From Anaerolineaceae bacterium (lineage in GTDB: Bacteria > Chloroflexota > Anaerolineae > Anaerolineales > Anaerolineaceae), in the NCBI GenBank assembly GCA_016927865.1, contig JAFGLU010000044.1, positions 1 through 41,309 of the forward strand: a DNA stretch of 41,309 nucleotides. The letters are read 5' to 3'. The first letter of the stretch is position 1. Each line of letters starts with the position of its first letter. Below, one piece after another: positions 1 to 41,309 of this stretch. Position numbers and translations under genes: made by a program. Under the pieces are notes generated by a model, which made no database searches, had not been told where the DNA came from, and saw only the letters and a program-made list of their open reading frames with translations.

Positions 1-3
1 AGG

Positions 4-88
4 CCCGAATTTGAGGTGTGTGTGGGGTGCGAAGCACCCCACACACACCTCAAATTCGGGAACTTTCCTCACCATCTGAGCAGTTACC
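4..88 (-). repeat. Palindrome-plus-tail repeat, copy 1
   Basis: A perfect inverted repeat with 27-bp arms (4-30 and 34-60) closes on a GAA loop, so the apex reads GCGAAGC. On the minus strand the hairpin is preceded by a conserved tail (61-88) containing GTAACTGCTCAG and GAGGAAAGTT. The tail and the AATTTGAGRTGTG part of the stem recur at 40452-40543, and related copies lie at 25853-25934 and 25952-26042. It could act as a bidirectional terminator, but it sits upstream of a gene rather than after one, and it has no T-run. A REP-like mobile repeat is the preferred reading. Confidence 0.8.
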
Positions 89-287
89 ATTTGAAAGCAT
101 TATAGCAGATGCTCGGTACCTACCACGCCAACTCCTAGAGAGCCCTCACCGAGATTAGGAGAAGCTCCTGTGGGGAGTTAGGATGCTCGAGTACAACCAT
201 CTTGGAGAAAATTGCTCAGAATTTCTTAAGCAGATCAACTATCAGTCCCCCTAGAATGCAATATATAATTAGTTAAGATGAACCGTT

Positions 288-333
288 CTTTAGGAATTAG
301 CGTGGTTCTGCCACGGCAACCTCCTAAAGGCCC
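288..333 (+). other. Short structured motif (copy B) just upstream of the kinase gene
   Basis: An 8-bp stem CTTTAGGA (288-295) / TCCTAAAG (322-329) encloses an inner hairpin CGTGG-TTCTG-CCACG (301-315). The CTGCCACGGCAAC core is shared with 41184-41220 and, more loosely, with 115-144. Its place about 50 bases before the kinase start suggests a leader element or a protein-binding site. No known riboswitch class is recognised. Confidence 0.4.
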
Positions 334-385
334 GGAATAACTGCTCTAGGCATATTGCTATCAACTGGACCGAAAAAGGATGCGC

Positions 386-2800
386 ATGAGCATAGGAGGG
401 TTTGCCAGGCAGAAAACCATAGGCTTGCTGGGCACTGGCCTTGCCACTTTTATGCAGAACCAGTTGTGGCAGGGGGCTATGAAAGCAGCCCAGGAAAATG
501 CAACACGCCTGGTCTATTATCCAACCATCAACCTCGGTTCCATTCCACCTTTTGACCCTCAATCTAAAGTATTGTTCGATTTGATTGACGCCCGGTATGT
601 AGATGGGCTGCTGGTCTGGTACGCCGGAATTGCGGAGGGTGCGGGCATTGACCGGGGTGCATCCATTTTTGAGCGATACAAGAATTTACCCATCGTGACC
701 GTTGGGGGAAGATTTAAGGAATACCCTGACCTGTCGATTGATAACTATCGAGGGGTGTACTCAACCGTTGAGCATCTCATTACGGTCCATCATTGTCGAA
801 ACATCGCCATTGTTCGCGGACCTGTCGGTCATCCCGACGCTGATGAACGTTATCGGGGTTACGTGGATGTACTGAGCGCTTATGACCTGCCCATCCACCC
901 AGAATATGAAGCGCACTCGTTGTTCGAACTGGCAACCGCCAGAGAAATGACCGATGCGCTGGTTGCTGAATGGTTGCAAAAACCGTCCCTAAAAATCGAC
1001 GCGATCGTCGCCGCGTCAGATTATATGGCGTTGGGCGTGATCAAAGCCCTTGAGGCGCGAGGGCTGCGCGTGCCTGAAGATATTGCCGTAGTGGGATTTG
1101 ATGGCGTGGATGACTCTCAGGCAAACATTCCAGCCGTCACAACGGTCTACCAGTCCTTTTATGAGTTAGGGCGGCAGGGGACGGAAATGCTCCTGGCTTT
1201 GATCAATGGACAGAGCTTACCTGTGCAATCGACCATGCCCGCCCCATTGGTTGTCCGAGAGTCGTGCGGCTGTCTTGCCAGATCCATTTCATTGTCAAAT
1301 ACTGTCCTGAGGGGTGACGTAGAGCCGGGTTTGAGTCCGCTGCCCATCCCCGAAATGGGCTCCCCAGCAGATTTGGTCACTGTTGCGCAAGACTTGAATA
1401 TACCGCTGGAGCAATTGGAGAACCTGGCGAGGCTTTTCCAGAGTGACCTTAAAACCACAAACACACCTCAATTTCTCTCTGCCCTGCGCCAATCTCTGGT
1501 GCAGGCGCAGAAAACACACTTCAACGCAATTGCATGGCAAAATGCAATTTCGGTGCTCCGGCAGCAGGAGCTGTTGACTTCCAACGGCGGTATTGGATGG
1601 CAGGGAGAAACTTTGTTTAACCAGGCGCGCGTGCTGATCACAGAGGTGCACCAGCGCGTTTATATTCGTGAGAAGATCGAGATCGAACAGCAAATTGAAA
1701 AAATTATGCGCACATCGGAGACCTTGATCACATCGTTTGGCGAGCAATTGTTCATCGATACTCTCTATAAACGGCTGCCAGAGCTTGGCTTCCCGAGTTT
1801 TTACCTTTTATTATATGAAGATCCCACCCAACCAGCCCTGTGGTCGCGCGTTCTTATTGCCAATGACAATGGTCAGCGCATAGAATTGCCGCCAGGTGAA
1901 CAGCGAGTTCCAACCGGCCAACTGATTCCCAAGCTTGTCCATTCTATACATCCTATCGCGCCCCTTGTGGTGGAACCACTCTACTTTCAGGGCGAACCTC
2001 TAGGACTTTTGGTTCTCGAGGTTGGCCCAATGGAAGGTTTGATCTACGAAAACTTGCGCGCGCAAATCAGCAGTGCGCTGCAAGGTTCGCGGCTCACCGA
2101 ACAGGTGCTCACCCGCACTCATCAATTGGAGGCGGCAAACAGCGAACTTGAGTCTTTTTCCTATTCTATTTCACATGATCTGCGCGCACCGCTGCGCGCA
2201 ATTGATTCCTTCTCGGGTTTGCTGATCGACGAGTATGCGGCGGATTTGTCAGAAGAAGCCCACCATTTTCTGAACCGAATCCAACATAATACCAGGCGGA
2301 TGGGTGATCTGATTAATGATTTATTGGACTTTTCCCGCATTGGGCGAAAAACATTGCAAGTTGAAGATGTTGATATGGATCAGCTTGTGCATGAAATTCT
2401 GGGTGACTTACGGGCCGATCATGCGGTGACCCAGGCGGAAATCATTGTCGAGCCGCTGCCACCGTGCAAGGCGGATCGATCCCTGATCAAACAGGTATGG
2501 ATTAATCTGATTCTGAATGCCATTAAGTATTCAAGTAAGCGCGAGAAGCCGCGCATCGAAATTGGCCATGTTGCCCGCCCTCATAGCAGCGCATATATGA
2601 TAAAAGATAATGGAGTGGGGTTTGATATGCGCTACGCGGATAAGCTGTTTGGCGTTTTTCAGCGATTGCATAAAGATGAAGAATATGAGGGGACCGGAAT
2701 TGGGCTTGCTATGGTGCGCCGGATCATAGGGCGGCATGGAGGATCTGTCTGGGTCGAGGCGGAATTGGAAAAGGGCGCTACCTTTTATTTTTCACTTTGA
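386..2800 (+). CDS. Cytoplasmic histidine kinase with LacI-type ligand-binding sensor
   Basis: This is a sensor histidine kinase of about 804 residues without signal peptide or membrane segments, so sensing is probably intracellular. Residues about 8-300 form a LacI/PBP1-like sugar-binding fold but lack the DNA-binding helix-turn-helix; typical phrases are VAASDYMALGVIKALEARG and VVGFDGVDDSQ. A less conserved linker is followed by a GAF-like region (about 440-570), a coiled coil, then HisKA with the phosphoacceptor His in SISHDLRAPLRAI (His597) and a HATPase_c domain with NLILNAIKYSS, DNGVGF and GTGIGLAMVRRI. The ATG at 386 is preferred over 380 because AAAAAGG lies at a workable distance from it. 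No response regulator is adjacent; the stand-alone receiver at 40659-41054 is a possible but unproven partner. The ligand is likely a sugar or related small molecule, by analogy only. Confidence 0.88.
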   Translation: MSIGGFARQKTIGLLGTGLATFMQNQLWQGAMKAAQENATRLVYYPTINLGSIPPFDPQSKVLFDLIDARYVDGLLVWYAGIAEGAGIDRGASIFERYKNLPIVTVGGRFKEYPDLSIDNYRGVYSTVEHLITVHHCRNIAIVRGPVGHPDADERYRGYVDVLSAYDLPIHPEYEAHSLFELATAREMTDALVAEWLQKPSLKIDAIVAASDYMALGVIKALEARGLRVPEDIAVVGFDGVDDSQANIPAVTTVYQSFYELGRQGTEMLLALINGQSLPVQSTMPAPLVVRESCGCLARSISLSNTVLRGDVEPGLSPLPIPEMGSPADLVTVAQDLNIPLEQLENLARLFQSDLKTTNTPQFLSALRQSLVQAQKTHFNAIAWQNAISVLRQQELLTSNGGIGWQGETLFNQARVLITEVHQRVYIREKIEIEQQIEKIMRTSETLITSFGEQLFIDTLYKRLPELGFPSFYLLLYEDPTQPALWSRVLIANDNGQRIELPPGEQRVPTGQLIPKLVHSIHPIAPLVVEPLYFQGEPLGLLVLEVGPMEGLIYENLRAQISSALQGSRLTEQVLTRTHQLEAANSELESFSYSISHDLRAPLRAIDSFSGLLIDEYAADLSEEAHHFLNRIQHNTRRMGDLINDLLDFSRIGRKTLQVEDVDMDQLVHEILGDLRADHAVTQAEIIVEPLPPCKADRSLIKQVWINLILNAIKYSSKREKPRIEIGHVARPHSSAYMIKDNGVGFDMRYADKLFGVFQRLHKDEEYEGTGIGLAMVRRIIGRHGGSVWVEAELEKGATFYFSL

Positions 2801-2830
2801 TCGCCAGGTAGATTGCCCAGAGATTTGTCA

Positions 2831-2875
2831 AAACAGGATGTTTTCGTGGGTCAAACCCACGAAAACATCCTGTTT
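2831..2875. terminator. Bidirectional hairpin between convergent genes
   Basis: Perfect 21-bp arms (2831-2851 and 2855-2875) close on a CAA loop. It lies between the stop of the kinase gene and the stop of the convergent HAAS/sensor gene, the expected place for a shared terminator. A T-run is lacking on both sides, so any termination would rely on the very stable stem. Confidence 0.7.
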
Positions 2876-2885
2876 CAACGTCATT

Positions 2886-3767
2886 TTATCTTACCAGCAA
2901 TTGTTTGGCGTAGCGTCCGTGGACAGCGCCGATGGCGCGCACCAGGTGCATGGAAAGAGTCAATATCGCCAACCCGCCAAACATGCACAGGACTAACAAC
3001 CAGGGGGGCAGCAGAATGCCGCCGTTTCCAAGGTAGATAATCGGAATCTTGGTGATCATTTGGAACACCGGAGCCACCAGCAGCGCCAGCCCAAGCGAGT
3101 TTAGGGTTACGGCCAGGATAAAATAAAAGGTGCCGATGGGAAGCTGTAAGAACATATACAGCATGGAAAGCCAGGTTTGTTGGTCGCCGAGCAAAGATTT
3201 GAAGCGCTGCATGAAGCCCAGACCCGGCTGTGAAAACAGCGGGCGACGAGGCATGCGTTCGCCCAGCAGCGCTTCTACCAGGCGGCCTTCCAGCAAGGCC
3301 ACACCCTTCACCGACAGTAAAAACACCAGGGCAATTGGGATGCCGATGATCAGGATCATCAGCCCCACCGATAAGCTCAGGCCGGTTACAACCCAGGTGA
3401 AATAAAGGATGCCGGTCACGAAAGCAATGAACATATACAGGAGCGAGCCCCAGGTGCGCGGGTCGGTATAAACCCCGAAGAGGCGCTTCCAAAAGGATTG
3501 CTCGGCTTTTTTCTGAACGGGCGGAGGTGAGAGACGTCGTTCAATGGTTTTGTAAGCCAAGGCGGTTTCTTCCGGTGTGCCGTATTCTTCGATGATGATT
3601 TGTAACGCCGCAGAGTCGCTGCTGAAGTTGGGGGCCTGGCGGGCAGCTTCTAGGGCCATGACCAGGTGCTCTCTAGCGTCTGCCAGAGCATCTTGGATCA
3701 GTGCGGCGTCGCTGCCTTGCATTTCCCGTTTTAATGCTTCAAGGTATTCTTCGATAGTTGTCATCAT
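2886..3767 (-). CDS. HAAS-domain membrane protein with two tandem sensor modules
   Basis: The N-terminus (about 1-75) resembles the HAAS/DUF1700 helical domain that accompanies PadR regulators (TIEEYLEALKREM, then EEYGTPEETA). It is followed by two copies of the membrane module found as the 'putative sensor' region of some actinobacterial and Chloroflexota kinases: the first begins at TDPRTWGSLLYMFIAF, the second at GDQQTWLSMLYMFLQL. Each has a helical pair with a GxLYF or GTFYF signature. Four to five membrane helices are expected. It starts one base after the PadR gene stops, so the two form one transcript and probably a regulatory pair. The ligand and output are unknown; no kinase or sigma-factor domain is attached. 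The 293-residue length fits the two-module architecture. Confidence 0.75.
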   Translation of the reverse strand: MMTTIEEYLEALKREMQGSDAALIQDALADAREHLVMALEAARQAPNFSSDSAALQIIIEEYGTPEETALAYKTIERRLSPPPVQKKAEQSFWKRLFGVYTDPRTWGSLLYMFIAFVTGILYFTWVVTGLSLSVGLMILIIGIPIALVFLLSVKGVALLEGRLVEALLGERMPRRPLFSQPGLGFMQRFKSLLGDQQTWLSMLYMFLQLPIGTFYFILAVTLNSLGLALLVAPVFQMITKIPIIYLGNGGILLPPWLLVLCMFGGLAILTLSMHLVRAIGAVHGRYAKQLLVR

Positions 3768-3768
3768 T

Positions 3769-4128
3769 TCACTGCCCTCTCAAATTCAAATCTACATATT
3801 TCTTTGTTTGCTGCCATATCTCTACCCATTCTGTAAGCGCCACGCGCCCATCATCGGTGATCTGGTAATACCTGCGCGGCGGCCCTGACACGGACGGCTC
3901 GACGATGCTCGCTAGCAGCCCGTTTTCTTCCAGCGACCGCAGCACCGGGTACAGCGTACCCTGCTTCATCATGGGAATGTCCGGACCACTCTCTTCCAGC
4001 ATTTTTGCAATCTGATAACCGTACATTGGCGCATTGCTTCGGTTAAGAACGCTCAGTAAAATGAGTGACGAGATGCCCGAATTTAATTCTTTCTGGAATT
4101 TCTTGGTGTGTTGGGATAAGTCCACCAT
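3769..4128 (-). CDS. PadR-family transcriptional regulator
   Basis: A winged-helix repressor of about 119 residues. The PadR signature is clear: LILLSVLNRSNAPMYGYQIAKML, then KQGTLYPVLRSLEENGLL and the wing residues RRYYQITDDG. The short length, without a long C-terminal dimerisation helix bundle, is that of the small PadR-s2 type. The ATG at 4128 is chosen because AAAGGAG lies seven bases upstream; an in-frame ATG at 4158 lacks such a site. It is co-transcribed with the HAAS/sensor membrane gene, a common pairing, and probably represses its own operon: an imperfect inverted repeat (ACTAATTA / TTAATAGT) overlaps the -10 of the promoter at 4173-4201. Confidence 0.88.
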   Translation of the reverse strand: MVDLSQHTKKFQKELNSGISSLILLSVLNRSNAPMYGYQIAKMLEESGPDIPMMKQGTLYPVLRSLEENGLLASIVEPSVSGPPRRYYQITDDGRVALTEWVEIWQQTKKYVDLNLRGQ

Positions 4129-4154
4129 TCCGGCTCCTTTCAAAGATTTCGTTT

Positions 4155-4201
4155 CCATCTACTATTAAGTTTATTATAGTAATTAGTTTTTAATATGTCA
4201 A
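4155..4201 (-). promoter_or_regulatory. Consensus promoter and candidate PadR operator
   Basis: On the minus strand TTGACA (4196-4201) and TATAAT (4173-4178) are separated by exactly 17 bases. An imperfect dyad ACTAATTA...TTAATAGT spans the -10 and the start region, a plausible autoregulatory PadR site. The promoter hexamers are seen directly; the operator is inferred. Confidence 0.75.
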
Positions 4202-4238
4202 GATTGATAATGCTATTGATTTGATGATTGTAGAGGTT

Positions 4239-4272
4239 AAAACAAAAATCCCGGAGAAATTCTCCGAGATTT
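4239..4272 (-). terminator. Terminator after tRNA-Glu
   Basis: Minus-strand hairpin with inner stem CGGAGA/TCTCCG (4252-4257 / 4261-4266) extended by AAATC/GATTT across one mismatch and followed by a T-rich run (TTTTTGTTTT). It lies four bases past the tRNA 3' end. Confidence 0.75.
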
Positions 4273-4276
4273 CAAG

Positions 4277-4349
4277 TGCCCCCAAGGGGACTCGAACCCC
4301 TGTTTGAGCCTTGAGAGGGCTCCGTCCTGGGCCGCTAGACGATGGGGGC
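4277..4349 (-). tRNA. tRNA-Glu (CTC)
   Basis: The minus-strand sequence folds as a 73-base cloverleaf: acceptor GCCCCCA/TGGGGGC with discriminator A, a D-arm with CGTCTAGCGGCCCAGGACG typical of glutamate tRNAs, an anticodon stem GAGCC/GGCTC with loop CTCTCAA (anticodon CTC), and the T-arm AGGGGTTCGAGTCCCCT. No CCA is encoded. It has its own promoter at 4364-4392 and its own terminator, so it is a single-gene unit. Confidence 0.97.
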
Positions 4350-4363
4350 CTAGGGCGGACAAG

Positions 4364-4392
4364 ATTTTATCATAGGGGGAGAAAACTGTCAA
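4364..4392 (-). promoter_or_regulatory. Promoter of tRNA-Glu
   Basis: On the minus strand TTGACA (4387-4392), a 17-base spacer and TAAAAT (4364-4369), with the tRNA 5' end 14 bases past the -10. Confidence 0.85.
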
Positions 4393-4425
4393 CGAGCGGA
4401 TGGAGATTTTTGACCTGCGGATTGA

Positions 4426-4454
4426 TTGACGAACCTCCCCTCCCATGCTATCAT
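4426..4454 (+). promoter_or_regulatory. Promoter of the PIN/TRAM-cysS-rlmB operon
   Basis: TTGACG (4426-4431), a 17-base spacer and TATCAT (4449-4454) lie about 106 bases before the first start codon. It is divergent from the tRNA-Glu promoter, whose -35 is only 33 bases away. Confidence 0.75.
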
Positions 4455-4560
4455 CCTTATACAGGTGGACTTATCCTCTTCCTGCACGTTAACAATTTAC
4501 GAAAGGTGACCGTCCAGACCCCTCTTTCATCCGGGCGGCATCTTGCTGGAGGAACATCGA

Positions 4561-5655
4561 ATGAGTGCTGATTTTATTGCGCGCCTGGTTGGCATGATCG
4601 CATTCTCCGTCCTCGGCGTGTATTGGGGTTCGTACCTTGGCCAAATGGCCACCAAGAGTCCCAGTATGGTGTCTTTTACCGTGGAGCAGTATGCGTTTAC
4701 GATCGGCATGGTGGGTGCGCTGGCCGGCCTCATCTTAACCCCGCTCATCACCACCCGTCCTATTAAGGCACTGCGCGCAAAGATGGCGCGCGTGTCGGCG
4801 AAATCATTGTTTTCTTCTCTGCTTGGTTTGACGGTGGGTTTGGGTGTTGCTGCGCTGTTGGCTTTTCCGCTCTCGCTGTTGCCTACCCCGCTAGGACAAA
4901 TTCTGCCCTTCCTTGGCGTGATTCTCATGGGTTACCTGGGGGTCGCCGTTTTTGTGATGCGTCAGGATGATTTGTTTGCCATTTTCCAAAGTTTTGGCCG
5001 GGGCGGGGGACAACCCGCGGAATCTTCGCAGCCTAGCGGGGCCAATTGGGCCGAATCGCGGACCATTTTGCTGGATACAAGCGTGATCATTGACGGGCGG
5101 ATTGCGGATGTTGCCCGGACAGGTTTTCTGCCGGGTTCATTATTGATTCCGCGCTTTGTGCTGAATGAATTGCAGTACATTGCCGATTCGCCCGACAGCC
5201 TGCGCCGTCAGCGTGGACGGCGAGGCATGGAGGTTTTGGCGGCGCTGCAAAAAGAGCCTGCTATCCCTGTGCGCATCACCGACATTGACGTGGAAGGGGT
5301 GCGCGAGGTGGACGATAAGCTGGTCATTCTGGCTCGTCAGATGCGCTGTCCGATATTGACTAACGACTTCAATCTCAACCGGATTGCTGAACTGCAGGGT
5401 GTGTCGATTTTGAACATCAACGAACTGGCCAATGCGGTCAAATCGGTGCTGCTGCCCGGAGAAATGTTATGTGTGCGCGTCATCCAGGAAGGCAAGGAGT
5501 CTGGACAGGGGGTCGGCTATCTGGATGACGGGACGATGGTGGTGATTGAAAACGGTCGAGAGTACATTGATCAGGAGACGAACGTCCTGGTGACCAAAGT
5601 GCTGCAAACCGCAGCGGGGCGGATGATCTTTGCCCGCCCAGATAGAGACTATTAG
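4561..5655 (+). CDS. PIN/TRAM-domain membrane protein (YacL type)
   Basis: About 364 residues. Four membrane helices occupy residues 1-140; a PIN nuclease-like domain follows with acidic residues in LLDTSVIIDGRIADV, in VLNELQ and in LTNDFNLNRIA; a C-terminal TRAM domain (GEMLCVRVIQEGKE to the end) would bind RNA. This is the architecture of Bacillus YacL, whose cellular role is poorly known; an RNase tethered to the membrane is inferred. The ATG at 4561 is preferred because GGAGGA sits eight bases upstream; a TTG at 4543 is in frame. It heads an operon with cysS, a frequent arrangement in Gram-positive bacteria, with a 15-base gap to the cysS start. Confidence 0.9.
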   Translation: MSADFIARLVGMIAFSVLGVYWGSYLGQMATKSPSMVSFTVEQYAFTIGMVGALAGLILTPLITTRPIKALRAKMARVSAKSLFSSLLGLTVGLGVAALLAFPLSLLPTPLGQILPFLGVILMGYLGVAVFVMRQDDLFAIFQSFGRGGGQPAESSQPSGANWAESRTILLDTSVIIDGRIADVARTGFLPGSLLIPRFVLNELQYIADSPDSLRRQRGRRGMEVLAALQKEPAIPVRITDIDVEGVREVDDKLVILARQMRCPILTNDFNLNRIAELQGVSILNINELANAVKSVLLPGEMLCVRVIQEGKESGQGVGYLDDGTMVVIENGREYIDQETNVLVTKVLQTAAGRMIFARPDRDY

Positions 5656-5670
5656 AAGGGAATGGGATGT

Positions 5671-7077
5671 ATGGCAATTAAGTTATATTCCACTTTGAGC
5701 CGCAAGAAGGAATTGTTTGAGACGATTGAACCGGGCAAAGTGCGCATGTACGTGTGCGGTGTGACGGTCTATAACAAGGCCCACATTGGCCACGCCATGT
5801 TCGCGCTGGTGTTTGATATCTTGCGCCGCTACCTGACCTATCGCGGGTATGAGGTGCGGCAGGTGATCAATTTTACCGACGTGGATGACAAAATTATCAA
5901 CCGGGCCAACCAGATGGGCATGGACCCCTTTGTGCTGGCGCAGAACTATATCACCGAGTTTCAAGCGCAGATTGCGGCTCTGAATATCCTGCCTGCCACG
6001 GTCAACCCGCGCGCCACGCAAGAGATGCCGCAGATTATTCGCATGATCGAAGGGTTGATTGAGAAGGGTTATGCTTACCCGGCTTCCAACGGAGACGTGT
6101 ACTTCCGTGTGAACAAGGACGAGGATTACGGTCGCCTATCGGGGCGTAAACTGGAAGATATGCAGTCGGGCTCGCGCATAGAAATTGAAGAGGCCAAAGA
6201 AAGCCCGTTGGATTTTGCCTTGTGGAAAGCGGCCAAAGCGGGCGAGCCGTTCTGGGAGAGCCCGTGGAGTCAGGGGCGTCCCGGCTGGCACATCGAGTGC
6301 TCGGCTATGAACCTTTCGCACCTGGGCGAGCAAATTGATATTCATGGCGGCGGCAATGATTTGATCTTCCCGCACCACGAAAACGAAATTGCTCAATCCG
6401 AGAGCTACACAGGAAAATCCTTTGCGCGCTATTGGGTGCACAACGGCATGCTGCAGTTTGGCGGCGAGAAGATGTCCAAGTCATTGGGCAATCTGGTCAC
6501 CATTGAGGAGTTCCTCACTAAGCATGACGGCGACGTGCTGCGCATGATGGTGCTCAACTCGGGGTATCGCAACCCGCTGACCTACACCGACGAGGTGGTG
6601 GAGCAAACAGAGCGCGCCTTGGACCGGCTCAAGTCTGCCCTGCGCCCGGCCCTGCCCGGGGCCAAGGGGTTGGGCGAAGAAGGCCGGCAGGCTCTGGCCA
6701 GGCAAGGCGAGGCCAGCAAAGCATCCTTCATCGAAGCGATGGACGATGACTTGAATACATCCGGTGGGTTGGCGGCGCTGTTTGAATTGGTGCGTGCCAT
6801 CAACCAGGCCCGCGCCGATGGCGCCACGGAGGCTGAACTGGCCGCGGGGCAGGCGCTGCTGCGCGAGCTGGGCGCCGTGTTTGGGCTGCGTTTGATCACC
6901 GACGAAGGCAAACCGCAGGCCGCCGCGCCGTTCATTGAACTGCTGATTGAAATTCGCGCCGAGATGCGCAAGCAGAAGCTGTGGGCCATGTCGGATCTGA
7001 TCCGCAACCGCTTGACCGAATTGGGCGTGACCCTGGAGGACAGCAAAGAGGGCACCGGCTGGCGTTACCAGGAATGA
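5671..7077 (+). CDS. cysS: Cysteinyl-tRNA synthetase
   Basis: Class I aminoacyl-tRNA synthetase joining cysteine to tRNA-Cys in the cytoplasm. Visible signatures: the zinc and active-site start [16 protein letters not shown] with the HIGH motif, [12 protein letters not shown], the [14 protein letters not shown] zinc-binding stretch, and [10 protein letters not shown] as the KMSKS loop. The length of 468 residues is normal and the C-terminal DALR and anticodon regions are present. The ATG at 5671 fits the GAAGGG site better than the ATG at 5662. Its stop overlaps the next start (ATGA), so it is translationally coupled to the rRNA methyltransferase gene, as in many Firmicutes. Confidence 0.97.
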
Positions 7078-7808
7078 AAGAGTGGATTTCCGGGCGCAAC
7101 CCGGTATATGAAGTTCTGCGTACCCGCCGGAGGGACCTCTTCCGCCTGATGATTGCTCAGGGGGTGGAGGAGAAAGGCCGCCTGGCCGAAATTCTCCAAC
7201 TGGCGGAGGCACGCAAGGTAACGGTATCGAGAGTTCACCGGCAGCAGTTGGATTCGTTGGGTGAAGGCCATCAGGGCGTGGCCCTGGAGACCAGCGGTTA
7301 CCCCTACAGCGGCCTGCCTGACATCATTGATTTGGCCCAAAAACGGGGCGAGCCTTTGTTTGTGCTGGTCCTGGACATGATCCAGAACCCGCAAAACCTG
7401 GGTACGCTGCTGCGCACTGCCGAAGCGGTGGGTGTGCATGGCGTGGTCATGCCGTTGGCCCGCACCGCGGGGGTGACCCCGGCGGTGGTGCATGCATCCG
7501 TGGGCGCCAGCGAGCATTTGCTGGTGGCCCAGGTTAACCTGGTCCAGGCCATTGATACCCTCAAAGAGGCCGGAGCCTGGGTGGCCGGTCTGGAAGGCTC
7601 TGCCGACGCGGAGCCTTATGACCGTGCCCGTTTGGACGGCGCCCTGGCGCTGGTGGTGGGCAACGAGGGTGAAGGAATGCGCCCCTTGGTGCGCAAATCC
7701 TGCGATTTGCTGGTAGGGCTGCCCATGCGCGGACAGGTTGAATCGCTGAATGCGGCAGTCGCGGGGTCGATTGTGTTATACCGCGCCCTGGCAGCGCGGC
7801 GACAGTAA
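7074..7808 (+). CDS. rlmB: 23S rRNA 2'-O-methyltransferase, TrmH/SpoU family
   Basis: About 244 residues. An N-terminal substrate-binding domain ([13 protein letters not shown] to about 75) is followed by the SPOUT fold with its three motifs: [29 protein letters not shown] and [21 protein letters not shown], which form the S-adenosylmethionine-binding knot. The family member following cysS usually methylates G2251 of 23S rRNA (RlmB). The start overlaps the cysS stop by four bases. Substrate assignment rests on family and neighbourhood. Confidence 0.92.
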
Positions 7809-7831
7809 AAAGGGGAGTGGGAGGCGCTGAC

Positions 7832-8233
7832 ATGGACCTTTCCCAATTAGCTCCTGGAGCGCGGAAGGTGTTTGTGGAGGCTGTGTGGGAAATTGCCCGC
7901 CAGATTCCGGCAGGCAAGGTGGGCACCTACGGGCAGATCGCGGCGTACATTCCGCCGCCGCCCGGATTGGCCGAAGAGACTTACCGGGCGTTTCGCCCAC
8001 GCTGGGCAGGCGCAGCGATGGCCTCCTGTCCAGGGGATGTGCCCTGGCAGCGGGTGATCAATGCGCAGGGCAAGATCAGCCCGCGACACGGCGCCGAAAT
8101 GCAGCGCAGCCTGTTGGAGACAGAGGGTGTGTGCTTTGACGCCAAAGATCGGGTAAACTTGAAGGTGTATGGATGGCCGGGGCCGCCAGCCGAGTGGCTG
8201 AGGGCGCATCATTTAACGGTCATAGAGGTGTAA
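7832..8233 (+). CDS. Alkyltransferase-like DNA-repair protein (ATL)
   Basis: About 133 residues with the DNA-binding fold of O6-alkylguanine-DNA alkyltransferase (VWEIARQIPAGKVGTYGQIAAYI). The position of the catalytic PCHR motif reads PWQR (VPWQRVINAQGKIS): tryptophan replaces the alkyl-accepting cysteine. This is the hallmark of ATL proteins, which bind O6-alkylguanine and hand the lesion to nucleotide excision repair instead of removing the alkyl group. ATG 7832 is supported by GGGAGG upstream; a GTG at 7817 is in frame. The protein has an unusually long segment between the helix-turn-helix and PWQR. It is placed in an operon between rlmB and the PHP gene. Confidence 0.9.
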   Translation: MDLSQLAPGARKVFVEAVWEIARQIPAGKVGTYGQIAAYIPPPPGLAEETYRAFRPRWAGAAMASCPGDVPWQRVINAQGKISPRHGAEMQRSLLETEGVCFDAKDRVNLKVYGWPGPPAEWLRAHHLTVIEV

Positions 8234-8238
8234 GAAGC

Positions 8239-8838
8239 ATGGCTAAAGTGGATTTGCACGTACATTGCAGCGAACGTTCCGGTTGCGCGGTGACCCCTGA
8301 AGAAGAGCAAGTGAAGGCGGCTGTGGCGGCCGGTTTGGATGGGATTGTTTTTACTGATCATTACAAATTGCCGGATCCCCAGCGGTTGGCGGCGCTGAAT
8401 CGAAAGTATGCCCCGTTTAAAATATATGCGGGCATCGAGATCACCGCCGACGATGAAGATTGGCTGGTGATTGGGGTGCCGGATCCCGGTCTGGAACGAA
8501 TGGACTGGAAATACCCGGAATTGTATGCGTATGTGCGGGCGCGGGGTGGTTTCCTGGTACTGGCGCATCCTTTCCGCTATCGCCCCAAGATCCGCGCCGA
8601 CATTGACCGTTTTCCGCCGGACGCTATCGAAGTGCACTCTCACAACACCCCGCCCGCCTTTGAGGCCGAGATCCGGGCCATTGCCGCGCGGCTGGGATTG
8701 GCCTTGCTGACCAATTCGGATGCGCATGCGGCCAAGAGTTTGGGGGTGTATTTTAACGAGATCCCTGGCGTGCTGGATGGGGAAGCCGGGTTTGTGGAGC
8801 GTTTGTTTTTATTGAAGGATCGGCCTTATGGTAAATAA
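8239..8838 (+). CDS. PHP-domain metal-dependent phosphoesterase
   Basis: About 199 residues, a stand-alone PHP domain. The metal ligands are recognisable in order: DLHVHCSERSGC, FTDHY, LAHPFRY, EVHSHN and NSDAHA. Such short PHP proteins resemble YciV/TrpH-type phosphatases and act on nucleotides or phosphorylated metabolites; the substrate cannot be read from the sequence. The start at 8239 lies five bases past the upstream stop. The gene overlaps the start of the next membrane-protein gene by eleven bases. Confidence 0.85.
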   Translation: MAKVDLHVHCSERSGCAVTPEEEQVKAAVAAGLDGIVFTDHYKLPDPQRLAALNRKYAPFKIYAGIEITADDEDWLVIGVPDPGLERMDWKYPELYAYVRARGGFLVLAHPFRYRPKIRADIDRFPPDAIEVHSHNTPPAFEAEIRAIAARLGLALLTNSDAHAAKSLGVYFNEIPGVLDGEAGFVERLFLLKDRPYGK

Positions 8839-9373
8839 ACGATACACCGAGGATTATGAGAATATAGATGAAGTGGATGAGACCGGGCGCGAAAGCCGGA
8901 AAACGGTCTATCGTGGGAAATATTACGAGGTCGAGTTAGGTGAAGAGAAATTGATTCTCTTGAAAAAATTCTCCAGCGCAATTTTGGCCCTTCTTTGGTT
9001 GAACCACGTGGCCGGCGGATTTGTGGCTAATAGAGGCATGTATCAGTTTTATATTGCGCTGCCCTACGTGTTAGCGTTCTTGCCTCTTTTTTATATGGGG
9101 TTGGGTATTCTGCGTTTGCCAACCGAAAAACGCCTATACCGGCGAGATGAGATTGGGCTTTCGTTTGAACGGGCTAGAAAATCGGGCACTGCAGCGTTCA
9201 TCTTATTTGTTCTGGGCGTTGTTGGTGAAGTTATTTTTATGGTCTTTTTTGTAGATAGAGCCGCTTTACCTTTGGAATTCCTGTACCTGGCAACCGCCTC
9301 CGTCTCAGCAATTGGGGGTTTCTTCTTTGTTCGCCGATACAAAGCCGTCCAAATCAACGAACAAGAGGCGTAA
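8828..9373 (+). CDS. Hypothetical membrane protein
   Basis: No family is recognised. The 181-residue protein has a charged acidic N-terminus (about 1-50, rich in D, E, R and Y) followed by about four hydrophobic segments (around 56-75, 80-98, 118-138 and 145-162) and a short charged tail. Its ATG lies inside the end of the PHP gene, so translation is probably coupled. A membrane anchor or small sensor is possible but not shown. Confidence 0.7.
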   Translation: MVNKRYTEDYENIDEVDETGRESRKTVYRGKYYEVELGEEKLILLKKFSSAILALLWLNHVAGGFVANRGMYQFYIALPYVLAFLPLFYMGLGILRLPTEKRLYRRDEIGLSFERARKSGTAAFILFVLGVVGEVIFMVFFVDRAALPLEFLYLATASVSAIGGFFFVRRYKAVQINEQEA

Positions 9374-9440
9374 TTTCCAGTGGTTTGTCACATTTTCTGG
9401 TAATAAATCCCGCTATTTGTACCGAGACAGGCTTGTCAAC

Positions 9441-9469
9441 TTGCGTGATTAGTGGAAAGCGGTTAAAAT
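9441..9469 (+). promoter_or_regulatory. Promoter of the peptide importer operon
   Basis: TTGCGT (9441-9446), a 17-base spacer and TAAAAT (9464-9469) lie about 50 bases before the start. The gene also has a near-perfect ribosome-binding site TAAAGGAGG (9507-9515), six bases from the ATG, consistent with high expression of a binding protein. Confidence 0.65.
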
Positions 9470-9521
9470 TGTGGAACAGTGTGGGATACCGTGTCCCCAT
9501 AAATCCTAAAGGAGGATTGTA

Positions 9522-12068
9522 ATGTCCAAGTATATGTCCAAAGTGTTTTCGGTGCTTCTGGTCGCCGTGTTTGTGCTCAGCGCATGCACAGCCCCGGTAG
9601 TAGAAACACCCGCGCCTGAAGCACCCGCTGCAACGGATGCTCCGGCGCCTACTAAGGCCCCCGAGGCTACTAAAGCCCCGGAGCCCACTGCGGTCCCGAC
9701 GGAAGTCCCCTTCCCGGAACAGCCGTTTGGCGAGAATCTGCCAACCGCGCCTACGATTGACACGCCGCTCGTAGTTGCGTACCAGGATTTCTCGCAGAAG
9801 TTCAGCCCGTTCTTCGCTGATACGGGTTATGACAATGATGTTGCCGGCATGACGCAGATTTCTCTGCTGACGACCGACCGCGTTGGCGGTATCATCTTCA
9901 ATGCAATCGAAGGTGAAACCGTTGAGTACAATGGCACCCCGTATCTGTACAAGGGCGCCGCGGACACCAAGGTCGAGTATGACGAAGCTTCAGACACCAC
10001 CAAGTATACTGCCCGCCTCCGCGTTGGCATGAAGTTCTCGGATGGCACGCCTGTGACCGCTGATGACGTCATCTTCACCTATTACACCTTCCTCGATCCT
10101 TCCTACGTTGGTTCAACCTCGTTGGGTTCCTATGACATCGTCGGTTTGAAAGACTACCAGACGCAGACCACCAGCGATGTGTACACCAAGTACAGCGATA
10201 TGGCCGCCGCGATCCTCGCAGCCGGTGCCGACCACGAGTGGGCCGAAGGCGACGCCTGGACCAAGGAACAGCAGGATGACTTCTGGACCCGCCTCAAGGA
10301 CGAATGGATGCGGGACGTTCAGGGCATTGTTGACTACGTCAACGCCAATTATCTCGATGCTTATGGCGAAGAGATCATGGGCGTTCCCCCTGCCGACATT
10401 TCCGCAAACGAAGGCCTGCAGATTGCCTTTGGTATGGCTCTGTGGGGATTTGGCGAAGTGGTGGACGGTAAGTTCGTGACTTCCGTTTCTGAGACCACCT
10501 ACGACCTGGTCACTGAATTCCCCACCGTCGAAGACTACTACATGGAAACCTACACCGCCTACGCTGGCGACCCCGTGGAATATGCCTCGGTTGAGTCCGC
10601 TAACGGCACCGACGTGTTGGGCAACGTGAACTCCGCGTTCATTGGCTACTGGGGTCCCCTGGATGAGTCGATGGGCGGCGAAGGCGTTCCGAACATCGCC
10701 GGCATCAAGAAGCTGGATGATTACACCGTGGAAGTGACCGTGAACGGTTTCTCGGCACCCGCTGTGTATTCGATCCTCGGCATCAATGTCACCCCGCTGC
10801 ACTACTACGGCGACGTGGCCAAATACGACTACGAGAACAACATGTTCGGCTTTGACTTTGGCGACCTGTCCAAGCAGCAAAGCCTGACCGCCACCCCCAT
10901 GGGCGCTGGCGCGTACAAGTTTATCAAGTATGACAACCGTGTTGTTTACTTCGAAGCCAACGAGTTCTACTATCGTGGCTGCCCGAAGATTGCGGAAATC
11001 CAGTTCAAGGAAACCGCTGCCGCCGAGGTTGCCTCTGCGGTTCAGACCGGCACCGCCGATGGCGGCGAAATGACCGGTTCGCGCACTCGCTTCGAAGAGG
11101 TTGCTTCCTACAACTCCAATGGCGAGATCACCGGCGATAAGATCACCACGAGCAAAGTCGACAACCTCGGCTACGGCTACGCTGGTATCAATGCCGACAC
11201 CGTGAACGTTGCTGGCGATCCTGGCTCCGATGCTTCCAAGAACCTGCGCAAGGGTCTCGGCACCATCCTGGCTGTGTACCGCGACGTGGCTATCGATAGC
11301 TACTACGGCGAAGCCGCTTCGGTTATCAACTACCCAATCTCCAACACCTCTTGGGCTGCTCCTCAGCCGACCGACGAGGACTACAAAGTCGCTTTCTCGA
11401 CGGATGTTGCCGGTACCCCGATCTACACCGCCGAAATGACCCCCGAAGAGAAGTACGCCGCTGCTGAGCAGGCCGCTTTGGGCTTCTTCGAGGCCGCTGG
11501 CTTCACCGTTGAAGGTGGCAAGCTGACCGCTGCCCCTGAAGGCGCCAAGCTGAGCTACGAAGTGATCGTTCCTGGTGGCGGTACGGGTGACCACCCGGCG
11601 TTCGCCATCCTGACCGGTGCGCAGGGTTCCCTGGCCAACATCGGCATGGAACTCAAGATCAACGACCCGGCGGATGCCAACATCCTGTGGGACGCTTTGG
11701 ATGCCGGTACGCAGGAATTGTGGACTGCTGCTTGGGGCGCCACCATCGATCCTGACATGTACCAGGTCTATCACAGCTCCGGCGTTGTGGGTGAGGGTGG
11801 CTCTGACTCGAACCACTATCACATTCGCGATGCCGCGCTTGATCAGTTGATCCTCGACGCCCGCAAGAGCGACGACCAGAACTACCGCAAGGCGATCTAC
11901 AAGCAGGCCCTGGACATCATCATTGACTGGGCGGTTGAAATTCCGACCTATCAGCGCCAGAACTCTGTGATCTTCAGCACCGAGCGCATGAATATCGACA
12001 CCATCACCCCCGATATCACGACCTTCTGGGGTTGGATGAACGATATTGAACTGATTGAGATGCGGTAA
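9522..12068 (+). CDS. Peptide ABC transporter substrate-binding lipoprotein
   Basis: An 848-residue extracytoplasmic binding protein of the SBP_bac_5 (OppA/DppA) family. A signal peptide ends in the lipobox LSAC (Cys22), so it is a lipoprotein; a linker of proline, alanine and threonine (about 24-65) follows. Family features include LRVGMKFSDGTPVTADDVIFTY, MGAGAYKFIKYDN and, near the end, LDIIIDWAVEIPTYQRQN. It is much longer than the usual 500-600 residues, with extra sequence around residues 200-380. Codon use is strongly biased to C- and G-ending codons compared with neighbours, a sign of high expression, which also produces long antisense open frames. It captures oligopeptides for the permease genes that follow. 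Confidence 0.92.
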   Translation: MSKYMSKVFSVLLVAVFVLSACTAPVVETPAPEAPAATDAPAPTKAPEATKAPEPTAVPTEVPFPEQPFGENLPTAPTIDTPLVVAYQDFSQKFSPFFADTGYDNDVAGMTQISLLTTDRVGGIIFNAIEGETVEYNGTPYLYKGAADTKVEYDEASDTTKYTARLRVGMKFSDGTPVTADDVIFTYYTFLDPSYVGSTSLGSYDIVGLKDYQTQTTSDVYTKYSDMAAAILAAGADHEWAEGDAWTKEQQDDFWTRLKDEWMRDVQGIVDYVNANYLDAYGEEIMGVPPADISANEGLQIAFGMALWGFGEVVDGKFVTSVSETTYDLVTEFPTVEDYYMETYTAYAGDPVEYASVESANGTDVLGNVNSAFIGYWGPLDESMGGEGVPNIAGIKKLDDYTVEVTVNGFSAPAVYSILGINVTPLHYYGDVAKYDYENNMFGFDFGDLSKQQSLTATPMGAGAYKFIKYDNRVVYFEANEFYYRGCPKIAEIQFKETAAAEVASAVQTGTADGGEMTGSRTRFEEVASYNSNGEITGDKITTSKVDNLGYGYAGINADTVNVAGDPGSDASKNLRKGLGTILAVYRDVAIDSYYGEAASVINYPISNTSWAAPQPTDEDYKVAFSTDVAGTPIYTAEMTPEEKYAAAEQAALGFFEAAGFTVEGGKLTAAPEGAKLSYEVIVPGGGTGDHPAFAILTGAQGSLANIGMELKINDPADANILWDALDAGTQELWTAAWGATIDPDMYQVYHSSGVVGEGGSDSNHYHIRDAALDQLILDARKSDDQNYRKAIYKQALDIIIDWAVEIPTYQRQNSVIFSTERMNIDTITPDITTFWGWMNDIELIEMR

Positions 12069-12099
12069 TTGATCCGGATCAGTATCGAGTAAGTAATAA

Positions 12100-12135
12100 A
12101 AATTGTGAGCCCACCTGCGGGTGGGCTCACAATTT
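12100..12135 (+). terminator. Hairpin between binding-protein and permease genes
   Basis: Perfect 16-bp arms (12100-12115 and 12120-12135) with a TGCG loop, 32 bases after the binding-protein stop. Such hairpins often stabilise the upstream mRNA or partly terminate, giving more binding protein than permease. No long T-run follows. Confidence 0.7.
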
Positions 12136-12387
12136 CAGACTAACTTCGTCGAATCTTTAAAAGACAGCGCTAGATGGAATCTCTGAGGGGCATAGCGACG
12201 CTTTACCGGTGTTTTCGTTGTGTTGTCCCCTTAGCGGGTATCATCCTTACTGAAGCAAAGTTCATTGTCTCCCTGAATTGAGTTTGCATCTTGCGCCATA
12301 AGGCCAGTACCGGTTGTCAACGGTTAGGCCGTCCAATGCTCAGGTTTGTTATCCGATCCTTGTGACAGAAGAGGAAAAAGGATTGAT
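12136..12387 (+). other. Intergenic leader before the permease genes
   Basis: About 250 bases without a gene. A second promoter for the permease part of the operon could lie here, but no pair of hexamers with normal spacing is convincing. Several short self-complementary stretches are visible; no known RNA class is recognised. Confidence 0.3.
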
Positions 12388-13377
12388 ATGCGTAATTTTA
12401 TTCTAAGGAGACTTTTTCTCGGTATATTCATCACGTTCTTTGGAGCGATGGTGGTATATACTGTTATTCGAAGTCTGCCCACCTCGTATGTTGAGGCGGT
12501 TGCGCGACAGAGAGCCAGCAACCCCTTGAGTACCAAAACTTATCAAGAATGGCTGGATCAACTGAATGAGGTGTATAAGCTCGACGTTGGCATTATCCCC
12601 GGCTTTTTTGGTTGGATGGGGAATGCTGTTCAGGGAGATTTTGGTGAATCCTGGCACTTTGGCATCCCGGTTACTGAAAAATTCAGCCAGGTAATTTGGT
12701 ACTCGATCATTATCAATGTCATCACCTTCTTTGTGCAAATATTCATTTCCATACCATTAGGAAATCTTGCGGCACAAAAGCAATACAGTAAAACAGATTA
12801 CGCCATCACAGTGTTTGCTTTGATGGGCATTTCATTGCCGACGTTCTTTCTGGCAACGATCTTGAAATATGTGTTCTCCATCAAACTGGGCTGGTTTGAT
12901 CTTTATGGGCTGACTGGCAGGTTCCATACCTCCATGACCCCCATCCAACAAACGTTTGACATCGCATATCACATGGTGCTGCCGATTGTCACCTTGACCA
13001 TGTTGTCTATCGGCGGGCTCATGCGCTATACCCGCACGAACATGCTTGAGGTGTTGAACTCAGATTACATCCGTACCGCTCGGGCAAAAGGGTTGTCGGA
13101 GCGAGTGGTCATTAATAAGCACGCATTCCGGAACACGATGATCCCCCTGGTTTCATACATGAGCTACCTTATACCATCGATGTTTGGCGGATCGCTCATC
13201 ACCGAAACGTTGTTTCAGATTCCCGGCATTGGCTATATTTCTTATCAGGCCATTCTACGTGGCGATATTCCCTTTGCCATGTTCTATACAACCTTCCTGA
13301 TTCTTCTAACACAAATCAGTCTCATTATTGCAGACATCATGTATGCAGTGGTAGACCCGCGTGTTCGAGCTAATTAA
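12388..13377 (+). CDS. Peptide ABC transporter permease, OppB/DppB type
   Basis: About 329 residues with six membrane helices, beginning MRNFILRRLFLGIFITFFGAM. The permease coupling loop is seen in YIRTARAKGLSERVVINKHAFRNTMIPLVS, and the end has the family phrase PGIGYISYQAILRGDIP. ATG 12388 is preferred, with AAGGA just upstream; an in-frame ATG at 12346 lacks one. It forms the channel with the C-type permease that starts 11 bases after its stop. Confidence 0.93.
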   Translation: MRNFILRRLFLGIFITFFGAMVVYTVIRSLPTSYVEAVARQRASNPLSTKTYQEWLDQLNEVYKLDVGIIPGFFGWMGNAVQGDFGESWHFGIPVTEKFSQVIWYSIIINVITFFVQIFISIPLGNLAAQKQYSKTDYAITVFALMGISLPTFFLATILKYVFSIKLGWFDLYGLTGRFHTSMTPIQQTFDIAYHMVLPIVTLTMLSIGGLMRYTRTNMLEVLNSDYIRTARAKGLSERVVINKHAFRNTMIPLVSYMSYLIPSMFGGSLITETLFQIPGIGYISYQAILRGDIPFAMFYTTFLILLTQISLIIADIMYAVVDPRVRAN

Positions 13378-13388
13378 TGGAGTTGTAA

Positions 13389-15146
13389 ATGACTGACCTG
13401 GAAAAAATGAATCAGAAGTTTGAAGAGGAAGTTGCGCCTGGCGGAAATGGCGAAGAAATGAAGCTTGACGACACCCGACGCGTCAAGGTCCTTTCTCCAG
13501 GCATGATGGTGTTCAAGCGTTTTATCCGCAACGATCTTGCGGTGGTCGGTTTTGGCATCTTGCTGTTCATGTTCATCTTTGCTTTCTTAGGCCCTGTGTT
13601 TTCGCCTCACGAACAAACCCAGGTGTTCAAAGGAATTGGCAGCATGACGAAAGATTATGCGGGCGCTACCTACAACACGGAACTACGCTATACAATTGCC
13701 GAAGGCCAAAGTTTTGACAGTGCGGCGCGGGCCCAGTTCTTGCTGGCTTTGGGCAAGGAACAAGAAACCTTCACCGTTGGCGACAAAGTATTTTATTATG
13801 TCAGTGAAGGCGAGGGGACCTACCGCATCCTGAAACTCGACACTGTGGGAACTGTGCTGGTAGGTGTTTTCAAGACCTCGCCTGGTGTTACTGCGCCTGA
13901 CGGCTTGGTTGAAGCGTATGAAGCTGCGGCGGACAATAAAGAGACCAGTTTCACCCTGGATGGGGTGGTTTATCGCATTACCAAGAGCGGAAAAGCTGCG
14001 CAAATTTCGACAGAGCAGGATGTTGCTTTAGCATCTCTCAATGTATACGATGCTTACACCCAGACCAATGAGAGTGTGGTTGCCTCCTATGATTTCCGCC
14101 TGGCCAGCGCACTCGCGCTGAAAGATGAAATAGAATCGTTCGATTTGAACGGTCAAACCTTTTCAATTCACATGGATGAGGGCAAGGCTACTGTTCAGGA
14201 TAGCTCGGGCGCTGAATATGCGGAAATTTCGTCGATTATCGTAAATCCGTTGGACCAATCGATTTTCCTCTCGATGGATTTTAAGTCACAGGTTCGCGAA
14301 GCGATCGATAATGGAATCCAACGCTTTTCGTTCATGGAAGATAACGGCGAAGAGGTTGAGTACATCATCAACCGTGTCAACACCACTTTTAATATTAAAC
14401 GCGAAACCCCCACTGAGTTGATTCGCGCCTATGAGAGTCCCTCTGCCAGCCATTGGTTAGGCTTAGATAGCAACGGCATGGACGTGATGACCCGCTTGAT
14501 GCACGGCGGGCAGGTCTCCTTGCTGGTTGGCTTCGTGGTGATTTTCATCGAGGTGTTCATCGGCATTATTGTTGGCGGCATCTCGGGCTATTTTGGCGGC
14601 GGGATCGACACAGCTTTAATGCGTTTTGTGGATCTTTTCAACAGTATCCCCTTCCTCCCAATGGTATTGATCTTTGGCTCGGTGATGGATACCCTGGAGG
14701 TTGACCCGATGGCCAGAATTTTCTTGTTGATGATTGTGTTGGGGCTTCTGGGTTGGACGGGTGTCGCCCGTGTGGTGCGCGGACAAATTCTCTCCCTCCG
14801 CGAGCAGGATTTCATGGTGGCCACCGAGGCAACGGGCATTCGCACCAGCCGGAGAATCTTCAAGCACCTGGTGCCCAATGTGATGCCGATCTTGATTGTG
14901 CAGGCGACGGCGGGTTTGGGCGGAATTATCATCACCGAGGCTACGCTGGGCTTCTTGGGACTGGGTGTCAAATACCCGTTGGCTTCCTGGGGCAGCATTA
15001 TCAATGCCGCTTCTGAAGCCCACGTGATGACCAACTACTGGTTTATGTGGATACCCGCTGGCCTGTTGATCCTCTTGACTGTGCTGGGTTTCAACTTTGT
15101 TGGTGACGGACTTCGGGACGCATACGATCCGAAGATGAAACGGTAG
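13389..15146 (+). CDS. Peptide ABC transporter permease, OppC type, with large insertion
   Basis: A 585-residue permease; usual OppC proteins have about 300. The first membrane helix (about 48-68) is followed by about 275 extra residues (about 75-350) that should lie outside the membrane, before HWLGLDSNGMDVMTRLMHG resumes the canonical domain with five helices. The EAA-type loop is ATEATGIRTSRRIFKHLVPNV. The insertion contains four degenerate units: a helix followed by a beta hairpin beginning ETFTVGDKVFYY (about 126), ETSFTLDGVVYRI (about 185), ESFDLNGQTFSI (about 249) and QRFSFMEDNGEEVEYI (about 311), a period of about 59-64 residues. The insertion may dock the large binding protein or the peptide; this is inference. 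Confidence 0.92.
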   Translation: MTDLEKMNQKFEEEVAPGGNGEEMKLDDTRRVKVLSPGMMVFKRFIRNDLAVVGFGILLFMFIFAFLGPVFSPHEQTQVFKGIGSMTKDYAGATYNTELRYTIAEGQSFDSAARAQFLLALGKEQETFTVGDKVFYYVSEGEGTYRILKLDTVGTVLVGVFKTSPGVTAPDGLVEAYEAAADNKETSFTLDGVVYRITKSGKAAQISTEQDVALASLNVYDAYTQTNESVVASYDFRLASALALKDEIESFDLNGQTFSIHMDEGKATVQDSSGAEYAEISSIIVNPLDQSIFLSMDFKSQVREAIDNGIQRFSFMEDNGEEVEYIINRVNTTFNIKRETPTELIRAYESPSASHWLGLDSNGMDVMTRLMHGGQVSLLVGFVVIFIEVFIGIIVGGISGYFGGGIDTALMRFVDLFNSIPFLPMVLIFGSVMDTLEVDPMARIFLLMIVLGLLGWTGVARVVRGQILSLREQDFMVATEATGIRTSRRIFKHLVPNVMPILIVQATAGLGGIIITEATLGFLGLGVKYPLASWGSIINAASEAHVMTNYWFMWIPAGLLILLTVLGFNFVGDGLRDAYDPKMKR

Positions 15147-15155
15147 AGGATGATT

Positions 15156-16343
15156 ATGAATACAGATAAGCGAACAATCATCGATAGGATCAATTCCAAG
15201 AACAAACCGAAGGACGTGAATCATATTTCTGCGCGGGAACTGGCGAAAATCACGCGCGAGAACCGTCGGATTGTGGATGCGCTTGAAAAGGATCGCACCC
15301 GAAGGAATGTGCCTGAAGCAGAATATCTGACCACCATGAAGGACAAAGACAATGTGGTGGAGTTTGATAATTTGCACACCTATTTCTTTACCGACATTGG
15401 CACGGTGAAAGCCGTCGACGGTGTGTCTTTTGAAATTCCCAAGGGAAAAACGGTTGGCGTGGTGGGAGAATCGGGCTGTGGCAAGTCGGTGACTTCTTTG
15501 TCGCTGATGCAGCTTTTGCAACGACCGCAAGGTCAAATTGTTGAAGGCGCCATTCGCTTTGACTCTGGCGAGAAGGTCTATGACATTTCCAAAACGCCAA
15601 TGCAGGTGATGGAGACCATTAGGGGCAGCAAGATCTCCATGATTTTTCAGGAGCCGATGACGAGCCTCAATCCGGTTTTTCGCATTGGGGACCAAATTGA
15701 CGAGGTGGTCAAGCTGCACATTCCCTACCTGAACGAAGCGCAGGTCAAAGATGTGTCGCTGAAAATGATTGACCTGGTGGGCATTGCCAACGGCACCGGC
15801 GTTTATAGCATGTACCCTCACCAGCTTTCGGGTGGAATGCGCCAGCGCATCATGATTGCGATGGCACTGGCTTGTAACCCGAAATTGATCATTGCCGATG
15901 AGCCTACTACAGCCCTGGACGTGACAATCCAAGCCCAAATTCTCGATCTTTTACGCAACTTGAAGAACGAGATTAATTCGAGCATCATGCTCATCACCCA
16001 TGATCTGGGTGTGATCGCAGAGATGGCTGATTTTGTCGTAGTGATGTATGCCGGGCGCATTGTGGAAAAGGGTACGGCGTTGGAAGTGTTCCACAACCCG
16101 CTCCATCCTTACACTTTAGGCCTGATGCGTTCCAAGCCGGCGATCAATCGGGCTGTTGACCGCCTGTATAGTATTCCCGGCACCGTGCCGAATCCCATTA
16201 ACATGCCTAATTATTGTTATTTTAGGGATCGTTGCGAATTCCGCATGCCGGTATGTGATGGCGAATATCCCAAGGAAGTATATGTGAGCAAAACTCACAT
16301 GGTTACTTGCTATCGCAGCATTCCTGAACATTTAGAGGAATAA
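15156..16343 (+). CDS. Peptide ABC transporter ATPase, OppD/DppD type
   Basis: About 395 residues. The ATPase core has Walker A GESGCGKS, the Q-loop phrase FQEPMTSLNPVF, signature LSGGMRQR and Walker B LIIADEPTTALD. An extra charged N-terminal stretch of about 65 residues precedes the core, which is not typical. The C-terminal oligopeptide-transporter domain has the cysteine pattern CYFRDRC...C...C seen in DppD-type subunits, where it can hold an iron-sulfur cluster in some structures. ATG 15156 fits AGAGGA better than the ATG at 15150. It powers uptake together with the next gene. Confidence 0.94.
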   Translation: MNTDKRTIIDRINSKNKPKDVNHISARELAKITRENRRIVDALEKDRTRRNVPEAEYLTTMKDKDNVVEFDNLHTYFFTDIGTVKAVDGVSFEIPKGKTVGVVGESGCGKSVTSLSLMQLLQRPQGQIVEGAIRFDSGEKVYDISKTPMQVMETIRGSKISMIFQEPMTSLNPVFRIGDQIDEVVKLHIPYLNEAQVKDVSLKMIDLVGIANGTGVYSMYPHQLSGGMRQRIMIAMALACNPKLIIADEPTTALDVTIQAQILDLLRNLKNEINSSIMLITHDLGVIAEMADFVVVMYAGRIVEKGTALEVFHNPLHPYTLGLMRSKPAINRAVDRLYSIPGTVPNPINMPNYCYFRDRCEFRMPVCDGEYPKEVYVSKTHMVTCYRSIPEHLEE

Positions 16344-16346
16344 GAC

Positions 16347-17342
16347 ATGGAACAGAGAATCCATGAGGCGAAAAATAATGATTTGGTCCTTGAGATCAAG
16401 GACCTGAAGCAATATTTCCCCATCAAGGCTGGTTTGATGCAGCGGGTGGTTGGGCATGTCAAAGCAGTGGACGGCGTCAGCTTTGAAATTTACCGCGGCA
16501 AGACGATGGGGCTGGTGGGAGAATCGGGTTGTGGAAAAACAACCATCGGAAAAACGATCTTGCGTTTGAACGAAAAAACGAGCGGCGACGTTCTGTTTTT
16601 AGGGCAAGACGTATATTCGCTTTCCAAGAAGCAACTGCGCGCGGTTCGCCCGAAAATGCAGATCATTTTTCAGGATCCATATTCGAGCCTTTCACCCCGG
16701 TTGCCGGTGAGCGAAATCATTGGCGAGGCGGTCAAAGAGCACAACATTGTGCCGTCGAGAGAATTTGACGATCATATCGATTCGGTGATGAAGGCTTGCG
16801 GCCTTCAGCCGTATCACAAGGACCGTTATCCGCACGAGTTTTCGGGTGGACAGCGTCAAAGAATTTGCATTGCCAGGGCGCTGGCGCTCAATCCCTCGTT
16901 TGTGGTGTGCGACGAGCCGGTTTCGGCGTTGGATGTGTCGATCCAGGCGCAGATCATCAACCTGCTGAAAGATTTGCAGGAGCAGTTCCAGCTTACTTAT
17001 CTGTTCATTTCCCATGACCTATCTGTGGTCGAGCATATTTCGGACCATGTTGGCGTGATGTATCTGGGCACTCTGGTGGAATATGGCACTAAAGAGCTTA
17101 TCTTCAAGAATCCGCTGCATCCCTACACCCAGGCTTTATTGAGCGCTGCGCCGGTTCCCGATCCGGCGTATAAGATGAACCGGATCATTCTGGAAGGCAG
17201 CATCCCCTCTCCGGCCAACCCGCCCTCAGGCTGCAAATTCCACACCCGTTGCAGAGAACGCATGGAGATTTGCAAGACCGTTGTGCCCCAGCCCAAGGAA
17301 GTGGAACCGGGGCACCGGGTGGTTTGTCACCTGTTTAATTAG
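16347..17342 (+). CDS. Peptide ABC transporter ATPase, OppF/DppF type
   Basis: 331 residues, the second ATPase of the importer. Walker A GESGCGKTT, Q-loop FQDPYSSLSPR, signature FSGGQRQR and Walker B FVVCDEPVSALD are all intact, and the C-terminal domain has the cysteine motif CKFHTRCRERMEIC. It starts three bases after the OppD stop. OppD and OppF form the heterodimeric motor of the permease pair. Confidence 0.95.
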   Translation: MEQRIHEAKNNDLVLEIKDLKQYFPIKAGLMQRVVGHVKAVDGVSFEIYRGKTMGLVGESGCGKTTIGKTILRLNEKTSGDVLFLGQDVYSLSKKQLRAVRPKMQIIFQDPYSSLSPRLPVSEIIGEAVKEHNIVPSREFDDHIDSVMKACGLQPYHKDRYPHEFSGGQRQRICIARALALNPSFVVCDEPVSALDVSIQAQIINLLKDLQEQFQLTYLFISHDLSVVEHISDHVGVMYLGTLVEYGTKELIFKNPLHPYTQALLSAAPVPDPAYKMNRIILEGSIPSPANPPSGCKFHTRCRERMEICKTVVPQPKEVEPGHRVVCHLFN

Positions 17343-17358
17343 GAAGGGTGTTAGTCAT

Positions 17359-17622
17359 ATGGCGAAACAACCGAAACAATACGACGATGATGATGGTCGC
17401 GTGATCTGCAACATGGATGTACCGGGGACGCCCTGGTATAACAAACGTGTTGCGCGCGAACAGAAGGCTGCGAGCCGGGTAAATTATGCCCCCTCTATCA
17501 CCCAATCTGAAGCACGGCGATATACATTTCATTCTGTGCTGGCTGGGTTGACGGTTGCGGGGGTGTTTTCGCTCACCTGGGTGCTTTTTGTTTTGTTTTG
17601 TACGCTAATCTGGTTCCGGTAA
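17359..17622 (+). CDS. Small single-pass membrane protein at the end of the importer operon
   Basis: An 87-residue protein starting at ATG 17359, 16 bases past the OppF stop, with GGAAGGG upstream. It has an acidic N-terminal motif YDDDDGRVICNMDVPGTPWY, a basic middle region and one hydrophobic helix (about 59-85). Similar short proteins with a DDGR-N-M-G-PWY N-terminus and one helix are, from memory, found in Clostridia; this was not checked. Co-transcription suggests an accessory role at the importer membrane complex, but no function is known. Confidence 0.75.
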   Translation: MAKQPKQYDDDDGRVICNMDVPGTPWYNKRVAREQKAASRVNYAPSITQSEARRYTFHSVLAGLTVAGVFSLTWVLFVLFCTLIWFR

Positions 17623-17664
17623 AAGTTAAACAGGGGGCGTAAGGCCCAATGAGAATTTGCGGAT

Positions 17665-17704
17665 TAACAGCAAATGCGGCGCAGATACGCCGCATTTGCT
17701 GTTA
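17665..17704. terminator. Bidirectional hairpin between importer operon and DUF456 gene
   Basis: Perfect 17-bp arms (17665-17681 and 17688-17704) with a six-base loop, lying between two convergent stop codons. Confidence 0.75.
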
Positions 17705-17722
17705 GTAGGTGGAGAATTCCTA

Positions 17723-18229
17723 TTAGGTTTGCAGGATGGCCCAGATGACCCAAAGGCCGATCATGAGTAGTCCCAGCGCTGCCCTGGCAACAGCAGACCA
17801 GCCGCAGCCTGAAGCCATGCCTTTGACCGAATCAAGTGCTTTACGCCAGTCGCGCAGGCGGTAAAACTCGTAGACAAATAGCCCCAGCAAGGCGGCGATG
17901 AGCCCGCCAAAGGGTGGAAAAGCCAGGCTTCCTGCCACGGCCAGAACCAGGGCGATGGCGATGGCGATCCAGGAAGCGCCTTGCTGGCGGGCGCTGGCGC
18001 CCATGATGAAGTTGTCTAGCACGTTGCCGACCAGCATAAAAACGGTCATCACACCAAACAGGACCCCCGAAACCCAGGTGAACCCGGTGACAACGCCGTA
18101 AACCAGGGCTGCCATCCAGATGATGGTCAGGCCGGGGAGGATGGGGAAGATCAGACCGAGAAGACCCACGAGCATGACGCTCAGGACGACAACTTGCAGG
18201 GTGAGAAGGCCGATTTCAGCAGGTTCCAT
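17723..18229 (-). CDS. DUF456-family membrane protein
   Basis: About 168 residues, highly hydrophobic with four to five helices. The DUF456 pattern is visible in LVGLLGLIFPILPGLTIIWMAALVYG and in the glycine-rich FPPFGGLIAALLGLFVYEFYRLRDWRKAL. The function of the family is unknown. The start at 18229 is five bases past the serS stop, so it is read from the serS T-box transcript. A longer in-frame extension upstream overlaps serS and is rejected as unneeded. Confidence 0.82.
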   Translation of the reverse strand: MEPAEIGLLTLQVVVLSVMLVGLLGLIFPILPGLTIIWMAALVYGVVTGFTWVSGVLFGVMTVFMLVGNVLDNFIMGASARQQGASWIAIAIALVLAVAGSLAFPPFGGLIAALLGLFVYEFYRLRDWRKALDSVKGMASGCGWSAVARAALGLLMIGLWVIWAILQT

Positions 18230-18234
18230 GATCG

Positions 18235-19512
18235 TTATTCGGGGCGGATCACATCGATGCCGCCCATCCAGGGGCGCAGCACAGGGGGAACGACGACCGA
18301 ACCGTCGGGCTGTTGGTAGTTTTCCAGCACGGCAATCATGGTACGAGGCAGGGCCAACCCCGACCCGTTGAGTGTGTGGAGCAGGCGAGCCTTGCCACCA
18401 TCGGCGGGGCGGTATTTGATGTTGGCGCGCCGCGATTGGAAGTCGGTGACATTGGAAACCGATGATACTTCCAACCATTCGTCGCAGCCTGGGGCCCACA
18501 CTTCCAGGTCATAGGTGATACTGGCGCCAAAGCCCAGGTCGCCAGTGCACAGCGCCACCACGCGGTAGGTGAGATCGAGGCCCTGGCAAACCGCTTCGGC
18601 GTCGGCAAGCATTTTGTTAAGTTCGTTCATTGAGTCTTCAGGGCGGCAATAGGTGTACATTTCGACTTTGTCGAACTGGTGCCCGCGTTTGATTCCGCGC
18701 ACGTCGCGTCCGGCGCTCATCTTTTCGCGGCGGAAGCAGGGGGTATAGGCCATATAACGCAGGGGCAGGGCGGCTTCTTCGAGGATGTCGCCCATGTGCA
18801 AGCCGGTGAGGGGTACTTCGGCGGTGGGCACGTTCCAGTAATCTTCTTCCACATCGTGGTAGAGGTTGTCGCGGAACTTGGGTAACTGCCCCGCGCCAAA
18901 CAGCACTTCCTGCTTGACCATGAAGGGCAGGTACTGCTCACGGTAGCCCTGGCGAGCGTGCAGATCGAGCATCCAGGCGATGAGGGCGCGCTGCAGGCGA
19001 GCGCCGGCGCCGCTGAGGACGTAGAAGCGCGTCCCCGACAGTTTGACACCCTGCTCAAAGTTGAGGATGCCCAGCTTGACGCCCAGGTCCCAATGGGGTT
19101 GAGCAGGGAAGTCCAGGTTCTTATATTTGCCTTCCATCACGCGCACGACGGGGTTTTCGTGCTCGTCTTTGCCGATGGGCACAATTTCCTGGGGGATGTT
19201 GGGAATGACTGCCAGCTCGGCTTCCAGGGTTTCGTCTACCTGTCGGACTTGCTCGTCCAGGGCGCTGATTTCATCACCGACCTTGCGCATGGCTTCGATC
19301 TTGGTCTGACGTTCGGCAGCGTCTTTGCTTTTGCCAATTTCACGCGAGACGTTGTTGCGCTCGGCTTTCAACGTTTCAACGCGACCCAACAGGTCGCGGC
19401 GGTCGGCGTCCAAAGCCAGAACGCGATCAACGACCGCAGGGTCCATCTGGCGGTTTTTTAGAGCCGTCCGGATTACATCGGGGTTTTGGCGAAAAAGATT
19501 GATATCTATCAC
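18235..19512 (-). CDS. serS: Seryl-tRNA synthetase
   Basis: Class II synthetase of 425 residues. The N-terminal coiled-coil arm (about 30-100) that grips the long variable arm of tRNA-Ser is clear. Motif 2 is [26 protein letters not shown], the seryl-specific loop; motif 3 lies in the C-terminal [22 protein letters not shown]. The start is the GTG at 19512 with AGGAG eight bases upstream, which makes the N-terminus [12 protein letters not shown] as in other SerS proteins. Expression is controlled by the T-box leader immediately upstream. Confidence 0.97.
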
Positions 19513-19528
19513 GGCACACACTCCTTCA

Positions 19529-19796
19529 GAAAAATAGAAAGCCCCGCTCGTCTGTGCAGGACGAGGGGGCGCTCGTGGTGCCACCTGCATTTGCCGCCCC
19601 GTTGGGCGACCTCATTTTGGTGATAACGCTGCCCAGCGGTCCTCTTACGATGGTTTGAATCATCCCTGCGAGGACGAACCCGCTCCTGGAGGAGCGACCG
19701 GGTTGGATTTCACCGCTGCCTGTCCTGCCGGCTCGCACCTGCCGCCGGCTCTCTGAAAGGGGCGCGGTTACTTGGCCCCGGGTAAGTTCTCTATGA
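19529..19796 (-). promoter_or_regulatory. T-box riboswitch for serine, with terminator
   Basis: Minus-strand leader of serS. The T-box antiterminator sequence AGGTGGCACCACG lies at 19574-19586; its TGGC can pair with the GCCA end of uncharged tRNA-Ser, as expected for a G discriminator. In stem I the specifier reads TCC (19705-19707, serine) inside GGTGAAATCCAACCC, followed by a purine as usual. The competing terminator has a GCCCC/CTCGTC-type stem (19541-19570) followed by a T-rich run (19529-19540). Uncharged tRNA-Ser should allow readthrough into serS and the DUF456 gene. Confidence 0.93.
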
Positions 19797-19801
19797 AGAC
19801 G

Positions 19802-19830
19802 ATTATAACGGTGAAAAGATTAGAGGTCAA
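19802..19830 (-). promoter_or_regulatory. Promoter of the serS T-box transcript
   Basis: Minus-strand TTGACC (19825-19830), 17-base spacer, TATAAT (19802-19807). The -35 overlaps the stop codon of the upstream lipoprotein gene, so the serS unit starts inside the end of the preceding gene. Confidence 0.9.
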
Positions 19831-20786
19831 TCACCTGGCTGGCAGGTGGTGTCAAATATTTCAATTATGTCGTCGCTGCGCAGCGCGAGCCAGCGGCTGT
19901 CGGGGGACCATTTGGATTCGCGTGGGTAAGTAACCGGAACGGTAAGGATGTATTGGACGGCTTCGTCCGTGAGCAGAACCCACACTCGATCGACGGAGTC
20001 GAAATACACCACTTGTGTGCCATCAGGCGACCAGTTGGGCAGCAGCATGGAAGGATAGGTATCTTCATCAAATGATTGGATGCGGCGACCAGCTTCAAGG
20101 CGGTCAGGGCGTTCGCGGCCCAACTCGCCCGATGAGACGATTCCGCCAGACGGGCTGAGGACGAGGGATTGGTCGCAATCTGGGCCGCAAGACGTGAGTG
20201 CATAGATGAAGTTGCCCTGCCAGCTTTCAATGGCTTTGGAGGACCTGCCTGGGCTGGTGACGGCAGCCTCTTCGGGAAGCAGGTCGACTGGTCTGCCACC
20301 GGAGGTGGAGACAGTCATGATGGTGTAGGTGTCGGGGGTGCGCCAGGCGACGAAGGCCAGCGCGTTACCCTGGGGTGACCAGGTGACATCTCCCCAGACG
20401 GCGATGTCGGGAGCCAGGTTGGCGCCAGGAGAAAAATCGGGGGCAGATGCGGTATATAAGCGGCCGGTGTACCATATGGAGTTGGCAGCCGGTCCGATGA
20501 AGGCCAGCGTGGAGCCGTTAGGGGACCAGGCCATCAGATCACCCTGGGGGAGATCGGTGCGCAGGGATTCGAGTTCGGCGACCTTGCAGGCCCGCAGGGG
20601 GACAACCGGGAAGGCAGGCGCGACGGAGGTGGGCAGCGGGGTTGGGGTGGGGCCGCTGTCGACTACGGGGGTTTCGTAGAACGTGCGAATGCCCGGCACC
20701 GTGCGCAACTGCCCGCAACCGGTGAGGAGCAGCAGGGAGAGGAGGAAGACTGGCAAGGGGAACAGCAGGCGGGAAATCTTCTTCAT
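19827..20786 (-). CDS. TolB-like beta-propeller lipoprotein
   Basis: About 319 residues. The signal peptide MKKISRLLFPLPVFLLSLLLLTGC ends in a lipobox (Cys24); a proline-rich linker follows (GPTPTPLPTS). The rest has repeated WSPNGSTLAFIG, WSPQGNALAFVA, WSPDGTQVVYFD and WSPDSRWLALRS units, the WD40-like/TolB propeller repeats. A cell-surface binding or scaffold role is inferred. The start at 20786 gives a proper signal peptide; a GTG at 20810 is in frame. The insertion sequence ends 48 bases upstream and probably separated the gene from its original promoter, so its present transcription is doubtful. Confidence 0.85.
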   Translation of the reverse strand: MKKISRLLFPLPVFLLSLLLLTGCGQLRTVPGIRTFYETPVVDSGPTPTPLPTSVAPAFPVVPLRACKVAELESLRTDLPQGDLMAWSPNGSTLAFIGPAANSIWYTGRLYTASAPDFSPGANLAPDIAVWGDVTWSPQGNALAFVAWRTPDTYTIMTVSTSGGRPVDLLPEEAAVTSPGRSSKAIESWQGNFIYALTSCGPDCDQSLVLSPSGGIVSSGELGRERPDRLEAGRRIQSFDEDTYPSMLLPNWSPDGTQVVYFDSVDRVWVLLTDEAVQYILTVPVTYPRESKWSPDSRWLALRSDDIIEIFDTTCQPGD

Positions 20787-20826
20787 GGCATTCTGTTTCG
20801 ATTTTACCACTTCTGGTCTTTAGCCC

Positions 20827-20834
20827 GTGAAAGC
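20827..20834. repeat. Target-site duplication, left copy (GTGAAAGC)
   Basis: The octamer GTGAAAGC directly abuts the left inverted repeat and recurs at 22173-22180 directly abutting the right one, the mark of a transposition event. Confidence 0.9.
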
Positions 20835-20872
20835 GTGATCGTTCCAAAGCTGGTAAAAAGGTGGATAAAATG

Positions 20873-20904
20873 GATGTGGGGCAGTTAGCAGACCACCCCA
20901 CATC
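20873..20904 (+). promoter_or_regulatory. Hairpin in the transposase leader
   Basis: A perfect 9-bp stem GATGTGGGG (20873-20881) / CCCCACATC (20896-20904) lies inside the left end, before the likely start at 20930. Such stems in insertion sequences commonly block translation of transcripts entering from outside; here that is inferred from position. Confidence 0.6.
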
Positions 20905-20929
20905 CCACGAACAAAGAGGCACACCTGCA

Positions 20930-22096
20930 ATGCGCCTGAACCTCATTTTACCAAAAGTTGAACCGGGACACTTTGAATATCCGAAGAAGTGTGGAAGGAA
21001 AGGATGTCAAGGGGTGCGGTTCGTTCCGCGACAGGAAGTGGACAAAAAGATAGTGGATGCGGAGCATCCGCAAGTGACTGCTTGGCGGTATGAGTGCAAG
21101 AGTTGTGGGTATGTTTTCCGGGTATACCCCAAGGGAGTGAACCACAAGCAGATCTCAAAGCGCGTGAATGGGATGGCGGTCATGATGTACTTGTTGGGGC
21201 TGAGCTACGGGGCGGTGGAACTAGTGCTAAGCAGTCTTGGGATGGGGATAGGCAAAACAAGTGTCTATCGGGCAGTCCAGGAAGTAGCCAAGCGGGTACC
21301 AGGTATGAAGCAAGAGAAGCTGCTGGATGGGTACAGGACAAAAGCGGTTGGGGCAGATGTGACCAGCGTGCGATGTAATGGGCAGTGGGTAACGGTTGGT
21401 ATCGCCGTCGATGCAATCAACGGAATGGTATTGAGTATCGATGAACTTCCAGGTGAGGATGCTGAACAACTGAAGGCATGGCTAGAACCGATTCTGAACG
21501 CGGTAGATGCGGAAGTGCTTGTAAGCGATGACGCAGATGCATTCAAGAAGGTGAGTGATGAGACCGGACGCTCACATCAAGTGTGCAAGAGCCACGTTGG
21601 GAGAAACACAGATGCCCTGGTAGAAGAACTCTCAGCCATTATCGGAACAGGACAGGATCGTTCGCTGGAAGCCATTCCAGTGACACCCGAACAAGCGTTA
21701 GCGGATCTGGCTTGTCTCAAAGAGATGATCCATTCCCGACATCCAGAGGATCAGCCACGCCTGGAGGGAATCTATCTACGCTATGCCAATGCTCGTAAAC
21801 CAGGAAGGGGAAAGAAACATGATGTGGCCTATCGGATACGCAATCTGTTTATGGATCGCTGGAACCTCTGGCCACGCCTGGTCTTCTATCGAACCTGGAA
21901 GGAGGAGAATGACGATGAGATTTTAGACGGCACCAACAACCATTGCGAGCGCGCCATTGGATGGTGGATCAAAGAGCGTTACCGCTCAATGCGCGGCTAC
22001 AAGCAGGAGCATTCCGCTCTTGGTATTAGTCGCTTGATCGCCTTTGCTGGCAACAATCTGTCTCGTGGTTTGCGCTTAGCTGACTTGTTGGCATAA
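20930..22096 (+). CDS. DDE transposase with N-terminal zinc ribbon
   Basis: 388 residues from ATG 20930, which has AAAGAGG upstream; a GTG at 20861 would add 23 residues but lies across the leader hairpin. The N-terminus has two cysteine pairs (CGRKGC and CKSC) forming a zinc ribbon, followed by a helix-turn-helix-like region (SKRVNGMAVMMYLLGLSYGAVE). Candidate catalytic residues are Asp in VGADVTSVRCNG, Asp in LVSDDADAFKKV and Glu in NNHCERAIGWWIKERYRSMRGY. The frame is intact, so the element should be able to move. The closest family cannot be named from the sequence alone. Confidence 0.9.
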   Translation: MRLNLILPKVEPGHFEYPKKCGRKGCQGVRFVPRQEVDKKIVDAEHPQVTAWRYECKSCGYVFRVYPKGVNHKQISKRVNGMAVMMYLLGLSYGAVELVLSSLGMGIGKTSVYRAVQEVAKRVPGMKQEKLLDGYRTKAVGADVTSVRCNGQWVTVGIAVDAINGMVLSIDELPGEDAEQLKAWLEPILNAVDAEVLVSDDADAFKKVSDETGRSHQVCKSHVGRNTDALVEELSAIIGTGQDRSLEAIPVTPEQALADLACLKEMIHSRHPEDQPRLEGIYLRYANARKPGRGKKHDVAYRIRNLFMDRWNLWPRLVFYRTWKEENDDEILDGTNNHCERAIGWWIKERYRSMRGYKQEHSALGISRLIAFAGNNLSRGLRLADLLA

Positions 22097-22148
22097 CCCC
22101 TGAAAAATTGACAGGAGTTATGCTACCCATCCTGTTTATTCACAGGTC

Positions 22149-22180
22149 TTTTACCAATTTTGGAACGGTCACGTGAAAGC
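22149..22180. repeat. Right inverted repeat and target duplication
   Basis: The right terminal repeat (22149-22172) is followed without a gap by the second GTGAAAGC copy (22173-22180). Confidence 0.9.
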
Positions 22181-22282
22181 CCGCCCTTTCAATGGCGGTG
22201 GATGAAACGTTTGATGCTTTAGCTATCTTTTTCGGGATATTGCAAAACGCGCAAACGCGTAGTACAATAGTTCTACGAGGGA
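22181..22282 (+). other. Mobile-element debris with tnpB-like promoter
   Basis: A short stem CCGCC/GGCGG (22181-22198) is followed by a promoter-like pair TTGCAA (22240-22245) and TACAAT (22263-22268) with 17 bases between. Together with the tnpB C-terminal remnant just downstream this looks like the front and back of an IS605-type element joined by an internal deletion. No gene starts here. Confidence 0.4.
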
Positions 22283-22384
22283 ACCTTGCAAATGTGTTCC
22301 GGTTGTAGAGAGATTGGTCCTATAGATTTGCACATCCAAGAGCATCAGTGTCGTAATTGCAGCCTGGAACTCGGCCGCAGCTAA
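22283..22384 (+). pseudogene. Remnant of a TnpB C-terminal zinc finger
   Basis: The reading frame ending at TAA 22382-22384 translates to TLQMCSGCREIGPIDL then HIQEHQCRNCSLELGRS. This keeps the TnpB zinc finger (two CxxC pairs) of IS605/IS1341-type elements, whose usual form is TSQMCSGCGE then CPHCGLELDRDVNAARNI. The frame is closed upstream by a stop at 22268-22270, and the catalytic DRD is lost, so it is a decayed fragment. No nearby tnpA or rest of tnpB is present. Confidence 0.75.
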
Positions 22385-22477
22385 AACGCGGCATTGACCA
22401 TTCTAGCTCGTGGACTAACGAGCTTCCGGCTCGACCGGTAGAAGCTGCGGGACTTTTAGCCCCAGCAGAGTAGTCAC
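22385..22477 (+). ncRNA. Omega-RNA-like right end of an IS605-type element
   Basis: After the TnpB remnant come stem-loops AGCTCGT/ACGAGCT (22404-22423) and CTGC-GGG/CCC-AGCAG (22445-22468), ending GAGTAGTCAC. Hairpins of this shape with a GGGACTTTTAGCCCC-like core are, from memory, typical of the scaffold and right end of TnpB-associated guide RNAs. If so, the sequence right after it, which runs into the start codon at 22494, would be in the guide position. The RNA is inferred; expression is unknown. Confidence 0.5.
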
Positions 22478-22493
22478 CATCTATAATTAGTTC

Positions 22494-23276
22494 ATGAACT
22501 CGTTTACGGATGGATTGCACGTCCGGACAACGCCGGGCGCGAAGGTGGAGCAGGGGCCAGGTGGCTGGGCTCGGCTCACCATTCCGCTTGGACCGGCGGG
22601 CGGCTACCGTTGGGCGCAGTTGGACGATTACCTGCACCGCCCTCGGCGGGAGTTTCACTGGACGGCGCCGTTTGAATTGCGATTGCGCGCGCGGGTTTCG
22701 GCGGCCAATCTGCCCGGCACGTGGGGATTTGGCTTGTGGAACGACCCTTTTAATGCCAGCATAGGGATTGGCGGCACGGCCCGGCGTCTGCCGGCACTGC
22801 CCAACACGGTCTGGTTCTTTTTTGCTTCGCCGCCAAACCACCTGACCTTTCAGGATACCCACCCGGCCCAGGGGCTGCTGGCAGCAACCTTCCGATCGCC
22901 GTTGTGGCCGGCCTGGTTGATGGCGCCGGGGGCGCTGGCCCTGCCGCTGGCTGTTTGGCCGCCAACGGCCCGGCTGTTACGCCGGGCCGCGGGAAAGTTG
23001 ATTCAGGAAGATGCCGCGCTGGTGGAGGGAGACCCGACCGTGTGGCATTCCTACGGGTTGCGCTGGGAAGACAACAGGGTGCGCTTTACTGTGGATGGCG
23101 TGGAGGTGTTCGAGACTCCCATCAGCCCGCGGGGCAGGCTGGGCCTGGTACTCTGGATCGATAATCAATACGCGGCTTTCCCTCCAAACGGGCGACTGCG
23201 TTTTGGCACACTGGCTTGCGCCGAGGAAGCCTGGCTAGAATGCCAGTTTGACGATCACTTCCAGGATCAAGCCTAG
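22494..23276 (+). CDS. Concanavalin A-like (LamG/GH16-like fold) protein
   Basis: 260 residues without a signal peptide. The pattern is that of a beta-jellyroll of the lectin/glucanase type: FELRLRARVSAANLPGTWGFGLWNDPF and WHSYGLRWEDNRVRFTVDGVEVFETPI...LGLVLWIDNQ. The two catalytic glutamates of GH16 enzymes (ExDxxE) are not seen, so binding or an unrelated activity is more likely than glucan hydrolysis. TATAAT lies six bases before the ATG, so the message may be leaderless. The last 42 bases overlap the convergent UbiA gene. Confidence 0.65.
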   Translation: MNSFTDGLHVRTTPGAKVEQGPGGWARLTIPLGPAGGYRWAQLDDYLHRPRREFHWTAPFELRLRARVSAANLPGTWGFGLWNDPFNASIGIGGTARRLPALPNTVWFFFASPPNHLTFQDTHPAQGLLAATFRSPLWPAWLMAPGALALPLAVWPPTARLLRRAAGKLIQEDAALVEGDPTVWHSYGLRWEDNRVRFTVDGVEVFETPISPRGRLGLVLWIDNQYAAFPPNGRLRFGTLACAEEAWLECQFDDHFQDQA

Positions 23277-24230
23277 CAGGAAAAGCATGCCGTAAGCCCG
23301 GTTGTGGACGAAGGCGGAAGCCACAAACCACATGGGCCAGATATCTTTGTGGCTGGCAGGCGGCTCGGTGGGACGAGGCGTGCCGAACAACTTCCAGGGG
23401 TGGCGGGCGTACCAAAGTGCGCCTAACACGACAAGCATGAGCGGGCTAAAATAACCGCTGATGACCAGCCCAATGACCAGCAGGTACATCAGGGCGATCA
23501 TGACGCGCACGCTAAAGCGAGCTGCTTTATCGCCGATGATGACCGGCAGGGTTCGGATGCCCTTGGCCTTGTCGGCGTCCAGTTTGTCAATGTGCTTGCC
23601 GTAAATGACGGTGGTGGTGCCCAGGGCGTAGGGCAGGCCAGCCAGGACCACATTCCAATCCCATTGGCCGGTGATGACGAAATATCCCCCGCCGATCATT
23701 AGCGGGCCCCAGACAATGATCACGGCGATTTCGCCCAGGCCAATGTATTTGAGCGGCCAGGTGTAAAACAGCACAAAGACCGCGCCTGCCAGGAGCAGGT
23801 AGAGGGCGGGCAAGCCGCGGCTGAGCACGAGCGGCAGCCCGGCTGCCAAAGCAATCAAGCCGGTAACCCCGGCATAGATAAGCATTTCGCGCTTGGTCAT
23901 CAACCCTTGCTGGATGGCGTGCGGGCCATATTGGGCGCGGAAGTAGTTGTCTTGATCGACGCCGCGCTCATAATCGGTCAGGTCGTTGAGCAGGTTGTTG
24001 GTGGCATGGGCGAAGACCAGTCCCAGGACAAGCAGCAACCAGGAGCCCAGGTTGAACTGCCCGGCACGTGCCGCCAGCAGTCCGGCAATGGCCGCGGAGA
24101 TGAAGGTCATAATCAATACGGCGGCGCGAGTCGAGATCAACCAGCGCGAGATGATATCCAGTTTCAGCCATTCTTCTTTGCTGATTCTGGGAATAATTCT
24201 TAAGGCTTTAGCCCACATGGCGACATTCAT
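23235..24230 (-). CDS. UbiA-family prenyltransferase (MenA-like)
   Basis: About 331 residues with eight to nine membrane helices. Both aspartate-rich motifs that bind prenyl diphosphate through magnesium are present: NLLNDLTDYERGVDQDN and DKLDADKAKGIRTLPV. The second, with KGxRTLPV, resembles 1,4-dihydroxy-2-naphthoate octaprenyltransferase (MenA) and its relatives, so a role in quinone synthesis is likely but the aromatic acceptor is not certain; no other men gene is nearby. ATG 24230 is supported by GGGAG upstream; an in-frame ATG at 24245 is less likely. It has its own promoter (24268-24297). Confidence 0.85.
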   Translation of the reverse strand: MNVAMWAKALRIIPRISKEEWLKLDIISRWLISTRAAVLIMTFISAAIAGLLAARAGQFNLGSWLLLVLGLVFAHATNNLLNDLTDYERGVDQDNYFRAQYGPHAIQQGLMTKREMLIYAGVTGLIALAAGLPLVLSRGLPALYLLLAGAVFVLFYTWPLKYIGLGEIAVIIVWGPLMIGGGYFVITGQWDWNVVLAGLPYALGTTTVIYGKHIDKLDADKAKGIRTLPVIIGDKAARFSVRVMIALMYLLVIGLVISGYFSPLMLVVLGALWYARHPWKLFGTPRPTEPPASHKDIWPMWFVASAFVHNRAYGMLFLLGLILEVIVKLAF

Positions 24231-24267
24231 GTTTGGAACTCCCATTCGCGATTTGGTTTGCGCGGAA

Positions 24268-24297
24268 ATTCTAACATAATTGGATAGCCATTGTCAA
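24268..24297 (-). promoter_or_regulatory. Promoter of the UbiA gene
   Basis: Minus-strand TTGACA (24292-24297), 18-base spacer, TAGAAT (24268-24273). Confidence 0.75.
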
Positions 24298-24374
24298 AAT
24301 ATTTGTAACAACTCAGATGGCAGAGAAAGTTCGAGTCTCTTCCACCTCTGGCTGAGTAATTACAAAATGGGGTT

Positions 24375-25052
24375 TCAATCCTGGCGGGGAGAGGGCAGGA
24401 TGACGCCGCCGGGGTTGGGGGCGGCTTCGCCGGCCTGGGCAGATTGCCAGGCGCAGAATGCTGCCAGCCAGGCTTCCAGCTCACCCTGCGGCAACACGTA
24501 ATTCATGGGGAGCTGGCTGCGCAAGATTTTGAAGCGGGTGACCTCTTCAAAGAAAAGCATTCCATTGGGAACATCCAGCTTGAGATCTTCTAGGACAAAC
24601 TGGCGCTGGATGCGGCCTTCAAGCGTGTCAGCGGGCAGGGGCTCGTGCCCGAGCAGAGCAGTGAAACCTGCTTCAGATTGGGTCTCGAACCATTGGCGCG
24701 AGGAGGTTTCGTCGGGGAAGGGGCGGTAGCCCATGCCGGTCAATTGGCTGACCAGGCTGAAGCAGTGGCGCAGCGCTGCCGGAGAACCGGAGGGAGGCGC
24801 TGGATGGGTTTCGCCGCTCAAATCAAGGGGCAGTTGCGTGTGCGCGGTGAGCACCGCGGCGGCTGCTTTGTTCCGCGCGGGGGCGCTGATGGCCAGGATG
24901 GCAGCACTTTGGCCGGCGGCAAAGGATAGCACATCCACAACGCTGCCGTCGCCGACTGCCAGCAAGCGGCAGTCGCTGTCAAGGGCCAAATAGGTGAGGT
25001 TCATGCGGTTGACGGCAGCGGAAACACCCACGAAGGTCGAAAAGGACATCAT
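24375..25052 (-). CDS. DUF429-like protein, degenerate RNase H-type fold
   Basis: About 225 residues. The opening MMSFSTFVGVSAAVNRMNLTYLALD and the phrase GQSAAILAISAPARNK resemble the DUF429 group of predicted RNase H-fold nucleases, which begin FVGVDxA and have VAVDAP. Here the aspartates expected after GV and in the AVDAP-like strand are serine and serine (GVS, AISAP), so catalytic activity is doubtful. A later segment RQFVLEDLKLDVPNGMLFFEEVTRFKILR fits the C-terminal half. A promoter at 25059-25087 leaves only six bases before the ATG, so the transcript is probably leaderless. The family assignment is from memory and moderate. Confidence 0.55.
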   Translation of the reverse strand: MMSFSTFVGVSAAVNRMNLTYLALDSDCRLLAVGDGSVVDVLSFAAGQSAAILAISAPARNKAAAAVLTAHTQLPLDLSGETHPAPPSGSPAALRHCFSLVSQLTGMGYRPFPDETSSRQWFETQSEAGFTALLGHEPLPADTLEGRIQRQFVLEDLKLDVPNGMLFFEEVTRFKILRSQLPMNYVLPQGELEAWLAAFCAWQSAQAGEAAPNPGGVILPSPRQD

Positions 25053-25058
25053 GTCTTG

Positions 25059-25087
25059 AGTGTAGCGCAAAATGGTAGGACACGCAA
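25059..25087 (-). promoter_or_regulatory. Promoter giving a probable leaderless mRNA
   Basis: Minus-strand TTGCGT (25082-25087), 17-base spacer, TACACT (25059-25064); the ATG at 25052 begins seven bases after the -10, at the expected transcription start. Confidence 0.55.
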
Positions 25088-25160
25088 CAAATCAAGGGCT
25101 GCGAGGATGGGATTTCACGCAAATTGATCGAAATACTTGGATATTGACATTTTCTTTATA

Positions 25161-25189
25161 TTTACATAATTGACAAAGAATGGTATGAT
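25161..25189 (+). promoter_or_regulatory. Promoter of the RRM-protein gene
   Basis: TTTACA (25161-25166), 17-base spacer, TATGAT (25184-25189). Transcription would begin near 25196, about 223 bases before the start codon. Confidence 0.7.
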
Positions 25190-25195
25190 AAGCGC

Positions 25196-25418
25196 GTGAC
25201 CCAGATGTTGCAGAGAGCTGTTGGGGGCCTGAGTTTTAACAAGTCGGTAGGCTATGGGCGAGCCCTAAGACCCTGTGTGATTCCCACGCGATGTATGTCA
25301 ATAAAAATGACCGTCGGCATGGTGTTCAACACGGAACTCGGATGCCGGAAACATGCCTTAATCTGTACGATGGGGTAGATTTGAATTCGGTTTTTTTGTT
25401 TGGAAAGGATCTGTCTGT
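25196..25418 (+). promoter_or_regulatory. Long 5' leader of the RRM-protein gene
   Basis: A leader of about 223 bases with no gene in it. CGGCAT/ATGCCG (25315-25348) encloses a smaller stem. The end has a T-run (25388-25397) and the ribosome-binding site GGAAAGGA. Long leaders of cold-induced RNA-binding protein genes in other bacteria act as thermosensors or autoregulatory targets; this is inferred by analogy. Confidence 0.45.
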
Positions 25419-25790
25419 ATGAACATCTATGTTGGGAATCTGCCGTTCACTACCGGTGAAGAAGAGCTTCGCGAGACTTTCGGAGCTTACGGCGATGTCG
25501 AGTCTGTGTCTGTGATCAAAGATCAATTCACTGGTCAGTCACGCGGGTTCGGTTTCGTAGTCATGCCCAATGACGCGGAAGGTAATGCTGCTATCAATGC
25601 TTTGAACGGGAAAGAAATCAAAGGTCGCCCGCTGAAGGTCAACGAAGCTCGCCCTCGCGAAAGCGGTGGTGGTGGTCGCGGTCCTGGTGGTGGCATGGGC
25701 GGCGGCCAGGGCGGCTTCCGCCGTGGTCCTGGTGGCGGTGGTGGTGATCGCCGCGGTGGTTCCGGTGGCGATCGTCGCAACAACTGGTAA
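25419..25790 (+). CDS. Glycine-rich RRM RNA-binding protein
   Basis: 123 residues. One RNA-recognition motif (1-80) with RNP2 NIYVGNLPF and RNP1 SRGFGFVVM is followed by a glycine- and arginine-rich tail (about 85-123) with GGGRGPGGG repeats. The layout is that of cyanobacterial Rbp proteins and eukaryotic glycine-rich cold-inducible proteins, which bind single-stranded RNA. It is transcribed alone, between its promoter and a T-tailed hairpin. A role in RNA stability or cold adaptation is inferred from the family. Confidence 0.93.
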   Translation: MNIYVGNLPFTTGEEELRETFGAYGDVESVSVIKDQFTGQSRGFGFVVMPNDAEGNAAINALNGKEIKGRPLKVNEARPRESGGGGRGPGGGMGGGQGGFRRGPGGGGGDRRGGSGGDRRNNW

Positions 25791-25808
25791 ACACCCCTCT
25801 TGTCTAAC

Positions 25809-25839
25809 AAAACAACCCTCTCGCCCAGAGGGTTGTTTT
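25809..25839 (+). terminator. Terminator of the RRM-protein gene
   Basis: 13-bp stem (25809-25821 / 25827-25839) with loop CGCCC, ending in TTTTCTTG; a conventional intrinsic terminator 19 bases past the stop. Confidence 0.88.
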
Positions 25840-25852
25840 CTTGTAACTGAGG

Positions 25853-25934
25853 GGTAACTATCAGGCCTTGGTAGAAAAGTTCCGAATTTGTGGTGTTGGG
25901 CGGGGCGAAGCCCCGCCCAACACCACAAATTCGG
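25853..25934 (+). repeat. Palindrome-plus-tail repeat, copy 2
   Basis: Tail 25853-25881 (GGTAACTATCAG ... GGTAGAAAAGTT) followed by a perfect 25-bp hairpin (25882-25906 / 25910-25934) with a GAA loop. The stem shares CCGAATTTG with copies 1 and 4 but its inner half differs, with every change matched on the other arm. Confidence 0.8.
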
Positions 25935-25951
25935 CCTCCTCCCCCAAAGGG

Positions 25952-26042
25952 CTGAGTAGTAGTAACACGCGGGTAGAGAACGTGCTTAAATTTCAAGTGC
26001 CTGTAGGGTACTATGCGCCCTACAGGCACTTGAAATTTAAGC
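25952..26042 (+). repeat. Palindrome-plus-tail repeat, copy 3
   Basis: Tail 25952-25983 (GCTGAGTAGTAGTAAC ... GGGTAGAGAACGT) followed by a perfect 25-bp hairpin (25984-26008 / 26018-26042) with a nine-base loop. The stem is the most diverged of the family (CTTAAATTTCAAGTG core) and lacks the GCGAAGC apex. It sits 17 bases after copy 2 in the same orientation, between convergent genes. Confidence 0.7.
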
Positions 26043-26100
26043 GATCTTCCCTCTCTGGCTAATTATTCAGGTGACTACTTCCGTAACCTGAGCCTGGGTT

Positions 26101-27810
26101 TCAACCTTTCCAATACTCACGTTCCTTTTGGAAGATCCTGCGCAGAATGGCCAGAGCTGTGGCGTAGGTGGAATCCATGCCGAAGTAGCTGAGCGTGCCT
26201 GCGCCCAGGTTCTTGCCCTTGCCCAGCGGGGTATCGGAGGCGTAGTGTAGGAAACCCAGATCGAAAGGCAGATGGTAAAGATGGACGATTTCGTCCAGGG
26301 GGTGGCGCTTGGGGCGAGACATTTCAAAGACGGCGGATAGATAAGGTCCGGCTTCCATCTCGATGTCGGCGTAGCCTTCGGTGTAGAACACGTCCATGAC
26401 GTGCACATTTTGCAGGAAGGTGCCCAACACGCTGAGCGCTTTCTGGTTGTCCAGCACGGTGCCATAGGTCAGGTAGGGGGTGACGTCGTTGGCGCTAAAG
26501 CAGTTGTCGAAGAGGTAAGTGTTGTGCGAGTGTTCGTCCTGCACAACGGTGGGAATCATCACGTCACCGCGAATGGCGTTGAGGGTGGCGGCTTTGCCCA
26601 TCACGTAGACCCCCAGGACGTTGAAGACCTGCTCGGCGACCTTGGAGAGAATATTGTAGGCAGCCAGGCCCAGCGGGTAGTCGATGTTGAGGATGAGGGC
26701 GTCGGTTTTCTTGAGAAAATCGAAACCGCCATCCAACAGGCGCGGGTCCAGGCGCTGGGAATTGAGGCGCTCCAGGTCAATCACCTGGGCTTCCACGTCA
26801 AAGGCGTGCTCGCTGGGCACGCGGACAATACCGGCTTCTTCTTCGGCGATGCGCTGTGCCTGGATGAGGGCGTGGCCGGCAGGTGTTTGCTGGTATTTCT
26901 TTAGGACGTAATACAGGAAGTTCTCTTTGCTGGAAGGCACCTGTCCGCTCTGGATGTGTGCCCATTCGGTCTGAAGTTCGCTGCCGCCTTCGCGCTGAAC
27001 GTAATCGATGATTTCATCAGCGTGGCGCAGAGCAAAGCCGGTGAGCAGGTTGGGTAGAACGTGGGTGTTGCTGGAGACAAAATATACCGGGCGCGAGCGC
27101 AGTGCGGGAGCTTGCCCGGCGACTGGCTCCCACCAGGCATGGGTGGCGCGTTGATATGAGCTGAGCGAACCGGCCAGCAGGCGCACGCCCAAGGAAAAGC
27201 GCCGTGAGCGGATGAGCTCGAGGTTGGCAGCGAAGGCATCGCCCCACACCGTGTGTAAACGCTCTAAATCTTCGATGGGCAGTTGGAGGGTAGCAGCCAG
27301 GCTTGCAAAAGCTTGCGGGTCGGCGGTGGCAGAGGCGAGCGGGATTTCTGCGGGCCAGCTGGCGTGGAGCAGATAGTGCATCTTGTTCCATTCCATCTGG
27401 TAGGCGGTGAGGGTGGGGATGATGTCTTCGATGTCGGATCGTGAGGCAATGTAGCAGGCCAGAATGGTTTGACCGTCAAAGAAGCAGCGGCGGCGGCGGG
27501 CGCGGGCCGGGGCGGGTTGCCAGGATTCTACTTGCGCATAGCCGTGATGAACGAAGACTTCGTCGCTTTGTCCGAGCACCACCGATCGCACCTGGGGCAT
27601 GCAATCGGGCAGGCGCAACAGGCTGTAGATGAAGGCTGAGATATCGGGTTCGCTCTGGCGGGCATTGGGATGCAGCAACGAGTTCATCCCGGCGTGGATT
27701 TCTTCGAGGGTGCGGATTTGCACCTCGGTGGAAGAGCGCAGCAGCGAGTAGATGGTGCTGCGATACAGGCGAATTTCTTCGGACGTGGCACTGGGAACGG
27801 TTCTTTGCAT
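26101..27810 (-). CDS. Uncharacterised 569-residue protein, possible nucleoside-phosphorylase-like C-terminus
   Basis: No signal peptide or membrane helix. The N-terminal two thirds are alpha-rich and not recognised. From about residue 380 the order of motifs resembles the nucleoside phosphorylase/nucleosidase fold: ALILNIDYPLG, VYVMGKAATLNAIRGDVMIPTVVQDEHS, a long central loop, and YTEGYADIEMEAGPYLSA, which recalls the base-binding 'MEs/MExG' segment, then FGMDSTYATALAI in the place of the catalytic aspartate. This is inference from pattern only; the family may correspond to a domain of unknown function shared by Bacteroidota and Chloroflexota. It is transcribed alone; TACAAT lies six bases before the ATG, suggesting a leaderless message. 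Confidence 0.6.
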   Translation of the reverse strand: MQRTVPSATSEEIRLYRSTIYSLLRSSTEVQIRTLEEIHAGMNSLLHPNARQSEPDISAFIYSLLRLPDCMPQVRSVVLGQSDEVFVHHGYAQVESWQPAPARARRRRCFFDGQTILACYIASRSDIEDIIPTLTAYQMEWNKMHYLLHASWPAEIPLASATADPQAFASLAATLQLPIEDLERLHTVWGDAFAANLELIRSRRFSLGVRLLAGSLSSYQRATHAWWEPVAGQAPALRSRPVYFVSSNTHVLPNLLTGFALRHADEIIDYVQREGGSELQTEWAHIQSGQVPSSKENFLYYVLKKYQQTPAGHALIQAQRIAEEEAGIVRVPSEHAFDVEAQVIDLERLNSQRLDPRLLDGGFDFLKKTDALILNIDYPLGLAAYNILSKVAEQVFNVLGVYVMGKAATLNAIRGDVMIPTVVQDEHSHNTYLFDNCFSANDVTPYLTYGTVLDNQKALSVLGTFLQNVHVMDVFYTEGYADIEMEAGPYLSAVFEMSRPKRHPLDEIVHLYHLPFDLGFLHYASDTPLGKGKNLGAGTLSYFGMDSTYATALAILRRIFQKEREYWKG

Positions 27811-27843
27811 AACCTGATTGTATCAAACTATGGGGGAGAAGAT

Positions 27844-27897
27844 ACCCAAAAACAGATGATGGCCGCGGAAACCCGCGGCCATCATCTGTTTTTGGGT
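27844..27897 (-). terminator. Long hairpin after the ABC exporter operon
   Basis: Perfect 25-bp arms (27844-27868 / 27873-27897) with loop AAAC, 16 bases past the permease stop on the minus strand. It lies between that stop and the upstream region of the next minus-strand gene and so should end the exporter transcript. Confidence 0.75.
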
Positions 27898-27913
27898 TAA
27901 CCTACGATTGTGT

Positions 27914-30511
27914 TTACTCGTAGCGCAGGGCTTCGATGATATCCAGGCGGGCGGCCTGGCGGGCAGGAATGATGGAGGCCAGCGCGCCGAAGATCAAACC
28001 GACGGCGATGGCTGCCAGCAGTCCGCTCCAAGGGAAGTAATACTCCACCGGGAAGCCTACGGTTCCCAGCGAATTGGTAGTGACGTAGCCCAGGTACAAG
28101 CCGCCCAGCAGGCCAAAGGCAACCCCCACCGCCGCCAGGAGCAGGGCTTCCACCAAAACGATCTTACGGATTTGTTTTTGCGTGGCGCCCACCGCGCGGA
28201 TCATGCCGATTTCGCGAGTGCGCTCAATAACGCCGATAGCCAGGGTGTTGATCATAGCGATCAGCGATGGAATGGCCAGGAACAAGAATACGAAGTACAT
28301 TGAAGAGAAGGCCATTCTCATTAAACCGCTCATTTGCTCGTAATAGGCTTTGCCATTGATCATGTTGAACTGCGGGTAGTTCTGCCGCACTTGTTTGATG
28401 GCCGTTTCCACGGTTGGTTGGTCGGCGCCAGGAGCCAGGTTGAGTTGCAAGAACACGTCTTCAGTCTTGCCAAAATCTTTCTCCATGTTGGCATGAGAGA
28501 TGTACGCCGTGATGAGCTTGATGTTGAGGAAATCGCCCGCAGCCGCAACGACCCTATAGTTGACTGTCCCATTCGGAGTGATGAGCGGCACGGTGTCGCC
28601 GACTTTCAAGCCGGTGGAGCTCATGAAAACACCGTTGCCGATCAGCGTGCGTTCGTCGTTGAGGGCCGCATAGGCGACTTCAGGATCGCCCTGTGTGAAT
28701 TCCAACCCACCTACCTCTGGGAAGCTGTGTGGGTCAATTCCCATCATGGAAACGGCCACGCCATCGGTTGAGGCAGATTGGCCCTTGGTAAACTGGGGCA
28801 GTACATCGGCGACGGCGCTGCTGAAGCGCATGGAGGTCACAGCTCCCACGCCGTCAATGGCGCGCAGTTCGTCGGCAAAGGAAGCATCTGCACCGATATT
28901 GTTGGCCCAAATGCCGACGGAGGGCGGAATGAACAGGTAATCGGAGCCCAGGCTTTCGCGGAGAACTCTCATGAAGGTTTCTTCGATGGTCGTGGCCATG
29001 CCGGCAACCACGACGATGATGGCCAGGGCGATCATGGAGGTGCTGGCGGTTACGGCCACGCGTTCGGGTTGGCGGGTGAGGTTGCCTTGGGCAACAAAGC
29101 CGGTGCCTTCACGCGCCAGCAGGCGCGAAAACAGCGCCCCAAAACCCAGGGCTATGGGCCGCACCAGCGCTGGGGCAATCAAGATCAGCCCGGCGATGAA
29201 GATCAATGCGCCAGGGGTCGCCAGGGCAGGTTGGCCGCTGAACAAGGCCGCCAGCGACAAGGCAATTAAGATGATGCCGGTGATGGCGCTCGCGCCGAAC
29301 ATTCTTCGGGCCAGCTTGCCGTTGGTGGATGGGCGCAGCGCTTCCAGCGGTGTGACGCGACCAGCACTGAAAGCAGGCAGTAGGCCGGCCAGCAGCGTTA
29401 CGCCAATGCCCAAAGCGGAGGAGATGAGCACGATGGAGAGGGTGACCACGGGCTTCTGAAGCTGAACGTTCATGAAGTTTCCCAGCAGCGGGGTGGCGAT
29501 GCCCATTAATAGTTCAACTAGCAGGTACCCCAAAACCATACCGGTCAGGGTGCCCACGATGCCCTGGATAAGACCTTCGGTAAGGATGATCCCTGTGATC
29601 ATGCGCCTCGAGGCGCCTACCGCTCGCAACATACCAATATCGCGACGGCGCTCGGCGATGAGGGTGCGGAAGGTGTTGAAGATGATGAATGCGCCCATGA
29701 AGAGGGCCAGCGCGCCGATCACATTGAAGGCGTTCTGGGCAATTTGCAGCGTGCCAAAGATCTCAGATGCGCTGCTCAACGCGCCCAGTTGATATTCGCT
29801 GCCCAGGCGGCTGGATACGGCCTGTTCGATAGCGGCGCGCTCATCCTCAGCGGTGGTATTGAAGTTGGCTTCCACAGAACTGAACTTGCCCTCCATCTCC
29901 AGCAGATACTGCGCGTCGGAGACGGGTACCAGCACTTCTTCATTCCCAGGGGCCATGCGCGGGGGCAGAATGCCCACAATTTCAAGGTTGGTCAAGCCCT
30001 GGGCGGTGGGCAGTTGCAGCGTGTCACCGAGTTGCAGGCCTAAAGTATCGGCCATGGTGACGGAAATAAGGCAGACGCCGGTGTCGCCTTCTTGTAGGAA
30101 GCGGCCTTGATCCATCAGATAGGCGCGCATTTGTGAAGCTAGCGCGGGGTCCAGCCCGACCATTGTGAGGACGCTGATCCTATCCTGCTGGGTGGGGTCC
30201 TGGTCGAAGAAGTCGGCGGGTAGGTTGAGCGGCCTTGAGACCAGTCCTTGCGCAACGCGGACGCCTTCCACGGCACGCACCTCGTCCAGCACAGAGTTGT
30301 TAAAGGGCGTGCCGGCGCGGTGAGATACGGTTAGATCGACTTCATTGGAAGCCGCCAGCATGGTGGCCTGGAAGGTTTTCAATAAGGTAGGCAGCATGAT
30401 GTTCATGCCAAAGATAACCAGCACGCCGAACACGACGGCTAAGGTGGTTAAGAACGTGCGTAATTTGCGCCCGTTGAGATAGCGAAGAGCGAGAATCCAT
30501 TGAATGTTCAT
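27914..30511 (-). CDS. ABC transporter permease, MacB/FtsX type
   Basis: 865 residues with two MacB-type halves. N-terminal helix (about 17-38), periplasmic core domain (about 45-245, QGLVSRPLNLP and similar), FtsX helices including LIAERRRDIGMLRAVGASRRMI, a middle set of helices, a second periplasmic domain (about 490-700) and a final FtsX block with VIERTREIGMIRAVGATQKQIRKIV. The duplicated ERxREIGxxRAxGA motif is the family signature. Such permeases work as mechanotransmitters for lipoprotein, peptide or antibiotic export rather than classical import. The ATG at 30511 has GGAG upstream. It is co-transcribed with the ATPase gene 64 bases upstream. Confidence 0.92.
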   Translation of the reverse strand: MNIQWILALRYLNGRKLRTFLTTLAVVFGVLVIFGMNIMLPTLLKTFQATMLAASNEVDLTVSHRAGTPFNNSVLDEVRAVEGVRVAQGLVSRPLNLPADFFDQDPTQQDRISVLTMVGLDPALASQMRAYLMDQGRFLQEGDTGVCLISVTMADTLGLQLGDTLQLPTAQGLTNLEIVGILPPRMAPGNEEVLVPVSDAQYLLEMEGKFSSVEANFNTTAEDERAAIEQAVSSRLGSEYQLGALSSASEIFGTLQIAQNAFNVIGALALFMGAFIIFNTFRTLIAERRRDIGMLRAVGASRRMITGIILTEGLIQGIVGTLTGMVLGYLLVELLMGIATPLLGNFMNVQLQKPVVTLSIVLISSALGIGVTLLAGLLPAFSAGRVTPLEALRPSTNGKLARRMFGASAITGIILIALSLAALFSGQPALATPGALIFIAGLILIAPALVRPIALGFGALFSRLLAREGTGFVAQGNLTRQPERVAVTASTSMIALAIIVVVAGMATTIEETFMRVLRESLGSDYLFIPPSVGIWANNIGADASFADELRAIDGVGAVTSMRFSSAVADVLPQFTKGQSASTDGVAVSMMGIDPHSFPEVGGLEFTQGDPEVAYAALNDERTLIGNGVFMSSTGLKVGDTVPLITPNGTVNYRVVAAAGDFLNIKLITAYISHANMEKDFGKTEDVFLQLNLAPGADQPTVETAIKQVRQNYPQFNMINGKAYYEQMSGLMRMAFSSMYFVFLFLAIPSLIAMINTLAIGVIERTREIGMIRAVGATQKQIRKIVLVEALLLAAVGVAFGLLGGLYLGYVTTNSLGTVGFPVEYYFPWSGLLAAIAVGLIFGALASIIPARQAARLDIIEALRYE

Positions 30512-30575
30512 TGACAGACTCCTTTACGGTCCCCGTGGGGCCGCAAATCGGAACGATAAATCAAGCCGTGACGGG

Positions 30576-31283
<708 letters not shown>

Positions 31284-31378
31284 TGTAAACTCCTTCATAA
31301 TACAAAAAGAAGACAACAGGGATGGATTCCCGGTTGGATTGAACGGAAAGTGGATGTGGATTTGCCGGGAGGCTTTTA

Positions 31379-31960
31379 TCAGGATTTTTTGGGGCGCCCT
31401 CGCGGGCGCGTTTCGGGTTCAGGCGGGGGATGCGAGCGGATTTCATCCAGGCGGCCTTCCACCATGTCCAACCAGCGTAGATCGGCCTCCAGATGCATCA
31501 CAGCTTTGTCCAGCAACAAGATTTGGGCCAAGTTTTCCATGCCGTTCAAGGCTTGCCGCTGAGTGGTCAAGCCGTGCAGGTCGCGGAACAAACTGGAGCG
31601 CTGCACGTGGATGACCGCATATGGGTCGGCGAACTCGTCGTTGATACTGAGCATCAGCTTTAGATAGAACTCGTCGCGTTGATGAACTTCCTCTACCGCT
31701 CCCTCAAACCAATCGCCAAGTTCTTCGCGCCCGGCGGGGGTGATGTCAAAAATGTGTTTTTCGGGCCCGCCGTCTTGCTCAATGGCCGCTTCTGCCACCA
31801 GCCCGCTTTCTTCCAGGCGCGAAAGGGTGGTATAGATTTGGGCGGGCTTGACTTCCCAATTCTGTTCACCGCCGATTAACGCCTCAAAAGCGCTGCGGAG
31901 TTCGTAACCGTGGCGGGGCTTTTGGGCTAGCAGACCGAGAATGGCGTGGCGGACAGACAT
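31379..31960 (-). CDS. PadR-family regulator with AT-hook-like tail
   Basis: 193 residues. The winged helix is clear (HAILGLLAQKPRHGYELRSAFEAL, then KPAQIYTTLSRLEESGLV), followed by a long C-terminal helical domain of the Vir/PadR-s1 type (LRRSSL...WLDMVEGRLDEIR). The last residues RPRGRPKKS form an AT-hook-like motif (RGRPKK), unusual for PadR proteins. It is the first gene of the exporter operon with a consensus promoter at 31998-32026. Autoregulation and control of export in response to a toxic ligand is the usual scheme. Confidence 0.9.
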   Translation of the reverse strand: MSVRHAILGLLAQKPRHGYELRSAFEALIGGEQNWEVKPAQIYTTLSRLEESGLVAEAAIEQDGGPEKHIFDITPAGREELGDWFEGAVEEVHQRDEFYLKLMLSINDEFADPYAVIHVQRSSLFRDLHGLTTQRQALNGMENLAQILLLDKAVMHLEADLRWLDMVEGRLDEIRSHPPPEPETRPRGRPKKS

Positions 31961-31997
31961 CGGAATAAATACTCCACAAGATACTAGTTTATAAAAT

Positions 31998-32026
31998 AAT
32001 ATATAACGAGTTAGTAGTTTTGTCAA
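31998..32026 (-). promoter_or_regulatory. Promoter of the PadR-exporter operon
   Basis: Minus-strand TTGACA (32021-32026), 17-base spacer, TATATT (31998-32003). Its AT-rich surroundings (TTATATATTATTTTATAA) could bind the PadR protein and its AT-hook tail; the operator is inferred. Confidence 0.75.
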
Positions 32027-32200
32027 TAGGGTCTTTGTCAAGAATTGGTCAAGGCAAGAGGCTTCTATTTTGAGCTTGGGGGCGACTTCGCCACCCTCAA
32101 GCCCAAAATTGCGAAACCTACTATGACGACTCCCTTCGAACCTTCAAAGGTCGGCGTGCAAGGAGGTTCTTTTTTGGTAGAATGATAAGAAGGTTACTCC

Positions 32201-33268
32201 ATGCGATACACTCGATCGATTGTTCCTGCACTCATTCTGGCCGGACTGCTGACGGGATGCGGCTTGCCCGTGCAACCATCAACGGCGGCTGTTGGCACGC
32301 CCTCGCAGCCTGCTTACCAAACGGTGGCGGTGATGCTCAGCGAGACGGCCCAGATGGGTGTCACGCCGCAAAACACCGCTTCGCTGGAACCAACACAAGA
32401 GATGGCAACGCCCCAGCCTTCCAGCACCAGCACCGTGACCCCGGTCAGCGCCAGCGTTACGCCGCTGCCTAACACCAGCGAAACACCTGAGACGCTTTGC
32501 AACCTGGCACAGGCAGGCATTCCTATTGATGTGACTATTCCAGATGACACGACCATGCAGCCGGGCCAGCAGTTCACCAAAACATGGCGGCTGGTCAATT
32601 CGGGCAGTTGTGCCTGGACGCAGGAGTATGCGCTGGTGTGGTTTTCGGGGGATGACCTGGGCAGCCGGCGGGAGGAATTCCTGCGGGCTGCGGTGCAGCC
32701 AGGAGAAACGGTTGAACTTTCGGTAGATATGACTGCGCCAGAGCAGGGCGGGGTGTATCAAAGTAATTGGAAGCTGCGCAACCCGGCCGGCGGCCTGTTT
32801 GGCATTGGCCCAGGCGGCGGTGCGCCTTTCTGGGTGAGGATCCAGGTGATTGTGCCTGCGACGATCACCCCTACGCCTACTGCTACAAGTGAGGCTGCCC
32901 CGACCGAGACCGTGGAGGTCATCAACGATGGCTTTGTAACCCTGATGGCGCCCCAGGCCTTCGATCTGGAAAGCGCATTGACAGATACCGAGTTCGAAGA
33001 TGATTTGTCTCTGAAACTTGTGGATGGCAACCTGATTCTTGAGCCGGTGAACGGCGCGGAAATGGCCGATTTTGGCACAAATATCCCCAGTTTCAGTGCT
33101 TGCCAGGCAGCTCAGACAAGCGCCAGTGCGCTGCAATTAGGATCGGGATTAACGGGCCGTTACCTGTGCGTGCGCACCAACCTGGGCCTGACGGCGTACG
33201 TGCAGTTGACACGTATCGATACCGTGGGCAGCGAGGTAGATATGAATTTTGTGACCTGGGCGGAGTAA
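32201..33268 (+). CDS. Lipoprotein with NBR1-type Ig-like domain
   Basis: 355 residues. The signal peptide ends in the lipobox LTGC (Cys20) and a threonine/serine/proline-rich linker follows (to about 100). Residues about 108-215 match the Ig-like 'next to BRCA1' central domain: TMQPGQQFTKTWRLVNSGSCAWTQEYALVWFSG, then PGETVELSVDMTAPEQGGVYQSNWKLRN. After a short low-complexity linker a C-terminal region of about 110 residues (FDLESALTDTEFEDDLSLKL onward) is not recognised. In eukaryotes the domain binds autophagy partners; in Chloroflexota similar surface proteins are common but not characterised. Its stop is six bases before the rsmI start. Confidence 0.88.
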   Translation: MRYTRSIVPALILAGLLTGCGLPVQPSTAAVGTPSQPAYQTVAVMLSETAQMGVTPQNTASLEPTQEMATPQPSSTSTVTPVSASVTPLPNTSETPETLCNLAQAGIPIDVTIPDDTTMQPGQQFTKTWRLVNSGSCAWTQEYALVWFSGDDLGSRREEFLRAAVQPGETVELSVDMTAPEQGGVYQSNWKLRNPAGGLFGIGPGGGAPFWVRIQVIVPATITPTPTATSEAAPTETVEVINDGFVTLMAPQAFDLESALTDTEFEDDLSLKLVDGNLILEPVNGAEMADFGTNIPSFSACQAAQTSASALQLGSGLTGRYLCVRTNLGLTAYVQLTRIDTVGSEVDMNFVTWAE

Positions 33269-33273
33269 ACTGG

Positions 33274-34110
33274 GTGGGCATCCTGTACCTTGTCGCCACG
33301 CCCATCGGCAACCTGGAGGACATCAGCCTGCGGGCTGTGCGTGTATTGCGCGAAGCTGGCATGGTGGCCGCTGAGGATACGCGCCAAACCCACAAGCTTC
33401 TGGACCGTCATGAGATACGCCCGCCTCGCCTGATTAGCTATCACGAACACAACAAGATTGGCCGCCTGGACGAGGTGCTGGGCGCGCTGGCCGAGGGTGA
33501 CGTGGCGCTGGTTTCGGACGCAGGCACCCCTGGGTTGAATGATCCCGGCTATGAGTTGGTGCGGGCGGCGTTGCAGGCGGGTTTTGAGGTGAGCCCCATT
33601 CCGGGCCCTTCGGCGCCGCTGGCGGCGCTGGTGGCTTCTGGGCTGCCCACCGATGCCTTTGTTTACCTGGGCTACCTTCCGCGGCGCGGCGTTGAACGCC
33701 GGGCGCGGCTGGCAGAAGCAGCCCATTATCCCTATACGCTGATCTTCTTGGAGACCCCCCACCGCCTGACAGAAGCGCTGGCGGATATCGAGGCGGTGTT
33801 AGGCGACCGCCCGCTGGTAGCGGCGCGCGAGCTGACCAAGCTGCACGAGGAGTTGCTGCGCGGAACCGTTTCGAGTGCGCGGGCCCATTTTGTGCAGGTA
33901 GAGCCGCGCGGTGAATTTACCCTGGTGGTGGGCGGAGCGGCCCCCACGGATGATACCTGGGATGCTGACCGGCTGGACGAGGCCTTGCGGTCAGGTCTGG
34001 CGGCGGGCGAGCCCACCGGCGACCTGGCCGAGCGAGTGGCTGCCCAGGCAGGCTGGAAGAAGAAGGTGGTTTACCAGCGGATTCTGGCGATCAAGCGAGG
34101 CGGAAAATGA
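33274..34110 (+). CDS. rsmI: 16S rRNA (cytidine-1402 2'-O) methyltransferase
   Basis: 278 residues, a tetrapyrrole-methylase-fold enzyme using S-adenosylmethionine to modify the decoding centre of 16S rRNA. Signatures are LYLVATPIGNLEDISLRAV, AAEDTRQTHKLLD, VSDAGTPGLNDPG and FVYLGYLPRRG; the C-terminal basic segment GWKKKVVYQRILAIKRG is the usual RsmI helical tail. The GTG at 33274 is chosen because the family starts directly at GxLYLVATPIGN; earlier in-frame starts would overlap the lipoprotein gene. It overlaps the next gene by four bases. Confidence 0.96.
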   Translation: MGILYLVATPIGNLEDISLRAVRVLREAGMVAAEDTRQTHKLLDRHEIRPPRLISYHEHNKIGRLDEVLGALAEGDVALVSDAGTPGLNDPGYELVRAALQAGFEVSPIPGPSAPLAALVASGLPTDAFVYLGYLPRRGVERRARLAEAAHYPYTLIFLETPHRLTEALADIEAVLGDRPLVAARELTKLHEELLRGTVSSARAHFVQVEPRGEFTLVVGGAAPTDDTWDADRLDEALRSGLAAGEPTGDLAERVAAQAGWKKKVVYQRILAIKRGGK

Positions 34111-35165
34111 ACCTGGATGATGTGGCAGCTTTCCGCGAGCTGGATCCTCAGCGCATGATCGCCCAAATTGACGGCCTGCCCAGCCAATTGGAGCGAGCTT
34201 ACCAGTTAGGCAAGTGTCTGGAACTGCCAGAGATGCCTGGCTTGAAAGCCGTGTACCTGGCCGGGGTGGGCGGCTCGGCCATTGGGGCCGACCTGGCGGC
34301 GGCTTGCCTTTCACCCGCTTGCCCGATTCCTCTGGTGGTAGGCCGGGGATATGACTTGCCGGGCTGGGCCTGCGGGAAAGAGATCCTGGTGATCCTCAAC
34401 TCTCACTCGGGCAACACTGAGGAGACTCTGGCTTGCCTGGAAGCAGCCGTGGCCAACGGCTGTCGCATTTTAGCCATCACGACCGGCGGCTCACTGGCGT
34501 TGGCGGCAGAGCGGGTGGGCGCAGCGGTGTGGCAATTTGCGCACGGGCATGCCCCGCGCTCTGCGGTGGGTTTTTCGTATGGCTTGATTCACAGTGCCCT
34601 GTTCCGTTTGGGGTTGGTCAACGACCCCAGTAAAATGGTTCAGGATGCGCTGCATGATTTGCGTGACTTTCAATCGCACTTAATGGCGGGCGTGCCCGTG
34701 GCGTTGAACCCAGCTAAGCGCATGGCCGGGCAGATGGTGGGGCGGAATGTGGTTGTGTTTGGCGCCGACATTCTGGCGCCGGTGGCGCGGCGTTGGAAAG
34801 GGCAGATCAACGAAATGGCCAAGGCCTGGGCACAAAGCGAGGAGCTACCCGAGGCCGATCATAACCTTTTGGCGGGATTGGAAAACCCCGAAGCCGGCCT
34901 GACGCGCCTGGCAGTTGTCTTTCTGCGCGCGGCGGGGAACCATCCGCGCAACCGCTTGCGCCTGGATCTAACCCGGGAAATTTTCATGGAGCAGGGGATC
35001 AATACCGATAAATTCACGGCGCGGGGAGACCATCCGTTCACCCAGCAGTGGACGGCCTTGCTTTTTGGAGACTATACCGCGTATTATTTGGCTATGGCAT
35101 ACGGCGTCGATCCGACCCCGGTGCCTGCGCTGGAATACTTAAAAACTGCATTATCCGAAGCCTGA
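34107..35165 (+). CDS. Bifunctional phosphoglucose/phosphomannose isomerase
   Basis: 352 residues with two SIS domains. Phosphosugar-binding phrases are GVGGSAIGADLAA and LNSHSGNTEETLACL; the end-domain phrase EELPEADHNLLAGLE carries the catalytic glutamate and histidine of the small PGI/PMI family found in Archaea and some bacteria. It would interconvert glucose-6-phosphate or mannose-6-phosphate with fructose-6-phosphate in the cytoplasm. It is translationally coupled to rsmI (ATGA). Confidence 0.92.
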   Translation: MNLDDVAAFRELDPQRMIAQIDGLPSQLERAYQLGKCLELPEMPGLKAVYLAGVGGSAIGADLAAACLSPACPIPLVVGRGYDLPGWACGKEILVILNSHSGNTEETLACLEAAVANGCRILAITTGGSLALAAERVGAAVWQFAHGHAPRSAVGFSYGLIHSALFRLGLVNDPSKMVQDALHDLRDFQSHLMAGVPVALNPAKRMAGQMVGRNVVVFGADILAPVARRWKGQINEMAKAWAQSEELPEADHNLLAGLENPEAGLTRLAVVFLRAAGNHPRNRLRLDLTREIFMEQGINTDKFTARGDHPFTQQWTALLFGDYTAYYLAMAYGVDPTPVPALEYLKTALSEA

Positions 35166-35183
35166 TTGAAAGAGGGAAAAATT

Positions 35184-35753
35184 GTGAAGCACACCACAGG
35201 GTCCATTGAAGTTGTCACCGGTTCCATGTTCAGTGGTAAAACCGACGAGCTTATTCGCCGCTTGCGGCGGGCCAGGATTGCCCGGCAAAAAGTGCAAGTC
35301 TTCAAGCCCATCATCGACAACCGCTACAGTGTGGAAAAAGTGACTTCCCACGCCGGGAACGAGTTCGAAGCCCTACCGATCGAGTCGTCGAGCCAGGTCT
35401 TCGCCAATTTGAGCAGCGACACATCGGTGGTGGGAATCGACGAAGCACAGTTTTTTGATGAGGGCATTGTGGAGGTAGCTGGCCAACTGGCCGAACGAGG
35501 CATCCGGGTGATTGTGGCCGGCCTGGACACAGATTTTCGCGGCGAGCCCTTTGGGGTGATGCCGGTGTTTATGGCGATTGCCGAGCGGGTGGACAAGCTG
35601 CAAGCCATTTGCATGGTGTGCGGCGATAGTGCCAGCCGAACCCAGCGCCTGGTGAATGGGAAGCCTGCCCGTTACAGCGACCCGGTGGTTATTGTTGGCG
35701 CGTCGGAAATGTACGAAGCGCGCTGCCGTCAGCATCACGAAGTGCCGCGATAG
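35184..35753 (+). CDS. tdk: Thymidine kinase
   Basis: 189 residues of the type II thymidine kinase family. Walker [15 protein letters not shown], the acidic DEAQFF motif ([12 protein letters not shown]), and a zinc-binding set with [17 protein letters not shown] and a final CRQHH are visible. The GTG at 35184 is preferred, with AGAGGG upstream; a TTG at 35166 is in frame. It salvages thymidine and is followed by the purine salvage gene hpt. Confidence 0.95.
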
Positions 35754-35767
35754 TGAAGGAGGGAAGC

Positions 35768-36340
35768 ATGTGGGATTACCGCGATTTCCTGGGCGAGGTG
35801 CTCATTGACGAGCCGGCCTTGCGTGCTCGCATCCGTGAGCTGGGTCAGCAAATATCGCAGGATTACCAGGGGGGGAACCTCCTGCTGGTGTGCATCCTGC
35901 GCGGCGGGGTGATGTTCCTCACCGATTTGATGCGCTCAATTGACATTCCACACGCAATCGAATTTATGGCGGTTTCGTCCTATGGGGTGGGGGGGCGCGA
36001 GTCGACCGGGCAGGTGCGCATTACCCTGGATTTGAACATCGATATCACCGATTGGGACGTGCTGCTCGTGGAAGATATTATTGACAGCGGTTTAACTCTG
36101 TCATCGGTGCTGGACTTGCTGGCGGTGCGCAAGCCGCGCAGCCTGCGCGTTTGCACCCTGCTGGATAAGTTCGAGCGCCGCGAGGTGGATATCCCTGTGG
36201 AATATGTGGGCTTCCGCATCCCAAATAAGTTTGTTTTTGGTTACGGCCTGGATATCGACGATTTTTACCGCGGCCTGCCGTTTGTGGGCGTGGTGGATTT
36301 GGAGAAATACCAAAAGCTGACCGGCGGGGGAAAGGAATGA
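35768..36340 (+). CDS. hpt: Hypoxanthine-guanine phosphoribosyltransferase
   Basis: 190 residues. The PRPP-binding loop is VLLVEDIIDSGLTLSSVL; other family segments are LLLVCILRGGVMFLTDLMR and the late YVGFRIPNKFVFGYGLDIDDFYRGLPFVG. It joins hypoxanthine or guanine to PRPP. ATG 35768 has GGAGG upstream and gives the standard N-terminus. Its neighbours tdk and cca suggest a nucleotide/tRNA housekeeping operon. Confidence 0.95.
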   Translation: MWDYRDFLGEVLIDEPALRARIRELGQQISQDYQGGNLLLVCILRGGVMFLTDLMRSIDIPHAIEFMAVSSYGVGGRESTGQVRITLDLNIDITDWDVLLVEDIIDSGLTLSSVLDLLAVRKPRSLRVCTLLDKFERREVDIPVEYVGFRIPNKFVFGYGLDIDDFYRGLPFVGVVDLEKYQKLTGGGKE

Positions 36341-36350
36341 GGGCCGCCGC

Positions 36351-37841
36351 ATGAAGTGGGCGGTGGATGAACTCCTGGCTGCCGTGGCAAAGAGGACGGC
36401 GGCGACGAGGCAGCCCGTCTACCTGGTGGGCGGGGCTGTTCGCGACCGTGTGCTGGGGAAACCTATCCATGACCTGGATTTTGTGATGACCTCGCCAACG
36501 CGCCCGTTGGCCAAACGCCTGGCAGATGAACTGGGGGGCGGGCTGTATGTAATGGACGTCGAGCGGGATATTACCCGCGTGGTGTTGATGGATGGCGATG
36601 AACGCCTGGTGTTGGATTTTTCGGCTTTGCGAGCGCCCGACCTGGAAGCCGATTTGCGTGCGCGAGATTACACTGTTAATGCCATGGCGATGGATGTTCG
36701 ACCACCGCAAACGGTGATTGACCCGTGCGGCGGGTTGGAGGACCTGCGCGAGAAACGCTTACGGGCTTGTGGACCGACCAGCCTGAGCGATGACCCGGCG
36801 CGTGTGTTGCGCGGGGTACGGCTGGCGTTGAGCCTTTCGGCGCGGATTGAGCCGCAAACGCAGGCCTGGATGCGCGCCGCAGCGCCGCTGCTGTCGCGAG
36901 TCTCGATGGAGCGCCAGCGGGATGAATTGTTCAAGATGCTGGAAGGCCCGCACCCGGCTACCGCAATGGAGGTGGCCGACCAGATGGGGATTTTGCGCCA
37001 AGTGCTGCCCGAACTGGAAGCAATGAAGGGGGTAACCCAGTCGGCGCCGCATGTGCATGACGTTTGGATGCACACGCTGGAGGTGATGAAGCGCCTGGAG
37101 CAGTTGTGGGGCGTGCTGGTGGGTGACTTCCGCGAGGGCAGCGCCGAAGGCTTGGTACTGGCAACGGCGGTGACCTGGTTGGGTCGCTTCCGCGAGCAGT
37201 TCGCCGCCCATTTTAGCGCCGCTCTGGCCACCGACCGTTCCATCCGTGGGCTGATGATGCTGGCAGCGTTATACCACGATGTGTCCAAGCCGGTGTCACG
37301 CAGCGTGGAAGAAAGCGGCCGAATCCGCTTCTTTGAACACGATGACCGTGGGGCCGAGGTTGCTGCCCAGCGCGCGCGCGCACTGGCTCTGAGTGGAGAT
37401 GAAGTGTCTCGGCTGCAAACTTTGATCGCCGGGCATATGCGTGTGCACCATCTGGCCGACCAGCCCGAGCCGCCCACCCGGAGGGCGATCTACCGTTACT
37501 TTAAGGCGCTGGGCGCGGCGGGCATTGACCTGTGCTTGTTTTCTCTGGCCGATACATGGGCTACCTATAGCCACACGCTGCCGCAGGAGCAGTGGTTGGC
37601 TGAGTTGCGCGTTTGCCGGGCATTGTTGGAGGCGCGCTGGGAACAGACCGAAGCCGTGGTGCAGCCGCCGCGTTTGGTGAGCGGGGGTGAGGTGATGCGC
37701 GAGTTGAAGTTGAAGGCCGGCCCTGCGGTTGGGCGCGCGCTGGAAGCTGTGCGCGAGGCCCAGGCGGAAGGGCTTGTGACCACGCTAGAGGAAGCGCTGG
37801 TCTTTCTGCGCGGCTGGCGTGATGATGAGACAGAAGGATAG
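36351..37841 (+). CDS. cca: tRNA nucleotidyltransferase (CCA-adding type) with HD domain
   Basis: 496 residues. The class II nucleotidyltransferase head has LVGGAVRDRVLGKPIHDLDFV with the metal-binding DxD, RDYTVNAMAM, and RVLRGVRLALSL. After the neck an HD-type phosphohydrolase domain is present (HVHDVWMHTLEV and AALYHDVSKP, then HMRVHHL). The domain layout is shared by CCA-adding enzymes and poly(A) polymerases; the tRNA genes here lack a coded CCA (tRNA-Glu), which makes CCA addition the likelier role. The HD part could act on 2',3'-cyclic ends. It begins ten bases after hpt. Confidence 0.88.
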   Translation: MKWAVDELLAAVAKRTAATRQPVYLVGGAVRDRVLGKPIHDLDFVMTSPTRPLAKRLADELGGGLYVMDVERDITRVVLMDGDERLVLDFSALRAPDLEADLRARDYTVNAMAMDVRPPQTVIDPCGGLEDLREKRLRACGPTSLSDDPARVLRGVRLALSLSARIEPQTQAWMRAAAPLLSRVSMERQRDELFKMLEGPHPATAMEVADQMGILRQVLPELEAMKGVTQSAPHVHDVWMHTLEVMKRLEQLWGVLVGDFREGSAEGLVLATAVTWLGRFREQFAAHFSAALATDRSIRGLMMLAALYHDVSKPVSRSVEESGRIRFFEHDDRGAEVAAQRARALALSGDEVSRLQTLIAGHMRVHHLADQPEPPTRRAIYRYFKALGAAGIDLCLFSLADTWATYSHTLPQEQWLAELRVCRALLEARWEQTEAVVQPPRLVSGGEVMRELKLKAGPAVGRALEAVREAQAEGLVTTLEEALVFLRGWRDDETEG

Positions 37842-37849
37842 GTGAACGG

Positions 37850-38626
37850 ATGGACACAACTGTAGAACTTTATTGCGAGGAGCGCGGAAAGGGGCCGCTT
37901 CCGTTGATGCTGGTACATGGCTTTCCCTTTGATCACAGCTTGTGGAACGAGGTGGCAGCGCATTTGGAGAGCGAGACGCGGCTGCTGCTGCCCGATTTGC
38001 GCGGCTACGGCCTGTCGCCTGTCCCTGATGGGATTTACACAATGGAGTCGATGGCCGCGGACCTAAAGGCTCTGCTGGACCGCCTGGGAGTTCAGCGCGT
38101 GGCATTGGCCGGCCATTCGATGGGCGGGTATGTTGCGCTGGCCTTTGCCGAAGCCTACCCGGAGCGGCTGGCTGGGCTGGCGATGGTGACAAGCGCGGCG
38201 GCGGCGGATGCTCCCGAACGCAAGACGGCTCGCTACCAGCAGGCCGAGGAGATTGCCCGCCAGGGGGTGGGCATTTTGGAGGGCAGCCTGGAGCGCTACT
38301 CACCGATGGCAGAGGCCCGCGAGCGCGTGCGCGGCTGGATGCGGCGGGCGCGCCCGGCGGCGGTGCAGAGCACGCTGATGGGCATGGCCGAGCGCCACGA
38401 CCGCCTGGAAGTGCTGGCTGGGCTGCGTGTTCCGGTTGAAATTATCTCAGGTGATTTAGATACCTTGATCCCGATGGAGCGCTCGCGCGAGATGGCTGAA
38501 AAGTTGTGGGACGGGAACCTGACGATTCTACCCGGCGCGGGGCACATGTCCATGTTGGAAATGCCAGCGTCCACTGCGGCGGCGCTGCGAGCGTTCATGG
38601 CACGCTGCGTGAACGCAGGAATGTAG
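37850..38626 (+). CDS. Alpha/beta-hydrolase
   Basis: 258 residues. The fold is evident from LVHGFPFDHSLWNEV, LLPDLRGYGLSP, the nucleophile elbow GHSMGGYVALAFA, the acid in SGDLDTLIP and the histidine in PGAGHMSMLEMP. The triad is complete, so an active esterase, lactonase or related hydrolase is expected; the substrate is unknown. It starts eight bases after the cca stop and probably ends that transcript. Confidence 0.92.
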   Translation: MDTTVELYCEERGKGPLPLMLVHGFPFDHSLWNEVAAHLESETRLLLPDLRGYGLSPVPDGIYTMESMAADLKALLDRLGVQRVALAGHSMGGYVALAFAEAYPERLAGLAMVTSAAAADAPERKTARYQQAEEIARQGVGILEGSLERYSPMAEARERVRGWMRRARPAAVQSTLMGMAERHDRLEVLAGLRVPVEIISGDLDTLIPMERSREMAEKLWDGNLTILPGAGHMSMLEMPASTAAALRAFMARCVNAGM

Positions 38627-38672
38627 TTTGAAAACCGGTCAATCAACGATCTTCTGAAAAGGAGCTGATGCG

Positions 38673-39032
38673 ATGTATATGATATTGTTCATTCTAGATG
38701 ATCCGGCCCTGCTGGATGAGGTGCTAGAAGCCTGGTACAACCTGGGAATAGGCGGCGCGACGATCTTTGAGAGCACCGGCATTCACCGCCGCCGCGCCAA
38801 GCGGTTGAGCATCCCCATGCGCTATCTGCTGCCCGATGTGAGCGATTCGCTGGAAGGGAATCGCACTGCGTTGGCCATTGTGCCCGATGAGGAGACGGTG
38901 AACAAGTGCATGGCAGCTACCGAAAAAATTGTCGGTGATTTGAGCCAGCCGTATACAGGAATTTTCGCCTCCTGGCCTTTGGGCGTTGTAAAGGGCATTC
39001 CGAAAGCTACTTCATGGGGAAAGGCGGAGTAG
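38673..39032 (+). CDS. PII-like (GlnB-fold) protein
   Basis: 119 residues. The opening MYMILFILDDPALLDEVLEAWYNLGIGGATIFESTGI has the strand-helix-strand order of the PII/GlnB-like ferredoxin fold, and a second half (ALAIVPDEETVNKCMAATEKIVGDL...GIFASWPLGVVKGIP) completes it. A uridylylated T-loop tyrosine as in true GlnB is not seen. Such divergent PII-like proteins are often encoded beside a transporter that they regulate in response to nucleotides. It lies one base before an antiporter gene, strongly suggesting it controls that protein. AAAAGGAG precedes the ATG. Confidence 0.75.
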   Translation: MYMILFILDDPALLDEVLEAWYNLGIGGATIFESTGIHRRRAKRLSIPMRYLLPDVSDSLEGNRTALAIVPDEETVNKCMAATEKIVGDLSQPYTGIFASWPLGVVKGIPKATSWGKAE

Positions 39033-39033
39033 G

Positions 39034-40014
39034 ATGATCTGGTTTCAGTTCATAATCAGCTCGGCCATTTTAGTGGTGGTGGGGCTCAAGTTGGCAGAAT
39101 TTGCCGATGTGATTGCCATTCGCACTGGGATGGGTGGGTTGTTCGTGGGAGCGATTCTACTGGCTGCTTCCACTTCGCTTCCCGAGCTGTTGACCACCCT
39201 CAATTCCTTTCAGTTGGGGGAATTCAACCTTGCTGCGGGAAACTTGTTTGGCAGTAATATGTTCAACATGTTTATGTTGGGGGTGCTAGATGTCCTTTTT
39301 TGGCGGCAAAGCGTGCTGCGGCGTATCCGCTTGCGACACGCCATGTCGGGGACTGTCGCCAGCCTGTTGATTGCCTTGGTGCTGTTTTTCTTGCTAGCCG
39401 ATATCAATATTATGATTGGCTGGGTGGGGTTGGACAGCCTCGTGATCATTCTGGCTTATATCGGGCTGGTCTACTCGCTGCAAAACAGTGGAGATCATCA
39501 AGTGGTGGTTGGCGAGGTGGAAATTGACCCCAAGATGATGTCCCTGGCGGCCGCCATCGTCGGCTTTGTACTGGCGGCAGGAATCCTGGTGGTGGTGACT
39601 CCCTGGCTGGTGGAGAGCAGCGTTGCTATTGCTGAGATTACGGGCCTGGGCACCGGTTTTGTGGGCATTGCGCTGGTGGGCCTGGTGACCTCGCTGCCCG
39701 AATTGGTGACCACCATTGGGGCGGTGCGTTTGAAGGCCTTTGACATGGCTGTGGGCAACCTGTTTGGCAGTAACATGTTTAATATGTTCGCCTTGGGCCT
39801 GGGGGATGTGTTCTTGATCAACGGCCGGTTCTTGGACCTGATTGACCCGACCTTTGCCCTGACCGGAATGGTGGGCCTGGTGCTGACCTTGCTGGCTGTG
39901 GTAGGCAACGTGGGCAAGTTTGAGCGGAAAATATGGATCTTTGAGATCGATGCAGCCTTGCTCATTTTAGGGTACATCGGCGGTCTGTATTTCCTGTACC
40001 TGCGGGGGCTATAA
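39034..40014 (+). CDS. Na+/Ca2+ exchanger-family antiporter (CaCA)
   Basis: 326 residues with about ten membrane helices arranged as two inverted halves. Each half carries the alpha repeat: LAASTSLPELLTTLNSF...NLAAGNLFGSNMFNMF in the first and GLVTSLPELVTTIGAV...DMAVGNLFGSNMFNMF in the second. The conserved glutamates of the TSLPE motif bind the cation. It should exchange calcium or another divalent ion for sodium or protons; the ion pair is not decided. The start lies two bases after the PII-like stop. Confidence 0.92.
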   Translation: MIWFQFIISSAILVVVGLKLAEFADVIAIRTGMGGLFVGAILLAASTSLPELLTTLNSFQLGEFNLAAGNLFGSNMFNMFMLGVLDVLFWRQSVLRRIRLRHAMSGTVASLLIALVLFFLLADINIMIGWVGLDSLVIILAYIGLVYSLQNSGDHQVVVGEVEIDPKMMSLAAAIVGFVLAAGILVVVTPWLVESSVAIAEITGLGTGFVGIALVGLVTSLPELVTTIGAVRLKAFDMAVGNLFGSNMFNMFALGLGDVFLINGRFLDLIDPTFALTGMVGLVLTLLAVVGNVGKFERKIWIFEIDAALLILGYIGGLYFLYLRGL

Positions 40015-40027
40015 GCTGTCTGAAGGG

Positions 40028-40076
40028 AGATCATAAAACCAGGTCAACGCGCAGCGTTGACCTGGTTTTATGATCT
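40028..40076. terminator. Bidirectional hairpin between antiporter and zinc-ribbon genes
   Basis: Perfect 23-bp arms (40028-40050 / 40054-40076) with a GCA loop between two convergent stop codons. TTTTTGCG follows on the plus strand. Confidence 0.8.
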
Positions 40077-40100
40077 GGTTTTTGCGTCTTGGGTGGGGAA

Positions 40101-40397
40101 TTATGGATAAATTTCATCCAGCACAGGCTGGTAAAAGCAGTGGCAGCCGTCGGGATTGGAGCAGCCTTCTACCGGCAACGTGGGAACTTGGTCTTTAGGA
40201 TAGGTGCCTTGAACAGCCTGACAGGCGGTGCAGGCGTCTTCGGCGACGACGAGATTCACCATAAGCACACGCGGGTTTTCTTGAAATTTCTTCAGGGCAA
40301 CAGCGGTGGTAGAAAAGACACGCAGGTCAGCCTGGCAATTGGGGCAAATAAGGGTGGTATCTGAGACATTTGTGTTACAGCGGGAACAAGTTTGCAT
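40101..40397 (-). CDS. Small zinc-ribbon protein
   Basis: 98 residues with a typical N-terminal zinc ribbon (CSRCN...CPNCQ, residues 4-20), a short helical middle and a second cysteine group at the C-terminus (ACTACQAVQGTY ... CSNPDGCHCFY). The second group resembles the C-terminal cysteine cluster of phage head-morphogenesis proteins only loosely. A nucleic-acid or protein-binding role is possible; none is shown. GGAGA precedes the ATG. Confidence 0.75.
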   Translation of the reverse strand: MQTCSRCNTNVSDTTLICPNCQADLRVFSTTAVALKKFQENPRVLMVNLVVAEDACTACQAVQGTYPKDQVPTLPVEGCSNPDGCHCFYQPVLDEIYP

Positions 40398-40451
40398 ATG
40401 GTTCTCCGTTTTCTATTATTTTTATGATTTTACTACGAATCACGCCACAGC

Positions 40452-40543
40452 CTGAGTAATTGCTCAGCGGGTGAGGAAAGTTCCCGAATTTGAGATGTGT
40501 GTGGGGGGTGCGAAGCACCCCCCACACACATCTCAAATTCGGG
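40452..40543 (+). repeat. Palindrome-plus-tail repeat, copy 4
   Basis: Tail 40452-40482 (CTGAGTAATTGCTCAG then GAGGAAAGTT) followed by a perfect 29-bp hairpin (40483-40511 / 40515-40543) with loop GAA and apex GCGAAGC. Compared with copy 1 the stem has a substitution and two extra base pairs, all matched on the opposite arm. It lies between two minus-strand genes. Confidence 0.8.
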
Positions 40544-40658
40544 TCTCTTGGAAATTGGCGTGGTGAGGATCGGCATTTTGCCGTTAAACGATCCCTTCCC
40601 CGTCTGGCTCGGGGAAGGGAAAGGGAGGAAAACAGATACCGGTAAAGAGGAGGGAGGA

Positions 40659-41054
40659 TTAAGATGGTTCAGGCGCCGCTATTGTTTTTTTTAACAAAGT
40701 TGGACGCCGAACTAGCTTGTTCAGGTGAGCAATGAGGGTGCCGCTAGAGATGGGCTTGGTCAGAAAATCATCTGCGCCGTTATCCAACGCTTCAGCGATC
40801 ATGCCCGGGCTGTCGATTGCTGAGAGAATTAAGATGGGAACGTCGCTGAATTCGCGAATCGACTTGCAGACACTCCATCCATCCATCTCCGGCAGCATCA
40901 GATCCAGGATGACGACGTCGGGGCTGTGCTGGCGAGTCATCTCAATGCCTTGTGCTGACGAATTTGCAGCCAATACGTCAGAGCTTGCCGGCGTGAGCAA
41001 AATCGTCAGCAGGTCTGTCATCCCCAAATCATCGTCAATTACCAATACTTTCAT
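40659..41054 (-). CDS. Stand-alone response-regulator receiver
   Basis: 131 residues consisting of one receiver domain and a short tail. The acidic pocket is VIDDD, the phosphoacceptor is Asp51 in VVILDLMLPEMDG, and the switch residues are the Ser of LILSA and the Lys of LTKPIS. No DNA-binding or enzymatic output domain follows, so it relays signals or acts through protein contacts. ATG 41054 is supported by AGGAAGG; a TTG at 41057 is in frame. The cognate kinase is not adjacent. Confidence 0.92.
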   Translation of the reverse strand: MKVLVIDDDLGMTDLLTILLTPASSDVLAANSSAQGIEMTRQHSPDVVILDLMLPEMDGWSVCKSIREFSDVPILILSAIDSPGMIAEALDNGADDFLTKPISSGTLIAHLNKLVRRPTLLKKTIAAPEPS

Positions 41055-41309
41055 CAAAACCTTCCTAGCGACAGCGTGGTTATTTTTCAGTAACCTTTTG
41101 AATTACAATCCTATTATCATTCAATCCCCCGGCTTTTTACCTTGCAAACGGTTTACAATCAAATTCGCGCATTTTGGAACCGCCGGTGGGTACCTGCCAC
41201 GGCAACTCCCGTAGAGCCTGGGCGGGAGCACTCAAAGGTTGTTAGACAGCAAGGGGCAAAACAGCGCGGCGGGCGGCCAAGGAATCCCACTGGTTACTGA
41301 GCCAGGCAG
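41055..41309. other. Non-coding end of the window with a structured motif
   Basis: The first part must hold the promoter of the receiver gene on the minus strand, but no clear hexamer pair is seen. At 41184-41220 lies a third copy of the GGTACCTGCCACGGCAAC motif, with stems around GTGG/CCAC (41187-41200) and CTCCCG/CGGGAG (41206-41228). It is probably the leader of a gene beyond the window. Confidence 0.4.

Follow-up and report, generated by a model that had tools for sequence, protein, structure and literature searches.

A short non-autonomous transposable element with IS66/ISBst12-type ends and a nearly perfect inner hairpin in an Anaerolineaceae genome

The window analysed here, positions 1 to 41,309 of contig JAFGLU010000044.1 of an Anaerolineaceae bacterium (GCA_016927865.1), contains hairpins whose long arms pair perfectly and differ in sequence from one copy to the next. 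This raises the question of what kind of element carries them and what keeps the arms matched. The initial annotation described four such hairpins, three of them with a GCGAAGC apex, and these observations were confirmed: the hairpins lie at 4-60, 25882-25934, 25984-26042 and 40483-40543, with arms of 27, 25, 25 and 29 bp, all perfect. The shared tail that it described beside each hairpin is also real, but represents only the left half of an element whose right half had been missed. The intact repeat (~112 bp) consists of a left end, an imperfect arm, the hairpin and a right end. Reading of matched loci gave GTAACTGCTCAG-AGGGTGGGGAAAGTT for the left half and CCTCTTCCACCTCTGG-CTGAGTAGTTAC for the half 3′ of the hairpin (CCTCTTCCACCTCTGGCTGAGTAGTTAC in intact copies), with GTAACTGCTCAG and GTAACTACTCAG as inverted ends. 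Hairpin arms are 22–29 bp in most copies and mostly perfect, around a loop of mostly 3 nt, and when folded as single-stranded DNA the whole element forms one long hairpin (z −11.5 to −14.2, four copies). Short, noncoding and bounded by terminal inverted repeats, the family has the organisation of a MITE.

All four copies noted earlier were recovered, but a fifth, lacking the hairpin, had escaped notice, so that the window carries two clear copies (A and D), one copy of a sister subfamily (B), one very diverged hairpin (C) and one hairpin-less copy (E):

1..87, minus strand: copy A, MITE with left end and hairpin (4-60, 27 bp arms), 92.5-bit profile match; the right end is absent because the contig starts there.
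122..143, minus strand: ACCACGCCAACTCC motif near copy A, resembling the other end of a second MITE family (resemblance only).
24305..24363, plus strand: copy E, 59 bp, hairpin-less, with both ends; target duplication not clear.
25854..25966, minus strand relative to locus L320: copy B, sister-subfamily MITE with hairpin (25882-25934, 25 bp arms, loop GAA).
25962..26070, plus strand: copy C, very diverged, adjoining B, with hairpin (25984-26042) and uncertain ends; 38.6 bits.
40456..40548, plus strand: copy D, left end and hairpin (40483-40543, 29 bp arms), right end lost; 69.8 bits.
40548..40567, plus strand: stretch beside D containing GGAAATTGGCGTGG, resembling an end of the second MITE family (resemblance only).

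Copy B had been given the same type of tail as the others. Its hairpin is real, but it belongs to the sister subfamily (ends as read in L320: GTTACTACTCAG / GTAACTACTCAG) and lies in the opposite orientation, the supposed tail being its right arm; its target duplication is no longer present. Copy C, also counted as a family member, has 25 bp arms that are still perfect around a 9-nt loop, but is so diverged that only about 16 of 24 stem letters are as in the family (hand count). The neighbours of B and C encode a small RRM-domain RNA-binding protein with a glycine-rich tail (25419-25790) and a DUF6909 protein (26101-27810). Other perfect hairpins of 13–25 bp, outside the family, are found at 2831-2875, 12100-12135, 17665-17704, 25809-25839, 27844-27897 and 40028-40076; two of the three non-family hairpins of at least 18 bp in the window are flanked by convergent genes, as a long bidirectional terminator would be.

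Further copies elsewhere in the genome, with tails that align, had been set beforehand as the test of whether this is a family at all, and the repeats pass it. In the window's genome (G000; 3.97 Mb, 147 contigs, 84.5% complete) the tail pattern of the initial annotation matched 46 times, against 9 for the reversed pattern, and the right end (19 letters, ≤3 mismatches) 138 times against once. A sequence profile on 148 loci plus the window yielded 133 copies or fragments, no two of which share flanks; 117 have stems of at least 15 bp, each distinct, and the 16 with shorter stems were set aside. Long stems (at least 18 bp, with a few mismatches tolerated) number 10.8 per 100 kb in a 400-kb sample of this genome drawn without regard to hits, compared with 1.0 in G004 and 5.0 in G001 (both of the same genus), 11.9 in G043 and 0.5 in E. 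coli K-12 (200 kb), and given this density against the 0.5–11.9 of the compared genomes the hairpins are not due to chance. None of 41 such hairpins in 441 kb (the 400-kb sample plus the window) lies inside a predicted gene (40 intergenic, one at a contig edge), on a home-made gene prediction whose genes cover 87% of that sequence.

Flanks of the element match at exactly 8 bp, with 88% identity; exchanging flanks among copies gives 29% (32 of the 33 full-length copies could be used). In the larger set both ends could be aligned and flanks used in 88 of the 117 copies; at least five of the eight duplication letters are equal in 71 of these, and 17 have no recognisable duplication. At the B/C site the distance between aligned flanking stretches is 153 bp in G001 against 371 bp in the window, and 155 bp in G004 against 422 bp; B and C together measure 217 bp; in G003 the gap is intermediate (251 vs 357 bp in the window) and the long hairpin is absent. 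An empty site is thus seen at one place, B/C being absent from G001 and G004, and no clean copy-by-copy empty site was found. Ends, duplication and multi-copy spread show that the repeats are a MITE, a transposable element about 112 bp long that is non-autonomous, and two inverted ends with exact 8-bp target duplications speak against the REP/RAYT type. The hairpin is often deleted instead of decaying; it is missing wholly or partly in at least nine copies with 7–8/8 duplications. The same 47-bp hairpin-less form is found in L048 and L051 at different sites, one letter apart, which suggests that this form may still be able to move.

The GTAAC.. ends and the 8-bp duplication are as in the ISBst12 group. 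ISDge4 of Deinococcus geothermalis, an ISBst12-group element reported to be actively moving, has ends GTGACTACTCAGCA / GTAACTGCTCAGCA and an 8-bp repeat (PMC12898284, from the excerpted text); the MITE shares with it 12/12 and 11/12 end letters and the 8-bp target duplication, and differs in having no transposase gene, a length of about 112 bp and a long perfect inner hairpin. Within the same order, L225 is a complete IS66 element (782-2398, 1617 bp, ends GTAACCGTTCAG, 8-bp duplication CTCAATTT) whose ends the MITE ends also resemble; it encodes a 491-aa protein identified as an IS66 transposase (NF033517, 8.5e-90). In Thiomicrorhabdus (L226, L242), Thiomargarita (L232) and an Armatimonadetes genome (L224), GTAACTAYTCAG-like ends have IS66-type genes close by. 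The IS66 transposase profile PF03050 gave no match in the window's 84.5% complete assembly, nor in G005 (same order, as are G041 and G056) or G043, both of which carry members; because the assembly contains no match to a cognate transposase, only the ends are assigned to the IS66/ISBst12 group. Among the matches listed for the window's own genome, inspection by eye found no correctly oriented exact end pair 0.7–3 kb apart that could represent an autonomous element, and no ends were found with the criteria applied for three further IS66 genes of the order (L331-L333). A 1008-bp end pair with 8-bp duplications in L133 was rejected as an autonomous element, as none of its reading frames had the look of a transposase. 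MITEAba12 is likewise non-autonomous, 111–114 bp and mostly of one length, with inverted ends and target duplications, but has other ends and a 9-bp duplication, and a perfect inner hairpin is not mentioned in the excerpted account (PMC6382973).

End pairs 97–127 bp apart gave at least 117 matching stretches in a collection of one genome per species. Among the matches listed, 7–8/8 duplications were seen in Chloroflexi/Anaerolineae, Mariprofundales, several Gammaproteobacteria, Elusimicrobia, Armatimonadetes, Leptospiraceae and Syntrophomonadaceae, and none in Desulfobulbaceae, Desulfobacterales, an archaeon and others, whose end pairs may be chance matches or old. Perfect stems of at least 20 bp numbered 26 in 36 Chloroflexota loci and one in 44 others (80 of the at least 117 matches); several Chloroflexota end pairs among the matches listed also have no hairpin. 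Elements of ~121 bp with the same GTAACTRCTCAG ends and a different, imperfect interior were noted in L110, L113, L119, L124, L133 and other Mariprofundales/Gammaproteobacteria, some with an 8-bp duplication and others with none; L122, L152, L183 and L212 are also GTAACTRCTCAG-ended, and their interior appears to resemble a TCATTGCGAGGAG...GAAGCAATC repeat known from other bacteria.

Searches of the open-access PMC literature found no account of this family or of any ISBst12-type MITE, in keeping with the proposal of the initial annotation that this is an undescribed repeat family with covarying stems. The covariation itself is pronounced: relative to the consensus, 415 stem cells are changed alike in both arms and 39 are mismatched, and 92 of 117 stems have no mismatch. 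Transversions, which cannot pass via a G-U pair, make up 190 of the 415 coupled cells; these counts are of sequences, not events, and just 17 coupled changes are confined to a single copy. Mismatches include 11 G-U and 14 A-C, and without an excess of G-U over A-C the covariation does not point to a structured RNA. Rfam at gathering score gave only a tRNA in the window and nothing in six loci, and sub-threshold matches, mostly to microRNA precursors, were dismissed as having the look of generic long hairpins.

Each copy carries its own clock, since its two 8-bp duplications were one and the same sequence when the element inserted and can be set beside the stem pairs of the same copy. In 71 copies the duplications differ at 75/568 sites (13%) and the stem pairs at 30/1836 (1.6%), a divergence ratio of 7.9 on the first seven positions (bootstrap 4.8–14.3). 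Arm mismatch does not rise with age (1.7, 1.3 and 2.0% at 0, 1 and 2–3 duplication mismatches) and is 0.5% in the 17 copies with no recognisable duplication. Across the duplication-age classes the increase is from.144 to.187 for tail divergence (Spearman p = 0.06). For coupled stem change it is from.106 to.142 (p = 0.064), and from.059 to.103 (p = 0.015) when the most variable columns are left out; these age trends are weak. Stems seem to evolve roughly as fast as the sequence around them, mostly in pairs. The 3-nt apex reads GAA in 50 copies and TTC in 41, and agrees between nearest relatives by tail in 20 of 47 cases (chance 51%), i.e. its orientation is random even among the closest relatives.

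The clock was replicated in the CANJQH genome (8/200 duplication sites vs 4/628 stem pairs, 25 copies, p = 0.002) but not in G056 (5/224 vs 22/762, 28 young copies, p = 0.82), where the failure is probably due in part to the spread of copies with an imperfect inner stem (L159, L188, L202); usable copies numbered five in G043, two in G005 and two in G041. No orthologous copies were found, the one homologous flank pair between G043 and G056 (16 and 22 loci) containing a different element. Loss of the hairpin nuclease SbcCD was considered as a reason for the persistence of hairpins and rejected, since this genome has an SbcD match, as do 57 of the 61 genomes searched.

On balance, we regard it as probable that a MITE with ISBst12-type ends, moved in trans, has its arms kept perfect by template-switch copying at replication forks. 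Mobilisation would most likely be by a presumed IS66-family transposase of the ISBst12 group, and insertion would create the 8-bp target duplication. Ends and duplications would then decay, with little divergence between the hairpin arms: the hairpin may fold at a replication fork, leading the new strand to copy the other arm, a form of template switching suggested by the mutation pattern. By this process a mutation in one arm would be removed or carried over to its partner, and the 3-nt apex inverted at random. Template switching predicts few mismatches at any age, near-neutral coupled change, no wobble bias and a randomised apex, as seen, and arm-to-arm copying at forks appears to fit the pattern better than RNA selection does; coupled change at a fixed insertion is inferred, as no pair of orthologous copies was found. 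Precedents come from the excerpted texts of two reports. In E. coli, template switching turns imperfect inverted repeats into perfect ones, in laboratory lacZ reporters (PMC7202029). Inverted repeats in Nematomorpha mitochondrial genes are, like those here, nearly always perfect, for which repeat conversion or template switching was proposed, but they lie in coding mitochondrial DNA and are not transposable, and apex inversion or a duplication clock is not mentioned (PMC6649704). The excerpted account of hairpin elements in sponge mitochondria makes no statement on compensatory change (PMC2800124).

Several other explanations of the hairpins were weighed. Movement as REP/REPIN-like repeats by a Y1 (RAYT) transposase, the kinship suggested initially, would suit intergenic hairpins, and the genome has three Y1_Tnp matches, one of them near an unrelated 17-bp perfect hairpin (L447, 2050-2089) that is perhaps a REP of its own. 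To our knowledge, REP/REPIN elements have neither target duplications nor DDE-type inverted ends. The present family, with 8-bp duplications and two inverted, IS66/ISBst12-like ends, contradicts this reading, and no family profile match lies within ~1.5 kb either side of the three Y1 matches, leaving it scarcely credible; what remains is a likeness to REP/REPIN as short intergenic palindromes in many copies, which the excerpted literature links to a Y1 transposase (PMC3116915, PMC3733652). Equally hard to believe is that the four hairpins are unrelated transcription terminators: perfect hairpins of that kind do exist in the window (2831-2875, 25809-25839, 40028-40076), but the ends common to the copies, their duplications and a copy number above 100 contradict such an origin. 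Perfect arms might also be an assembly artefact (bubble removal between arms), as the contig starts inside a copy and the draft genome is in 147 contigs. This is very improbable, given that contig pairs C50/C51 and C65/C42, ending in copies, share exactly 87 nt, suggesting a final word size near 87 that exceeds the 53–61-nt hairpins of the window, and that mismatches do occur in 25 of 117 stems; long hairpins in genomes of one or two contigs (G047, G033, G021) and in parts of two Chloroflexota plasmids were too few to serve as a control.

Two further explanations accept the same MITE and differ in how its arms are kept alike. Selection for a function of the hairpin (RNA stabiliser, terminator or protein-binding cruciform), acting through compensatory mutations, would be consistent with paired stems in old copies, with similar stems in MITEs with unrelated ends, expected if sequence matters, and with the GCGAAGC apex, d(GCGAAGC) being a very stable mini-hairpin. 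Selection on paired RNA, however, predicts slow change and wobble bias, while here coupled change roughly keeps pace with change in the tails, transversions account for nearly half of the coupled cells and G-U is not in excess among the mismatches. Placement is also unlike that of terminators (10 tandem, 10 divergent and 3 convergent in a hand tally of the 23 hairpins with a 3-nt loop in the 400-kb sample), and in at least nine copies with well-preserved duplications the hairpin is wholly or partly gone. This explanation is accordingly judged unlikely; as the tests of RNA selection ignored copy orientation relative to transcription, a strand-specific role of RNA may exist. Arms made identical only at transposition, by copying via a hairpin intermediate, with most copies young, would agree with G056, where copies are young (duplication divergence 2.2%) and stem mismatches reach 2.9%, but in the window's genome stem mismatch shows no rise with duplication divergence and is lowest, at 0.5%, in the 17 copies that have no recognisable duplication, which makes this distinctly doubtful.

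The stem itself recurs outside the family. A second MITE family in the same genome (ends GGGAATTGSCGTGGT, 8-bp duplication by eye in L382; loci L382 18926, L385 5389, L395 17285 and L024 1901) has a similar stem, CCGCATTTTGGGGTGTGAGAGCGGC, with a similarity score reached by 3 of 5000 half-preserving shuffles. Element types with other ends in G043 also have similar stems (0–3/5000); several of these were first found by a stem-favouring model, and examples recur in a 387-kb sample chosen otherwise. Stems from CANJQH, Brevefilum and G041 show little or no resemblance (648, 1352 and 97 of 5000, respectively), and four terminator-like stems in the same test gave 74 to 3590. Hairpin MITEs with ends like GGACTTACGCA were noted at loci L355, L358, L360, L403 9857 and L419 8484 of G043, whose genome belongs to another family of the same order. 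Resemblance across unrelated MITEs hints that the stem sequence itself may matter, and similarity among MITE families may reflect common origin, exchange or convergence. Only tentatively, and with odds against it, the hairpin can be viewed as a module of its own (roughly CCGAAWWTGRGGTGTGTGGGGTGC-GAA), passed between element families in several genera of the order and kept perfect by arm copying, in which case the MITEs with unrelated ends that carry it were presumably moved by different transposases. If true, this would amount to genome-wide concerted evolution inside 57-bp palindromes.

A MITE with IS66/ISBst12-type ends is a known kind of element, of which one with a self-matching hairpin and a built-in clock is a notable variant. 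In every copy a pair of duplications that started out identical stands beside a palindrome expected to diverge equally, and the roughly eight-fold difference between them would allow palindrome correction, of which earlier examples come from laboratory reporters and animal mitochondria, to be measured in a natural bacterial genome. The family also carries a warning, as compensatory changes in hairpins are usually read as RNA structure, and copying between DNA arms explains those found here at least as well.
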